Positions 1 to 55,695 of a stretch of 55,695 nt of DNA are shown here, piece by piece. Within the stretch, counting starts at the first letter, position 1. Each line of letters starts with the position of its first letter. Position numbers and translations under genes: made by a program. The notes under the pieces were generated by a model. The model was not told the DNA's origin, ran no database searches, and saw only the letters and a program-made list of their open reading frames with translations. The stretch is from Desulfobacteraceae bacterium (GTDB lineage Bacteria > Desulfobacterota > Desulfobacteria > Desulfobacterales > SURF-7), in NCBI GenBank assembly GCA_003599865.1, contig QZKS01000092.1:1-55695 (forward strand). The letters are read 5' to 3'.

Positions 1-240
1 GACAGGGATGATAATATCGATGGGTTTTTCGGTTGCCAATAATTCTTTCGGGGGAGCCTTGCGTATAAGGGAGAGGTATTCATCAATCGGAGAAATCCGT
101 TTTTTATCTTTGAATAGTATCTGTTGAACGGCAAGATACAGGACCTGAAAAATCGTCCGCTGTTTTACCAGATAATACAGCACACGCAGGGTATGTAAGG
201 AAAAGAGCCTTGAAATTGTTTGGATCACGTTTTTGACCAT
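1..240 (-). CDS. Partial family 2 glycosyltransferase, N-terminal 80 residues
   Basis: The ORF begins with an ATG at 240 that shares one base with the TGA of the upstream gene (TGATG), which suggests translational coupling, and it stays open to the window edge. The visible 80 residues begin MVKNVIQTISRLFSLHTLRV, form a basic helical leader of about 70 residues, and end in PIDIIIPV. That ending is the usual first beta strand of a GT-A fold of family GT2, as in long GT2 proteins of polysaccharide loci. The catalytic DxD motif would lie outside the window. The family call rests on the short strand motif and on the genes around it. Confidence 0.6.
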   Translation of the reverse strand, partial: MVKNVIQTISRLFSLHTLRVLYYLVKQRTIFQVLYLAVQQILFKDKKRISPIDEYLSLIRKAPPKELLATEKPIDIIIPV

Positions 241-1673
241 CAAAAGATCGGCAGATATTTTATATATTTTCTGGTCAGACAACTGACCGCCAGGGCGATT
301 TCCGCATGTTCCGTCGTATATTTCTGCCGTTTGATTCGGATATGCATCAACAACAGCCTGATGACAGCGAGCAGGCTGTTGTTGAAAAGCGAAAATGCCT
401 TTGCATTCCGGATACCCCGTAAAGAGAGCGTGCGGGATATGAGTCGCAGCCGGAGATAGTTGAGATCATAACTGGAATAAAAAGATCGCAGGCGGTTTTT
501 CAAGCCGGAAAAGGTCGAGAATTCTGTTGAAATGATTTCCCTTACCTGCCCGTATCCGGCGCCAAAATCATGATGCCCGATGATATTGCGTCCATGCTGA
601 TAATAGTCATACAGTGGTTTGTCGATGTACTCGATCAGTCCGACAGCCAGGGCTGCGCAGGAAACAAGGTGGTCATGAAATGAGATGCCGGTATTCTGGG
701 GGAAGGGGAGTACCAGGTCCAATAGTTCCCTCCGGAAAAGACTGGCAGCTCCGGTAACGGAACCGCAGATCATGACCAGTTCCAGATTCTGATAGTGATT
801 TTTTCGGTTTTGCCAGTATGTTTCAGAAATGATTTCCCCTTTGCGGCCGATAATTCTCATGTCGGAATAGACAAGCTTGATTGTTGGGTCCTGAATGATT
901 GAGTTGTACAAGATGGAAAGCTTGTCCGGATACCAATTGTCATCCTGATCTGCGAAGGCAATGAACTGCGCCGCATTCGGGATATGCCGGAGCGTCTGTT
1001 CAAAATTGTGATAGAATCCCAGATTTTTTTGATTCTCAAATAGAATAAATCTTTGGTCATCCGCAATACGGTTTCGGATTTCATCCACAATCTCTGCTGT
1101 TGATCGGTCATCACTGATGATGCAGATCCAGTTCGGATAGGATTGTTGTCTAATTGAGTCAATCTGTTTTTGAAACAGTTGGAGGTCCGGATTGTAGGTC
1201 GCCATGCAGATTGCTATGAGAGGGTATTCTTCATCCGCAGAGCGGTCTGATGCACAGGGCATAAAAAATTCCGTTTCATCGCAGAAACGGACTGTTTTGG
1301 ATTCAATCAGCAGTTCGGAATGATCAGAGAGTTCCGCCACAATGTGAATGGTTTTTATCTTCCCGGTCAAATCCTGGTGAAGGTCGACGCATCCGGAAAA
1401 TCCGGAATAGAGCATCTTTTTCCGAAGATCAAAAGACAACGAGGTCGAGCCTGTCTTTCTCATGACATCCGGGCGGGGCAGATGAATTTCCTCCATAGGT
1501 ATGGAAGCATCGTCAAGATCAAACCGCACGTTGCGGATTTCATGCCGGGGATGAAACACCCATCCTTTTATCCAAAATGAAAGACCCTTTCCAATAAAGA
1601 TCGTATCCGGAAGGAACTGATCGATCCCGGCTCGGCAATCGCTGTTTTTTGTCAAATCATTCATTGCCGCCAT
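240..1673 (-). CDS. Family 2 glycosyltransferase with N-terminal accessory domain
   Basis: This 477-residue protein has an N-terminal, probably beta-rich domain of about 145 residues that I do not recognise. A GT2 GT-A domain follows, beginning YPLIAICMATYNPDLQLFQK. The nucleotide-sugar site is seen in IISDDRS and the DxD region in FADQDDNWYPDKL. The C-terminal third is helical and basic, as in rhamnan-type GT2 enzymes such as RgpF-like proteins. It should transfer a sugar from a nucleotide donor to the growing polymer on the cytoplasmic side. The acceptor and donor cannot be read from the sequence. It overlaps the next gene by one base, so the two are probably co-translated. An ATG three codons downstream is an alternative start. 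Confidence 0.85.
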   Translation of the reverse strand: MAAMNDLTKNSDCRAGIDQFLPDTIFIGKGLSFWIKGWVFHPRHEIRNVRFDLDDASIPMEEIHLPRPDVMRKTGSTSLSFDLRKKMLYSGFSGCVDLHQDLTGKIKTIHIVAELSDHSELLIESKTVRFCDETEFFMPCASDRSADEEYPLIAICMATYNPDLQLFQKQIDSIRQQSYPNWICIISDDRSTAEIVDEIRNRIADDQRFILFENQKNLGFYHNFEQTLRHIPNAAQFIAFADQDDNWYPDKLSILYNSIIQDPTIKLVYSDMRIIGRKGEIISETYWQNRKNHYQNLELVMICGSVTGAASLFRRELLDLVLPFPQNTGISFHDHLVSCAALAVGLIEYIDKPLYDYYQHGRNIIGHHDFGAGYGQVREIISTEFSTFSGLKNRLRSFYSSYDLNYLRLRLISRTLSLRGIRNAKAFSLFNNSLLAVIRLLLMHIRIKRQKYTTEHAEIALAVSCLTRKYIKYLPIF

Positions 1674-1708
1674 GAAGTCTTAACCCGGCAATCAAATATG
1701 TAAAATCC

Positions 1709-1770
1709 GTCATGCCGGACTTGATCCGGCATCCAGAAATTTCCTGGATTTTGGTTTTCTCCGGAATGAC
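1709..1770. repeat. Dispersed palindromic intergenic repeat
   Basis: The left end GTCATGCCGGA (from 1709) and the right end TCCGGAATGAC (to 1770) form an inverted pair. Inside are two smaller hairpins, CCGGACTTGATCCGG and ATCCAGAAATTTCCTGGAT. The pattern resembles the GTCATTCCGG...CCGGAATGAC repeats scattered through many proteobacterial genomes. A second member lies at 9489-9580. It sits between two glycosyltransferase genes and could act as an RNA hairpin in the transcript. Confidence 0.75.
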
Positions 1771-1814
1771 AGCTGTTGGCATATTTAGTTGCCATAGTAA
1801 TAGAATGAAAAATT

Positions 1815-2984
1815 TTATGAGCCAAGGAGTTGATGATAGAATGCTTCCAGTTTAGTTACGATGGAAGCCTTTTCAAAATTTTTTGCCGCAAATTTTTTGC
1901 CGCCGATTGATAAACGATTTAATTGTTCACGGTCTTGATTCAATGCGAGAATGATATTTTTTATTTCTTCTGCATGACCGTGCTTCAGAATAATCGCCTC
2001 TTCTCCGTCTCTCAGAAAATGGGCAATATTGCTGTCGGGAAGAATGACCGGTTTTCCCATGGATAGAAATTCCGGAATTTTCGAGGGCAGACGATAGTCG
2101 TTAAACGGTCCTGGATTCCCCGGTTGAATCAGCAAATCCGCTGCCGTCATACAGGCCAGCAGATCGGATCGACTCACAAAACCAAGCTCGATGACAAAGT
2201 CTTGAATCCACGCTTCATCGGGTTGTAGAAAAGAGCAGTAATGGGTTCCGGTGCGAAGCAATTTTACGGAAAGACCTTCTTGATTGGCAAGACCAATGGA
2301 TACATAAAGAGACCGAACCTCTTCGGCATTCGACTGATGCGTATTACCGGTATAGGCCACAAGAAAATCATTTTGCCCGATTCCCAATTGTTTTCGGTAC
2401 TGTCTGATATCCAGATTCACGGAATAGTCATCCATGTTTATGATCGGCCAGAGAATAATGGAAGGTTTTTCGCGGGGCACAAATTTTTGCAGGGTGTCCA
2501 TGATCAGTGTGAAACCATCGGAATCCGCTATAAATTTTTTGTAGTACCGCGGATGTGCGAACTGGTCGGCAAACATTTTTTTCAGCAGAAAATAGGGAAA
2601 GAATTTCAGGACTGCTGAAGGAAGTCTTGTTGCCCCTGCCAGGATCTGTTCTTCATTATCTTCCAGATGAATGGCAACCTTTGCTTGCGGATACTCGCCG
2701 CTTAACGGTTTTACGATATTTCGTACCGCCTCACGGGGAGTCCAGGCATGAATGATATCCGGTTCCTGATTATTTTTGAAGGGAAGGCGTTTTTGCCGGA
2801 TGTCCGCAAATTCAAGGGCGGTATATGCAATATGCGGTGCGATAAACTCCTGTATGCTGTTTTTATGACTTTTGGCCATAACGGTGCAGTCATGTCCGGA
2901 TTCAGAAAGCGCATTTGCAAAATTGTGCACATGAATCGCACTGTTGCTGATGAAGCTGTCATATAGGATAAAAAGTATATTCAA
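1815..2984 (-). CDS. GT-B glycosyltransferase, GT4-like
   Basis: The 389-residue protein starts MNILFILYDSFISNSAIHVH, which is a Rossmann-type first strand of a GT-B fold. The C-terminal donor domain begins near residue 200 (LVAYTGNTHQSNAEEVRSLY). It carries LPSKIPEFLSMGKPVILP near residues 300-318, the usual E-containing nucleotide-sugar site of family GT4. The start codon is TTG, with no in-frame ATG until residue 37, so the TTG is accepted. It probably uses a nucleotide sugar to extend the polymer. The first domain lacks obvious acceptor clues. The upstream gene ends 37 bases before it, so it is part of the same operon-like run. Confidence 0.85.
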   Translation of the reverse strand: MNILFILYDSFISNSAIHVHNFANALSESGHDCTVMAKSHKNSIQEFIAPHIAYTALEFADIRQKRLPFKNNQEPDIIHAWTPREAVRNIVKPLSGEYPQAKVAIHLEDNEEQILAGATRLPSAVLKFFPYFLLKKMFADQFAHPRYYKKFIADSDGFTLIMDTLQKFVPREKPSIILWPIINMDDYSVNLDIRQYRKQLGIGQNDFLVAYTGNTHQSNAEEVRSLYVSIGLANQEGLSVKLLRTGTHYCSFLQPDEAWIQDFVIELGFVSRSDLLACMTAADLLIQPGNPGPFNDYRLPSKIPEFLSMGKPVILPDSNIAHFLRDGEEAIILKHGHAEEIKNIILALNQDREQLNRLSIGGKKFAAKNFEKASIVTKLEAFYHQLLGS

Positions 2985-3021
2985 AACGACTCAGATGATA
3001 TCCTTTACCAATAACAGACTG

Positions 3022-4263
3022 TTATTTTTTTTTCAGAATATCGAGAATTCTGATCTTAACGGTTCGGAAAAAAAATTTGAGGATTTCAATCGCACGAAAA
3101 TGATCGGCAAGGTCCAGGCGATCCATATAATCTTTCTGCAGGATGAGATAGTGCTGCGTCATCATTTCATAATAGTAGAAAAAGGTTTTCTGGGTAAAAT
3201 GGGGAGTTGCATCGGCTTCAATGATATCATTTTTATGCGAAAGAAAAATGTCCCGGCCTTCGATTCCTTCAACCAGATTGGTTTCATGGGGCTTCATTTC
3301 CTTGCCGAAAGAAAGTATGGGAGACCGTGTCTGCTTTGAAGTCAGCAGGAAATCTTTACGGCAGGCTTCCATTGATTTTACACCGTAAAGATCAACCTCA
3401 TAATCGTATTGCTGCAACAGTGGTGTCAAACGGTTCAGACATTCAGGCAGAATTTCACAGTTGGCATCATATACGGCGTTGGATTCCTCAAAACGGATGA
3501 AATGGAATTCTTTGGTATCATACTGCAATGGGCGTTGATGCAGTTTGATATTTTCTGGAAAATGGGTTCCGACAGTTCCGAAGTTGGTGGTATACGATAC
3601 CCGCGGATAGACAAAATATTTGTTCTGATCGATCATATAGCGGATAAAATCTACCTCCCAGGTACTGTTTTCATTCCATGCGCGGACGTTGACGGGAAGA
3701 AAGGCATCCCGTTTTTTTTGTGCAGTTTTATCCTGCTGCTGCCAGGTTTGAAAATCTTTCCAGTGCTTTTGGGTCCATAGCTCCCCCCATGAGGACGGAA
3801 TTTGCAGAAAGAAAACATCTGTACGGTCCTGGATAGGCGTAAAGGGCAGCAGGGCGGTTTCATTGAAGCCATGACTGTAAAGCGAAATTCCGGATATGTT
3901 TTCGTCATGGCGGTAAAATTTCAATGCATCCAATGCATACACGTAAAATTGGGGTGATACGAAGATATCGTCTTCCAGAATAATTACGTTTTCGAATGTT
4001 TCGGCCAGATCACCGCAGCGCCGGATGTGGTTTTTGCAGCCCAGTCTTGTTTCTGAGAAGAGGATTTCCTTATCACCATGACGCCACTGAAACGTTTCCG
4101 CAACGGCAAGGGTATCCTTGTTGTCGTTCTGATCCAGGCTGATGACGAGCCGGGTTTTATTGGGATATATGGACCTGCCCAGAGAGTGCAGCAATCGTTT
4201 CAGGTCATGCGGCCTATTATAGCCAACTGCCACAATGGTCGGCGGGGTTATCAATTCATTCAT
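3022..4263 (-). CDS. GT-A glycosyltransferase, GNT-I-like
   Basis: The 413-residue protein starts TPPTIVAVGYNRPHDLKRLL and carries VISLDQND near residues 40-47 and VIILEDDIFVSP near 93-104. The EDD triad at 97-99 is the expected metal and donor site. This pattern resembles N-acetylglucosaminyltransferase I-like (GT13) GT-A folds, which appear in some bacterial polysaccharide loci. The C-terminal 130 residues are of unknown role. A GGAG ribosome-binding site precedes the ATG at 4263. It should be a cytoplasmic sugar transferase; the sugar is unknown. GT2 membership is the main alternative. Confidence 0.75.
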   Translation of the reverse strand: MNELITPPTIVAVGYNRPHDLKRLLHSLGRSIYPNKTRLVISLDQNDNKDTLAVAETFQWRHGDKEILFSETRLGCKNHIRRCGDLAETFENVIILEDDIFVSPQFYVYALDALKFYRHDENISGISLYSHGFNETALLPFTPIQDRTDVFFLQIPSSWGELWTQKHWKDFQTWQQQDKTAQKKRDAFLPVNVRAWNENSTWEVDFIRYMIDQNKYFVYPRVSYTTNFGTVGTHFPENIKLHQRPLQYDTKEFHFIRFEESNAVYDANCEILPECLNRLTPLLQQYDYEVDLYGVKSMEACRKDFLLTSKQTRSPILSFGKEMKPHETNLVEGIEGRDIFLSHKNDIIEADATPHFTQKTFFYYYEMMTQHYLILQKDYMDRLDLADHFRAIEILKFFFRTVKIRILDILKKK

Positions 4264-4304
4264 TTTTTCTCCAGAATTTGACTGCGTAATCTAAGAAACA
4301 AAAT

Positions 4305-5402
4305 CTAATGGATCATATCTTTATAGATACGGATAATCTTTTTTTCCTGAATCAATTCGGAAAAGTTGTCCTGCGCTCTTTTTTTACCGGCAAGGCCCAT
4401 TTTTTCTCTCAACTTTTGGTTTTTGAATAAAGTCAATATCCGGTCCGCAAACACGCCGACATCTCCCGGGTCTGCAATATATCCGGTTGTTCCATGAATA
4501 ACAGACTCAGGCATTCCGCCTGCATTGGACACAATACACGGCAGACCGTATGACATGGCTTCAACTACTGAAATACTGTGATTCTCGATGAGACTGGGTT
4601 GAAAATAGATCATTGCGTTCGCGTAAAAAAAATCTACATCGTTTCGGTGACCGAGAAAGAAGATATTATCTTCCAGGTTGTTTTTTTGGACAGCGCTTTT
4701 CATCTCATCAAGTTTTTCTCCGTCGCCCAGCCAGACAAATTTTATTGTTTTCTCTCTTTCCGTTACCATTTTTGCAACTTCCAACCATTTTACCGGATTT
4801 TTGTAATCCCGGACATGACTGACGGTCAGCACGATGGGCTCCCTGATAGAAGGCAGCGTATGCATTTCCTGCTGAAAACTGTTATGTACAACCCGGATAT
4901 GTTTTGCCGGTATGCCCAGATATCGACTATTGTTGTGGGCTGCATATTTCGATACGGCTACATAATGTTTTTGACGGCTTGTCAGAAAATACCGGAATGG
5001 TTTTCTCAGGATGTTCCATATGATGGAAGACTCCGGATAACCATGAAGCCAGAAGACAATTTTTTTTGCAACGAGGAATATTCCCAAATTCAATTCCCGG
5101 CCGCCATCGGATACAACTGTGATATCCGGTTGAAAGCGTTTAACATACTTGCGATAATGGATTACTTCATAAATCAATGAAGATAATGGGTGGTAATATC
5201 GTTGTGTGCGATCCGGGGTCTGAAAAATTGTAATATCATTTTTTTGACAAAAGCTTTTAACCTCTGTGTCTAATTGGTTTTTTTGTATCAATATGGCGGT
5301 TTTAATATTGTTGCGCAGATGGATTCTGAGAAGCCTGAAAAAGAAAACTCTGGTGCCTCCTGTTGATAGAAAATCTGCGATAAGTAGAATTTTAATTTTC
5401 AT
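4305..5402 (-). CDS. GT-B glycosyltransferase, GT4 family
   Basis: The protein of 365 residues starts MKIKILLIADFLSTGGTRVF, with a GG loop typical of the acceptor-binding domain of GT4. The donor domain starts near IVLTVSHVRDYKNPVKWLEV. It contains ENHSISVVEAMSYGLPCIVS, the conserved E-x7-E-like donor site with its first position as ENH. I chose the ATG at 5402. A longer reading from a TTG at 5420 has no better ribosome-binding site and adds six residues with no family support. The gene follows a GT2 gene by about 20 bases and is co-oriented with the whole cluster. Its donor and acceptor are unknown. Confidence 0.85.
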   Translation of the reverse strand: MKIKILLIADFLSTGGTRVFFFRLLRIHLRNNIKTAILIQKNQLDTEVKSFCQKNDITIFQTPDRTQRYYHPLSSLIYEVIHYRKYVKRFQPDITVVSDGGRELNLGIFLVAKKIVFWLHGYPESSIIWNILRKPFRYFLTSRQKHYVAVSKYAAHNNSRYLGIPAKHIRVVHNSFQQEMHTLPSIREPIVLTVSHVRDYKNPVKWLEVAKMVTEREKTIKFVWLGDGEKLDEMKSAVQKNNLEDNIFFLGHRNDVDFFYANAMIYFQPSLIENHSISVVEAMSYGLPCIVSNAGGMPESVIHGTTGYIADPGDVGVFADRILTLFKNQKLREKMGLAGKKRAQDNFSELIQEKKIIRIYKDMIH

Positions 5403-5421
5403 ACCAACTTTACAATTCAAT

Positions 5422-6378
5422 CTATCTTTTCAAACCTTGTCTGATATGGAAAATTCCGTTTTTTATGAAGCTTATTATTTGCGTTTTTCTATATCGCATT
5501 CTTCGTAGTAATAAATTGAAATCAGAAATGGTTTCTTTGAGTGCGGTATTTTGTGTTGATAGGCGGAATGCATAATCTGCAACATGAATAAAACCTACCT
5601 GTCTTAATTTCTCGGCCACAATTAAAAAAAAGGATGATTTTGGAGTGCCGGGGTTTAAAAAAATGCTATTGGTATTGATGTCATCCAAAAAATTTTTATA
5701 TACGGAATATACTTCTTTCATCATGACAGCACTCATTGTATTGGTTCCTTGATCCGGATGAAGTCGTGACTGTATCAGTACTTCCTTCATGTGGACAAAA
5801 TCATAATTTTTGGCCATGCGGAACCACAGGTCATAATCCTGAGTTGCTTTCAGTTTCTCATTAAACCGGCCTGTCTTATGAATACAATTTTTATGAAAAA
5901 GAGTGGTGCAGCCATGTATGGGATGTCCGGTCAGCATGGCCAATACAAACTGATCGGGCTCGGCATGTTCGATTGTATTGGTCCGGAGATATCTTGATTC
6001 ATGATCGATAAAATCATAGTCGCTGTAAAGGATTATATCCTTTTTGTTTTGCTGCAAAAATGCAATCTGTTTCTCCAGTTTATAAGGGTAATAGACATCA
6101 TCATGGCTTAACCAGGAAACATATTCCCCTTCCATTTTATCGATTCCAAAATTTAACGCAGACGCCACGCCACCGTTTTCTTTATGGAAGTAGCGGATTA
6201 GATTCCCATAAGATTTTGCGATGTTTTCGGTTTTACCGTCATCCTTGGAGCCATCGTTCACCACAATCACTTCGCGATTTCGATACGTCTGCTGCAATGC
6301 ACTGTCAATGGCTTCCCGCATGTAATTGGATCCATTATAAACAGGAATGATAATAGAGACGATAGGATTGAATATCAT
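5422..6378 (-). CDS. Family 2 glycosyltransferase
   Basis: A classic short GT2 enzyme of 318 residues. The first strand reads IVSIIIPVYNGSNYMREAID, followed by VVNDGSKDDG (donor base and ribose site) and WLSHDDVYYPYKLEKQ. In the last motif the usual DxD is SHDD. I chose the ATG at 6378. A longer frame begins with a TTG inside the previous gene, but its extra residues show no GT2 homology, and a GGA lies about 10 bases before the ATG. The protein has no membrane segment, so it should act in the cytoplasm. It lies directly downstream of the nucleotide-sugar trio, so it may use that product, but this is inference. Confidence 0.85.
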   Translation of the reverse strand: MIFNPIVSIIIPVYNGSNYMREAIDSALQQTYRNREVIVVNDGSKDDGKTENIAKSYGNLIRYFHKENGGVASALNFGIDKMEGEYVSWLSHDDVYYPYKLEKQIAFLQQNKKDIILYSDYDFIDHESRYLRTNTIEHAEPDQFVLAMLTGHPIHGCTTLFHKNCIHKTGRFNEKLKATQDYDLWFRMAKNYDFVHMKEVLIQSRLHPDQGTNTMSAVMMKEVYSVYKNFLDDINTNSIFLNPGTPKSSFFLIVAEKLRQVGFIHVADYAFRLSTQNTALKETISDFNLLLRRMRYRKTQIISFIKNGIFHIRQGLKR

Positions 6379-6382
6379 TTTT

Positions 6383-7465
6383 TTATTTCCGATATCCAAG
6401 AACAATTTTGATTACCGTGCCGGTAACATCTTTTACCAGATATTCTTGTGGCGGAATCCAGTCACATGACCTGTTCAGGACGGTTTTTACACAAGAAACA
6501 ATCATATCCGGATCTGCTCCGCTCAATATGCTGCTCCCGACTTCAATTGCCTCCGGACGTTCGGTAACATCTCTGAGCGTTACACTTGGGATGTTGAAAA
6601 TGCAGCACTCCTCCTGTACTGTCCCGGAATCGGTAAGAACACATCCGGCATTCAGTTCCAGATTGACAAAATCAAAGAGCCCAAGAGGTTTTACGGCGCG
6701 GACACCACCTTTTTCCATCACTTTTCCCTGTTTTTCAAGTTGGGACCGGGTTCTGGGGTGGAGGCTGCAAAGCACAGGGATATTATAATCCAGGTTGAGT
6801 TTCTGAAAAGCATTGATGAATCCTGTAAGACGCTCCTCAACATCAACATTCTCCGCACGGTGAAGTGTGACAAGAAAATATTTTCCCGTTTCCAGATTAT
6901 ATTTTGACAAAGCCTTACTGGAGTGAATCTGTTTGGAATAATAATCGAGAACTTCCTTTATGGGATTTCCGACAACATATATTTTATTACCCGGAATCCC
7001 TTCCCGTATCAGGTTTTCCCGGCTTCTTTCCGTATAGGGCATCAATATATCACTTGAATGGTCGATCAGTCTTCGGTTGACTTCTTCCGGGACACGGTCA
7101 TCGTAAGCCCGGTTTCCTGCTTCCATATGGAAGACCGGTATGCCCATCCTTTTTGCGACGATAGCCGACAGGGCGCTGTTCGTGTCGCCAAGCAGCAGCA
7201 AACGGTCCGGTTTCTCCTTGATGATTACTTTTTCACACTCCAATAAAATGGTTCCAATCTGATCCATCAGACTATCTGCCTTACATTTCAGTATGTAATC
7301 CGGCTGTCTGATTTCCAGTTCTTCAAAAAAAATATCATACAGTGTGGGGTCATAATTCTGACCGGTATGAACCAGGATATGGTTGCACAGTTTGTCCAGC
7401 ATGGGAATGATACGGCTCAGCCGGATGATTTCCGGCCGGGTGCCTAAAATCGTCATGATTTTCAT
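6383..7465 (-). CDS. Non-hydrolysing UDP-sugar 2-epimerase, WbjD/CapG/WbvD-like
   Basis: The 360-residue protein has the epimerase start MTILGTRPEIIRLSRII and the loop LLLLGDTNSALSA. It carries HMEAGNRAYDDRVPEEVNRR, and the AGNR form is more typical of the CapG/WbjD group than the AGLR of WecB. The C-terminal domain has LHRAENVD and LTDSGTVQEE. Such enzymes invert C2 of UDP-linked 2-acetamido-2,6-dideoxy-L-hexoses. The start overlaps the stop of the CapE-like gene (ATGA), and the reductase lies just upstream, so the trio is one unit. From the trio I infer the last step of UDP-L-QuiNAc (or UDP-L-FucNAc) synthesis. Classic WecB activity, UDP-GlcNAc to UDP-ManNAc, is the alternative. Confidence 0.85.
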   Translation of the reverse strand: MKIMTILGTRPEIIRLSRIIPMLDKLCNHILVHTGQNYDPTLYDIFFEELEIRQPDYILKCKADSLMDQIGTILLECEKVIIKEKPDRLLLLGDTNSALSAIVAKRMGIPVFHMEAGNRAYDDRVPEEVNRRLIDHSSDILMPYTERSRENLIREGIPGNKIYVVGNPIKEVLDYYSKQIHSSKALSKYNLETGKYFLVTLHRAENVDVEERLTGFINAFQKLNLDYNIPVLCSLHPRTRSQLEKQGKVMEKGGVRAVKPLGLFDFVNLELNAGCVLTDSGTVQEECCIFNIPSVTLRDVTERPEAIEVGSSILSGADPDMIVSCVKTVLNRSCDWIPPQEYLVKDVTGTVIKIVLGYRK

Positions 7466-8526
7466 CGTAAAAATTCTCCTTCCTCCTGAAAGTCTTGTCC
7501 GATCATCAGATTATACTTTTCGAGCATCCTGGTTGTTTCATCCAGTGACATGAGAGAGTCGGCCGAACTGTATTCTTTCCCCAGTGCCTGTTTTTTGGAT
7601 GACTCCCGAAGCAGCTCCGGAAGCATGGGCTTGATGGCATAGTATTCACCATGCTCATATGTGTGCCAGGCCTCTTCATCGGAAACCATGATTTCATGGA
7701 TTTTTTCTCCAGGACGTATCCCCGTGTAGGAGAGTTGGATCTTTCGAGTTCCGATCAATGCTTTTGCCACATCAACAATTCTCGATGCCGGAACCTTGGG
7801 GACAAATGTATCTCCTGCTTCAGCCCCCTTGATGGCGGCGGCAATCGTATCTACAGCACTTTCAAGCGGGAGCAAAAAACGGGTCATCTCTTTGGTTGTT
7901 ATGGTGACAGGGCCGCCATTATGAATCTGGTCATGGAAAAGAGGAATAACCGATCCCCTTGATGCCAGTACGTTTCCATACCTTACACAGATAAACCGTG
8001 TTGAAGGGATGGTTATGTTTGCTGAAATAAAAATACGTTCCTGAAGAGCCTTGGTCATTCCCATGACATTAATCGGTTTGCAGGCTTTATCTGTTGAGAC
8101 GCCGACAACGGTTTTAACCGGAAAATCATGTTCCCGGATCGCTTGGACGATGTTGTTTGCACCTTCGATATTGGTCCGGACTGCTTCGTATGGAAAGTAT
8201 TCACATGACGGAACCTGCTTTAATGCCGCGGCATTGATCACAATATCCGCATTTTTAAGAACAGAGCAGACCGAATGATAATTACGGACATCTCCGATTC
8301 TGAACTCAAGCAACTGCGCAAAATTGTGATAGATAATTTCATCCGTCACCTTACGTTTCTGCTGATATTCTACCCGCATGAAATGCTGCTTGGCCTCATC
8401 CCGTGAAAATATGATGATTTTTTTCGGTGTCCCAAGGGTCCCGGACAAAAGGCGTTTGGTCAGTACTTTGCCGAGTGATCCGGTTCCGCCGGTAATGACT
8501 ACAGTCTTGTTGTCAAACGGATTCAT
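7462..8526 (-). CDS. UDP-GlcNAc 4,6-dehydratase/5-epimerase, CapE/WbjB/WbvB-like
   Basis: A 354-residue short-chain dehydrogenase/reductase-type protein. The NAD(P) loop is GGTGSLGK at residues 13-20, and STDKA lies at 144-148. The YxxxK position reads MGMTK, with M155 and K159. From memory, that Tyr-to-Met change is a feature of the CapE/FnlA/WbjB group. These enzymes turn UDP-GlcNAc into 4-keto-6-deoxy sugars with inversion at C5 (and C3), the first step toward UDP-L-FucNAc or UDP-L-QuiNAc. An AAGGAACC ribosome-binding site precedes the ATG. Its neighbours, a RmlD-like reductase and a 2-epimerase, complete such a path. Confidence 0.85.
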   Translation of the reverse strand: MNPFDNKTVVITGGTGSLGKVLTKRLLSGTLGTPKKIIIFSRDEAKQHFMRVEYQQKRKVTDEIIYHNFAQLLEFRIGDVRNYHSVCSVLKNADIVINAAALKQVPSCEYFPYEAVRTNIEGANNIVQAIREHDFPVKTVVGVSTDKACKPINVMGMTKALQERIFISANITIPSTRFICVRYGNVLASRGSVIPLFHDQIHNGGPVTITTKEMTRFLLPLESAVDTIAAAIKGAEAGDTFVPKVPASRIVDVAKALIGTRKIQLSYTGIRPGEKIHEIMVSDEEAWHTYEHGEYYAIKPMLPELLRESSKKQALGKEYSSADSLMSLDETTRMLEKYNLMIGQDFQEEGEFLR

Positions 8527-8549
8527 TGTTGGGTTCCTTAATATGATGA

Positions 8550-9440
8550 TTAATAAGTATAGAGACCGGAGGAATGGTAATGGTCGTACATCTTGTCGAC
8601 CAGTTCCGGCCAGGACGGTGGGCTGTAACCTGTTTGACTTTGAAAACGTTCGGAATTCAAAGAGCGGTCACATTTGAATTCATCGGATGGTTCAATATGT
8701 ATTTTTTTGTCATATCGTTCTGCAATAATCTTCAGAAGATCATATTTTGAGATCGGAGCAGATGAAACATGGTATAGCCCGGACAGGTCCGGGTTTGGAA
8801 TGATCCATCTGGAAATGATATCGGCAATTTCGACCGTAGGGAAGCCGGTATAGATGGCTTTTGTGAAGCCTTTGATATCCTCCTTCTGGGAAAGGAACCA
8901 GTCCACCAGACCGAGTCTGGTCTTCAACTCATGACCGATTATGGAAGTGCGCATTGTCAGGCAGTGCGGATAATCCACCTCGCCAAGATATTTTGTTTTT
9001 CCATAAAGATCATTCGCGGTGGATGGGTCCGATTCCTGATATCCGCCCGTCATTCCGTCAAAAACGCAGTCCGTGCTGATATGAATCATTCGTGCTTTTG
9101 CCGTCTTGCAGATTAAGGATATCCGGTGAGGCAATTGGGCATTGACGGTGACCGCAGAGAGAGGGTCATTGGCAATCGGTAATTGTTTGATCAATCCGAT
9201 ACAGTTAATCACAATGTCCGGTTGGATGGATGCCATGGCACGATTCACGGAATCAAAATTTTCTGCATCAACATTTGATCTGATTTTTTTTGAAAAATCG
9301 GACTGGAAAACGTTTTTGATGCCGTTTATGTTTCTGGCTGTTCCGAATACATCCAATTCCGGATTTTTTGAAAGCTCATTGAAAAGTGTGTGTCCTAACA
9401 TTCCAGTTACACCAAGTATCAAAACTGTATATTTTTTCAT
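8550..9440 (-). CDS. RmlD-like SDR sugar reductase (WbvR-like)
   Basis: A 296-residue extended SDR protein. The cofactor loop is GVTGMLG at residues 10-16, STDCVFDG is at 122-129, and the catalytic Y146xxxK150 lies in LYGKTK. This is the RmlD pattern of 4-keto-6-deoxy-sugar reductases. The protein lacks the C-terminal cupin domain of CapF/WbjC (about 370 residues). In Vibrio cholerae O37, WbvR is a RmlD-like reductase that, with a WbvB dehydratase and WbvD epimerase, makes UDP-L-QuiNAc. I therefore favour that product. I chose the ATG at 9440 because GGAAAG lies just before it; a longer frame uses a TTG at 9476. Confidence 0.85.
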   Translation of the reverse strand: MKKYTVLILGVTGMLGHTLFNELSKNPELDVFGTARNINGIKNVFQSDFSKKIRSNVDAENFDSVNRAMASIQPDIVINCIGLIKQLPIANDPLSAVTVNAQLPHRISLICKTAKARMIHISTDCVFDGMTGGYQESDPSTANDLYGKTKYLGEVDYPHCLTMRTSIIGHELKTRLGLVDWFLSQKEDIKGFTKAIYTGFPTVEIADIISRWIIPNPDLSGLYHVSSAPISKYDLLKIIAERYDKKIHIEPSDEFKCDRSLNSERFQSQTGYSPPSWPELVDKMYDHYHSSGLYTY

Positions 9441-9488
9441 CTGGTGCTTTCCTTTATCCTGTTGAGCCAATTTCAAAACTCTGTTGTA

Positions 9489-9580
9489 GTCATTCCGGCG
9501 AAGGCCGGAATCCAGGGAAATGAAGTGCTATCCAGTATTTTCAATTTTTTTCTGGACACCGGCCTTCGCCGGTGTGACGG
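9489..9580. repeat. Dispersed palindromic repeat entering a gene's 3' end
   Basis: The left arm GTCATTCCGGCGAAGGCCGG (9489-9508, continuing to AATCCAG at 9515) is nearly inverted in the right arm 9552-9580, which reads CTGGACACCGGCCTTCGCCG and ends in GTGTGACGG. Each arm also holds its own GGC hairpin. The element belongs to the same kind of repeat as 1709-1770. Its right arm lies inside the 3' end of the glycosyltransferase gene 9541-10782. Confidence 0.8.
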
Positions 9581-10782
9581 TTTTTCATCGTTTTGAAATT
9601 AGCTCTGTTATCTTCCGCAATGGTTTTATAAATTTCAACAGCTTTGGGTTTTAATAATTTATGGTCTAATTTCTCAGCTACAATCTTTTCGTTTATGTCT
9701 GCCGCCTGGTTTACCAGCTCATCATCCGATAACGCTTTTCTGATGGCCGTTTCTATGATTTCAGGATCTTCAGGTGGAACCAGCAGGCCGTTTTCCCCGT
9801 CAATGATCCACTCATCAGTACAGGCTGTCCAGGATTGAATCGGAAAAGATCCCATTGCCATCGCCTCAAATAATGAGTTCGGCAATCCGTCGCTGATACT
9901 CAGGCCGATGGATAAGCGGGATTTGCTGTGATATTTTAACATTTCCAGGTGAGGGGTCCCATGTGGGATAATTTGGACAGGGATGCCTGTAGAATCTGAA
10001 AAGAGTTCAGCGGCGATTTTAACATCCTGATTTGCTACATATAAAATAATCTGATAGCCTTTTAAAGCATCCGCGCACCTTTCAAGTGCCCGTAATCCGA
10101 CCAGAGATCTTCCTGCAAAACTTTGGTACCCTTTCAGCATGATGAGTTTGCGGTCGGAAGTTCTGCAAAGGTCACTGACTTTTTTGCATTCGGAGAGATC
10201 CAGACCGCCTGCACCATTGAGCCTTGGTAAAATTTTTCCGTTAAAACCGAAATTTTTTGCAAGTTCGATATCTCTTTTGCATTCACATAAAAAATAATCA
10301 CACTGCTGCAGCACTTTTGATATTTTTTCTTTGTGTTCTTCCAGTCGGCCGAACAAAAACAGATCACTGCCCCAAATTGTATGGACCCATGGGGGGAATG
10401 GTTTTGGATGGTTTTGTTTTACTTCACTCAACAGATAACCGGCAGCCTGCGTCTCCAGTGTGTGAATGATATCCGGTTTGATTTTTTGAATTATTTTGTT
10501 CAGCTCAATTACACGATCGACGGGGAAATAGTCATGCCGAAAACGATTGAATACATTGTATGCAGACATCAGGTACCGCTTGATATTCTTTTTATCATTT
10601 TGATTTGGCGTCTGATTCCTGGCATAATGGGAAGGATGAATTTTTACATGATGAATTTCAGGATGGACAACACCCATATCCATGCTTGGATATAAATGGA
10701 GATCCCATCCCTGGTCATTGATCTGGGATAACCAGCGAGCCGTGTGGATGCTGTCGGACATGGATATTATCAGGATGCGCAT
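9541..10782 (-). CDS. GT-B glycosyltransferase with repeat-encoded C-terminus
   Basis: This protein of 413 residues starts MRILIISMSDSIHTARWLSQ, a GT4 acceptor-domain opening. The donor domain carries ISDGLPNSLFEAMAMGSFPI, with the E-x7-E-type site as the nucleotide-sugar binder. The last residues, RHTGEGRCPEKN, are a translation of the dispersed repeat at 9552-9580 and do not belong to the GT4 fold. Insertion of the repeat near the stop codon therefore added about a dozen residues, probably without loss of activity. A run of about 60 residues before it (residues 340-400) looks normal. The gene is the next in the series after the nucleotide-sugar trio, counted against transcription. Its donor is unknown. 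Confidence 0.85.
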   Translation of the reverse strand: MRILIISMSDSIHTARWLSQINDQGWDLHLYPSMDMGVVHPEIHHVKIHPSHYARNQTPNQNDKKNIKRYLMSAYNVFNRFRHDYFPVDRVIELNKIIQKIKPDIIHTLETQAAGYLLSEVKQNHPKPFPPWVHTIWGSDLFLFGRLEEHKEKISKVLQQCDYFLCECKRDIELAKNFGFNGKILPRLNGAGGLDLSECKKVSDLCRTSDRKLIMLKGYQSFAGRSLVGLRALERCADALKGYQIILYVANQDVKIAAELFSDSTGIPVQIIPHGTPHLEMLKYHSKSRLSIGLSISDGLPNSLFEAMAMGSFPIQSWTACTDEWIIDGENGLLVPPEDPEIIETAIRKALSDDELVNQAADINEKIVAEKLDHKLLKPKAVEIYKTIAEDNRANFKTMKNRHTGEGRCPEKN

Positions 10783-10825
10783 GGATAGCTCATATATTCA
10801 GGTAATAAAAAAAGAAAAGACGAAT

Positions 10826-11833
10826 CTATAATTTTTTAGAAAACCAATTGTTAACATGAGAAACAGATTCAACTATCCTTCTGATCATCTTAAAACTGAT
10901 GGACTGGTGAATCTGTTCCATCTGATTTTCCAGGGTTTCATTTTTTGATTGCAATCGGCTATGCTCTTTTTCCAGCAGAAGGTATTTTTCGTTGATTGAT
11001 AGAAACGGATTATGTTGCATTTTCACTAAGATGTTTTGGGAACCGCGGGTTTGTATATAGTGGAAGTTTTTTATTTTCAGTGAAAGGGGTTTTCCATTAT
11101 AGTGATACCGGCAGAGGGTATTGAACGGACAATAAGATAATCTTTTTTTGATTATTTCATTTTCCACCTGGGCTATGCCGCCGTCACCTGTACGATATCC
11201 ATCCGGGTCAACAACATGATCCGGATGGTTTACTGTAATATGATTTCCTGTATTGATAATAAAGTTAAAGGGGGAAGGGGCCAAGCCATTTGTTAAAAAC
11301 CTGTACGAATGTTCCGTGTGTCCGAATCTTTTATACTTGGCAAACTCAGTATGCCATCCCCCAACTTTTTTTAAACCTTCGGCAGTAAAAAAATTAAACG
11401 CACCGCTGCCGAAATCCGAATGGATTATTGTAAAATTTTCAACTTGAGTTTCTTTATTATTTCCAAAAAATTGATGAGTTTCACCAGAGGAGAAATGGTG
11501 AATTCCGGTTTTCGCTGACAAGTTTATATGAATATCAAAAATTGAATGATCAACTAATTCCACATCATCATCAATGAAAAAATAGTAATCATAGTCCGGG
11601 AAGGTTTTGAGTACACGGTTCTTGGATAGCCCGACCCCTTCCTGGTTTTCCGAATAGATTGCCGGGATATCAAACTTATTGAAAAAATCCAGATATGTTT
11701 TTTCTTCACCATCCAGGGATACCAGAAAGTCATAGGCCGGGTTATCGTTGCAGAAGGCAATATAGTCAGGCAGTATGGATTTCAATACCGGAAGCCTTTT
11801 ACAGGTGGTGATGCATAGTAAGGATTTTTTCAT
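10826..11833 (-). CDS. GT-A glycosyltransferase
   Basis: The 335-residue protein starts MKKSLLCITTCKRLPVLKSI and has LVSLDGEEKTYLDFF near residues 37-51. The acidic motif YFFIDDDVELVD has its DDD triad at 88-90. A later segment, TNGLAPSPFNFIINTGNHIT, may help bind the acceptor. The last 50 residues look coiled coil (LLLEKEHSRLQSKNETLENQ), which may hold the protein in a complex. It shares ATGA with the stop codon of the upstream GT2 gene, so the two are translationally coupled. It resembles GT2 enzymes but with an odd core, so the family name is uncertain. Confidence 0.75.
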   Translation of the reverse strand: MKKSLLCITTCKRLPVLKSILPDYIAFCNDNPAYDFLVSLDGEEKTYLDFFNKFDIPAIYSENQEGVGLSKNRVLKTFPDYDYYFFIDDDVELVDHSIFDIHINLSAKTGIHHFSSGETHQFFGNNKETQVENFTIIHSDFGSGAFNFFTAEGLKKVGGWHTEFAKYKRFGHTEHSYRFLTNGLAPSPFNFIINTGNHITVNHPDHVVDPDGYRTGDGGIAQVENEIIKKRLSYCPFNTLCRYHYNGKPLSLKIKNFHYIQTRGSQNILVKMQHNPFLSINEKYLLLEKEHSRLQSKNETLENQMEQIHQSISFKMIRRIVESVSHVNNWFSKKL

Positions 11834-12855
11834 TTTACCTTGTGTTTTCGAACGATTCGGTCCCGAATGGATATCATGGTGCTATAAACGGTCAAATCGA
11901 AAACCGACCGAAGCTGTTTTAGATACGCTGTCCGGTATAGCTTTTCCTGAATCAGCCCCTGGCACTGAATTGACAATTTGGTTAATTGTCGAATTGATTG
12001 AAATGCATTAAACAGGTGGTTTGTTGATGCCATGGCCGGCATCTCCGCATGCCGAAGAAAAGAGGACAACAGAAGTTGCTGATGGTTTTCGCCGGTATAT
12101 TTTTTAAACCACTGCCACAGGGTTATCCACATGTGTAATTTGTTTTCGTATACTTGAAGGGCAGGGCGTTCGGCGGTAATGCGGTTATGGACATGAACCC
12201 TTCGCATTGCAACCGGTTCATCAACGCTTCCCTGGCGGGTTTTGCATACGGCGGTCAGCCTGATGAAAAGCGCCGTGTCTTGATGCAGCCTGAGGTGCTC
12301 ATCGAACAGGCCGGTTTTTTGGAAGACGTTTTTTTTGACAACCCATCCCGCGGTATGAAAGTAACCCACGTTTATATTTCCAATATGTGCCAAAAACAGT
12401 TCATGGGACGTCAGTTGTTGTTTGATTGTTGTAATTAACGGTCGGTTCAGTTGTTTCCATTTCTGCTCCGCTTCGGCTGTTTCAAAGTGACTGCCTACTG
12501 CTTCACAAACGCATTCGAGGGAATGATCCGTGTCGAATAATTGCTTTGTGGTGACAAATCGGCTGGGCAGAAAGAAATCGTCGGCGTCCAGAAATGCGAC
12601 ATAATCATTTTTTGCGGCCATGATACCAAGGTTTCGACTGGCGCCGGCCCCGTGATTTTTCCCATCTTTGTGGGTAAGGAGTTTTACATTTTCCTGTTCA
12701 TCAGCCAGATTCCGGCATATCTGTAAGGAGTTGTCCGGGGAATTGTCCTCAACCAGGATCACTTCACCGGTTTCCGGCTGAGTCAGAGCACTTTCAACAG
12801 CCTGTTGGATAAAATTTTCTGCTTTATACACCGGTATGACGACGGAAACTTTCAT
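11830..12855 (-). CDS. Family 2 glycosyltransferase
   Basis: The 341-residue enzyme has the GT2 start MKVSVVIPVYKAENFIQQAV, the ribose loop LVEDNSPDNS and the DxD-type YVAFLDADDFFLPSRF with DADD at 90-93. The start codon lies inside the 39-bp repeat copy at 12842-12880, and its GAGGG ribosome-binding site overlaps a relic of the stop codon of the gene at 14195-15742. This shows that it was once directly downstream of that gene (see the insertion finding). It now follows the radical SAM gene instead. It should transfer a sugar in the cytoplasm. Its stop overlaps the next start. Confidence 0.88.
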   Translation of the reverse strand: MKVSVVIPVYKAENFIQQAVESALTQPETGEVILVEDNSPDNSLQICRNLADEQENVKLLTHKDGKNHGAGASRNLGIMAAKNDYVAFLDADDFFLPSRFVTTKQLFDTDHSLECVCEAVGSHFETAEAEQKWKQLNRPLITTIKQQLTSHELFLAHIGNINVGYFHTAGWVVKKNVFQKTGLFDEHLRLHQDTALFIRLTAVCKTRQGSVDEPVAMRRVHVHNRITAERPALQVYENKLHMWITLWQWFKKYTGENHQQLLLSSFLRHAEMPAMASTNHLFNAFQSIRQLTKLSIQCQGLIQEKLYRTAYLKQLRSVFDLTVYSTMISIRDRIVRKHKVK

Positions 12856-12880
12856 GAACCCTCATTGCATCAGCCATTGA
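12842..12880. repeat. Direct repeat copy A flanking radical SAM gene
   Basis: Thirty-nine bases match 14175-14213 at 37 positions; the differences are at 12853 and 12870. Read on the minus strand, the copy begins with a relic of the 3' end of the 14195-15742 gene (QWLMQ then TGA), followed by the true ribosome-binding site and the first codons of the 11830-12855 gene. Confidence 0.95.
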
Positions 12881-12932
12881 CCGGAATGATCCAGATTTGT
12901 ATGTTTTTTCTCACAGTAGCCCGAACGGAGTA

Positions 12933-14090
12933 TTATTTTTTTTGCGATATCGGTCGCAGGGATTGTAGTGCACCAAGTTGAATTTTAACGGAGCTATCAC
13001 CATTAAAAATTGGATCTTTCAAGTAATCAAGTAAAGAATGATATTCCGGATGAGAAGGTACATGGACAGCTGATTTTTCACAGTGTGTCTTGTTTCCACT
13101 CCATGGTCGGATCGGGCTGAAACTTATTTCATCAACATTGAGATCCTTTCCCATTTGGATGAAATCTTTCATTTCCTTCCAATTATGTTTCTGAACAACC
13201 ATAATAATTTTAAAAAAATCAATTCGTCCCTCATTACGTAGTCTCGATATAAAACGGAGATTTTTACTTAAAATTTTCCAACTTCCACCCCGTATAAGGG
13301 AATAGGTTTCTTCTTGGACTGCATCTACAGAAATTTCAATTTCCTTAATTCTATGATTCATGCAACTCAATTCAGACCATGTCTTTTCAGTGAGAAGTAC
13401 CCCGTTAGTTAATATTGTTATATTAAAAGGCGGATAATCTTTATCATTGATAGACTTGAGTAAATCCATGTATAACTTGCTGCCAAAAGGATCACCGGAA
13501 CCCGTAACCTTTAAATATTCTACTTTGTCAATATTGTTATTCTTTAAGAGAAAGTCTTTTATGATTTTATTTTGTAGAGTTTTTAGACGCTCATATTCGG
13601 GACCTTCTGATAAATGAATAAACTGGGTTCGGCAACTTGGACATTTTAGATTACAGGATCTGTCATATGCCAAGTTAAGATAACCAATTTTACTAACAGT
13701 TAGCCTTTTATTCTGTATAATATCTGCATAGAAAGGGTCGTTTATTTCGTCGATTCTTGCTAAAGGTGGTACTTTGGGAGCCAAAGAGGGGCAACCTGAA
13801 CAGAATCTAAAAGAACCATCTAAAATTGATTTTCGAAATGCTTTGGTTTTTTCCCCATTCCATGCATCTATTGGGTTTATCAGATTCGTTTCACCCACGT
13901 GCCGCATAGGAGATCCACTGAGGCAACATATTGTGTAATGTGAGTCGTTCACCCATAGTTTTTCAAAGGGCACCGGACAAAAGAAACCTTTGTGATTCTT
14001 ATACCTTTTCTCAATCGGTTTCCTTAAAGAATTGGAAAACTGAAAAACCTTTTTTTTAATGTTTGATAGCATGAAATAAAGAGTCTCCAT
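12933..14090 (-). CDS. Radical SAM protein with N-terminal SPASM-like cysteine region
   Basis: This protein of 385 residues carries the radical SAM cluster motif CNLKCPSC (C146, C150, C153), which binds the 4Fe-4S cluster that cleaves S-adenosylmethionine. Before it lies a cysteine-rich part, FFCPVPFEKLWV, then ICC and FCSGC (C38, C55, C56, C97, C100). This resembles a SPASM or twitch auxiliary-cluster domain but lies on the N-terminal side, whereas SPASM is usually C-terminal. The reaction is unknown; a dehydrogenation, epimerisation or methylthiolation of a sugar are possible. The gene is more A+T-rich than its neighbours and lies between two 39-bp direct repeats, so it was probably inserted. 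A second ATG at 14072 is an alternative start. Confidence 0.85.
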   Translation of the reverse strand: METLYFMLSNIKKKVFQFSNSLRKPIEKRYKNHKGFFCPVPFEKLWVNDSHYTICCLSGSPMRHVGETNLINPIDAWNGEKTKAFRKSILDGSFRFCSGCPSLAPKVPPLARIDEINDPFYADIIQNKRLTVSKIGYLNLAYDRSCNLKCPSCRTQFIHLSEGPEYERLKTLQNKIIKDFLLKNNNIDKVEYLKVTGSGDPFGSKLYMDLLKSINDKDYPPFNITILTNGVLLTEKTWSELSCMNHRIKEIEISVDAVQEETYSLIRGGSWKILSKNLRFISRLRNEGRIDFFKIIMVVQKHNWKEMKDFIQMGKDLNVDEISFSPIRPWSGNKTHCEKSAVHVPSHPEYHSLLDYLKDPIFNGDSSVKIQLGALQSLRPISQKK

Positions 14091-14174
14091 TTATCAGGTG
14101 TTCTATTGACAAGCTTCTGTTTAATCCGTGCCAATTCTCGTTTAACACAGTAAACTTTTGTTCAAATTCGGTCA
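14057..14174 (-). pseudogene. Orphan 3' gene fragment carried in with the radical SAM gene
   Basis: From the repeat boundary at 14174 to a TAA at 14057-14059 one frame stays open. It reads like the true tail of a protein (for example LNENWHGLNRSLSIEHLING, then DSLFHAIKH). It has no start of its own and overlaps the start of the radical SAM gene, as genes of an operon often do. The simplest view is that the inserted segment brought the last 35-40 codons of the gene that lay upstream of the radical SAM gene in the donor. I do not recognise the family. The open frame is short enough that chance cannot be ruled out. Confidence 0.4.
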
Positions 14175-14213
14175 ACGGAAACTTTTATGAACCCTCATTG
14201 CACCAGCCATTGA
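14175..14213. repeat. Direct repeat copy B flanking radical SAM gene
   Basis: This is the partner of 12842-12880. On the minus strand it holds the true end of the 14195-15742 gene (QWLVQ then TGA), followed by a decayed copy of the start of the 11830-12855 gene. The start codon there has changed from ATG to ATA (14188-14186), while AAAGTTTCCGT is kept. Confidence 0.95.
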
Positions 14214-15742
14214 ATGGCCTTGTCTTCCTGTTCAATTGCATTCAGCAGATTATCCGCAGACTCTTTGCGTATGGATTGATCAATCCGGGACAGGGAATCA
14301 ACGGCGTTCAGGATTGCGTCATGCCTGTCGGCATACATCATCATGTTGTGATCAATATACTTTTGAAAGGCGCTTTTCCCGCTTGGGTGAATAAGGATGG
14401 TCGGAACATGAAACGCGGTTGCTTCAATGGCACAGGTGGAATAACCGGTGATATGTATGTCCGCGATATGAAACAGGGTGTACAGCGGCAGTCGGGTGGC
14501 ATCGGATACATTTACACCGGCATGATTCAGGTTGGCATATTTTTTTTCATAGGAATCGAAAGCATCCATCGTCTGCCGGTGTACTCTGATAAGCCAGAGC
14601 CAATCCGGTGGACTATCCTGAATGGCCGGAATAAGCAGATCTTCCAGATTGATACCGGTCTGAAGTGTAACCAGCAAGACCTTTGAAAAGTTGCCGGTCA
14701 ATTGGTTCGCCTTGCCGATTTGTTTTTTTATCTCCGGGTCGCTTTGGTGGATCCATTTATTCAACCATAGATTTCCCCCGATCATAATGCTTTCAGAAGA
14801 AGTGATGTCGCTGTTGCAATCCATAAGCGTGTTTTTTTCATCCCGACTCCAGACCCAGTATCTGTCAGGGCGCAAGGCATATCCGCCGGCTGGGGTGTTT
14901 TTCCAGGAGGAATAGGCAAAATGCCCGTCACCCTGGAGTCCATGCTGAAAGTCAATCGAACGGATTCCCAGCCTGGATGCGGCCAGAATGGCGGCCATGG
15001 ATTCTATGTTATACCAGCAGTCGGTGACTACGGTTTTACACTCTGTTTTGGCAAGCCACTTTTGCATGATCGCACTGTATGCAACAATCTGCCGGATCAT
15101 ATGGATCATGTTCTCCCAGTGGACGGCAAAACCCAACTCCTTTTCCGCCCACGAAGCAAAATCTTCAAACCATGAAGGCGATGGATACGTTACCGAAAAT
15201 TTTTTACAGGCATCCTGGAATTCAATTTCCAGTAGTTCACTAATTCTTGATGGTTGGTATATTCTCGGATTTATTGAGCCGCTTCGCTCCCAGACAACGT
15301 AGGGGATTTTTTTTCGGCCCAGTTTTTCTACCAGAGGATCAATTAGCGTATGATAATATATACTATCATATTTTATGAGTCTATTCGGGTAGGTTAGTAT
15401 TACGACATCACATTTTTTTGTTGGAGATGGCCATCCATGTGTTGTCCATGTTTTATAGAGTAAACGTTTATTTTTATTTTTTTGATACTTCTGAATCAGG
15501 TTTATTTTCAGATTATGAACCTGATCATTTATTTTTTCAATTATCGAAAATGGTTGATGTCGTTTGTTTACAGTTTGAGTCTGATTGCTGGTTGAGTAAA
15601 AACCGGTAAGCTTTGTAGCAACCGCAAGAGAAACTTTTATCCTGATAATCGGCCAGACATTTATGCCATATAATTTGAATGTATCAACCTTATGCGTTTC
15701 TTCAAATGATGCAAATTTTTTGGTGATTATTTCACGGTTCAT
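14195..15742 (-). CDS. Capsule-type GT-B-like glycosyltransferase of unknown specificity
   Basis: The protein of 515 residues begins MNREIITKKFASFEETHKVD, followed by LYGINVWPIIRIKV, an opening I associate with large polysaccharide-locus proteins of unknown activity. The C-terminal half looks like a GT-B donor domain. It has IDFQHGLQGDGHFAYSSW, then LLVTLQTG, and HITGYSTCAIEATAFHVPTI near the end. These echo capsule synthesis proteins in which a His and an S/T-E motif line the nucleotide site. I chose the ATG at 15742; the longer frame starts with a TTG that overlaps the LegC gene and adds 18 residues without support. It lies directly after the nonulosonate genes, so a nonulosonate transferase is possible but unproved. 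Confidence 0.7.
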   Translation of the reverse strand: MNREIITKKFASFEETHKVDTFKLYGINVWPIIRIKVSLAVATKLTGFYSTSNQTQTVNKRHQPFSIIEKINDQVHNLKINLIQKYQKNKNKRLLYKTWTTHGWPSPTKKCDVVILTYPNRLIKYDSIYYHTLIDPLVEKLGRKKIPYVVWERSGSINPRIYQPSRISELLEIEFQDACKKFSVTYPSPSWFEDFASWAEKELGFAVHWENMIHMIRQIVAYSAIMQKWLAKTECKTVVTDCWYNIESMAAILAASRLGIRSIDFQHGLQGDGHFAYSSWKNTPAGGYALRPDRYWVWSRDEKNTLMDCNSDITSSESIMIGGNLWLNKWIHQSDPEIKKQIGKANQLTGNFSKVLLVTLQTGINLEDLLIPAIQDSPPDWLWLIRVHRQTMDAFDSYEKKYANLNHAGVNVSDATRLPLYTLFHIADIHITGYSTCAIEATAFHVPTILIHPSGKSAFQKYIDHNMMMYADRHDAILNAVDSLSRIDQSIRKESADNLLNAIEQEDKAIQWLVQ

Positions 15743-15792
15743 TTCTTGACTTGAAAATACCCTTGTCCAAATGGCCGGCAACAAATATACAA

Positions 15793-16980
15793 TCAATTCG
15801 TTGCATAAGAATCGATTGCCTGGATAACCTGTTTTTGATGCGTTGTTGGCAGACCGACCGAGCAGGGGATACTGAGCCCCTCGTTAAACAGCCGTTGGGC
15901 AACTTCCCCGCCGATTTTGGGTGAAGATGCATGCGCCGGGGAACAATGCAGGGGTTGCCAGAGAGGCCTGGTTTGAATATTTCGGTTCGCAAGCTTTTTC
16001 ATCAATCCCCGGCAATCCATTCCATAATCTCTTTCATTAACTCGAATGGTGTAAAGCCAGAAGGTGCTGAAAGTATCCGGGGACTCGTTTGGTAAGATAA
16101 TTCCTTTAACTTTGGAAAGATGATCATTGTAATACGATGCAATTCGCCTTTTGGCTGCAACGAACCGGTCAAGCATTTCCATCTGGGCGCATCCCATGGC
16201 TGCCTGTAGATTGGTCAAGCGATAGTTGTACCCGATTTCATTATGGATGTATTCGATCGGGTTGTCTTTGGCCTGGGTAGTCAGATAGCGTGCCTTTTCT
16301 GCCCAATCCGGATTGTTGCTCACGATCATACCGCCGCCGCCGGTGGTGATAATCTTGTTACCGTTAAAACTGAAACAGCCGATGTCGCCGATGGTCCCTA
16401 ATGGGCGATTCTTGTATTTGGCTCCCAGCCCTTCGGTCGCATCTTCGATCACAGGCAGCTCAAACCGGTGTGCAAGTTCGAGAATCGGATCCATGTCCAC
16501 CGCGTGTCCGAGAATATGAACCGGCAGAATCGCTGCCACCCGCCGTCCGGTTGTCTTGTTCGTCAATTGCCGATTCCGGTATACACAACCCCGGCGGAGA
16601 AAGTCGTCGACACGCTGGGGGTCCATCTGCCAGTAACGGTCTTCCACATCAATGAATACCGGCCATGCACCGGTATAACGGACCGCATTGGCCGGTGCAA
16701 TGAAGGTAATACACGGAACCAGCACCTCATCTTCCGGTCCCACTCCTGCGCATAGGAGCGCAACATGAAGGGCTGCCGTACCGTTTACGGTAGCCACGGC
16801 ATGACCGGCTCCGGTATAATGTCTCAACGCATTCTCAAATTTATCTACATAAGCCCCTACCGAAGATACCCACCCGGTGTCTAAGCAGTCTTTGATATAC
16901 AGCCATTCATTGCCCTGGATTTCGGGAATGCAGAGTGGTATCGGATTGTCGGTGGTTGAAGGGGAGTGTTCAGGTTGCAT
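15793..16980 (-). CDS. legC: LegC-family sugar aminotransferase
   Basis: This protein of 395 residues belongs to the DegT/DnrJ/EryC1 fold-type I aminotransferases. It starts IPLCIPEIQGNEWLYIKDCL, which is typical of the LegC subfamily. The PLP-binding lysine is K209 in FSFNGNKIITTGGGG, and D180 in LPVIEDATEGLG pairs with the ring nitrogen. It should move an amino group from glutamate to the 4-keto sugar made by LegB, in the legionaminic acid pathway. Its start overlaps the end of legB by 11 bases. It could also serve a bacillosamine-type amino sugar, but the set of neighbours favours the nonulosonate route. Confidence 0.88.
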   Translation of the reverse strand: MQPEHSPSTTDNPIPLCIPEIQGNEWLYIKDCLDTGWVSSVGAYVDKFENALRHYTGAGHAVATVNGTAALHVALLCAGVGPEDEVLVPCITFIAPANAVRYTGAWPVFIDVEDRYWQMDPQRVDDFLRRGCVYRNRQLTNKTTGRRVAAILPVHILGHAVDMDPILELAHRFELPVIEDATEGLGAKYKNRPLGTIGDIGCFSFNGNKIITTGGGGMIVSNNPDWAEKARYLTTQAKDNPIEYIHNEIGYNYRLTNLQAAMGCAQMEMLDRFVAAKRRIASYYNDHLSKVKGIILPNESPDTFSTFWLYTIRVNERDYGMDCRGLMKKLANRNIQTRPLWQPLHCSPAHASSPKIGGEVAQRLFNEGLSIPCSVGLPTTHQKQVIQAIDSYATN

Positions 16981-17953
16981 AGATATCCGGCCGGTACCTT
17001 TCAGGATGCTCCTGGATCCAGTTGATGGTTCTTTTCAGACCTTCTTCAAGGTCAACTTTCGGGGTCCAGCCGATAAGATTTCGCGCCAGCGAACTGTCTG
17101 CCAGAAGCCGCTCCACTTCGCTTTTTTCGGGTCTTTCGCGCTTCCGGTCCCGCTTGATTTTTATGTTACTTCCGGTCAGGCGGATGATCAGCTCCGCCAA
17201 GTCACCGATGCTGATTTCACGGCCGGATCCGATATTCATGGTTCGGCCGATGGCTTCGGGGCTTTGAGCCGCCAGCAGAAATCCGTCTACTATGTTTGCA
17301 ACAAAATTCATGTCGCGTGTCGGTGACAGGCTCCCCAGCCGGATCGTTTTACTGAACAGGCATTGCGCAATGATCGTCGGAATAACGGCCCGCTGAGACT
17401 GACGTGGTCCAAACGCGTTGAAGGGTCTCACGGTGGTGACCGGAACGCTGAAAGAAAGATGATATGCTTCCGCCATTTTATCGGCCCCGATTTTACTCGC
17501 CGAGTAGGGGGACTGCCCCTGCAGTGGATGGTCTTCTGATATGGGGACGCTTCTGGCAGTTCCGTAAACTTCGCTGGTAGAGGTGTGAACGATTCGTTCT
17601 ACGCTGAATTCGCGGGCTGCCTGAAGTATATTGAGAGTGCCCTGGATATTGGTACTTATGTATGATGCAGGCGCCTCGTAGGAATAGGGGATGGCGATCA
17701 GCGCCGCAAGGTGGAAAACGATATCACGGTCTTTTACTGCTCGACGAACACTATCCGTATCCCGGATATCACCGTTGAAAAATTCGATATGATCATCCGA
17801 TTCCGAATTCTCCAGCCATCCCCGGTTTCCAAGTGCGTTATAATGGATCATGGCTCTGACATCCGCACCTTCCCGGAGTAATCTTTCGGTAAGGTGACTT
17901 CCGATGAATCCGCCGGATCCGGTAACCAGAATACGTTTACCTTTCATACTCAC
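16970..17953 (-). CDS. legB: LegB-type nucleotide-sugar 4,6-dehydratase
   Basis: An extended SDR of 327 residues. The NAD loop is TGSGGFIG at residues 11-18, TSTSEVYG lies at 124-131, and the catalytic Y150xxxK154 is in PYSASK. It should convert a nucleotide-linked GlcNAc to the 4-keto-6-deoxy sugar; in Campylobacter LegB acts on GDP-GlcNAc. The start is a GTG at 17953 that shares GTGA with the stop of the upstream gene. A GGGAGG lies eight bases before it, so the GTG is preferred over the ATG at 17947. It forms one block with ptmE-like and legC. Confidence 0.88.
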   Translation of the reverse strand: MSMKGKRILVTGSGGFIGSHLTERLLREGADVRAMIHYNALGNRGWLENSESDDHIEFFNGDIRDTDSVRRAVKDRDIVFHLAALIAIPYSYEAPASYISTNIQGTLNILQAAREFSVERIVHTSTSEVYGTARSVPISEDHPLQGQSPYSASKIGADKMAEAYHLSFSVPVTTVRPFNAFGPRQSQRAVIPTIIAQCLFSKTIRLGSLSPTRDMNFVANIVDGFLLAAQSPEAIGRTMNIGSGREISIGDLAELIIRLTGSNIKIKRDRKRERPEKSEVERLLADSSLARNLIGWTPKVDLEEGLKRTINWIQEHPERYRPDIYAT

Positions 17954-19029
17954 GTTTTTATCCTCCCGTTTAATAAATCCGATCGAGCCTTGTCATAATC
18001 CGCATGCCGACCGATATCGATCCAGTATTCCATGATAGGAAAAGTGATTACACGGTACTTTTTTGAAATCAGTTTTTCTATCAGATCGGTCATGTCATAA
18101 TGCTCGTCTTTGGGAATGTGGTTGTATACCACCGGGGAAAGCAAGTATATCCCTGCATTGACGAGAAATTTCTGGGTTGGTTTTTCCCGAATCGTCTTTA
18201 TGATGACACCGTCACACTCTATAACGCCATACGGAATTGAGACATCGTAAGCCCGCGCCCCCACAGTTAGATCGGCCTTGTGTTCCCTGTGATAGTCCAG
18301 CATGGCCCGAAAATCCACATTGGTCATGATATCCCCGTTGATGACAAGTACCGGAAGATCCGGCGCATCCATCAATCCCAAGGCGCCTGCTGTACCCAGG
18401 GGCTTATCCTCTGAAACATACTCTATCTCCACTCCGAAGTCACGGCCGTCACCAAAGTAGTCTTTGATTTTGTTCGCCATGAAGTGGGTTGTAACATTGA
18501 TATTTTTGATGCCGGAGCTTTTCAGTTTGTCGATGATATGCTCCATAATCGGTCGTTCGCCGATCGGCAGCATCGGTTTCGGCATGTCTTCGGTAAGCGG
18601 ATGCAGTCTTTTTCCGAAACCGCCGGCCATGACGACGGCCTGAAGCTGAATACCTTCTTCATGCAGCAGGTCGCCCCGGAGCAGCAGATCGACAGCCTTG
18701 CCCTGGGAATCGACGATGGGCAGATGATTCACCAGAAAGTCACGGGCATGGTTCATTAAGTGAAGAGCTTTTGCGGCATCCGTCCCAACAGGCGCGGTCA
18801 ATGGATTGGCAGTAGCAATGGAAAGGCATGATGAATCCAGTGAGATGTTGTTCATGATCGCACGCCTGATATTGCCATCGGTCAGAACCCCGACTATTTT
18901 TCCGGTTTCGTCACACAACAGAAGAATACCGATCCCACCCTTGTCTAATACATCCAGGGCTTCGGCAATTGTTGCTTCCGGTGAGATCGTGACTTTAGCC
19001 AGTCGGTGTCTGGTATTTTCGGGGTTCAT
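17950..19029 (-). CDS. ptmE: PtmE-like CBS-domain sugar-1-phosphate nucleotidyltransferase
   Basis: The 359-residue protein has two CBS domains (about residues 8-125), which sense adenosyl ligands. A nucleotidyltransferase domain follows, with AVVMAGGFGKRLHPLTEDMP at 131-150 and KPMLPIG next. In Campylobacter jejuni the CBS-fused PtmE makes GDP-glucosamine from glucosamine-1-phosphate and GTP, the first committed step of GDP-based legionaminic acid synthesis. I infer the same here, because legB and legC follow directly. The donor nucleotide cannot be read from the sequence. It shares ATGA with the gene upstream. Confidence 0.85.
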   Translation of the reverse strand: MNPENTRHRLAKVTISPEATIAEALDVLDKGGIGILLLCDETGKIVGVLTDGNIRRAIMNNISLDSSCLSIATANPLTAPVGTDAAKALHLMNHARDFLVNHLPIVDSQGKAVDLLLRGDLLHEEGIQLQAVVMAGGFGKRLHPLTEDMPKPMLPIGERPIMEHIIDKLKSSGIKNINVTTHFMANKIKDYFGDGRDFGVEIEYVSEDKPLGTAGALGLMDAPDLPVLVINGDIMTNVDFRAMLDYHREHKADLTVGARAYDVSIPYGVIECDGVIIKTIREKPTQKFLVNAGIYLLSPVVYNHIPKDEHYDMTDLIEKLISKKYRVITFPIMEYWIDIGRHADYDKARSDLLNGRIKT

Positions 19030-19682
19030 TTCTTTGATCTGTTTTTAATGGTCTTTGCCGGATTTCCAACAACAACCCGATTGTCAGGTACATCGTTTAC
19101 AACCACCGCCCCAATGCCTATTATAACATTATTTCCGATATGGATGTTCTGTCGGATCGATGCATTTGCGCCGATATGGGAACGATCGCCAACGCAGACG
19201 CCGCCGGAAAGAATTGCACCTGGTGCGATGTGAACATGATGACCAATAATACAATCATGTTCGATGGTGGAGTTTGTATTGAGAATCACATTAGATCCTA
19301 TTTGTGCACAGGCGTTGACAACGACGCCTGCCATGATAACCGCTCCGTCTTCTATAGAAGCGGATTTCGAAATAATGCAGGACGGGTGTCGCACCTGGAT
19401 GGGTGAGAGCTCTAAATTTTGGGCAGACAGAAAAAGCCGTATTCGGATAGTTGGATCTTCAGCACCTCCGACACCGATAAAAAAATGATAAATACCCTTT
19501 TCTTTGAGCGATGCAGCCAAATCATCTCCTCCCAGCACAGGAATGTTCTGTATTGATGTCCCGTGAAGGTTCGGGTCTGAATCCAGAAATCCAATCGGTT
19601 TGTACTGTTTTCCTTCCAGAAGGATTTCCAGGATTACTTTGGCATGGCTACCGGCGCCAAATCCGATAACAGGTATTTTCAT
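19026..19682 (-). CDS. NeuD/PglD-family sugar O- or N-acyltransferase
   Basis: This protein of 218 residues has a small Rossmann-like N-terminal domain (VIGFGAGSHAKVILEIL). It is followed by a left-handed beta helix with hexapeptide repeats (GAVIMAGVVVNACAQIGSNV and onwards) and ends VVVGNPAKTI. H-containing IEHDCIIGHHVHIAPGA carries the likely catalytic histidine of the PglD/NeuD group. In legionaminic acid synthesis LegH acetylates the 4-amino sugar made by LegC, and that role fits here. An O-acetylating NeuD role is the alternative. The start has an AGGA ribosome-binding site. Confidence 0.85.
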   Translation of the reverse strand: MKIPVIGFGAGSHAKVILEILLEGKQYKPIGFLDSDPNLHGTSIQNIPVLGGDDLAASLKEKGIYHFFIGVGGAEDPTIRIRLFLSAQNLELSPIQVRHPSCIISKSASIEDGAVIMAGVVVNACAQIGSNVILNTNSTIEHDCIIGHHVHIAPGAILSGGVCVGDRSHIGANASIRQNIHIGNNVIIGIGAVVVNDVPDNRVVVGNPAKTIKNRSKK

Positions 19683-19719
19683 GATTTGTTCCTATTGCGT
19701 CCTGTGTGAAGGGAGCAGG

Positions 19720-20772
19720 CTACTGTAAATCAGACCACTTCAATTCTTCATCCTCTTTCATATCACGTTTTAGAGAACGGCCAACGATGTATTTCAGTTC
19801 GTCCGGAGAGATACCGGTTCCCGGTCGCTTGAAATCAATGTCCTTGGTTGAAAGCCTGTCACCTCTTTTAAGGGGTTTTTTTATTACCACGCATCTTCGA
19901 AATTTTTGTCGTTTTTCTTTTTCTGCCTGCCTGACTATTCTTTTATAGTTTCCTAAAGCATTAAAAATATTTCGGCTTTCCTCTACAATTTTTTTGAGCT
20001 CATCAGGCTCAGCCGATATCCAATGATCCCAGCCGGCTAAATTTTTATCCAGTGTAAAATGTTTTTCAATGATACAGGCACCCAGCGCTACCGCTGCAAG
20101 AGGGATTGAGGTTCCTATGGTGTGGTCACTGAAACCTACCGGCAGTTGAAAAGTCTGCTCCAGCATCTTGATGTTGTTCAGATGAATATCATCGTACTCA
20201 GGCGGATAAATGGATATGCAATGCAGGAGAACAATCGGTCCGGAGCCGTTTGATTTCAATATATCTACTGCACGATCTATCTCAGCAAGGGCAGCCATTC
20301 CTGTAGAAAGAATTATGGGTTTTCCAGTTGAGGCAACATATTCCAGTAGAGGGACGTGAACAATATCCATTGAGGCTATTTTATGAGCTGGTACACTGAG
20401 CGATTCCAATAGGTCGACTTCTTCCGGCGAAAAACAGCTTGACAGAAAAGCGATTTTTTTCTCATGGCAATAAGCGGATATTGCTATATGCTGATCCTGC
20501 GTGAGCTGGTATTTTTCCACCATCGCTTCCAGGGAACCAAAATGGCGTTTTTTATCATCATAGCTTATATTTCGGGAATACTCCTGTGTACTGATCAGGG
20601 AAGATTTCGACCATGACTGAAATTTAACGGCATCCGCCCCGCAAGCCACGGCCGCATCAATTATCCTTCTGCAAAGATCCATATCTCCATTATGATTGGA
20701 ACCGATTTCCGCAATGATATATGGGGGGTGATTCGGTCCGATCAGACGGTTGCCGATGTTTACGGGTTCCAT
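19720..20772 (-). CDS. neuB: NeuB/LegI-family nonulosonic acid synthase
   Basis: The 350-residue protein has the NeuB barrel, with YIIAEIGSNHNGDMDLCRRI near the start and KFQSWSKSSLIS. The two metal-binding histidines are in GFSDHTIG and IIEKHFTLDK. The C-terminal 70 residues form the SAF antifreeze-like domain (RRCVVIKKPLKRGDRLSTKD). It condenses a 2-acetamido-type six-carbon sugar with phosphoenolpyruvate to make a nine-carbon nonulosonic acid. I chose the ATG at 20772 because GGAGG lies a few bases before it; a longer frame starts at 20811. It overlaps the upstream glycosyltransferase gene by 13 bases. The substrate is probably 2,4-diacetamido-2,4,6-trideoxymannose, inferred from LegB and LegC. 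Confidence 0.88.
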   Translation of the reverse strand: MEPVNIGNRLIGPNHPPYIIAEIGSNHNGDMDLCRRIIDAAVACGADAVKFQSWSKSSLISTQEYSRNISYDDKKRHFGSLEAMVEKYQLTQDQHIAISAYCHEKKIAFLSSCFSPEEVDLLESLSVPAHKIASMDIVHVPLLEYVASTGKPIILSTGMAALAEIDRAVDILKSNGSGPIVLLHCISIYPPEYDDIHLNNIKMLEQTFQLPVGFSDHTIGTSIPLAAVALGACIIEKHFTLDKNLAGWDHWISAEPDELKKIVEESRNIFNALGNYKRIVRQAEKEKRQKFRRCVVIKKPLKRGDRLSTKDIDFKRPGTGISPDELKYIVGRSLKRDMKEDEELKWSDLQ

Positions 20773-21656
20773 ATTTCCTCCAGTTTCGGATGGGCGACAA
20801 ACCACCACCATGCAAGTTCGACGGGGAGCCTGTTAAGTGCATCCGTGTATTCGCTCAGGGTTCGGGCGGATTCGTGAATGGCGTTGAAAAATCGGGTGAT
20901 TCTCAGGTTTTCTTTTTCCAGCATATCCCGGACGTTCTCCGGCAGTTGAGGTTCACTGTTAAAAACAAACCGGTAATGATTCATTACCAGTCCGGTTGCC
21001 TTGATTACCTTGGCCTCTGTAAAGGGAGGCAGCAATTGGGCTGTATTTTCAGCGTGCTGACGATACCACATGTGAATCTCATGGTCAAAATGTATCTTCA
21101 TACCCTGAATCCATGCCCGTGTTCCGAGAAACCAGTCCATAAGAACACATTCGGAGGGAACAGGCAGGCACGCTTTCAGTTTTTTTGTTCGCCAGGCCGT
21201 ATTCGACAGCCCCAGTACATTGGTACGGGCCAGGGTCGCAACCTTTGCATTTTTTCCGGAAAGCGGCATCGTCAGGTGAAGGTCGGAACCGTCATGGCGC
21301 ATCAGCTTCATGGAGCATGCGTGTACGTCTTCATGCTGAAGATTTTTTTTTGCAGCCTCAACCCGTGTTGGGAAAAGAACGTCGTCGCTGTCGGTAAAAA
21401 CAATACAGGTGTATTCATCAATGATCCGCAGGATTGCACGCTGACGAACCTGGATTGGAGTATCATCGGGTTTACCGGGAACCAGGGTTGCGTTGAGATC
21501 TTTTCCGATGAGGGCATGAACCTGTGAGGTAGACAAACCATCTACACCTATCCAGACGTCAAACATTGGATCGGTCTGCTGTTTTACAGAATTGCTCCAG
21601 GCAGATAAATACGGTTCCACACCGGGATAGACCGTTGTATAGAGAGCAGTCTTCAT
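20760..21656 (-). CDS. GT-A glycosyltransferase within the nonulosonate block
   Basis: The 298-residue protein starts MKTALYTTVYPGVEPYLSAW and has VWIGVDGLS near residues 34-42 and CIVFTDSDDVLFPTRV with DSDD at 89-92. This is a GT2-like fold. The sequence departs from common GT2 enzymes, and I cannot name a subfamily. Its start shares one base with the stop of the cytidylyltransferase gene (TGATGA), and its end overlaps neuB. The tight coupling suggests a link to the nonulosonic acid, perhaps as the transferase that follows or prepares its attachment. That is inference from position. Confidence 0.75.
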   Translation of the reverse strand: MKTALYTTVYPGVEPYLSAWSNSVKQQTDPMFDVWIGVDGLSTSQVHALIGKDLNATLVPGKPDDTPIQVRQRAILRIIDEYTCIVFTDSDDVLFPTRVEAAKKNLQHEDVHACSMKLMRHDGSDLHLTMPLSGKNAKVATLARTNVLGLSNTAWRTKKLKACLPVPSECVLMDWFLGTRAWIQGMKIHFDHEIHMWYRQHAENTAQLLPPFTEAKVIKATGLVMNHYRFVFNSEPQLPENVRDMLEKENLRITRFFNAIHESARTLSEYTDALNRLPVELAWWWFVAHPKLEEIWNP

Positions 21657-22486
21657 CAGTTGGTGTTTTTAAAGCAGGCTTTTGCTTTTTTTGCTCGATC
21701 AGACATCATTTGCAGACATTCGGCAAAGGTGATGGTGGTTTCACCCGGCATCTTGATCGCTGTATCATCAGGAATGCCTGTGTATTCCGGGCTGGCATCC
21801 AGCAGGGCGACGACATCTTCGATTCGCGGTCCGGCCGCTGTGGGTGGAAACTTTGAAAAGATGTTTTTCATAAACGATAGGTCTTCAGGGGTATCTACTG
21901 TAAGCGAGTAGTGGGGCCGGTTGACTTCAGGCGGGGCGTCCAGCACCGCACAGCGGAAATGATCCGGGTCAAAGGCATACAGCATAAGATACTCGCTGCT
22001 TTTTGTGTCCGGAATTCGCTTTTTTAAACGGGCTATCATATCCATGGACATCAGTTCGGCGGTGACACCCAGCGGAAGACCGTTGGTGCGGGTGTATTCG
22101 GCATCAAGCTTAACATGCTGTCGGACCATCTGGTCAATGTTCACCGGGCAGGTCAGGACATTATCTCCGGTAACGCGCACCAGAATATCCGCATCAAAAG
22201 CCTTTCCGGCAGAGTAAAACCTGGAAAAAACATCCTCATGACTGCCGGCAAAGGACTGAATACCGCTTTCTCGCGCCACATCTATCAGGATTTTATCTTC
22301 CTTGTCGGTTGATGTACATACAACAATCTCATCGATTGTTTCGGCTGTTTTCATTCGGTCGATCAGGAGTCTAATCATGGGCTTACCATGGATTTCAGCC
22401 ATGGCTTTGCCCGGCAGACGGGTTGATTTCATGCGTACGATGATACATGCGATTATTTTTTTCTTTGAGAAGGCACCTGGGGCCAT
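21656..22486 (-). CDS. SpsF-type cytidylyltransferase, probable CMP-nonulosonate synthetase
   Basis: The 276-residue protein begins KKKIIACIIVRMKSTRLPGK. VRMKSTRLPGK is the nucleotide loop of the CMP-sugar synthetase fold, and GSHEDVFSRF and VRVTGDN are hallmarks of SpsF. In Bacillus subtilis, spsF lies beside the NeuB-like spsE, and here neuB lies one gene away. It probably activates the nonulosonic acid with CTP, but classic NeuA or LegF proteins have a different set of motifs. The last 40 residues (MPGETTITFAECLQMM) are an extra tail. AAGGAG precedes the ATG. No other CMP-sugar synthetase is in the window. Confidence 0.8.
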   Translation of the reverse strand: MAPGAFSKKKIIACIIVRMKSTRLPGKAMAEIHGKPMIRLLIDRMKTAETIDEIVVCTSTDKEDKILIDVARESGIQSFAGSHEDVFSRFYSAGKAFDADILVRVTGDNVLTCPVNIDQMVRQHVKLDAEYTRTNGLPLGVTAELMSMDMIARLKKRIPDTKSSEYLMLYAFDPDHFRCAVLDAPPEVNRPHYSLTVDTPEDLSFMKNIFSKFPPTAAGPRIEDVVALLDASPEYTGIPDDTAIKMPGETTITFAECLQMMSDRAKKAKACFKNTN

Positions 22487-22555
22487 TCTATTCTCCTTTG
22501 TAAGATTGTTTAGGATATCGAAAAATAAAATTGATACAGGCAGAGAAGAAACATT

Positions 22556-23950
22556 TCATTGTAAGGTCGCTTCAATCATGTCTGTTAATTGGCCGTCCCT
22601 GTAAAATTTCCACGTTCTGTTTAGGTAGATAGGGGACCCCTGTCGGATATGATTCAATGCCATGGGGCCTTTTAATGAAATTTTTTCGATATTTTCGTCG
22701 GTTATCCGGAACCAGGCGACTGTTCGCATGTTAAACAGGTTAGCGATTCCATCTTTGCTTCTTATGAATAACGTTATCGAATAATCCCCCGGTGTGATCG
22801 GTGGACTTGCGAAGCAGCATTCAACGATCCCGGATCCTTCCACGCTGTCTGGCCCGCTCCCGTCGATGAGCATGCCGGCTTCCGTAAATCCACCCCAACG
22901 TTTTGAAAAAATTCGCATATTGAAGAGGGGGGTTTCGATCCGGGCCTGAGTGTAATAGTGGATTCTGACTGTCAGATCAGACCTGAAGGGGAACTCTGTA
23001 TCCGGCTTACCTTCGGCATTTACTATTTCAACATTTTCAATTGCAATGAGATCTTTGTTTTTATTTAAAGTTTCCAGTCCTTCGGATTCTCTTTGTTCAT
23101 CTCTTGATTTCAGATAAGCTTTTGTCATTTCCGTGGTACGCCCTTGATATTTAACACCCTCTTTTCGAGATTCCTCCATGGATCGGCGTTCCTGATCATC
23201 AAGATAGGCGCGGACCACCTCACTGGCTTCTCCGTATTGAATGACATTTCCTTTATCAATCCAGAGAGCCTTGTTACACAGCGCCTCAACCTGGTACAAA
23301 CTATGGGTGACAAATATAATCGCTTTATCCGACTTGCGCAAGGAATCCATCCTGCGCATGCACTTTTCCTGAAATGCCATGTCCCCGACGGCCAGCACCT
23401 CATCAATCAAAATGATGTCCGGGTCAAGCTGGGCAATAATGGAAAAGCCCAGTCTTGATTTCATGCCGGAACTGTATTTATTGACCGGCATGTCCATAAA
23501 GTCTTTCAAGCCGGAGAACTCTATAATATGGGGGATGGCTTCATCGATTTTTTCCCTGGGGATTCCAAGTACGGCAGCGTTTATATAAACATTTTCCCTC
23601 CCGGTAAGAATGGGATTGAAGCCGGCACCAAGTTCGATCAGGGCCTGAACCTGTCCTTTCATCGTGATTTTACCCGTATCCGGTTTTATGAGACCGCACA
23701 GCAATTTTAGAAGCGTACTCTTGCCTGCGCCGTTCTGCCCCACAAGACCGAGCATTTCTCCCCGCCGCACTTCAAACGATACATTTCTCAGAGACCAGAA
23801 TTCTCCCGGCCGCAATTTGGTTCCATCTTTTCGGATCGTCAGGACTTCATTTGTAATGTCCTTCACCCCGTACCACAGGGACTGTTTCAGATCTTTACAG
23901 AATTTTTTGGAAACGTTTTCACATGTTATCAATGCTTCATTTTGGCTCAT
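22556..23950 (-). CDS. wzt: Wzt-type polysaccharide export ATPase with C-terminal binding domain
   Basis: This protein of 464 residues is an ABC ATPase with Walker A GQNGAGKST at 71-79, signature NKYSSGM near 157-163, Walker B IILIDE at 179-184 and H-loop THS. The C-terminal region from about residue 300 (IENVEIVNAEGKPDTEFPFR onward) is a Wzt_C-like beta-sandwich that in E. coli O8/O9 binds the capped O-antigen. Between them lies a charged helical linker with two similar segments, RAYLDDQERRSMEESRK and KAYLKSRDEQRESEG. It drives export of the finished glycan through Wzm. It shares ATGA with wzm. Confidence 0.92.
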   Translation of the reverse strand: MSQNEALITCENVSKKFCKDLKQSLWYGVKDITNEVLTIRKDGTKLRPGEFWSLRNVSFEVRRGEMLGLVGQNGAGKSTLLKLLCGLIKPDTGKITMKGQVQALIELGAGFNPILTGRENVYINAAVLGIPREKIDEAIPHIIEFSGLKDFMDMPVNKYSSGMKSRLGFSIIAQLDPDIILIDEVLAVGDMAFQEKCMRRMDSLRKSDKAIIFVTHSLYQVEALCNKALWIDKGNVIQYGEASEVVRAYLDDQERRSMEESRKEGVKYQGRTTEMTKAYLKSRDEQRESEGLETLNKNKDLIAIENVEIVNAEGKPDTEFPFRSDLTVRIHYYTQARIETPLFNMRIFSKRWGGFTEAGMLIDGSGPDSVEGSGIVECCFASPPITPGDYSITLFIRSKDGIANLFNMRTVAWFRITDENIEKISLKGPMALNHIRQGSPIYLNRTWKFYRDGQLTDMIEATLQ

Positions 23951-24816
23951 GAGCTGATCCTCTCAACCAGAATCGGTATGGAAAGCCTGAATACAACCCA
24001 TGTGATCAATAATCCGATCAGCATCAGTGCCGAAACCGAAAAAAAGGGAATGGGATTGTTGAGTGTGCCTTCCGTTGCCATATCTCTGATTCCGATCAGG
24101 ATGGGACTGACCGGGTTAATAACGGAGAGAAGGGTGAATGGGAAATTGACCGGCGGCGGATAGACCACCGGCGTGATAAAAAACCAGAGGCCGGTAACAA
24201 CGGTGAGCATCTGAATGATATCCTGATACAGGACGCTGAGAGGTGTCAGTGCCAGTCCGATCGTCGTGCCCAACAGGATCAGGAGGACAATGGATAGCAG
24301 TGCAAACAGCAGTCCCCAGGAAATCGGTATTCGATAATAAACAAACAGGCCGAAAATAATCAGAAGCTTAATTCCGGCGTTGAACACGACTTTCCCGATT
24401 CCGGAAAGAATCAGTGCTTCTTTTGGAAAAGTGATTTTCGTCAGCAGGACATGTGATGCCGCTACCGTCTGGATGGGCGCATTCAGGCTTTCCACAAAAA
24501 TTGCCCACAAGACGGTTCCGAACATGACAAAGACCGGGTAGGGTATGTCAGTCGTCCGGATATTAAAGATCTGTCTTTGATTCAAAACAATAAATACAAA
24601 AGCAGTGGCAACCGGAGGGATGAAGGCCCATAAAATTCCAAAAATGGATTGCCGGTACTGCGCTTTGATATCCCGACTCATCAGGCGCAAAGCCAGTTCT
24701 TTTGAAGATAAGAGATCTTTCCACATGCTTTTAAACATAGCCAGAGGATTGCGCAGACTTGAATCCGGTGTGTACTCAACCACAGGCAGGTTGTTATGCG
24801 TTGTTTTTCGTTTCAT
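23947..24816 (-). CDS. wzm: Wzm-type ABC-2 polysaccharide export permease
   Basis: The 289-residue protein has an N-terminal cytoplasmic stretch, then about six membrane helices starting near IFGILWAFIPPVATAFVFIV. A re-entrant gate-helix region follows, with FFITPVVYPPPVNF. It is the membrane partner of Wzt and should carry undecaprenyl-linked polysaccharide across the inner membrane. The region LMSRDIKAQYRQSIFGILW matches the usual coupling segment of the family. With Wzt it makes this a transporter-dependent (not Wzx/Wzy) system. It is followed upstream by the SGNH gene after about 80 bases without a gene. Confidence 0.92.
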   Translation of the reverse strand: MKRKTTHNNLPVVEYTPDSSLRNPLAMFKSMWKDLLSSKELALRLMSRDIKAQYRQSIFGILWAFIPPVATAFVFIVLNQRQIFNIRTTDIPYPVFVMFGTVLWAIFVESLNAPIQTVAASHVLLTKITFPKEALILSGIGKVVFNAGIKLLIIFGLFVYYRIPISWGLLFALLSIVLLILLGTTIGLALTPLSVLYQDIIQMLTVVTGLWFFITPVVYPPPVNFPFTLLSVINPVSPILIGIRDMATEGTLNNPIPFFSVSALMLIGLLITWVVFRLSIPILVERISS

Positions 24817-24897
24817 TTCCGATATCCAGATTATGTTGAAAAAATGGCATTGATTTGCATTTTTGAGTTTTGTTGAAGCGGCTTTATAACCTTCTCA

Positions 24898-25830
24898 TTA
24901 CTGCAAGGATTGTAATTTTCGATCAATATCTTCCAAAACAAAGTTGGCGCCAAGTTGACTCAGGTGACCATCCGTGTATGCGTCAAAGTTTTTTGTGATG
25001 TATTCGTATTGTTCCGTGTTCATATCCCATACGATGTCGTTCGGAGAAAATAATGCAAACATCTTCTTTTTATAGGTATCCCAGGAACCGGTTCGAACAA
25101 ATGATTGATACTCCCAATGGTTGATAGGGTAAAAGTAGGCTAAAATGGTAAAATTTTTTTGCCTGCATAAGGTAATCAGATTTCCTAGTTCATCATATGC
25201 TTCCGCATTTATCTTTATTATTATTTTTTTTGTTTTAATAATTATTTTATAGTAGTCGTAAAACTTTATACCGCGTTTCATCTTCTTAAGATCAAAATTA
25301 TTCCATCCCCATTCACTTTGCTCAAAACCCATTCTTGGCGGGATATGGTTATAAATTTTTCTCGTAACCGCTATTGCAAAAGGTGAAAATATAGCAGCAT
25401 CTAGTAGATTTTTATATGTAAATTGATTGTCTTTGAAACCGCTGTCTTTTGTCATATACGGGTACAGACAGATAATAATGATTTTGTTTCGGGTTTTTTG
25501 GATGTAGTTTTTTGAAGTATGATTGATTTCCGTAACGTTTCCACCATTGATGGAGAGATTGTATATCTTGTGTGTCTTCAGACGCCTTGTGTCAAGATTT
25601 GCTGATACGGATGGCCCAGTGAGAATTCCGTCAAAATTTTCCGGTACATACCGCAATGACATGAGATATTTTGTCGTACGCTCGTTCTGGTAAATTTTCT
25701 TTTCTTCATGGCTGTGCCATAGCCCAAATGGGTCATAGTAAAGATTCAAGATTGCATACCAGAAGTATTGATACGTCGTACCGATGATCAGGACGGCAAT
25801 CAGGATAATCGAAAAACGCTTAGAAGTCAT
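24898..25830 (-). CDS. SGNH-hydrolase-like membrane protein, partner of MBOAT
   Basis: The 310-residue protein has one N-terminal membrane helix (FSIILIAVLIIGTTYQYFW) and a periplasmic domain with GILTGPSVSANLDTRRLK. This is an SGNH-like block I in which the serine after GP is the candidate nucleophile. The tail YTDGHLSQLGANF holds the matching D and H of block V. Such AlgJ/AlgX- or DltD-like proteins accept the acyl group from an MBOAT enzyme and pass it to a glycan. The gene overlaps the MBOAT gene by 11 bases. I chose the ATG at 25830; a GTG at 25845 is the alternative. It is A+T-rich. Confidence 0.75.
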   Translation of the reverse strand: MTSKRFSIILIAVLIIGTTYQYFWYAILNLYYDPFGLWHSHEEKKIYQNERTTKYLMSLRYVPENFDGILTGPSVSANLDTRRLKTHKIYNLSINGGNVTEINHTSKNYIQKTRNKIIIICLYPYMTKDSGFKDNQFTYKNLLDAAIFSPFAIAVTRKIYNHIPPRMGFEQSEWGWNNFDLKKMKRGIKFYDYYKIIIKTKKIIIKINAEAYDELGNLITLCRQKNFTILAYFYPINHWEYQSFVRTGSWDTYKKKMFALFSPNDIVWDMNTEQYEYITKNFDAYTDGHLSQLGANFVLEDIDRKLQSLQ

Positions 25831-27373
25831 AGTACAGAAATTCACTCACACGATATAAAAATTTTATGGATAAAAGAAAAGCCATGGATACAAATGCCAG
25901 CCAGCGGTAACTGAACTGAAAGGAAAACCAGTTCTTCAGAGGTGACTTGCTCTCCGGCATACCCATGCAATCAGGATGAAAAATTTCATGGGTATTGGGC
26001 ATTCCCCAAATGATGATGACGGCAACCAAAAACAGTACTTTTCCTTGTAAGTCAATGAACATATCCATCTGGATAAATTGAAGGCCATGTATAGCAAGTG
26101 CATATCCTATATCGAAAAAACTGTTGAATTGTTCCAGATATTCAACTAGTAGGTGGATTCCATTTATTCCCAGCAGGCCTTTGTATACTCGGATTGCCCC
26201 ACCAAAGGATTCCGCCCGAAAGAGTACCCATGCAAAGGCAACGGAAAGAAATGTGACAAGGATGGAAAGGGATGCAGCAAGCCGGTCTGGTATTTTCAGC
26301 GGCTCAAAAAGCGATTGTATTTTTGTGGAGCGCCATAGGTTGTTTATTGTTAAAAACGCCCCATGCAGTCCTCCCCATAAAACAAAATTCCAGCTGGCTC
26401 CGTGCCACAGTCCCCCTAACAGCATGGTGATCATCAAATTGATATACCTTCGAAATGATCCTTTTTGATTTCCGCCAAGTGGGATGTATAAATAATTTTT
26501 TAAAAATCGGGAAAGGGTAATATGCCATGTTCGCCAGAAGGCTATGATATTGGATGATTTATACGGTGAATTAAAATTGATGGGCAGATGGATATTAAAC
26601 ATTCTTGCAATTCCGATCGCCATATCCGTATATCCCGAAAAATCAAAATACAGTTGAAACGTATAGGCCAGCGTAGCGATCCAGGCCTGAAAGAACATTA
26701 CATCGGTTCCGTGGTCAGCAGCATGAAATACCGGGGATGCATAATTGGCAAAAAGATCCGCAAAATGAATTTTCTTCAGCAGGCCGATACTGAAGATGCT
26801 GATGCCGGCGCCCAGATTATCGTAGTTTATTTTTTTGGTCTGCTTATCCGAAAATTGCGGCATCATCTCTTTATGATGAACAATCGGTCCTGCGATCAGT
26901 TGCGGAAAGAAACTGATGAACAGGCAATAGTTTAATAGATTATATTCGCATGTTTTATTTTGGTATGTGTCAACTAAAAAGGCGATTTGCTGGAAGGTAA
27001 AGAAGGAAATCCCGATGGGCAGAATTATGTTTTCCGTAATCAGGTTGCCGCCTGTTACCGAATTGTAATTTTCGATGAAAAAGTTCGCATACTTAAAGTA
27101 ACCGATGCATAAAAGGTTTAAGGTAATTCCGATGATTAAGATCAATTTCCGGTTTTTTCTCTGATCGACTAGTAAATATCCAATGATATAATTTACGATT
27201 ATGGATCCCAGAATCAATACAATGTAAACCGGGTTCCAGTGGCCGTAGTAAAATAATGAGGCTCCAAACAGCCATAGTACACCGAATCTGTCATGATATC
27301 GATTAAGTGTATAATAACCGATCAGTGTAAGCGGGAAAAATATAAATATGAATATGTAGGAATTAAACAGCAT
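25820..27373 (-). CDS. MBOAT O-acyltransferase, AlgI-like
   Basis: A polytopic protein of 517 residues. It carries the MBOAT core with FWRTWHITLSRFLKNYLYIP (H284) and the invariant histidine H324 in LLGGLWHGASWNFVLW. The many membrane helices begin at YIFIFIFFPLTLIGYY. Such proteins move an acyl group, commonly acetyl from acetyl-CoA, across the inner membrane to a periplasmic acceptor, as AlgI does for alginate. The SGNH-like gene overlaps its end and is the likely partner. The pair suggests periplasmic O-acylation of the exported polymer. The acyl donor is inferred. Confidence 0.92.
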   Translation of the reverse strand: MLFNSYIFIFIFFPLTLIGYYTLNRYHDRFGVLWLFGASLFYYGHWNPVYIVLILGSIIVNYIIGYLLVDQRKNRKLILIIGITLNLLCIGYFKYANFFIENYNSVTGGNLITENIILPIGISFFTFQQIAFLVDTYQNKTCEYNLLNYCLFISFFPQLIAGPIVHHKEMMPQFSDKQTKKINYDNLGAGISIFSIGLLKKIHFADLFANYASPVFHAADHGTDVMFFQAWIATLAYTFQLYFDFSGYTDMAIGIARMFNIHLPINFNSPYKSSNIIAFWRTWHITLSRFLKNYLYIPLGGNQKGSFRRYINLMITMLLGGLWHGASWNFVLWGGLHGAFLTINNLWRSTKIQSLFEPLKIPDRLAASLSILVTFLSVAFAWVLFRAESFGGAIRVYKGLLGINGIHLLVEYLEQFNSFFDIGYALAIHGLQFIQMDMFIDLQGKVLFLVAVIIIWGMPNTHEIFHPDCMGMPESKSPLKNWFSFQFSYRWLAFVSMAFLLSIKFLYRVSEFLYYDF

Positions 27374-27384
27374 ATGGTTGTCTG

Positions 27385-29007
27385 CTATGATTTAGAGATT
27401 TTAAAAACAATGGCGTACGGTTCCTCTCCCGTAAACATTTTCTGGATGGTGATGTTATCAGAAAAGTAATAGGCGGCTTCTTTCAACCACTGGATGATTT
27501 GTTTTTCAACACTGTCATGATTGCCTTTGAGGTTTAATACAAAGTAGATATTACTATCTGTAGAGTTAATAATATTGAATAACTGTTTTTTTTCATTGAG
27601 CAGATATGTTTTTGAAAAATATCTTACCTTGCAGCCATTTTTATTTTTGTCGCAAAAATATTCTGGACCAGGTCTGATGAAATAATCCGATTCAATGGAG
27701 GTGTAATAGTAAAAAAAATGAAAACTGTCTGTGATCAGTATGTCTCCCGGCTTGATCTGCTTTATAGTGAATTCGTTATTTGACCGCCTGTCGGCAATGT
27801 AGTTGGAAACGAGCGTGGGGGCATAATATGGATTCTCATAGAGATCTCCGTGTTTTCGAAATGGTATGGCAAAAGAATAGGTAACCTCTGCAAATGTGAA
27901 CAGGATAAGGATGGCTGTGACAAAAGAAGGGACGGCTTTTTTGAAGTGAAAACCATGCAGCCGGGATTCCGATATTTTTTGAATCCATACATAGTATCCG
28001 AGAAACCCAACAACCATCAATAATGGCATGGCGAAAAATAAATATCGTGTAACATAATGAACGTGGTAAAGGCTGACGAAGATAACGGGACAAACACCGA
28101 CCAAAAGCAAAAGAAGATTTTTATTCGCGGTTTGCCGATGATACAAAAGAGACGCCGAAAAAAGAATGATTCCAAGAATCAGGACGGTATGATGCTGGAA
28201 CAGATACTGTAAAAAGAAGGGGGAAAATTTCAGTGTTGACAAAATTTGATAACTGTTCAGGAAGACCATTGATACTTTAGCCGGATTTCCCTCTTGTATG
28301 AATAGATAGACAACTATATTGATTATTGGGAACAGCAAACCGGATAAAATGACAAGCCCATAAATTTTTTTTGAAAGCAACAAACTTTTTATATTCTGTT
28401 TCGACGCGATATAGCATGCCAATACCAGCAAGGGAGCCAGCATACCGTAAGGATGCGTTAGAGGGGATAAAAGAGCAAGCAGGACGGAAATGCCGATCTT
28501 TTTGTTGTTCTGGTACTTGAATCCGGTAAACGCAAAATAAAAACTGGAGACAACAAAGAAGGACAACAGACAATACATACGTCCCCATCTTGAAAATTCG
28601 ATGGCCCAGGGAAAGAAAGCAATCGCAGCAGAAACAACCAGCCCGAATCCGGAATCCTTGAATTCTTTTCCGATAAGGTAAAGCAGGATGATAAGACCAA
28701 TCCCTGCGATTGCACTTGGCAGCCTGATCGCCATCTCATTTGCACCGAAAAGAAACGCAAACATGGCTCCAAGATAACTCTGTGTCAATCCCCTGGTATA
28801 GTAGTGCCCGTTCGGAAGGATCGGAAAACCTTCCTGGAGAATACTTTTCATGCAAATGGCATTGTAAATTTCATCGATAGTCAGGCTGAGATTTCCAAGG
28901 TTGTATAACCGGAGAAATGCTCCCATCCCGACAATAAGGAGTAGGCATAATTGAATCCAGTAGGTCTGATTCGTTTGGGAGGGCCTGATTTGTTTGAAAA
29001 GAGACAT
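27385..29007 (-). CDS. GT39-like polytopic glycosyltransferase
   Basis: A 540-residue membrane protein with about ten helices. The first loop carries LSLTIDEIYNAICMK, with the DE pair that in ArnT/PMT (GT39) enzymes binds metal and donor. The helix VSAAIAFFPWAIEFSRWGRM follows the usual plan, and the last 110 residues are a soluble tail. Such enzymes use polyprenyl-phosphate-linked sugars on the periplasmic face. A polyprenyl-phosphate glycosyltransferase at 49267-50259 could supply the donor. A GGAG ribosome-binding site precedes the ATG. Its acceptor may be the exported polymer or lipid A, which cannot be decided here. Confidence 0.82.
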   Translation of the reverse strand: MSLFKQIRPSQTNQTYWIQLCLLLIVGMGAFLRLYNLGNLSLTIDEIYNAICMKSILQEGFPILPNGHYYTRGLTQSYLGAMFAFLFGANEMAIRLPSAIAGIGLIILLYLIGKEFKDSGFGLVVSAAIAFFPWAIEFSRWGRMYCLLSFFVVSSFYFAFTGFKYQNNKKIGISVLLALLSPLTHPYGMLAPLLVLACYIASKQNIKSLLLSKKIYGLVILSGLLFPIINIVVYLFIQEGNPAKVSMVFLNSYQILSTLKFSPFFLQYLFQHHTVLILGIILFSASLLYHRQTANKNLLLLLVGVCPVIFVSLYHVHYVTRYLFFAMPLLMVVGFLGYYVWIQKISESRLHGFHFKKAVPSFVTAILILFTFAEVTYSFAIPFRKHGDLYENPYYAPTLVSNYIADRRSNNEFTIKQIKPGDILITDSFHFFYYYTSIESDYFIRPGPEYFCDKNKNGCKVRYFSKTYLLNEKKQLFNIINSTDSNIYFVLNLKGNHDSVEKQIIQWLKEAAYYFSDNITIQKMFTGEEPYAIVFKISKS

Positions 29008-29013
29008 GAATTT

Positions 29014-30153
29014 TTATCTCCAGAGGGGAAGGCTTACTTTTCGAAGGATTTCTACAATTTTTTCCGATGCCGTACCATCTCCGAACGGATTTTTTTTCTT
29101 GCTCATGGAATCGTAATATTCCTTGTTCTTCAGCAAGGCAGATACCTCTTCAACGATTCGTTCCGTATTGGTCCCTACAAGTTTTGCGGTCCCGCATGTT
29201 ACGGCTTCCGGACGTTCAGTTGTCTCACGCATCACGATGACGGGTTTTCCGAAAGAGGGAGCTTCCTCTTGAATTCCTCCTGAGTCTGTTAATACCAGAT
29301 GGCTTTTTTGTAATAGAGCAATGAAGGGAAGGTAGCCAAGAGGATCGGTCAGGAATATGTTTTCAGTATCAGACAGCATCTCATGGACTGTTTTTCTGAC
29401 ATTCGGATTGAGATGAACAGGATAAATGAAGGCCACATCCCGGAATGATTTTGCAAGAGAAAGTATCGCAAGACAGATGGATCGAAATCCCTCTCCAAAG
29501 TTTTCACGGCGATGCCCGGTGATAAGAACTACTTTTTTTTTCAGCAGTGCCTGGGCGGGTATTCCACAATTCGTAAGTTCATCACCCTTGATCATGCCGG
29601 CAGCTTCCAGCAATGCATCGACAACCGTATTACCGGTGACAAATATGCTTTCGGGATGTATGCCTCCCTCAATCAGGTTTTTTCTGGCCAGTTCGGTTGG
29701 CGCGAAATGCAGATCTGCTATCTGGGAAGTCAACCGCCGGTTGATTTCTTCCGGGAAAGGGTGGTGTTTGTTATTTGTCCGAAGCCCGGCCTCGACATGT
29801 GCAACTCCGATCCCATGATAAAAGGCGCAGAGGGCTGACGTCATGCTCGTTGTCGTGTCACCTTGCACAATGATACAGTCAGTCCTGTGTTTCCGGAATA
29901 CTTCATTCATTCCCTCAATCGTCCGGGATGTCAACCCTGCCAGTGTCTGATTGCTTTGCATCACATCCAAATCCATGTCCGGTATGATATCGAAAGTCCT
30001 CAGGACCTGATCAAGCATCTGCCTGTGTTGCGCCGTGGAGCAGACACTGGTTTGAAAATCATCGGGCCTGGCCTTCAGCGCCTTGATAACCGGAGCCAGT
30101 TTGATTGCTTCCGGCCTGGTCCCAAATACAACCATGATGGATGGTTTGCTCAT
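29014..30153 (-). CDS. wecB: Non-hydrolysing UDP-GlcNAc 2-epimerase
   Basis: This protein of 379 residues has VFGTARPEA-like VVFGTRPEAIKLAPVIKALK at its start, VQGDTTTSMTSALCAFYHG, and HVEAGLRTNNKHHPFPEEIN. AGLRT with PEE is the WecB signature. The C-terminal half has TGHRRENFGEGF and VLTDSGGIQEEAPSFGKPVI. It should interconvert UDP-GlcNAc and UDP-ManNAc. It is unlike the hydrolysing NeuC/LegG form, as far as I can tell by eye. An AAGGA precedes the ATG. UDP-ManNAc or ManNAcA may be a building block of the polymer. It belongs to a different subgroup from the epimerase at 6383-7465. Confidence 0.9.
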   Translation of the reverse strand: MSKPSIMVVFGTRPEAIKLAPVIKALKARPDDFQTSVCSTAQHRQMLDQVLRTFDIIPDMDLDVMQSNQTLAGLTSRTIEGMNEVFRKHRTDCIIVQGDTTTSMTSALCAFYHGIGVAHVEAGLRTNNKHHPFPEEINRRLTSQIADLHFAPTELARKNLIEGGIHPESIFVTGNTVVDALLEAAGMIKGDELTNCGIPAQALLKKKVVLITGHRRENFGEGFRSICLAILSLAKSFRDVAFIYPVHLNPNVRKTVHEMLSDTENIFLTDPLGYLPFIALLQKSHLVLTDSGGIQEEAPSFGKPVIVMRETTERPEAVTCGTAKLVGTNTERIVEEVSALLKNKEYYDSMSKKKNPFGDGTASEKIVEILRKVSLPLWR

Positions 30154-30161
30154 TATATTCC

Positions 30162-30635
30162 TTAAACAAATCGTTTAATGATGTGCGCAGGATTGCCGCC
30201 GACTAAGACAAAATCATCATTTATGCTTTTTGTGACTACAGACCCCGCTGCTACAATAATTCCTTTTCCCGTGAGTTGGACTCCCGGTAAAATGATCGCA
30301 CTTGTCCCTATCCAGGTACTTTCTTGTATAAATACACTTTTTTTTACATGTTTAATGTGTTCTTTTTTAAAGTTTTCTTTTTTTCCCCATGCGGATGTAT
30401 CATAAGAGGCGGTTATAATTTTTGAATACGGAGATAACGTAACAAAATCCTTGATAATGATTTTGCCGGCGCCAAGGAGGTAAACACCCTCATTCAACCT
30501 GCAATTATCGCCAATTTCAATATGCTCCCCGCCATTAATTTTCACTTTCCCAAAGACTTTTAAATTCTTTCCACATTTCCCAACCTTGAATTTCAAAAGT
30601 ACTTTTCTATAATTTTGTATTAATTCTGCTATCAT
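30162..30635 (-). CDS. Hexapeptide-repeat acyltransferase
   Basis: The 157-residue protein has left-handed beta-helix repeats (IEIGDNCRLNEGVYLLGAGK onward) and ends with GIIVAAGSVVTKSINDDFVL and VGGNPAHIIKRF, as in the WcaF/CysE-type acetyltransferases. The loop TWIGTSAIILPGVQL holds the expected coil. It should acetylate a sugar in the cytoplasm from acetyl-CoA, but the sugar is unknown. I chose the ATG at 30635, which has AGGA at the right distance; a TTG two codons earlier is possible. It lies just upstream of wecB in the direction of transcription. Confidence 0.85.
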   Translation of the reverse strand: MIAELIQNYRKVLLKFKVGKCGKNLKVFGKVKINGGEHIEIGDNCRLNEGVYLLGAGKIIIKDFVTLSPYSKIITASYDTSAWGKKENFKKEHIKHVKKSVFIQESTWIGTSAIILPGVQLTGKGIIVAAGSVVTKSINDDFVLVGGNPAHIIKRFV

Positions 30636-30723
30636 TTTCAATCCTGTAACAACATTATGAAAAAGGTTCTATTCACCGGAATTTGCTTTTGTTCGGTAGG
30701 TTTTCCTGTTCTTCTGGGAAAAC

Positions 30724-31674
30724 TTACTTTTTGATGTAAAAATGATTAAATTCGTCTGTATGGAACTTGGAATTCACTGAAATCAGATTTTGATTAAAAT
30801 AGTTTTGATAATCGGTTTGCTCCATTTGATCTTTTGCTTCTTTAAGATGATCACCGCCTACTCCATGGCTATAACAGGGGCCTAGGCTGTCATAAAGGAT
30901 TCCGCCCTGCTCCAGGTGTGAAATGGCAAATTCCAGAAAAAGTCTTGGATTTCTTGTATGTTCCAGGAATTCAGCAAGGACGATGACTTGGAATGTATTG
31001 TCTAATTCGACGGGAACTTCTGTTTGCATGGCTGCAACATATCGGAATGGCAGATTTCTCTTTTCGAATCTCCATTTGGCAAATTCAAGCTGAGAATTGG
31101 AAAGATCGACAATGGTAACGTCCATTCCGTTTAGAGCCATGTAGATGGATGGATCGGCAACGCCGCAGCCATAATCGAGAACCTTTATATCCGAATCCGT
31201 GGTCCGAAGATACCGGTGTATAATCTTCATGACATCATAGCCGATTTTGTATTTATGATACCGCAGCATCAGCCTGTTGATATACATAAAGGAAGCCGCT
31301 TCATATGCGTTTTTCAGTTTTTCCTCGCTGGTTCCGAATCTTTCAAAAGGAAGAAGCATGTTGTAACGGTAATTATTGGTATTGGGAGTTCCGTTCAACA
31401 GGTAGTGAAGGATAAGGCTTCCAATGTGTTTTTCAGTGTAGGCCATGATCTCTTCCATCCGGTCTTTCAATAATGATTTTTTTTGATTGATTTTTGTGGT
31501 TTGAAGATATGTTTCCTCAACAAAACTGTTCTTAAAAGAAAAGATGGTTGTATTTTTTTTCCCGGGCAGCTGGATAAAAAGGCCTATTTTTCTATACAAA
31601 TACAGTATGATGTCTCGCATGTATGGAATTTTTTTTAGGGCATCAATCACTGTTTTGCGAATCCTATCTTCCAA
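30724..31674 (-). CDS. Class I SAM-dependent methyltransferase
   Basis: The 316-residue protein carries the SAM-binding glycine loop KVLDYGCGVADPSIYMALNG, the acidic post-II D/E (VTIVDLSNSQLEFAKWR) and VIVLAEFLEHTRNPRLFLEF, a motif common in glycan methyltransferases. The start is TTG at 31674. GGAG lies eight bases before it, which supports it over the ATG at residue 19. The gene overlaps the upstream GT2 gene by 11 bases. It probably methylates a sugar of the polymer or a precursor. The first 150 residues are helical and may bind the glycan. Confidence 0.82.
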   Translation of the reverse strand: MEDRIRKTVIDALKKIPYMRDIILYLYRKIGLFIQLPGKKNTTIFSFKNSFVEETYLQTTKINQKKSLLKDRMEEIMAYTEKHIGSLILHYLLNGTPNTNNYRYNMLLPFERFGTSEEKLKNAYEAASFMYINRLMLRYHKYKIGYDVMKIIHRYLRTTDSDIKVLDYGCGVADPSIYMALNGMDVTIVDLSNSQLEFAKWRFEKRNLPFRYVAAMQTEVPVELDNTFQVIVLAEFLEHTRNPRLFLEFAISHLEQGGILYDSLGPCYSHGVGGDHLKEAKDQMEQTDYQNYFNQNLISVNSKFHTDEFNHFYIKK

Positions 31675-32548
31675 ATTTGCTTCTCCAGATCAGCCAGAGG
31701 CGAGGAAACAATATCCGGCTGGTAATTGTCATTATCCAATGGATCGGCCATAAATATCCGGTATGCCGCCGAGTAAAATAAAGCCTCTCCTTGATCGGTG
31801 TAACACTGGTTCTTTGGGACATCAGTTCTTTTCTCTTATGAATGGGAAGGGACGTATCCCGCACAGATCCTTCAATTTTATTCATAGGACAGTGACCAAG
31901 ATAACCAGGAGCCACCCGACATGATATGCCTGCTTTTCCGGCACGAAGCCCATAGTCAACATCCCCTGTACCATGAGAAAAATAAGGATCTAAATTACCC
32001 AGAATTTTTACAATGTTTCGGGAGATGAGATTCAGGTTGCCTCCCATAGTATCACAGGACAGGGGAGCATCTGCAGGAATAACCGGCACTAGTTTTAAAG
32101 GAGGCCACCAGTTCGGGATGACAATTCCGCCATAAGCATGTCGGCCTGTTGAATCATCCCTGGTTGAACCCACGATAATGGCTTCTTTATTTTCTTTTGT
32201 TTTTATAGAATGAAATGTATCGATCATTTTTGAAATTGCATATGGGTAAAGAATAACGTCATCGTTAAGCCAGATATAAAAATCATAATCATGTTCGGAT
32301 GCCTCATCAAATGCCATCCGCATTCCACCTCCCCAATACAGGGAACCGTTTCCATAAAGTATCTTGACATGGGGGAATTGCTCGGAAACCGCATCAGCGG
32401 TTCCATCTTCCGATCCGTCATCCACGAGAAATACGCTTATCCGTATGCCTGGGTTCGGCTCCTGATTCATCAGCGCTTCAAGACAGGATAATGTCGTATT
32501 TTTCCGGTTGTGGCAGGTCATCAATATGGCGATTGTGATTTCAGCCAT
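31664..32548 (-). CDS. Family 2 glycosyltransferase
   Basis: The enzyme of 294 residues starts MAEITIAILMTCHNRKNTTL and has the GT2 loop VFLVDDGSEDGT near 39-50. The segment GSLYWGGGMRMAFDEASEHD follows, then YIWLNDDVILYPYA with NDD at 95-97. GSLYWGGGMR is seen in rhamnosyl- or galactofuranosyl-type GT2 enzymes, but I would not name the sugar. I chose the ATG at 32548, which shares one base with the stop codon of the upstream gene (TGATG); a longer frame starts at 32569. It overlaps the next methyltransferase gene by 11 bases, so a three-gene coupled unit is likely. Confidence 0.85.
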   Translation of the reverse strand: MAEITIAILMTCHNRKNTTLSCLEALMNQEPNPGIRISVFLVDDGSEDGTADAVSEQFPHVKILYGNGSLYWGGGMRMAFDEASEHDYDFYIWLNDDVILYPYAISKMIDTFHSIKTKENKEAIIVGSTRDDSTGRHAYGGIVIPNWWPPLKLVPVIPADAPLSCDTMGGNLNLISRNIVKILGNLDPYFSHGTGDVDYGLRAGKAGISCRVAPGYLGHCPMNKIEGSVRDTSLPIHKRKELMSQRTSVTPIKERLYFTRRHTGYLWPIHWIMTITSRILFPRLWLIWRSKFGR

Positions 32549-33528
32549 CAGGATTGTTTCAAAAAACATCCGGTTAATTTGTCAATCCAGGCTTGAGGCA
32601 ATCGCCTGCTCAACATCCGTTTGATGGTAAAAAAAAAGATTTTTCTGACAGCCGGCAATGAATATCCGTTATAGGAAAGTATATGGCGGATAATTTTTAT
32701 GGATTGAGAGATTGTACAGCTTTTTTCTCCGGCAAGACCTCCAAGAACGCGGGCCCGGTAATGCCGGATATACTGTTCACCGCCTTTGGAACCCATCCAT
32801 TTTTGCAATGTAGGTTTCCATTTTGAAAGATATTGTTCCACACCTCGAATTCTATGGCTGATGTCTGTGACCATACGTTGATGTCTTCCGGTTTGAATCG
32901 TTAGCACCAGCGCTTCCATTATCGGAACGGAGTAGTAGCCATGGGCTGCAAGATTCATCCAGACATCATGGTCGATGGAAGATATCAGGGTTTCATCAAA
33001 CCCGCCGATATGTTCCAGTACCTTTTTAGGAAAAATAAAGGAAGATGAAATCGTCCAGAGGTCATTTTTACAGATGTCCTCCTGAATGTTTCCTTTCATC
33101 TGCGGCATCAGGTAGGTGGTTCGATTTTCATCTACTTTACGGATTTCATGACCACAGTAGGCAACTCCAAAAGTTTCCATATCCTTTTGTGGAATCCTTT
33201 GAATCTCGGCCATTCTTTTTTCAAGGCATTGCGGTTTCCACCGATCATCGTCATCCAGAAAAGCGATATAATCTCCTTTTGCATGGCGTATGCCGGTATT
33301 TCTGGCTGCAGCAAGTCCTTTTCTCTCTTGGTGCCTGTGGTAATACACATTTTGTCTACCATTGAGAAGATCTTTGATAACAGCGGATGTATCATCCTCG
33401 GAACGATCATCCACTACAATCAGTTCAAAATCGGTATAGCTTTGCTCCAATACGGATAAGACGGCCTGCGGCACCAACATGGAACGGTTACAGGTTGTAA
33501 TGACAACAGTGACGACCGGATTTTTCAT
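32548..33528 (-). CDS. Family 2 glycosyltransferase
   Basis: The 326-residue protein has VVTVVITTCNRSMLVPQAVL, the DDR loop IVVDDRSEDDTSA at residues 37-49, KGLAAARNTGIRHAKGDYIA, and FLDDDDRW with DDDD at 92-95. These are the standard GT2 GT-A motifs. It resembles the next gene (33541-34494) over the core, so the two may come from one duplication, with different C-terminal parts. Its stop codon overlaps the start of the following gene. It should add one sugar in the cytoplasm. Confidence 0.88.
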   Translation of the reverse strand: MKNPVVTVVITTCNRSMLVPQAVLSVLEQSYTDFELIVVDDRSEDDTSAVIKDLLNGRQNVYYHRHQERKGLAAARNTGIRHAKGDYIAFLDDDDRWKPQCLEKRMAEIQRIPQKDMETFGVAYCGHEIRKVDENRTTYLMPQMKGNIQEDICKNDLWTISSSFIFPKKVLEHIGGFDETLISSIDHDVWMNLAAHGYYSVPIMEALVLTIQTGRHQRMVTDISHRIRGVEQYLSKWKPTLQKWMGSKGGEQYIRHYRARVLGGLAGEKSCTISQSIKIIRHILSYNGYSLPAVRKIFFFTIKRMLSRRLPQAWIDKLTGCFLKQS

Positions 33529-33540
33529 AAGATGGAATAA

Positions 33541-34494
33541 CTATGAAATATGTCTCAGTTTGTTCAGGGTAATCAAGAATACACGTTTGTTCATCAGAAC
33601 AATCAGTTTCGCTTTATATAGCAAGCTTATTTTACATTGCATGGCTTTTTTAAAAAAATGGTACGCCTTGTTCCATTCACATATCAGTATATAGGAGGCC
33701 GCAATCTGGGCAAAAACATTGCTTTTCTGCCGGGGATACTGCTGGAATTCGGTATTGAAGACATCTATACGCTTCTTCATTGTGAATACCTCATGCAGTA
33801 AATGTTTTCGTGAATTCATGCTGATCCTGTCCCCGTGATTCACATGGATTCTGGCTAGTACGAGGGGTACATAATCCACCTCAAAATATTTGGAAACTCT
33901 TCTGAAAAAATCACCGTCATTGCCCCGCATCAGTTCCTCATCAAAACCGCCGACCACATTCAGGACCTCTTTTTTGATAATTACGGTCGGACATCCGCCG
34001 ATAGCCTGTTTGTCGAGCATATCCGGCAAAACATAACCACGTCTCAAAGGGGCGTGAATCCCTATGGATTTATCCTTGTCAAAATATTCCATCCAGGCAT
34101 ATACAAGACCGACTCTGGGTTCTGAATTGATGATTACCGGCATTTGAAGTTCCAGCTTGTCCGGCGTCCATTCATCATCATCGTCCAGAAAGGCGATATA
34201 TTGACTTTTGGCTGCTTTCATTCCGGTATTTCTGGCGGCAGATGCACCTTTTGATACGGGATGATGAAGAAACCGTATACGGTCATCCTGAAACGAAGCA
34301 ACCGTTTCTTGAGTATTGTCGATCGAACCATCAGATACGACAATGATTTCAAAATCCTGCCAGGTCTGGGACAGAACGCTCTGGACGGCTCGTTTCAGCA
34401 ATTCCGAGCGGTTATGAGTTGGAATAACCACGCTGACCAGGGGGATGGCGGTTTTTAATGTTGAATCAATCTGAATCAGCGGATGCGCTCCCAT
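33541..34494 (-). CDS. Family 2 glycosyltransferase
   Basis: A 317-residue enzyme with LVSVVIPTHNRSELLKRAVQ, the loop VVSDGSIDNTQET near 52-64, and the acidic motif FLDDDDEWTPDKLELQM with DDDD at 104-107. The C-terminal 100 residues carry a helical region with YPRQKSNVFAQIAASYILIC. The N-terminal 18 residues before the GT2 strand are an extra leader. Its start overlaps the upstream gene by 19 bases. It shares a similar core with the 32548-33528 gene. The donor and acceptor are unknown. Confidence 0.88.
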   Translation of the reverse strand: MGAHPLIQIDSTLKTAIPLVSVVIPTHNRSELLKRAVQSVLSQTWQDFEIIVVSDGSIDNTQETVASFQDDRIRFLHHPVSKGASAARNTGMKAAKSQYIAFLDDDDEWTPDKLELQMPVIINSEPRVGLVYAWMEYFDKDKSIGIHAPLRRGYVLPDMLDKQAIGGCPTVIIKKEVLNVVGGFDEELMRGNDGDFFRRVSKYFEVDYVPLVLARIHVNHGDRISMNSRKHLLHEVFTMKKRIDVFNTEFQQYPRQKSNVFAQIAASYILICEWNKAYHFFKKAMQCKISLLYKAKLIVLMNKRVFLITLNKLRHIS

Positions 34495-35330
34495 AAGTTG
34501 ATATACCGGAATAAGGAAACCAGGATCGTAAGCTGAACTTTCTCAATCAATGAATGTGTCCGGGACCATTGGTGATCAATGGGATATCGCAGCTTGGGTA
34601 ACCAGTTCCGCCAGGTTATTTTTTCATGATCAAGCAATCCGAATGAGGCGAGCTCATTCTGGCCTTTTGCGACGCGGACGGTTTTTTTGAATATCTGCTT
34701 AAAGCTATTGCGAGCAGGATGTCTTACAACAGCGTTTGGGATATAGATTATTTTTTCTCCCGCATTGGTCAGCCTTCGTCCAAATTCATAATCTCCTCCG
34801 GAAATCAGATCATGTCGAAATTCTCCATATTTTTCAAACAAATCACGTTTGATGAAAAAATTGGCAGTAGCGGCAAAACCAGTACTGAGAATATAGGATT
34901 TCTGATCCAGTTTCCTGGCCGAATCAAGGTATTCATAGATATTGGGCTGATTCGATTTAAAGAAGAAATCAATCCGCCCGCCTCCGCAGTTTGCACCTTC
35001 CTGAATCAAAGCGGATATCCCGTTTTTCACCCAGTCCTTATCCGGAATACAGTCCGAATCTGTAAAAGCGATATAATTGCCGCGTGCAAAATGCAAAGCC
35101 TTGTTTCGGGCAGCATAAGAGCTTTGAATTTTTTTTTCATGAACGATTAGAATATGATCTGGGTAGTTGTTACAATAGGACTCAATGATGCTCCGGGTAT
35201 CATCTGTGGAACCGTTGTCGGCGATAATAATTTCATATTGATCCTTTGGACAGGTTTGCTTTAACAGTGCCTCTAGAGCAATTTGAATTCGCGGGTCATT
35301 AAATGCAGGGATGATAACGGATGTAAACAT
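34476..35330 (-). CDS. Family 2 glycosyltransferase with intact DSD motif
   Basis: The 284-residue protein starts MFTSVIIPAFNDPRIQIALE, has IADNGSTDDTRSI, and carries the DxD AFTDSDCIPDKDW at residues 88-100 (D91-S-D93). The later segment GGDYEFGRRLTNAGEKIIYI and the basic part KKTVRVAKGQNELASFG are shared with the 38219-39142 protein, so these two are paralogues. It starts directly after the stop of the methyltransferase gene. It should be an active sugar transferase of the cytoplasm. The C-terminal helix may touch the membrane. Confidence 0.88.
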   Translation of the reverse strand: MFTSVIIPAFNDPRIQIALEALLKQTCPKDQYEIIIADNGSTDDTRSIIESYCNNYPDHILIVHEKKIQSSYAARNKALHFARGNYIAFTDSDCIPDKDWVKNGISALIQEGANCGGGRIDFFFKSNQPNIYEYLDSARKLDQKSYILSTGFAATANFFIKRDLFEKYGEFRHDLISGGDYEFGRRLTNAGEKIIYIPNAVVRHPARNSFKQIFKKTVRVAKGQNELASFGLLDHEKITWRNWLPKLRYPIDHQWSRTHSLIEKVQLTILVSLFRYINLWERIR

Positions 35331-36317
35331 CTATTTAATCTTATTGTGTTTCTTTTGTGAAATCAGTAAAACACTTATACCAAAGTCTTCAATAGGCATT
35401 TTTTTAAATTCAGGGGTAAAATATTGCTTCTCATGTAAAGCAAGTTCATTTTTTTTCTTTAATGGAATCGTCTGTGAAGAAAAGCCTGCATTTTCAAGAG
35501 CACGCTTCCAATGAGAAATTCGCCATCGATTTTGGTAACCGGCTCCCCCGGATTGTTTTGTAAGCAGATTCCACATGCGTTCTGAATATTTAAACATTTC
35601 GAATGGATAGTTTGAAAAATGGTCACGAAGATCCACATAATTTATCATATAGCCATCAGGCCGGAGTATTCTCGCACTTTCTGATAGTACAGCTTCTGGG
35701 TGGCGTATGTGTTCAAGCACAGAAGCAGAGAAGATAAGATCCACAGATCCATCAGGAAGTCCGGTATTTTCCCATAAATTATCCAGCAATTCAACATCAG
35801 GAGGAAAGTGGGCAGTATGAATATGATCCCTGGAATGCTGTAAAACAGTGCCATTTTTCGGTAAAGGGTAGTTCGATTCCTTGTCTGCGATATCAAGCAG
35901 TTTTAGAAAGCGGGAGCTGAATTTTTCATAGTCTATTTTTTTCTCATGAAAAGGCTCAAGAAGAATAAGTTTTTTGACACCACTCAGGAGAAAAGGTGCA
36001 GACGCCGGGTTATAAATTCCTGTCCCGGCTTCCAGTATTGTCAAGTCTTGGGTACTTGAAAATAACTTTTGAAGCCCTGCTTCATGTCCAATCCCTTTTA
36101 AATAAATTTTTGTTGTATAATGATAGAGGTCTTGAGGTGATATCCTGCGCCGGGACAAAAAAAAATGAGCTGCCTTTTCCGGAAGGATTTTTCTTGCAAG
36201 CCGGCCGGCAATGTAAATGGGCCTATATCGGTGTTTCAATGTAGTAAACAATTTTTTTAAAGGAATCAGGGAATATAATTTAAAATAGCAGGTTATGAAG
36301 TAACGGGTACGGAGCAA
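35331..36317 (-). CDS. Class I SAM-dependent methyltransferase
   Basis: The protein of 328 residues has the SAM loop ILEAGTGIYNPASAPFLLSG, where the loop is EAGTG. It also has DLIFSASVLEHIRHPEAVLS, the usual Asp/Glu-rich motif with LEH, then ARILRPDGYMINYVDLRDHF. The start is taken as TTG at 36317 because no ATG occurs in the first part. This start overlaps the previous gene by about 25 bases and has a weak ribosome-binding site, so the true start may be further downstream. It should methylate a sugar or a polysaccharide end; a role in chain capping is possible. Confidence 0.8.
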   Translation of the reverse strand: MLRTRYFITCYFKLYSLIPLKKLFTTLKHRYRPIYIAGRLARKILPEKAAHFFLSRRRISPQDLYHYTTKIYLKGIGHEAGLQKLFSSTQDLTILEAGTGIYNPASAPFLLSGVKKLILLEPFHEKKIDYEKFSSRFLKLLDIADKESNYPLPKNGTVLQHSRDHIHTAHFPPDVELLDNLWENTGLPDGSVDLIFSASVLEHIRHPEAVLSESARILRPDGYMINYVDLRDHFSNYPFEMFKYSERMWNLLTKQSGGAGYQNRWRISHWKRALENAGFSSQTIPLKKKNELALHEKQYFTPEFKKMPIEDFGISVLLISQKKHNKIK

Positions 36318-37480
36318 TTGACTTCAACTTGTTCAAGTATCTCTTTCGGCAAACGGGTTGTTTCGTATAATCTGGCCGTAAGCGTTTCGGGGTCCTCTGT
36401 ACTTTTGTCCAGTTTTGCTGTTTTATGGTTATAACTTCTTTGCAGTTGTTCTTGAATCCAGAATTGTGCAGTGTCAATTATCTCGGCCATAGAGATATTC
36501 TTTAAAACATAAAGTGAAAAGGGGAGTTCAAAGCCTGGTGGATTGTAAGGGTAACCATAGATATTATCATTCAATTTATTTTTATAGTCTTCTGATAACA
36601 TATAATCGATTGATTTTTGAAATGCAGCTGTCTCCCAGAATGGATGATCGGGTATTTGAAGTTTCAGAATGGCAAATGCATACATGTTGAATGCGTGATA
36701 GCCGATGGACTTGTAAACCAATGTTTCGTGTGCTGCCTGCCATATTTGATCTTTTCCAGGCTGCTCCTCCGGGAGTTTCATTTTTTTGACTGCTTTGAGC
36801 CAGTAGCCGGTAGTTTTTATTAGCCGCTTCATTGGCGTAAATTGTCTGCAAAAATATTTCTCCCAAAGATGTTCAATGGGATGAAAAATCAGACCGTCGG
36901 GCAGGATCGTTACATTGTGGTCCAAACAGTCAAGGAAACGCGATATTCTATTCATAATCGCGGTGTTTTGAGCTGATGTGATCAGGGAGGAACAGGCTGC
37001 GAACCATAATTGATGGTTGAATGCTGTGTCTATCGGAAGAATCCGGCCATCGATTTCCAGGCAATGCCATAAACCCTGTTTTTCATCAAATCGATGCAGA
37101 AAGAAAACGTCTTCTGCAATTTGTAAATATTTATCATCCTCAAGAATAGTTGAAGCTTCTTTCAACGCCTCAAACGTCCAGGCCTGGCCGATTAGGCCGT
37201 TGCATTGATCTTTTCCCTGTTTGTTACGATGATGAAAAGAGAAATTATATGGTCTTGATTCTGAGGATGACAAATAGTCTGCCAGGTGCAAGGCATTGGT
37301 CAGAAAATGTCTGTCATTCGTCCACTTATAACAGTTTGCATATGTTATCAGCCAGTGGCTGTAATTACGAACCAGTGTTCCAGGGTCAAAGTAGGGGCCG
37401 TTATGTCCGGATATAATTTTAGCATTGCTGTTTTTTGTCATCCGGAATGCTTGATCAATAATGAATTCTGCGATGTTCAT
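36293..37480 (-). CDS. Probable alpha/alpha-toroid protein, possible glycan-active enzyme
   Basis: This protein of 395 residues looks all-helical. Aromatic and charged repeats such as NYSHWLITYANCYKWTNDRH, CNGLIGQAWTFEALKEASTI and DTAFNHQLWFAACSSLITSA suggest an (alpha/alpha)6 barrel. Folds of this type include GlcNAc 2-epimerase-like and glycoside-hydrolase-like proteins. I cannot assign the active site or the substrate. There is no signal peptide, so it should act in the cytoplasm. I chose the ATG at 37480; a TTG at 37495 would overlap the previous gene. It sits between the sulfotransferase and a methyltransferase, which suggests a role in polymer tailoring. Confidence 0.65.
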   Translation of the reverse strand: MNIAEFIIDQAFRMTKNSNAKIISGHNGPYFDPGTLVRNYSHWLITYANCYKWTNDRHFLTNALHLADYLSSSESRPYNFSFHHRNKQGKDQCNGLIGQAWTFEALKEASTILEDDKYLQIAEDVFFLHRFDEKQGLWHCLEIDGRILPIDTAFNHQLWFAACSSLITSAQNTAIMNRISRFLDCLDHNVTILPDGLIFHPIEHLWEKYFCRQFTPMKRLIKTTGYWLKAVKKMKLPEEQPGKDQIWQAAHETLVYKSIGYHAFNMYAFAILKLQIPDHPFWETAAFQKSIDYMLSEDYKNKLNDNIYGYPYNPPGFELPFSLYVLKNISMAEIIDTAQFWIQEQLQRSYNHKTAKLDKSTEDPETLTARLYETTRLPKEILEQVEVNCSVPVTS

Positions 37481-37488
37481 GAGGGGCT

Positions 37489-38175
37489 TTACCAATTTTT
37501 ATTTTTTTCATAATTAAATTGGATGAGTTTGTCGGAGATAATCGGGTACATAATTGCTTTTGTTTTTTGATCATTGAAGTGGTTTTTCCAATCCCCTTGA
37601 ACTCCTTTTCTGGCAAAAGCGCTCTTTTCTTCCTGACCGGGCTTCCGTTCGGTTATTTTTTCAAAGTGAAAAGCATGAATCGCCTCTTTCAGTTTTTCTT
37701 TATTTACAGAGTCGAATAAGGATTCAATGGTTCCGAAAGTATCGGTCAATAAATCTTCATATCTGATAATGTGATCGGAAAAATGGATATAAGTCTCTAC
37801 GTGACGGCTCCAGTTATTCAAATGTTTTGTAATAAACTGTTTTTTAAATAAATTGTTTCGAAGCAACCGGAAATACCTCTTGCCAATTTTGTTTTTATGA
37901 TAGATGTCGTAAAAATAGAAGGAGGTCATGCAATCCCTGGGATCACGAACAAGATAAATAATTTTTTTCTGATAGGTTTGTTTCAGTCTTTCAAGATTGT
38001 GTATATCAATATTATGATATCCAATAACCCAGTTTTTCTGTTTCATTGAGACGGAATTGATAAGTGATTTGCCTCTTTCGGTAAAATCCTTGTTTGCAAA
38101 ATAGGATTCCATATAAGTTGATATCATGTGCAAAAACCAGGTCCGGCCACTCTTTGGATAGGAAAGAACGATCAA
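37489..38175 (-). CDS. PAPS-dependent sulfotransferase
   Basis: The 228-residue protein has the 5'-phosphosulfate loop YPKSGRTWF at residues 6-14 and the 3'-phosphate site IIYLVRDPRDCMTSFYFY (VRDPRD at 76-81 and S85). These are the two hallmark motifs of cytosolic-type sulfotransferases, which transfer sulfate from PAPS to a hydroxyl. It is on the short side but both sites are present. The start is a TTG with AGGGAG nine bases before it; the frame has a stop codon just upstream. It makes sulfation of the surface polymer likely. The sulfated group and donor route are inferred. Confidence 0.85.
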   Translation of the reverse strand: MIVLSYPKSGRTWFLHMISTYMESYFANKDFTERGKSLINSVSMKQKNWVIGYHNIDIHNLERLKQTYQKKIIYLVRDPRDCMTSFYFYDIYHKNKIGKRYFRLLRNNLFKKQFITKHLNNWSRHVETYIHFSDHIIRYEDLLTDTFGTIESLFDSVNKEKLKEAIHAFHFEKITERKPGQEEKSAFARKGVQGDWKNHFNDQKTKAIMYPIISDKLIQFNYEKNKNW

Positions 38176-38218
38176 TGGAAAGTACTCCCTTTATATTTGA
38201 ATTGTTACTGGGAAAAAA

Positions 38219-39142
38219 TCACTCAAGGGGATGTTGCCTGACCCTCCTTGCAATAAAATGAAAACGACCCAGGTTGTTTGCAACAGAGCAACACCATGCA
38301 ATTACCCATATCAAAAGCCAGTTGATTTTATGTTTTTCAGGCCCTCTGATTTCAAGGTTTCTTCGAATAAAAGAAAAGGATGGAGGACGAAATCCGGACA
38401 GAATTTTTTTATATATCGTAAAGGTGGAAATACCTTCTGTTTTCCATATTTCCGGCTGTCCTTTTCCCACACGATAGCTTTTCTTCAGCAGAGGTATCAG
38501 TGTTCTCGCGGGATAGTTCACTTCCGCTTCTTCAGAATACACCAGTTTAAAACCTTTTCGTGTTGCATTTCCGGTCCACAATACATCTCCACCGGAGCGC
38601 AGTGTCGATGGAAAATAGCCGATGGCTTCGAATAATTGTTTTCGAATGAACAGGTTCCCGCCTTTTGCGACTCCACGGCCTTCAATGCTGCTTTTCATTT
38701 TTACATTGCTGATGGAATCGAATATTTCTCCATAAGTCATTTTTTCCGAAAAAGTAAATGTAACCTTGCCTCCGCAAAGATCAGCTTCCTGGTTTTCAAG
38801 GCTTTCCACTCCTTTTTCAATCCATCGGGAGATCGCAAAGCAATTGATATCGATCAGCGCGATAATTTGTCCCTTTGCATGTTGTATCCCTAAGTTTCGT
38901 GCTATGTAAGGACTTTGAAATCGATCTTCAACCATAAAGGTCACCGGATACCTTTGAATAACCTGCGGCGTATGATCGGTCGATCCATTGTCAACCACGA
39001 TGATCTCATACCTTTCTTTCGGATATGTCTGATCCAGTAAGGCTTCAATGCATTTTGCAGCCCGTTCAGGTGAATTAAAGACAGGCACAATTACTGAAAC
39101 AAACGGTTTCAACAGATGATCAGAATCCTTATTTTCTCCCAT
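38219..39142 (-). CDS. Family 2 glycosyltransferase with altered DxD (DIN)
   Basis: The protein of 307 residues has FVSVIVPVFNSPERAAKCIE, VVDNGSTDHTPQVIQ and KGQIIALIDINCFAISRWIE. Where the paralogue at 34476-35330 has TDSDC, this one has IDINC, so the second Asp of the DxD is replaced by Asn. The rest of the fold (GGKVTFTFSEKMTYGEIFDS, RSGGDVLWTGNATRKGFKLV) is kept. Activity may be changed, or metal use may differ, as some inverting GT2 enzymes manage without a strict DxD. I chose the ATG at 39142 for its distance to AAGGA; 39151 is an alternative. Confidence 0.82.
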   Translation of the reverse strand: MGENKDSDHLLKPFVSVIVPVFNSPERAAKCIEALLDQTYPKERYEIIVVDNGSTDHTPQVIQRYPVTFMVEDRFQSPYIARNLGIQHAKGQIIALIDINCFAISRWIEKGVESLENQEADLCGGKVTFTFSEKMTYGEIFDSISNVKMKSSIEGRGVAKGGNLFIRKQLFEAIGYFPSTLRSGGDVLWTGNATRKGFKLVYSEEAEVNYPARTLIPLLKKSYRVGKGQPEIWKTEGISTFTIYKKILSGFRPPSFSFIRRNLEIRGPEKHKINWLLIWVIAWCCSVANNLGRFHFIARRVRQHPLE

Positions 39143-40442
39143 ACATATCATCCTTGTCTTTTTTTATCAGGAGGCCCTTTTTTTTACGGGAAAAATAGTT
39201 ATAGATTTTCTGTTGGAATGATATTCGTTCATCAGAAGCATTAACCGAAGACAGTTCCAATAAATATTGACCAACAGATCGGACTCTTTTTTTAATCTCA
39301 TCCGGATAGGGTTTATGAATATCTGAAAGAAGAACCCTTGATTCAAGAGACTGCTTGAAAAGTTCGGATAACAGAATCATTTCTGTATGGTGATTGTTTT
39401 TTAACTCTATCTGCTTCCGGCCTTCAACCCCCATTTCTTTCCGGAGATCAGGATTGCGAAGCAGTGTTTTCAGATTTTCAGCAAGGCTGTCAATGTCCTT
39501 TTCCGGGGAGAGAAAACCGGTTTTGCCGTGGATGACAACTTCCGGGATTCCGGTATGATGGGTTGACACAACAGGCAAACCCATGGCCTGCGCTTCCATG
39601 ATAGAGACGGGAATCCCTTCTCCATCACCGCCGGCAAGTGTTATTGAAGGATGCAGGAAAATGTCGGCCTGTTCCATTTCTTTCAGGACAACGGAATGGG
39701 GCTGGGTTCCAAGAAGAAGGATTTTGGCCTGTAAGCCCAGCTTTCCGATCAGATAATTGATTTCCGGACGTTGTTTTCCATCTCCGATTATTCTGAATTC
39801 GACATTTTTTATTTCTTCTGCAATTTTATGAAATGCCCGGATCGCATAAGGTATTCCTTTTTTTTCTACAAATCGCCCGACAAATAAGATGCGGCATTTT
39901 TCATTCTGCTTTCTTGCCGGTGGAATAAGATTCTCAAGATTGATGCCACATCGGATCACTTTTACTTTACGGGAATATTCCTCACCTAAAAGATCGTTCA
40001 GATAATTTTTATTAAAGTCGGATATGGTAATTACTTTATAAGCCAGATCAAATTGTTTTTTCAGTTTTTCAATGTCCGGAGCAAAGAAGATGTCATGGGC
40101 ATGGCATGTGAAGACAAAAGGGATATTGAACAGAGAAGACAGTTTCATGGCACATTCTGCCGGCTCTGTGGCAAAATGTGCATGCATGATATCGGTAAAG
40201 AGCAGAGAGGAAATCATCTCAGGGGTCAATCGGAATCCCAATTCAGATCTGTCCGGTGACAGATATTCGGTTTTTTCCAGAAGATTGTACTTTTCCACAT
40301 CATGGTGAATGGTTGTTTGATTCGGCTTCAGAACGGAAATAATTTTAATATCATGACCGCCATCAATCAGATCGGTCATCTGGCTGAGAACAAATGTTTC
40401 TGAAATGGCGGGGAACCTTCTTACTATGTATGTGATATTCAA
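39129..40442 (-). CDS. GT-B glycosyltransferase, GT4 family
   Basis: This protein of 437 residues starts MNITYIVRRFPAISETFVLS, a pattern of bacterial GT4 enzymes such as WcaL-like colanic acid transferases. The donor domain starts near RILFVGRFVEKKGIPYAIRA and contains GEGIPVSIMEAQAMGLPVVS, with the typical E-x7-E-type donor site. The C-terminal 90 residues are charged and helical (KKRVRSVGQYLLELSSVNAS). It should add a hexose or deoxyhexose in the cytoplasm; the sugar is unknown. The next gene overlaps its end by about 14 bases. Confidence 0.88.
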   Translation of the reverse strand: MNITYIVRRFPAISETFVLSQMTDLIDGGHDIKIISVLKPNQTTIHHDVEKYNLLEKTEYLSPDRSELGFRLTPEMISSLLFTDIMHAHFATEPAECAMKLSSLFNIPFVFTCHAHDIFFAPDIEKLKKQFDLAYKVITISDFNKNYLNDLLGEEYSRKVKVIRCGINLENLIPPARKQNEKCRILFVGRFVEKKGIPYAIRAFHKIAEEIKNVEFRIIGDGKQRPEINYLIGKLGLQAKILLLGTQPHSVVLKEMEQADIFLHPSITLAGGDGEGIPVSIMEAQAMGLPVVSTHHTGIPEVVIHGKTGFLSPEKDIDSLAENLKTLLRNPDLRKEMGVEGRKQIELKNNHHTEMILLSELFKQSLESRVLLSDIHKPYPDEIKKRVRSVGQYLLELSSVNASDERISFQQKIYNYFSRKKKGLLIKKDKDDMYGRK

Positions 40443-40472
40443 CGGTAGTGTCCTGAGTTCATGTGATTTGGT

Positions 40473-41180
40473 TTAGACCCTGCTTTTTCGGATGACTCCG
40501 AATAAACCGTTAATCATTGTGCCTTCACGGTATTCAGACGGTTTGATATCATTTTGGATCAGTCTTTTGATCACTGGTTTTAGCAGTACAGAATAAAGTT
40601 TTCGTTTCCATTTCAGATAAGGATTACGCCTTACCCACAGGCCAAGCATCTGGGCAAGACTTGCATCCCAGCCTCCCAATGGTTGAATCACCGGATTTTG
40701 AAAACCTTGCTTTTTCAGCATCCTTTCCAGGGAAAACGGGGTGTATCGGTATTCATCATGCGGCACTTCATGCAGTGTCCACAAAAAGGGGACCGTAAAA
40801 AAGAAGATACCATCCGGTCGCAAAATCCGGTAGATTTCGGACAGCAAGGGTTCTGGTTCCATTACATGCTCCAGCACTTCCGTAGCCATGGCACAACTGA
40901 AGGACTCTGTTTTGATCGGCATTCCATCCCTACCGCTCCAGATAATATCGGGCTGAATCCCGCTATAATTAAGATGTGTGTCGATATCGATTCCGACATA
41001 TTCTGAAACGGAACTATTCTCCATGATATATTTTTTATAAGGCATTTGCCCACATCCCACATCCAGCATTCGTCCTGTAAATTTGCTCAAATGTGTCTGG
41101 ATCGCCTGAAAAATGGACATTCGGATATAATAAATATCCAGGTGCTTTGCGTCCAATCTAATGGCCGTAAATTTATCCAT
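40473..41180 (-). CDS. Class I SAM-dependent methyltransferase
   Basis: The 235-residue protein has the SAM loop RMLDVGCGQMPYKKYIM, the post-II acidic residue in YVGIDIDTHLNYSG, and SCAMATEVLEHVMEPEPLLS followed by EIYRILRPDGIFFFTVPF. This is the standard small methyltransferase type of polysaccharide loci. The start overlaps the end of the upstream GT4 gene by eight bases. The C-terminal part is basic (WKRKLYSVLLKPVIKRLIQN) and might hold the enzyme at the membrane. It probably methylates a sugar ring hydroxyl; which one is unknown. Confidence 0.85.
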   Translation of the reverse strand: MDKFTAIRLDAKHLDIYYIRMSIFQAIQTHLSKFTGRMLDVGCGQMPYKKYIMENSSVSEYVGIDIDTHLNYSGIQPDIIWSGRDGMPIKTESFSCAMATEVLEHVMEPEPLLSEIYRILRPDGIFFFTVPFLWTLHEVPHDEYRYTPFSLERMLKKQGFQNPVIQPLGGWDASLAQMLGLWVRRNPYLKWKRKLYSVLLKPVIKRLIQNDIKPSEYREGTMINGLFGVIRKSRV

Positions 41181-42426
41181 TTTTTACCAATCGATTGTAC
41201 ATCCAGCTTTTAATCTTGAATGCGTTTCGCTTCACACCATAAGGAGTAAAATGAGAAAGCGGACCGGGTTTCCGATTATCTTCATTGGAGATTTCCGGAA
41301 GACTTTGCGGAAGCCGCAGGTTGCGCGGAAGTTTTATGGGATATACAGGCTTCCCTGTTAATTCTTGGCAAAAGGCTTCCCACCTGTCCACAGCGACCGG
41401 TAAAGAGTAATTTTCAATGATGTGCCTGCGCGCATTTTCTGAAATCTCTTTTCGTAATTTATGATTTCCTTTTAGCATCTCTAGTATGCCGATAAAATCG
41501 TCACCCCGGTCATTCGCAAGAAAACCGGTTCTACCATGTTGAACAAGTTCATCAATTCCGTTGATTCGCAAACAAACCGGAACAAGGCCACAGGCCATAC
41601 CTTCCATGACAGTTCCAGGCATGCCTTCCAAATCCGATAGAAGTACAATAACGTGATTCTTTCTCAACTCAGCGTAATAGTCATCACCGAGGAGATTGTT
41701 TTTCATTAAAAATATTTTCTCTTGGTTTTGACTTTTTATAAATTCGGCTATTTTATTTTTTTCACTTCCGTCACCTAACAGCGTGAATTGCATTCCGCCA
41801 TATTTTTTTGAAGCAGAAATAAGAGCGGTAACAATATCCCAGATCCGTTTGTACTTTTGTTCGATCCGTCCGGCATAAATAACCTTAAGCGTGTCTGATT
41901 CCCTCTGATCTGTAAATTCCGACGGTACCGGAACACCTGAAGGTATTACTTTAATCCTTACGGGTATTTTTGTTTGTTTGATTACATCTTCCTTTAAAAA
42001 ATTGCTGACACACATCAAACCGCTTGTTTGCCATTCTTTGAACCCATATCCGAACATTTTTGCAAGTCCCCGGTTAAATAGATCCGGACTGCGTTGGCAA
42101 ATAATCGTCGCGATATCAGATTTCATAGCCCACTTGGCGGCGAAACCCCCTGCCACCGAGATATTCGGGATAAATACATCCGGCTGAAAATGATTCAGTT
42201 CCCGAATGATCCATCTGATCATATTTTCTGTATATGTGTTTTCCATTATACTACAGGTAACGCCTTGTTTCCGAAGAAACCTTGCATTGGGGAAGTCATT
42301 TTTATAACCGATCAAGGCATGGACCTGATGCCCGCGTTTTACCAGTTCAGGGAGAATCCTTCTTGCATTGATAATCGGGCCTCCATGATAATTCGTTTTG
42401 TCATATGCCATAAAAGCAATGCGCAT
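41173..42426 (-). CDS. GT-B glycosyltransferase, GT4 family
   Basis: A 417-residue protein that starts MRIAFMAYDKTNYHGGPIIN, with an HGG acceptor-site loop. It has KVIYAGRIEQKYKRIWDIVT as donor-domain strand and DLEGMPGTVMEGMACGLVPV, the E-x7-E-type donor site. The last 50 residues extend past the usual GT4 fold (YPIKLPRNLRLPQSLPEISN). The gene lies between the sulfotransferase fusion and a methyltransferase, and its end overlaps the next gene. It should elongate the polymer. Confidence 0.87.
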   Translation of the reverse strand: MRIAFMAYDKTNYHGGPIINARRILPELVKRGHQVHALIGYKNDFPNARFLRKQGVTCSIMENTYTENMIRWIIRELNHFQPDVFIPNISVAGGFAAKWAMKSDIATIICQRSPDLFNRGLAKMFGYGFKEWQTSGLMCVSNFLKEDVIKQTKIPVRIKVIPSGVPVPSEFTDQRESDTLKVIYAGRIEQKYKRIWDIVTALISASKKYGGMQFTLLGDGSEKNKIAEFIKSQNQEKIFLMKNNLLGDDYYAELRKNHVIVLLSDLEGMPGTVMEGMACGLVPVCLRINGIDELVQHGRTGFLANDRGDDFIGILEMLKGNHKLRKEISENARRHIIENYSLPVAVDRWEAFCQELTGKPVYPIKLPRNLRLPQSLPEISNEDNRKPGPLSHFTPYGVKRNAFKIKSWMYNRLVKNG

Positions 42427-42438
42427 GAGATGCCTTTA

Positions 42439-44274
42439 TCAGAAGTTCACCTGGAATTTTTCAGCCAGTTTTCGAAAGAGCCATGGTATAAGGTGAACAG
42501 GGCCGGTTTGCTTCAGCACTCTTTGGAATTGATTTTGCCATCTCTTTATGCGAGGCAGAGGTTTTTTAGGAGTTAAGACTGAGGAGTTGAATTGTAGAAA
42601 TTCGGCAGAAGGTTGAAAACCAGATATTGCATGATAAATTTCCATAGGGTTGAAGTCTTCCGACAGGGTTTCTTTTTTTTCAACAACCCCATGAATTCTC
42701 AGCAGCACCTCGATTTCTTCTCCAAAAACACTAACATCCGCATTTATGGTTGAATCCGATGACTGACTTGCCTGAAATCCCCATAAAGCGACCTGAAAGT
42801 CCTGGTCGTATTTTGCGAGATGTTGCCAGAGCTGCAACAAATATTTAACAAAATGTTTGGTATGCTTTTTCCCATGGAAATAGGCCTTACGGTATATGTC
42901 CCTGTAGTATTGCTCATAATCATGAAGTGTTGTAACGGTATTGTTTTGAATCATCGGATACCCGATTGAATTCATTCGTTTGATAGTAAAATTTTCCGGA
43001 CGCATTGTATATTTTTCTTCAGGGAGTTGCAGTAACCCTTTATTCAGCAATGCGGTCCGGTAAAGATGCAAGCCGCCGGGCTTGGGTCCGCAAAAGAATT
43101 TATCCAGCATTTGAAAGTTGATTTCAAATGCATTGTCAGGCGACTTTTCCCCGGTCTTTATAATTTCAGATATGCCTCCTGGTGCAACGAGCAGATCGGC
43201 ATCTGCTGCAATTGTCCAGGGGAGATTGAAATCGATTCCGATTTCAAAAGTTTGCTTGACCGCCTCACGGAATGGCTTGACACCTCTTAAAACAGTAATG
43301 TTTTTTTCAGAGACTTGCTCTGCGATCAGTTTTCTGCAAAGATATTCGGTTCGTTCACCTGATGAACGGATAACAACGGCAGTATTGGATATCCTGTCCT
43401 GAAAGGACGATGGTTTGGGATAACTCATCGTAAAAGTTGATGTGGAACTCAGATTGTTTTCCGGTTTTTCTTTTCTTGATCGGAAACAATCGGATGGGGG
43501 GTAACCGTATTTCCGGTTCAGTTGACCGCCAAACCTTTCAAATTCAATCAGTTTACCGGCAAAATGTTTTTTACGCCATTCCTTATGATTCATCTGCCGA
43601 TAACCGACCGGGATATTCTTTTGATTTTTTCCGGAATACAAATGCTTTTCAAATAATCTTGCCGCCGTCTTCAGAAAAATTTTATTCACTCCAATCATGT
43701 GGTATTCACCCGTTGTGTATTGAAGCATGGACGGCTCATATTCAATTTCAGAAAAATGGCATATCTTTTTAATGGTTGCGGCAGGACTGTTAAGCAGATC
43801 TTCGAAATGGACAGTCAATCTGTCTTCCGGTGCAACGGCATCCAAGGATAAATCAATGTCAATGGAACGGTTTTTCCATTCAGTTACAACCTTATGGGCA
43901 TGATATCCGGGATATTCACGGAGAACATTATATAAGTAATCCCTCCCATCCCTGACCAGACGAACTGCCTTGATATCAATATTTTTATTTTGAAGATATA
44001 TCCTGAATTGCTCGACTTTACTTATCGACAGAACCTCTTTTGTACTGAATTCCGATAACTGAAGGAAGATGTTTTTATTCGGTTTCCACTCCTGATTAAA
44101 ACGCTGCCAGAAATGACATGCTCCATCACACAGGGAGCAAACTTTGGATAAATCATTCTTGCCGAAAATACAGTCAATATCCCCAAGCGATAGCACGTTT
44201 GAGTGCTTTCCGAGGATCATGTGCAGCAAATGTTTTTCACCTTCATCAATGGAGGCAATAATAATAATTTTCAT
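42439..44274 (-). CDS. Sulfotransferase fused to a GT-A-like glycosyltransferase domain
   Basis: This 611-residue protein appears to hold two domains. Residues 1-265 resemble a sulfotransferase: the 3'-phosphate site AVRLVRDGRDYLYNVL (VRDGRD at 107-112), a CSLCDGACHFW cysteine cluster often seen in bacterial sulfotransferases, and FEDLLNSPAATIKKICHF. The 5' loop IIASIDEGEKHLLHMIL departs from the usual PKSGT form. Residues 295-500 resemble a GT-A domain, with TAVVIRSSGERTEYLCRKLI and the DxD WTIAADADLL (D358, D360). A C-terminal helical part follows. It may add a sugar and sulfate it, but this is inference. No such fusion is known to me. Confidence 0.7.
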   Translation of the reverse strand: MKIIIIASIDEGEKHLLHMILGKHSNVLSLGDIDCIFGKNDLSKVCSLCDGACHFWQRFNQEWKPNKNIFLQLSEFSTKEVLSISKVEQFRIYLQNKNIDIKAVRLVRDGRDYLYNVLREYPGYHAHKVVTEWKNRSIDIDLSLDAVAPEDRLTVHFEDLLNSPAATIKKICHFSEIEYEPSMLQYTTGEYHMIGVNKIFLKTAARLFEKHLYSGKNQKNIPVGYRQMNHKEWRKKHFAGKLIEFERFGGQLNRKYGYPPSDCFRSRKEKPENNLSSTSTFTMSYPKPSSFQDRISNTAVVIRSSGERTEYLCRKLIAEQVSEKNITVLRGVKPFREAVKQTFEIGIDFNLPWTIAADADLLVAPGGISEIIKTGEKSPDNAFEINFQMLDKFFCGPKPGGLHLYRTALLNKGLLQLPEEKYTMRPENFTIKRMNSIGYPMIQNNTVTTLHDYEQYYRDIYRKAYFHGKKHTKHFVKYLLQLWQHLAKYDQDFQVALWGFQASQSSDSTINADVSVFGEEIEVLLRIHGVVEKKETLSEDFNPMEIYHAISGFQPSAEFLQFNSSVLTPKKPLPRIKRWQNQFQRVLKQTGPVHLIPWLFRKLAEKFQVNF

Positions 44275-44342
44275 GAAATCATCTGTTTGTTATTTTATTG
44301 CTATTTACCGGGTTGATTTGAATCAGGAACGGTTTGATGCTC

Positions 44343-46085
44343 TCATTCTGGAATGATTTCTTTAAATAAGGAGAATAAAATTTCTTCTTGGATTGTTTTT
44401 CTAGTTTTAACCAGGCTATTGGCCCAATTGCGAAGAGGAATGCTGAATCCTTTTTTATCTCTTGTAATAATGCTTTCCGGCAACAAATCTTTGAATGTTT
44501 CTTTCATAAGCCCTTTCAGCTCATTATCTTTATATCTTATTGCTTCAGGCAATGAAAAAGAAAATTCTATCAGTTTTTTTGATAAAAACGGAACCCTGGC
44601 TTCCAGGCTGACAGCCATGCTTGTTCGATCCACTTTTGTTAAAATGTCATCCGGCAGATATGTGTGGAAGTCAATATATTGTATACGGGTTCGGAGTGGC
44701 AGCTCTTTTTTATAATACTTTCGAATGTGCCAATAACTATCGTAATCCTTCTCAATATTCAATAATTCCGCATAATGTTCTTTCTGATGTTCTCGAAGTC
44801 CACCTGAAGATTGCGAAAGAAATTGTTCAATGATGAATGTTGAATCTTGAAGCTCAAGCTTCAATGGCGTTATTTTTTTTTGGAGAGTTCTCACCATTGT
44901 TTTTCTAAGTTTTTTAAGTCCGATTTGTTTTTTCAGGATATCTTTGCGGGTTTTTATATTCTGATACCATTTATACCCACCAAACAACTCATCTCCTCCA
45001 TCTCCTGTTAAAACCACGGTGGAATCTTTTTTTGCAAATTTTGAAACCAGGTAGGTGGGGAAGGCGGATGTATCGGCAAAAGGTTCATCATACCAGTCTC
45101 TCAGGTTACTAAATAAATCAAGGACATCTTTTGAGCTTACTATCTGTGTTTTATGATTTGTCCGGAAATAATCGGCAACGATTTTGGCATATTCTGTTTC
45201 ATCATGTGCTTTGTCGTCAAACCCGATAGAATATGTATTTATTTTGTCTGAAAATTTTGTCGCCAAAGATACAACAGTACTGGAATCCATTCCTCCACTT
45301 AAAAAAAAACCGACAGGGACATCGCTCATTAGCTGCTCTTCGACCGACTGTTTTGTCAGTTGTTTTAATTCGAATTTTGCTTGGGGGAGTGATATATCTT
45401 GCGCAGACGTGTCCAACTCCCAGTACTTTTTGATTACAAAATGATTTGGATTCAGGTCAATTTCAAGATAGTGAGCTGGTTGGAGCTTATAAATATTTTT
45501 ATAAAGCGTTTTGGGCGTTGGAATATATATATATGTTAAGTAGTCAAACAGTGCCGTATGATCAATCGTCAGAACTTTACTATGATAAAAATTTTCCAAG
45601 GCCTTTAATTCGGAAGCCCATGCAAAGTTATTACCAATATTTGAATAATAGAGTGGTTTGATTCCGGCTCTGTCTCTGGCAAGAAATATTTTTTGTTTTT
45701 TTACATCATAGATGCAGAAGGCATACATGCCATCAATCTTTTCCAATAAAACCTGAATACCCCATTTTTTATATCCGTACAGTATCACTTCTGAATCGGT
45801 AGTGCTTTTAAATTCATATGTTTTTTGTAATTCCTTTTTTAACTGGAGATAATTATAAATTTCCCCGTTTACGGTAATGATGACTTCCTGTTTCCGATCC
45901 GTCATTGGTTGTCTTCCGTTTTCCGAAAGATCCAGTATGCTCAGTCTCCTGTGGCCAAGGTAAACCCGATCATTAGACCATTCACCCCATTGATCCGGAC
46001 CACGATGGGTAAGCGTGTGCAATGCATCCCGGGATTTGTGCATATTTTTTTTAGGGGTTTCGGTATGGCCAAATATTCCGCACAT
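44343..46085 (-). CDS. asnB: AsnB-like glutamine-hydrolysing amidotransferase
   Basis: The 580-residue protein begins MCGIFGHTE, with C2 as the N-terminal nucleophile that splits glutamine. The glutaminase part has THRGPDQWGEW and NGEIYNYLQL. The ATP-dependent synthetase part has the P-loop SGGMDSSTVV at 263-272 and LTGDGGDELFGGYKWY. Stand-alone asparagine synthase is one reading. In surface-polysaccharide clusters, close relatives (for example WbpS-type) amidate sugar uronates, and that is a second reading. The gene is A+T-rich and opens the 44343-50259 block. A dyad lies just upstream of its start. Confidence 0.88.
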   Translation of the reverse strand: MCGIFGHTETPKKNMHKSRDALHTLTHRGPDQWGEWSNDRVYLGHRRLSILDLSENGRQPMTDRKQEVIITVNGEIYNYLQLKKELQKTYEFKSTTDSEVILYGYKKWGIQVLLEKIDGMYAFCIYDVKKQKIFLARDRAGIKPLYYSNIGNNFAWASELKALENFYHSKVLTIDHTALFDYLTYIYIPTPKTLYKNIYKLQPAHYLEIDLNPNHFVIKKYWELDTSAQDISLPQAKFELKQLTKQSVEEQLMSDVPVGFFLSGGMDSSTVVSLATKFSDKINTYSIGFDDKAHDETEYAKIVADYFRTNHKTQIVSSKDVLDLFSNLRDWYDEPFADTSAFPTYLVSKFAKKDSTVVLTGDGGDELFGGYKWYQNIKTRKDILKKQIGLKKLRKTMVRTLQKKITPLKLELQDSTFIIEQFLSQSSGGLREHQKEHYAELLNIEKDYDSYWHIRKYYKKELPLRTRIQYIDFHTYLPDDILTKVDRTSMAVSLEARVPFLSKKLIEFSFSLPEAIRYKDNELKGLMKETFKDLLPESIITRDKKGFSIPLRNWANSLVKTRKTIQEEILFSLFKEIIPE

Positions 46086-46101
46086 TTTTATTCTTTTCTT
46101 T

Positions 46102-46126
46102 AATAATCGTTTCGTTATCGATTATT
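46102..46126. promoter_or_regulatory. Inverted repeat upstream of asnB-like gene
   Basis: AATAATCG (46102-46109) and CGATTATT (46119-46126) form a perfect eight-base dyad with a nine-base spacer, 17 bases upstream of the start codon. It could be an operator or an RNA hairpin near the ribosome-binding site. No regulator is known to bind it. Confidence 0.3.
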
Positions 46127-46210
46127 CATTTTTTTTATCATTATTGGTACGAGCCCCATGAGAGACTTTTTCATGGTAATAATTTGAACTTTGTACTTTT
46201 TTGCCTTTTT

Positions 46211-47428
46211 TTACGCCGTATTCTGATTTTTAAGAAGCATATGGTATGAGGCAATAATTTTTTTTATATTTTCTGTATAAGAGAAGGCTGATCTGAACTC
46301 ACGAAGAGAAATACTATCCTCGCTGAATGGCCTACCTGAAATAATAAAATTTTTTATCATTTTAAAATCAATCGGTTTATCAGTATCGATTACAATCCCA
46401 TTGCCGGTTTTGGAAATCAATTCCGAAAAATCACCGATTTCACTGCTGATGATAATTTGATTTTTAGTCGAGTAATATTCACAGAATTTAGTAGGGGAGG
46501 ATACTTTATTGACAATGTCATTTTTTCTGCAAAGGAAGCAGAAGTCACTAGCGTTTAACAGTTCGTTCACCCGATGTTGATCGCCACCTTGAAGGAAGAC
46601 TTTATTTTCATCTATTTCTTTTTGTTGAAATATTTTTTTTAATTGATCAGTTTCTCGTGAAATAAAAAGGAACCGACAATCTTTAAACATTTGATGCTTG
46701 ATGATGTCAATAAACAGATCTATATTCTGCCAATTTTGTACGCCTCCGCTATAAGTAATTAAAATATCTGTTGATTGAAGCCCGATCTCTTGCCTGACTT
46801 TTTCTCGTAATCTGTCATCATAATAAAAAAGAGATGTGTCAAAAACAGATGGAATGACGATAATATTTTTTTTTCGAATGGATTTGTACTTTTTTATTAA
46901 ATGGTCTTTAAATTTATGAGATACAACGGAAAAAAAATCCCCGCATTTAACGATATTTTTTTCAAAATGAGTTGATATCAGATAGATTAAAATTTCTTGT
47001 ATTCTGCTCTTGCAGCCGTAAAGCAGGTGCTCCTGAGGAACAAGACCTTTGAATTCGATGTAGTGTATAACACGTTGCGTAATCATTTTCTTTATAATGA
47101 ATATTAAATAACTGGTGTAATAGTTATGGGTATGGAAAAGAATTTTCGAGTTTTTGTATCCGGTCATGATTCTTTTTAACTCAAACAAAGCAAAGAATGG
47201 ATTTCGCGTCTTTAATAAGAAAAACCTTCCGGATATTTTTTTTTGAATGGCTTGGGCTTTTTGTTGAACCTTATCAGCATTTTTTGGGTCGTTAAATGAA
47301 ATGATATTTATTGTAAAAGATGTTTTGTCAGATAGCTCTCCGGCCAGTGTCGCAACATGTGTATCATAGATATTTGCCAGTATAGGTGTGGATGGAAATA
47401 TAAAAATTTCGGTTTGTTGCAAGGTCAT
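46211..47428 (-). CDS. GT-B glycosyltransferase, GT4-like
   Basis: The 405-residue protein begins TEIFIFPSTPILANIYDTHV. It holds a donor-domain strand ILITYSGGVQNWQNIDLFID and SSPTKFCEYYSTKNQIIISS, where the E lies in the usual position of the nucleotide-sugar site. The first half has a longer acceptor domain with HTHNYYTSYLIFIIKKMITQ. The fit to GT4 is looser than for its neighbours, and the protein is rich in Lys, Ile and Asn, in keeping with the A+T-rich block. It should transfer a sugar in the cytoplasm; the sugar is unknown. Confidence 0.78.
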   Translation of the reverse strand: MTLQQTEIFIFPSTPILANIYDTHVATLAGELSDKTSFTINIISFNDPKNADKVQQKAQAIQKKISGRFFLLKTRNPFFALFELKRIMTGYKNSKILFHTHNYYTSYLIFIIKKMITQRVIHYIEFKGLVPQEHLLYGCKSRIQEILIYLISTHFEKNIVKCGDFFSVVSHKFKDHLIKKYKSIRKKNIIVIPSVFDTSLFYYDDRLREKVRQEIGLQSTDILITYSGGVQNWQNIDLFIDIIKHQMFKDCRFLFISRETDQLKKIFQQKEIDENKVFLQGGDQHRVNELLNASDFCFLCRKNDIVNKVSSPTKFCEYYSTKNQIIISSEIGDFSELISKTGNGIVIDTDKPIDFKMIKNFIISGRPFSEDSISLREFRSAFSYTENIKKIIASYHMLLKNQNTA

Positions 47429-47443
47429 AGCGGTTTTTCTCTG

Positions 47444-48577
47444 CTATTTTATCATCCGGCGGGTGCTTTTTGTAATTTCTAGATACAATTCATAGTACTG
47501 ATGCGCTACAAGGCTCCAGTTTGCTTTTTCAGCGATTTTTCTTGAGTTCTCGCCGTGCTTTCTGACTAATTCATTGTTTCCTTGGTAGATTTTAATTTTT
47601 TCAGTTAGATCGGATGTTGATTTTTTCGCAACAACAAACCCATTGGTTCCTTCTTGCAGAAGTTCGGAAGTACCTCCGGTACGGGTTACAATAATCGGGA
47701 GACCACATGCCATAGCCTCTAAAACTGTATTACTCATCCCTTCGTTTAAAGATGGCAGAATAAAGATATCGTGGGCTTTATAGATTTCAGGCATCCGGTT
47801 GTGTGGTACATAACCGGTAAAATGTATCGGAAATCCAATGGATAGCTTCTGGAGGTATTTTTTTTGGGGGCCATCGCCAACAATAGTCAGCATGACATTC
47901 GAGAGATTTTTAACGGAATTGATCAGGTACTCAAAGCCTTTTCTTTCAATCAGTCTGCCAACAGACAATAAATGCAACTGCTTGAGTTCTTTTTTTTGAT
48001 ATGAAGGTATAAAAAATTTTGAGTCAATTCCATTTGGTATTACATCAATTTTTTGATTGGATGCAGACTGCAGTGCAAGTGTTTTCAATTTCTCTGAATT
48101 GGAAATTGTTTTAAAGGAATTTGCCCATATTTTTCTACTAAGCCTTTTAAAGATTAGAGTATCAAGTTTTTTAAAACGTTTATTGTAAAATGGGACATCG
48201 CTTCCTCGCAAGCTTACGATGTATGGCTTATTCAGGTTCATTGCAATAAAACCGCATGGAATTCCGAAAAATGCGTGGATAAGATCAAATGGGGTTTTGT
48301 GGACCAATTCTCGACTATAAATAAAAGATTGAAATGAGTATCGAATTAGCTCTGTATTGCTCTGATAATGGAGGGCTGTTTTCTTTTTCCCGATATCTAA
48401 ATAGTGGATAGCGATATTGTGAGAGAATTCTTGTATTTTTGCCTTTCCGGTTGAGGAGGTTACCAGGTGTATATTCAGATCGTTAAAATTTGAAAATTCT
48501 TTCAATATATGGCTTGTCGCATTTGCGGCACCCCCTCCTAATGGAGGGAATTCATAATTAAGCATAAGAATTTTCAT
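47444..48577 (-). CDS. GT-B glycosyltransferase, GT4 family
   Basis: A 377-residue protein that starts MKILMLNYEFPPLGGGAANA, the clear GT4 acceptor loop. The donor domain has LLSVGRLIERKGFEYLINSV and the E-x7-E-type site NEGMSNTVLEAMACGLPIIV. It shares ATGA with the stop of the methyltransferase gene upstream. The sequence is close to typical O-antigen GT4 enzymes, so its activity is likely retained. The sugar is unknown. Confidence 0.9.
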   Translation of the reverse strand: MKILMLNYEFPPLGGGAANATSHILKEFSNFNDLNIHLVTSSTGKAKIQEFSHNIAIHYLDIGKKKTALHYQSNTELIRYSFQSFIYSRELVHKTPFDLIHAFFGIPCGFIAMNLNKPYIVSLRGSDVPFYNKRFKKLDTLIFKRLSRKIWANSFKTISNSEKLKTLALQSASNQKIDVIPNGIDSKFFIPSYQKKELKQLHLLSVGRLIERKGFEYLINSVKNLSNVMLTIVGDGPQKKYLQKLSIGFPIHFTGYVPHNRMPEIYKAHDIFILPSLNEGMSNTVLEAMACGLPIIVTRTGGTSELLQEGTNGFVVAKKSTSDLTEKIKIYQGNNELVRKHGENSRKIAEKANWSLVAHQYYELYLEITKSTRRMIK

Positions 48578-49245
48578 TTAAGTTGCGCCAGTCCGAAAAA
48601 ATTTGTCTGCAGAAATGCAGGAAACCTTTCAAATGGTATCTGACTCATGATCAAGCCTGCAGTGCCGAATGTTTTGGTTAGCTTGTTTTTTAAAAAATCA
48701 GTATTCATATCACATTTGATGATTTGAACTGTAAAATCGCTACGAAAGAGTTTTTTTAATGACCAGTAGGTTTTTAAAGAACAATGGTATTGTCTGTGCT
48801 TTGTAAAACTTTTATTTTTTATTATTTCAAAGGGGATATTGAATAATTTATTCGGTGTCTGAAATATATAATAACTGTCTCTTTTCAAAATGCGTTTTAC
48901 TTCGTCTATATGTTTTTCTGCTCTGGGAAGATGCTCCAGGACGTCAAAGCTTAAGACAATGTCAAAGGAATTATCCGGCAGAGCAATTTGTTGAGCATCC
49001 ATGAGTATGTATTTTTTATGTAAATATGTTGTTTGGGCATAATTGATTAAATCTTTAGAGATATCTATACCAAAAGCATCAAACCCATTCTTAAGAAGGT
49101 AGTCAGTGAGATGACCCGCACCACATCCTATTTCCAGTATCCTTTTACCCTGAAGAAGATGTTTCCAGTCTATAAGAAATTGGATCGTTGCCTGAAAGTT
49201 TCCTCTTTGAATTTTACCCTTATGTAAATCTTTACGGTAATTCAT
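48574..49245 (-). CDS. Class I SAM-dependent methyltransferase
   Basis: The 223-residue protein has the SAM loop KRILEIGCGAGHLTDYLLKN, the acidic FDAFGIDISKDLINYA and FDIVLSFDVLEHLPRAEKHI, as in UbiE/COQ5-like and O-antigen methyltransferases. DVLEHL is the usual post-III motif. The following gene starts on its stop (ATGA). It lies between a polyprenyl-phosphate glycosyltransferase and a GT4 gene, so it probably methylates a sugar of the polymer. The sequence does not show which group is methylated. Confidence 0.85.
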   Translation of the reverse strand: MNYRKDLHKGKIQRGNFQATIQFLIDWKHLLQGKRILEIGCGAGHLTDYLLKNGFDAFGIDISKDLINYAQTTYLHKKYILMDAQQIALPDNSFDIVLSFDVLEHLPRAEKHIDEVKRILKRDSYYIFQTPNKLFNIPFEIIKNKSFTKHRQYHCSLKTYWSLKKLFRSDFTVQIIKCDMNTDFLKNKLTKTFGTAGLIMSQIPFERFPAFLQTNFFGLAQLK

Positions 49246-49266
49246 GCCTGTTTCGCAAAAGTTGAT

Positions 49267-50259
49267 TTATGATTGTTCAGATGGTTTTGGTTGTGAATCG
49301 TTTTCCGTTATGACGCGAGGGTTAATGACTATTGTGTCAATATTATATGGCGTGTCTTTTGTTTTTTCATAATAGGTCTTTGACAGCATATCGGCGATCA
49401 GGCCTGAAATAAAAAACTGGACACCCATAAAAAGAAAGAATGCAGTTAAAAGCGGTTCCATGGTATCAGACAGATTATGCCCGACAATATAGAGATATGT
49501 CGTATAAAATGCTAAAAGAATTCCAATTCCAATCATGAAAAGGCCTCCACCGCCTAGTAAATGCAATGGGCGAACCGCATATTTTGTCCAAAACCAGACA
49601 GAAATGATATCTACAAAACCCTTCAATGTTCTTTTCCAGTCATATTTACTGACTCCACCTTTTCTTGGGCGATGATTGACCTCTATTTCTCCTATTTTAA
49701 AGCCTTTAATTTTTAGTAGAGCGGGTATAAATCTATGCATTTCACCATAGAGAGTTAAATTTTGGAAGCATAGACGACGATATGCTTTCAGTGAACACCC
49801 GCTATCATTAATCCCATCATGGATTAGCAAGTATCGGAAATAGTTCGCTGCTCTTGAAATCAATTTTTTGGAGATAGGGTCATGCCGATTTTTTCTCCAA
49901 CCTGAGACAATATCAAGGTTTTCTTTTTTTAAGTACTCGATTAGTCGTGGAATATCAGCCGGATCATTTTGCCCGTCGCCATCCATCGTTATGATTAATT
50001 CATTATTTGCATGCTTAATTCCCGCATCAAATGCAGAGGTTTGACCATAGTTTTTCCTGAATTTTAATAAAGTGACAGGTGAAAGCCGTTTGGCTATTTC
50101 CGGTGTTTTATCAAAAGACCCATCATCAATTATGATGATTTCATAAATATATCTTTCTTTTTCACAAACCGTTCTGATCTCATGATGGAGGGATTCTATG
50201 TTGTCTTCTTCATTATAAACCGGAATAACAATAGAAATGGAAATGGGGGTATTGTTCAA
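49267..50259 (-). CDS. Polyprenyl-phosphate glycosyltransferase, DPM1-like
   Basis: A 330-residue protein with a GT2 domain (ISISIVIPVYNEEDNIESLH, DDGSFDKTP, MDGDGQNDP with DGD at 93-95). Two membrane helices follow (HLLGGGGLFMIGIGILLAFY and PLLTAFFLFMGVQFFISGLI). The set is typical of GtrB/ArnC/DPM1-type enzymes that load a sugar onto polyprenyl phosphate. The product could feed the GT39-like transferase at 27385-29007. The start is TTG with GAGGT about seven bases before it. The C-terminal tail PNPRV-like region ends with a charged QPKPSEQS. Confidence 0.9.
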   Translation of the reverse strand: MNNTPISISIVIPVYNEEDNIESLHHEIRTVCEKERYIYEIIIIDDGSFDKTPEIAKRLSPVTLLKFRKNYGQTSAFDAGIKHANNELIITMDGDGQNDPADIPRLIEYLKKENLDIVSGWRKNRHDPISKKLISRAANYFRYLLIHDGINDSGCSLKAYRRLCFQNLTLYGEMHRFIPALLKIKGFKIGEIEVNHRPRKGGVSKYDWKRTLKGFVDIISVWFWTKYAVRPLHLLGGGGLFMIGIGILLAFYTTYLYIVGHNLSDTMEPLLTAFFLFMGVQFFISGLIADMLSKTYYEKTKDTPYNIDTIVINPRVITENDSQPKPSEQS

Positions 50260-50287
50260 AGTATGACCTCATTATTTTTATTTGATA

Positions 50288-50572
50288 TCAAGCTTTTCTC
50301 GGTGATATTTTTTCAAGCTTTAACCCAATCCTTTGTCTTGCCATATACAGTTCATAAGATAGTTGCAGCTTTAGCCAGATGTGAGGGCTTGTGCCAAACC
50401 ATTTGCCCAATCGCAATGCGGTATCTGCAGTGATTGATCGTTTCCCGGCAATAATTTGTGAGATGCGGTTTGCTGGGACATGGACCTCCCGTGCCAACTC
50501 AGCAGCGCTCATCCCAAGTTCACCGAGTTTCTCTGACAGGATATTACCCGGATGTAATGGAGTATATGCCAT
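50288..50572 (-). CDS. higA: HigA-family antitoxin/transcription regulator, without HigB
   Basis: The 94-residue protein starts TPLHPGNILSEKLGELGMSA and has the helix-turn-helix MSAAELAREVHVPANRISQI followed by IAGKRSITADTALRLGKWFG. This is the HigA/VapI type of XRE-like addiction-module antitoxin. Normally a higB toxin gene of about 90 codons lies just upstream, but the preceding 400 bases hold no such ORF on either strand. An SD-like GGAGGGGG precedes the ATG, so expression is likely. It could be a leftover antitoxin or a regulator that now acts alone. It is not part of polysaccharide synthesis. Confidence 0.85.
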   Translation of the reverse strand: MAYTPLHPGNILSEKLGELGMSAAELAREVHVPANRISQIIAGKRSITADTALRLGKWFGTSPHIWLKLQLSYELYMARQRIGLKLEKISPRKA

Positions 50573-50981
50573 TTCCCCCTCCTGACTGCTATGGTTATTT
50601 TTATACGGATATGGTTTTATGAGAATTATCGGAAATAAAAAAGAGATATAAATAAAGTGGATTTTGAATACTGGATGAGATACATAGTACGTCAGATGTA
50701 TTAATTATTGTCAAAAAAAAGGGGAGATATCCACTGTAATGCAGATATGGCTCCGCCTTGTCAGCTACAAGAGATGAATGAGTATAATATTTTGATATTT
50801 AAGTATAAATATAGCTTTAACCACAAGACTTCGAACTTTATCGGTATGCCGGAATAACACAAAGTTTGTCTGGCAGAACGTTGTTTACACTAATAGAAAA
50901 ACTATGTCAATACCTTTTCCGCAAATCAGAAGCCTGTCTTGCCAATGAAATAGTTGATAGTCTTTAAAAAAATAATTGAGA
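50573..50981. other. Non-coding spacer between higA-like gene and lipoprotein gene
   Basis: About 400 bases, A+T-rich, without an ORF of note. It contains the possible higA promoter at 50684-50714. No higB, no clear terminator hairpin with a T run and no insertion-sequence end is visible. An ATAGTCT/AGACTAT dyad lies at 50957-50985, overlapping the lipoprotein stop codon, but no T-run follows it. Confidence 0.6.
50684..50714 (-). promoter_or_regulatory. Possible higA promoter
   Basis: On the minus strand TTGACA (50714-50709) is followed after 19 bases by TACTAT (50689-50684). The -35 is perfect and the spacer is a little long. It lies about 110 bases upstream of the ATG at 50572. The sequence supports it only weakly. 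Confidence 0.35.
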
Positions 50982-52820
50982 CTATGGGAGATTGCGCACA
51001 GGGCGTACCCAGATAGGGGGCGGCTCTGGGTCAAGGGGGGGGATTATTGATCCTACCTTATTATTTGTTGAGCATGCGCCTGTTCCAAAATGTATTGTAT
51101 AAGCATTTCGTGGGTTAAATATTGATGTTGTTGAACTCCAGTATTGAAGCGCAATAGAAGCCGGATCAGATCCGCTAAGTACTGTCACAATTGCGGATTC
51201 GTCCTTTATTCCATTATTATCGGGATCAATTCCTTCACGTCTGGTGTAATCGATAATGGATTGCAGTTCATTCTTGTTGGGCAATCTCCAGTCATCATGC
51301 CCTGCAGCAACCAAGTCCTCACAGTATTCCAATGCTTCTTGCCATGTCATGGGTGTGGGGGATACCTCTTTAGACCACATCAGCCTGGGTAAGTAGTCTC
51401 CGGATGATTTGTCGAAGGTGTAGTATGAAACCGTATTATCTCCATTATCTTCAAAATAAGAGGGGACTGCGGTCCCACGCACGGCTCTGACCCGTAACGG
51501 CTCCTTTGTATAATTAAATTCAGAAACACGTGCGGTTGAAAAATCGGCAATCCAGGCGCTGATATCGTCCTCAAATTTTGTTTCATAGCCTGCGTATAAG
51601 GTTGAAGATCGAAAAGGTGCAGGAACAGTGTTGGGGAAAAAGTGTTCATCGAACAAGAGGCTATTCTTGGTAACCGGATCCCGCATCAAGGAATAAAGTT
51701 CTTTAATGGTCGGCAATCTCCAGTCATTATAACCACCAAAAGTTTTCACGTTCAGGTCTTCTACGAAAAGGGCGGCCTCCTGCCATGTAAACTTTTTATC
51801 CTTTTCATGAATGGAATCATCCAGAACAGTTTTGACTTCCCATGTTAAGCCTGTGATATTATCTCTATTCATTCGCCATATTATATAAAAATCATAACGG
51901 TCGCATGAATATCCGATATTTCCGAATTCATCTATCGGATAAACTTCCCATCGATATTTTTTAATCTCATTTTCTGTTTCAAAGTGCTCCGTTCCGTCAA
52001 ATTCAATCGCTGAATATGATGGTGAAAGATACAGATACTGGGCATCCTGACCGTAATAATCACCGTAATTAGGATCTTCAGGACTTTGCGGAGCCGGGCG
52101 AATTGTATCCAAGCTGTCATAAAAAGTTTCTTGTCCGGTATCCGGGAAGGGATAGTATTTTTCCGGTTCAATTTCTTCAGAGCTTTGATAAAGAGCATGT
52201 TCTTTAATGATTGTTGATGGGAATTCATTTTCATTGGCTATTTCATCAATGAGAGATAAAAAATTATCTCTTCTTTCGCTTACCACGATTCTATAGCTTA
52301 CGGCTCCGGGGACAGGCTCCCATGTAAAATTGGGCAGGGTATCAGTTGTGCTTGTAGATCTGTCAATCGGAGAAGTCAAATCTGTGCAAAAGTTTTGTGA
52401 GGTAAGTGTTACCGGATTTGTAACACGTGAGGAATCGATAGAAAAGCTGTCTTTTTCAGCCCGTGTAACAATATCACCGTCTATCTGTTTTCCCAGAACA
52501 ATCAATTTGCATTCCGGATTCGCAGGGACATTTTCAAGTAAAATCGAATCGTCTTCGGATTCAAATAGAAGTTTGCTTAAATCAGTATAATTCCATTGTT
52601 GAAAATATGTCTGATTGTTCTCACTATCATAAATATACAGTTCAAGGGAACTGACTCTGCTTGATCCTAACCCTTCTTTATAGGTGAATTCGATTGTGGC
52701 ATTTCCTTCATAGCTTGGAGGAGGGGTATTATCTCCACCACTATCGTTGCTGCATGACAGGAAGCTCAGAAGCAAAAGGAAAAATAAAAAAGATGTCGGT
52801 AATTGTTTTTTATAATGCAT
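50982..52820 (-). CDS. Lipoprotein with two DUF1566-like repeats
   Basis: This 612-residue protein has a lipoprotein signal peptide (FLFFLLLLSFLSC, with the lipobox LSFLSC giving Cys23). A spacer region and a fibronectin-like segment (PNFTWEPVPGAVSYRIVV) follow. Two DUF1566/Lcl_C-type repeats come next: TWQEAALFVEDLN with GYNDWRLPTIKELYSL, then TWQEALEYCEDL with GHDDWRLPNKNELQSI and YWSSTT. DUF1566 resembles a lectin-like adhesion domain, so a role at the outer surface is possible. It is not a polysaccharide enzyme. A TTGACA promoter lies upstream. Confidence 0.85.
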   Translation of the reverse strand: MHYKKQLPTSFLFFLLLLSFLSCSNDSGGDNTPPPSYEGNATIEFTYKEGLGSSRVSSLELYIYDSENNQTYFQQWNYTDLSKLLFESEDDSILLENVPANPECKLIVLGKQIDGDIVTRAEKDSFSIDSSRVTNPVTLTSQNFCTDLTSPIDRSTSTTDTLPNFTWEPVPGAVSYRIVVSERRDNFLSLIDEIANENEFPSTIIKEHALYQSSEEIEPEKYYPFPDTGQETFYDSLDTIRPAPQSPEDPNYGDYYGQDAQYLYLSPSYSAIEFDGTEHFETENEIKKYRWEVYPIDEFGNIGYSCDRYDFYIIWRMNRDNITGLTWEVKTVLDDSIHEKDKKFTWQEAALFVEDLNVKTFGGYNDWRLPTIKELYSLMRDPVTKNSLLFDEHFFPNTVPAPFRSSTLYAGYETKFEDDISAWIADFSTARVSEFNYTKEPLRVRAVRGTAVPSYFEDNGDNTVSYYTFDKSSGDYLPRLMWSKEVSPTPMTWQEALEYCEDLVAAGHDDWRLPNKNELQSIIDYTRREGIDPDNNGIKDESAIVTVLSGSDPASIALQYWSSTTSIFNPRNAYTIHFGTGACSTNNKVGSIIPPLDPEPPPIWVRPVRNLP

Positions 52821-52858
52821 ATTCTAAATAGTGTATCCAGATTTTTATATATAAACAC

Positions 52859-52887
52859 CGTTTACATTGATAATGTTTTTTTGTCAA
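52859..52887 (-). promoter_or_regulatory. Probable promoter of the lipoprotein gene
   Basis: On the minus strand, TTGACA (52887-52882) and TAAACG (52864-52859) are 17 bases apart. The -10 differs from TATAAT, but it closely matches the -10 of the facing promoter on the other strand. The start codon lies about 40 bases downstream at 52820. Confidence 0.5.
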
Positions 52888-52916
52888 TACTGTTTTACTT
52901 GAGAATATACCTGTTA

Positions 52917-53073
52917 CCTTTGACGGCTTCGTAAAAAGTCCAATATTTGCTTTGCGCTGCATCCCTCGTCACTGCGGCGTACGCCAAGTACTCATCATTC
53001 CTCGGGATTTGCGCGCCTTGATCTTGAACTTTTTTCAAAGCCGTCTCAAATTCGACTTTTTTACGAGTTCATC
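52917..53073. repeat. MITE-like repeat with terminal inverted ends
   Basis: The left end TTTGACGGCTTCGTAAAAAG (from 52919) and the right end GACTTTTTTACGAGTTCATC (53054-53073) form an imperfect inverted pair. A second internal end, AACTTTTTTCAAAGCCGTC (around 53027-53045), matches the left end as well. The interior holds CTGCATCCCTCGTCACTGCG. I recall this sequence as a dispersed element in sulfate-reducing deltaproteobacteria, but cannot check it. It encodes nothing and is probably a non-autonomous element. Confidence 0.7.
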
Positions 53074-53111
53074 ACCTTTGCGTCTTTATCATAATAAATA
53101 AAATAAAAAGC

Positions 53112-53140
53112 TTGACAAATTTATGTTTTATATGTTAAAC
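53112..53140 (+). promoter_or_regulatory. Probable promoter of the small secreted protein
   Basis: TTGACA (53112-53117) is followed after 17 bases by TTAAAC (53135-53140). The -35 is perfect and the spacing ideal. The start codon lies about 45 bases downstream. Confidence 0.5.
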
Positions 53141-53188
53141 GATGTTCACAGTTAGAATCTCATTGAATTCGTTTAAAAAATGGTTTTT

Positions 53189-53518
53189 ATGAAAAAGATT
53201 GTACTCATAACAATTTTTTGTCTTATACCAATTGTATCCTTTGCTTTGGATCAAATGAAAGATGCCGAACTGGATCAGGTTACCGGTCGTTTTGGTGCGA
53301 GTGCCGCCAGTGATGCCGGTGCATTAGCCGCTCCAATGGGGGATGCCGGCGTAATATCAGGAGACATATCACCGGCGGCAGAGCCTGCATCGTTGGGGGT
53401 TAACGCAATACTTGACGGTGCATATGCGAATGACAGACAGGACGATGCAACCACGATGACAACTTATTTTGTAAACCAAAGCAGGATTGTCAGTGTCGCC
53501 TCACTTGGCTTCTTCTAG
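53189..53518 (+). CDS. Small secreted protein with MKDAELDQVTG motif
   Basis: The only clear plus-strand gene. The 109-residue protein has a Sec signal peptide (MKKIVLITIFCLIPIVSFA), after which the mature part begins LDQMKDAELDQVTGRFG. The rest is rich in Ala, Gly, Ser and Asp. The motif 'M-x-D-x-E-L-D-x-V-T-G' near the mature N-terminus recurs, as I recall, in small exported proteins of unknown role. An earlier ATG at 53180 adds MVF, which would weaken the signal peptide; I therefore chose 53189, though neither has a strong ribosome-binding site. It has its own promoter and faces away from the polysaccharide genes. Confidence 0.7.
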   Translation: MKKIVLITIFCLIPIVSFALDQMKDAELDQVTGRFGASAASDAGALAAPMGDAGVISGDISPAAEPASLGVNAILDGAYANDRQDDATTMTTYFVNQSRIVSVASLGFF

Positions 53519-53567
53519 ATTCTTTTAGTCTTTTGAAAATTCCCGCCTGACAAATAAACCGGCCTTA

Positions 53568-55695
53568 TTATTTTAAATACATTTTTTTCAATATATCGTT
53601 AAATTCATCCGTACCCCTGATATTTTCAAGATCGGTATCGGTTTGCATCAACACCTGGTTATTGTATCCATCATCAATAGATCGTGAAAGCCATTTGACC
53701 GCTTCCATTTTGTCATTCAGTTTTGCATACAGGCATGCAATGTTATAGGAATAATCACTATCGCCGGGATGGGAGTCAAGAATTTTTTGCAGATAAGGTT
53801 CAATTTCCGTTCGGTTATCATTATCGATATATGTTTTAACAAGATTGAATAAAGCCGGCGTAAAATCAGGACGGATGGAAAGAGCCTTTTTAAATTGAAT
53901 GATTGCTTTTTCAGTTTTTCCCTTTTGTTTGAACAGCAGACCGAGTTTATTGTGCATGTCCGGCGAAAAAGGATGTTGTTTTAATTCCAGAGCAGTGAGT
54001 GTAATTTGTTTGTCGATTTCAGCTTGTACTGCAATCACTTTCATAAGGTTTCTTTGATAATTCATATCAGACGGATTGATCCGGACGGCTGTTCGAAAGT
54101 GAAATAGGGCATCCTCAATTCGATGGCCTTTTAGATAGGCATCTCCTATCCGGCTATGAGCCTGATCAGACCTGTTATCAAGCTGAAGTGCTTTTTGGTA
54201 CATCTGAATCGACTTTTGCAGATATCCACTTTTTTTATAAGCATCTCCCAGAATAATATAAGCGGGTGTAAATGTCGGGTCCAGTAACACCGCTTTTTCA
54301 CCATATTCGATAGACTGCCCGATCTCTCCGGTATGAAGAAGGATGAAAGCAAGATTAATATATGGTTCCTTGAATTCAGGTTTCAACCGGATTGCAATTT
54401 TATAAAGATTGATAGCCTGTTGTGCATTTCCGATACTTTCCTCGACAACCCCAAGGTTATTGTAAGCTGAAAAATACATGGGGTTCAACTGCACTGACCT
54501 TTGAAATGACTGAATTGCTTTTTGTATTTCACCATCTCGTTGATAGGCAAGTCCGAGGTTGTTGTATGCGAGATAGTTGCTGTCGGCTATATTTGTTGTG
54601 TGTTCAAATAATGACCGGCTGTCTTTCCAGTATCGGACTTGATTGGCAGCAATGACGGATTGCATGGTGATTGAACAGGTCGCTGCAATAATGAGGAACG
54701 CTTTTCTATTGGGTAGTTGAACCAATAGCGCGGGGATGCTCCAGGCAAAAATGATGAATATTCCAATGTGTGGTATATATGTATAACGATCTGCCATGGC
54801 TTGATCAGCAATAACGACAAACCCTATTACCGGGACCATTGTCCCCAAATACCATAACCAGCCAATAATGAACCAGGGAAATCTTTTGACATTCTTAACG
54901 GCAAATATGGATACAGATGCAATGACTATGAGTGATCCAATCACGGACCAAAGTGGTATGCTTCTCGGGAACAGGTACGGCACATATAAGTCGAACGGAC
55001 ATATCGTTTTCCATAGATATTTGATGTAGGATATTGCCACATTTTCGATCCTCAGCAGAGGAGAAATCCGTGTAATGGATGGCAGGGCATCCCCTTTGTC
55101 TTGTGTTATGAAAGCAGCAACACTGATAATAATAATCAGGAAAAAAAAAGGCAATTTTTCGATGAAGTGTCTGTAAATAATTAGCGTCGTTTCGGATAGG
55201 TTTGATATTTGGATTCGTTTCAGCGGCCAGTAATCAAGCAGGAGAAGCACAAAGGGGAGTGTTACCAACATAGGTTTGGACATTAGGCCCATAACAAAAC
55301 ACAATATCGTGACTATATAGAGATGGATTCTGGGGTTTTTGATATAAAAAGCGTAAGAAAGCATGGTAAGCAGCCAAAAAAATGCACTCAACACATCCTT
55401 GCGCTCTGTAATCCAGGCTACGGATTCAACATGCTGGGGATGAAGCGCAAACATGGCTGCCATAAACAGACTCTTCCATAATGCCCCGGTCATTTTATAG
55501 AATACAAGAAGTACCAGCAAGCTGTTTGCGATGTGGATAATCAGATTGGTTACATGATATCCTCCTGCATTCATGCCATACAGTTCGTAGTCGATGATGA
55601 TTGATAACCATGTTAATGGCGCCCAGAAATTGGTTATACCGGTCGCGTCCGTGAAGGCCCAGACAATATTATCGGCAGTAAGCCCTCTTTGAACA
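53568..55695 (-). CDS. Partial TMTC-like membrane protein with TPR repeats
   Basis: The frame is open to the window edge, so the protein is at least 709 residues long with its N-terminus outside. Upstream of the first Met the frame reads FWAPLTWLSIIIDYELYGMN, a typical part of the family. About ten membrane helices follow, with FALHPQHVESVAWITERKDV, a motif of bacterial TMTC/O-mannosyltransferase-like proteins. After about residue 350 come eight or more TPR repeats (for example AYNNLGLAYQRDGEIQKAIQ). It may transfer a sugar from a polyprenyl donor to protein, but for bacterial members this is unproved. It converges with the small plus-strand gene, 49 bases apart. Confidence 0.82.
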   Translation of the reverse strand, partial: VQRGLTADNIVWAFTDATGITNFWAPLTWLSIIIDYELYGMNAGGYHVTNLIIHIANSLLVLLVFYKMTGALWKSLFMAAMFALHPQHVESVAWITERKDVLSAFFWLLTMLSYAFYIKNPRIHLYIVTILCFVMGLMSKPMLVTLPFVLLLLDYWPLKRIQISNLSETTLIIYRHFIEKLPFFFLIIIISVAAFITQDKGDALPSITRISPLLRIENVAISYIKYLWKTICPFDLYVPYLFPRSIPLWSVIGSLIVIASVSIFAVKNVKRFPWFIIGWLWYLGTMVPVIGFVVIADQAMADRYTYIPHIGIFIIFAWSIPALLVQLPNRKAFLIIAATCSITMQSVIAANQVRYWKDSRSLFEHTTNIADSNYLAYNNLGLAYQRDGEIQKAIQSFQRSVQLNPMYFSAYNNLGVVEESIGNAQQAINLYKIAIRLKPEFKEPYINLAFILLHTGEIGQSIEYGEKAVLLDPTFTPAYIILGDAYKKSGYLQKSIQMYQKALQLDNRSDQAHSRIGDAYLKGHRIEDALFHFRTAVRINPSDMNYQRNLMKVIAVQAEIDKQITLTALELKQHPFSPDMHNKLGLLFKQKGKTEKAIIQFKKALSIRPDFTPALFNLVKTYIDNDNRTEIEPYLQKILDSHPGDSDYSYNIACLYAKLNDKMEAVKWLSRSIDDGYNNQVLMQTDTDLENIRGTDEFNDILKKMYLK

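Follow-up and report, generated by a model that had tools for sequence, protein, structure and literature searches.

A radical SAM gene in a polysaccharide cluster of a Desulfobacteraceae bacterium was probably added, by whatever route, as an insertion that duplicated its target, namely the 39 bp in which an upstream gene (here called X) ends and a GT2 glycosyltransferase gene begins. Each copy of these 39 bp carries the working part of one neighbouring gene and a relic of the other, and a second, 51-bp duplication elsewhere in the same genome has an uninterrupted counterpart in two congeners. Unless a contig is named, coordinates refer to the window, that is, the whole stretch of 55,695 nucleotides that was analysed. 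The features concerned are as follows.

11830-12855, minus strand: GT2 glycosyltransferase gene, downstream of the putative insertion
12842-12880, minus strand: copy A of the repeat, a relic of the 3' end of X, then the true ribosome site and start codon of GT2
12881-14174, minus strand: putative inserted segment, 1,294 bp, GC 35.8%, no terminal inverted repeat above chance
12933-14090, minus strand: radical SAM gene, GC3 0.309, lowest of the 47 window genes; single match in the genome
14175-14213, minus strand: copy B of the repeat, the true 3' end and stop of X, then a relic of the GT2 start (ATG to ATA)
14195-15742, minus strand: gene X, upstream of the putative insertion; weak match to a BFO_1060-type glycosyltransferase

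The 39-bp repeat at the X/GT2 junction

A repeat search of the window matched 12842-12880 with 14175-14213 at 37 of 39 nucleotides, with a start-to-start distance of 1333, as the earlier note had described; allowing up to three mismatches, the pair gave two matches in the window, against a mean of 0.00 and a largest count of 0 in 100 dinucleotide shuffles. When a pattern allowing both variants was run at the same tolerance over the whole draft genome (5,013,143 bp in 100 contigs, 97% complete), the same two places were the only ones found, and the reversed pattern, used as a control, gave no match. The repeat is thus not widespread in this genome; it is a wide distribution that the earlier note had set against its own reading.

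On the coding (minus) strand, copy B reads ...CAATGGCTGGTGCAATGAGGGTTCATAAAAG..., which contains the last codons of X and its TGA, and copy A reads ...CAATGGCTGATGCAATGAGGGTTCATGAAAG..., which contains the ATG of the GT2 protein MKVSVV.... The description of copy A as an X-end relic with the true GT2 start, and of copy B as the true X end with a decayed GT2 start, was confirmed on these sequences. One of the two differences between the copies, ATG against ATA, is in copy B, within its spare half; the second lies in the last codons of X, which have GTG (Val) at the true end and ATG in the relic. The Shine-Dalgarno-like GAGGG of GT2, as read from the sequence, overlaps the stop codon of X, and the duplicated piece is exactly the junction of stop, ribosome site and start.

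In the order of transcription on the minus strand, a LegC-family aminotransferase gene is followed by X, copy B, the radical SAM gene, copy A and GT2. The outer junctions of X and GT2 are tight, and no further relic was seen beside either gene. The match of X to the BFO_1060-type glycosyltransferase scores 34.1 bits against a cut-off of 200, and no Pfam family was found for X at E 0.001. Elsewhere in the window, a palindromic element of the GTCATTCCGGCGAAGGCCGGAATCCAG type lies between genes at 9489-9578, and similar elements recur in 400 kb of the congener G002.

The segment between the copies

The 1333-bp added unit of the earlier note is, in its length, the start-to-start spacing of the copies; the insert proper measures 1,294 bp, and it does bear the radical SAM gene. 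Its GC content is 35.8%, as against 46.3% in GT2 and 43.3% in X. The earlier claim that neither transposase nor terminal inverted repeat is present was borne out: no transposase or integrase was found among the ORFs of the insert (ORF list and Pfam search), where the sole ORF of at least 80 aa is the radical SAM gene (PF04055), and one simple ungapped test for terminal inverted repeats gave 13 matches, close to a null mean of 11.7 with a 95th percentile of 14.

The GC3 of the radical SAM gene is the lowest in the window by a small margin, the next values being 0.318, 0.326 and 0.327; the gene does not rank lowest in total GC, and the surrounding cluster is a mosaic in composition. The protein resembles the N-terminal twitch type at 89.6 bits in NCBIfam, below the cut-off of 170, and a CX3CX2C motif was recognised by eye. 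Because GGAGA stands 11 nt upstream of an ATG at 14072, the gene may start there and not at 14090. Its place in a cluster with legionaminic-acid-type genes suggests that the gene product tailors a sugar or another small molecule.

No second match to the gene was found in the genome, either in a DNA search or in a protein search at E 1e-30, and the insert and its gene had no further match in the 2.06 Mb of this genome that was examined. Matches to the protein occurred in 3 of 72,556 plasmid records, all below 60% identity; no solved structure matched at E 0.01, and promoter and terminator scans gave results at chance level.

Search for an uninterrupted X-GT2 site

When the DNA of 12700-14400 was compared with the four genomes of the genus (drafts, 85-97% complete), the genome itself was the only one to match, with 0 of 3 congeners. 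Protein searches were carried out in a sample of 389 genomes of the class, the source genome included. Gene X had matches in six other genomes (E limit 1e-3; best identity 29%), the GT2 protein in two (E limit 1e-35; 47%) and the radical SAM protein in one (E limit 1e-30), a genome of the same family in which the closest relative found, at 37% identity, adjoins a larger protein in which similar stretches, Cys-rich and CX3CX2C, were recognised by eye. In nine pieces of DNA round such protein matches, some of only 2-6 kb, no X-GT2 or X-radical SAM neighbour pair was detected with 21 window proteins; in genome G300, a radical SAM stretch of 25% identity lies about 5 kb from the relative of X, not adjacent to it. 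Contig scans of further genomes with X and the radical SAM gene, by a method that reaches close relatives only, confirmed none. The proposal that X and GT2 were once joined and that an insertion duplicated their junction is therefore supported by the complementary relics, the composition, the uniqueness of the repeat and the event described next, and not by an empty X-GT2 site, of which none was found in these searches.

A second duplication with an uninterrupted counterpart

The second case lies in the same genome, and its site is not in a polysaccharide cluster.

Contig C1, 42102-42152 and 47322-47372: 51-bp repeat, 51/51 identical, 3' end of a pyruvate-formate-lyase-like (PFL-like) gene

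The two copies are 5,220 bp apart and flank 5,169 bp with genes for an enoyl-CoA hydratase (ECH), an acyl-CoA ligase-like protein and a radical SAM protein; an alpha/beta hydrolase gene follows the downstream copy. This insert has no transposase or integrase among its ORFs and no terminal inverted repeats above chance, and the 51 bp were found at no place besides these two at up to three mismatches.

In the congeners G001 and G002, the PFL-like gene runs directly into the alpha/beta hydrolase gene with one 51-bp copy: in both genomes the overlap between the two BLAST pieces is exactly 51 bp, so that each site has a single copy. The three insert genes gave at most short DNA matches in either congener. 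Since the C1 copies are identical to each other at 51 of 51 positions but match each congener at 45 of 51 (six differences), the duplication most likely arose in its own lineage, after the split; that the congeners lost the segment by deletion between old repeats is unlikely, unless homogenisation has made the copies alike. The third congener, G003, is without the PFL-like gene, has a weak trace of its end (31/51) before the hydrolase gene and is not informative, and in eight other genomes of the family the two flanks were found together in none, among the matches listed. The C1 event, whose empty site is present in two congeners, shows that insertions of this kind happen in this lineage.

Further repeat-flanked stretches and the frequency of such insertions

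Near-identical direct repeats were sought in 1,255,695 and then in 2,055,695 bases of this genome. The first scan gave 31 pairs, and the gene context was read for 14; the other 17, on L034, L037, L040, L079 and L082, were left out, judged by spacing or look only. The wider scan gave 81 pairs, of which 45 passed the filter and eight were read, two of these being shared with the first 14. Less tested candidates for target duplication came from these scans.

Contig C3, 130039-130217 and 132793-132971: 179-bp duplication, 175 identical, 3' end of a phosphomannomutase-like gene
Contig C37 (L078), 5727-5979 and 9587-9839: 253-bp duplication, 244 identical, 5' end of a PCMT-like gene

The length of the duplication thus varies by site, being 39 and 51 bp in the cases above and 179 and 253 bp in these candidates. 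Between the C3 copies lie an integrase-domain ORF, a PIN/Phd pair and a DUF6602 gene. The ORF encodes 194 aa and matches the integrase N-terminal domain PF13495 at 28.6 bits against a cut-off of 27; because the stretch carries it, some such duplications may be recombinase-made. The genes flanking the C3 stretch are 26 bp apart in G003, and the same spot differs in G002 and G003. We regard C3 as a variable spot where the event is not clean, because a CBS-domain gene also lies between the flanking genes here. Between the C37 copies, at a spacing of 3.9 kb, are a DUF488 gene and ORFs that have no Pfam match.

Several other pairs were set aside: a 63-bp pair round an LRR gene (L065), parts of which recur several times in congeners, and pairs that look like gene repeats, with both copies in one ORF (L035), with the copies in two ORFs (L072) or with the copies upstream of two like-sized ORFs (L068). 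The loci considered also included L038, L054 and L074. The scans also brought up a nested rearrangement on contig C4 (L134 2998-5290), where pairs of 128, 123 and 63 bp lie at varied spacings round an ECH gene. On contig C2 (L024 2107-4592), a 120-bp pair with 108 identical positions and copies 2.4 kb apart has one copy within an ORF and the other outside the listed ORFs, and could be a further relic. A 28-bp pair on contig C9 (55307 and 62534; 27 identical, 7.2 kb apart) has one copy within a 411-aa ORF and the other in an opposite-strand ORF. A large CRISPR-like array with the 32-bp repeat GTCGCGCCCCGCGCGGGCGCGTGGATTGAAAC was seen in G002 (contig C45, L186, about 2545-6020).

Parts of the genome were also compared with 400 kb of G002; the 143 kb that aligned held four insertions of at least 400 bp, and flank duplication or overlap was found in 0 of these 4, a small sample. 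Junction duplication is therefore not shown to be the usual mode of insertion.

Discussion

Insertion with duplication of the X-GT2 junction is the simplest reading of the two complementary relics, and it fits both the composition of the segment and the uniqueness of the repeat. In the ancestor, the end of X and the start of GT2 would have lain within one 39-bp stretch of stop, ribosome site and start, which is the empty site that we infer for the window locus. A foreign piece of 1.3 kb with one radical SAM gene would have been inserted at that stretch and the 39 bp left on both sides, with X keeping its end and GT2 its ribosome site and start; the spare halves of the copies would then have begun to decay.

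Such a history would call for a repair or replication event that copies the 39 bp twice without Ku. Classical bacterial end joining (Ku/LigD) is not likely, because Ku (PF02735) was found in 0 of the 4 genus genomes (drafts, 85-97% complete) at E 0.001, in a search whose sole match among 14 control genomes was B. subtilis. Along one route, replication would switch template onto the incoming fragment and return 39 nt behind the point of exit; along the other, a staggered break would be filled in before joining. A template switch with a step back, or the filling-in of a staggered break, explains the order flank-target-insert-target-flank in one event at both sites. Granted an insertion with target duplication, we put forward a step of this sort tentatively, with a chance somewhat short of even. 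We propose that long duplications are retained because both operon genes stay working.

The complementary relics are also exactly what would remain if an ancestral X-GT2-radical SAM or radical SAM-X-GT2 array had been doubled in tandem and one GT2, one X and one radical SAM gene had been lost at random. No foreign capture is needed for this, and nothing in the window speaks directly against it; it requires, however, a series of losses whose breakpoints would have spared only 39 collinear bases on each side, while X and GT2 have tight outer junctions with no other relic and the radical SAM gene is unlike both neighbours in composition. At C1 tandem duplication with loss fits badly, the flanks being joined in G001 and G002 and only short DNA matches to the insert genes being present there; on the whole we consider this explanation improbable. 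A more serious candidate, possible if doubtful, is that a circularised or homology-facilitated fragment, bearing the radical SAM gene together with 39 bp homologous to the junction, was taken in by a single crossing-over; this overlaps with insertion with target duplication as such. Crossing-over of circles is described as demonstrated in E. coli (PMC3240628), a circle model is described as proposed for Arabidopsis (PMC2869330), and neither Ku nor a transposase is needed; but the circle must already hold the end of X and the start of GT2 beside the radical SAM gene, which presupposes a donor with that arrangement, and at C1 the donor would have to match at 51/51 while the congeners match at 45/51.

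Insertion of a classical DNA transposon or IS was rejected for the window segment, which is without transposase and without terminal inverted repeats and is flanked by a repeat of 39 bp. Islands often rebuild gene ends, and the C3 stretch, a 179-bp duplication at a gene end with an ORF bearing the PF13495 integrase domain, would suit site-specific integration in which an att-like gene-end duplication is made by a tyrosine recombinase that acted in trans or has since disappeared. Against this, no integrase was found among the ORFs of the window insert or of the C1 insert, and the 39-, 51-, 179- and 253-bp repeats differ in length and show no shared core by eye; such integration seems to us quite improbable. 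That the genome is a 100-contig draft might suggest an artefact of assembly, but the two copies differ at 2 of 39 bases, one of these differences removing the start codon from the relic, and each copy continues outward into an intact gene, so that we give this explanation hardly any credence.

An illegitimate (non-transposon) insertion with long target duplication is thus the likely kind of event, unproven at the window locus. Insertion with long target duplication was reportedly named from Helicobacter pylori, in work said to be that of Nobusato, Uchiyama, Ohashi and Kobayashi (2000, Gene 259:99-108). Inserts of this class are described as gene-sized, flanked by a long target repeat of variable length, found by genome comparison and without a link to any known mobile element (PMC1643837, PMC3874152, PMC3031569); restriction-modification genes are described as frequent among them (PMC1643837), a tie that is also made in the other two sources and in PMC3154945, PMC4978471 and PMC2749054. 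Like these, the window and C1 cases have a gene-sized insert between direct target repeats that are far longer than a transposon duplication and of variable length, and neither insert has a transposase or terminal inverted repeats. They differ in cargo, here one radical SAM gene in the 39-bp case and a metabolic segment of three genes in the 51-bp case, not restriction modification, and in repeat length, the duplications of the H. pylori-type cases being given as in the order of 100 bp (PMC3874152). Among papers found under 'long target duplication', many concern H. pylori or restriction modification and none polysaccharide clusters, going by their titles.

Other systems resemble the window insert in part, and searches of the literature brought up none closer than those cited here. 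In E. coli conjugation, circularised degraded plasmids are described as giving lacZ duplications of 109-950 bp in 14 sequenced clones, in a RecA-dependent manner (PMC3240628); the insert is likewise flanked by a direct repeat of variable length, but that system is a laboratory construct with designed homology. The transposed genes of Arabidopsis are described as single genes between direct repeats of a genic target, with circle insertion favoured (PMC2869330); there, in a eukaryote, donor sites were identified for 25 of 126, whereas here no donor copy was found. Homology-facilitated illegitimate recombination, as proposed for T6SS modules of Vibrio cholerae, would likewise add foreign modules and leave gene-end remnants, but one side is homologous, the old module is displaced, and the account in PMC5361080 has no described exact short duplication on both sides. 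Among variable segments of E. coli, S. aureus and S. pyogenes, repeats are reported to flank 10-18% and to be mostly shorter than 30 bp, and the same source reads repeat-flanked segments partly as deletions between repeats (PMC2884548). A tyrosine-recombinase island differs from the window insert, which has no integrase gene beside its single ORF of at least 80 aa.

What is new here, within a published kind of event, is that the cargo is ordinary and that the duplicated piece coincides exactly with the stop/ribosome-site/start junction. Polysaccharide clusters may gain tailoring genes by such insertion, the window insert being the one case. It is conceivable, though we think it rather unlikely, that a general route free of transposase and independent of Ku adds metabolic or sugar-tailoring genes inside the operons of this lineage, the survivors being those insertions in which the stop of the upstream gene is spared along with the ribosome site and start of the downstream one. 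The entry of single genes into tight operons without breaking the neighbours and without a transposase is poorly explained, and both junctions provide material for testing the mechanism. Published cases are frequently linked to selfish restriction-modification genes. That one genome has two cases with ordinary cargo, one of them with an empty site in two congeners, suggests that the process is not peculiar to selfish genes.
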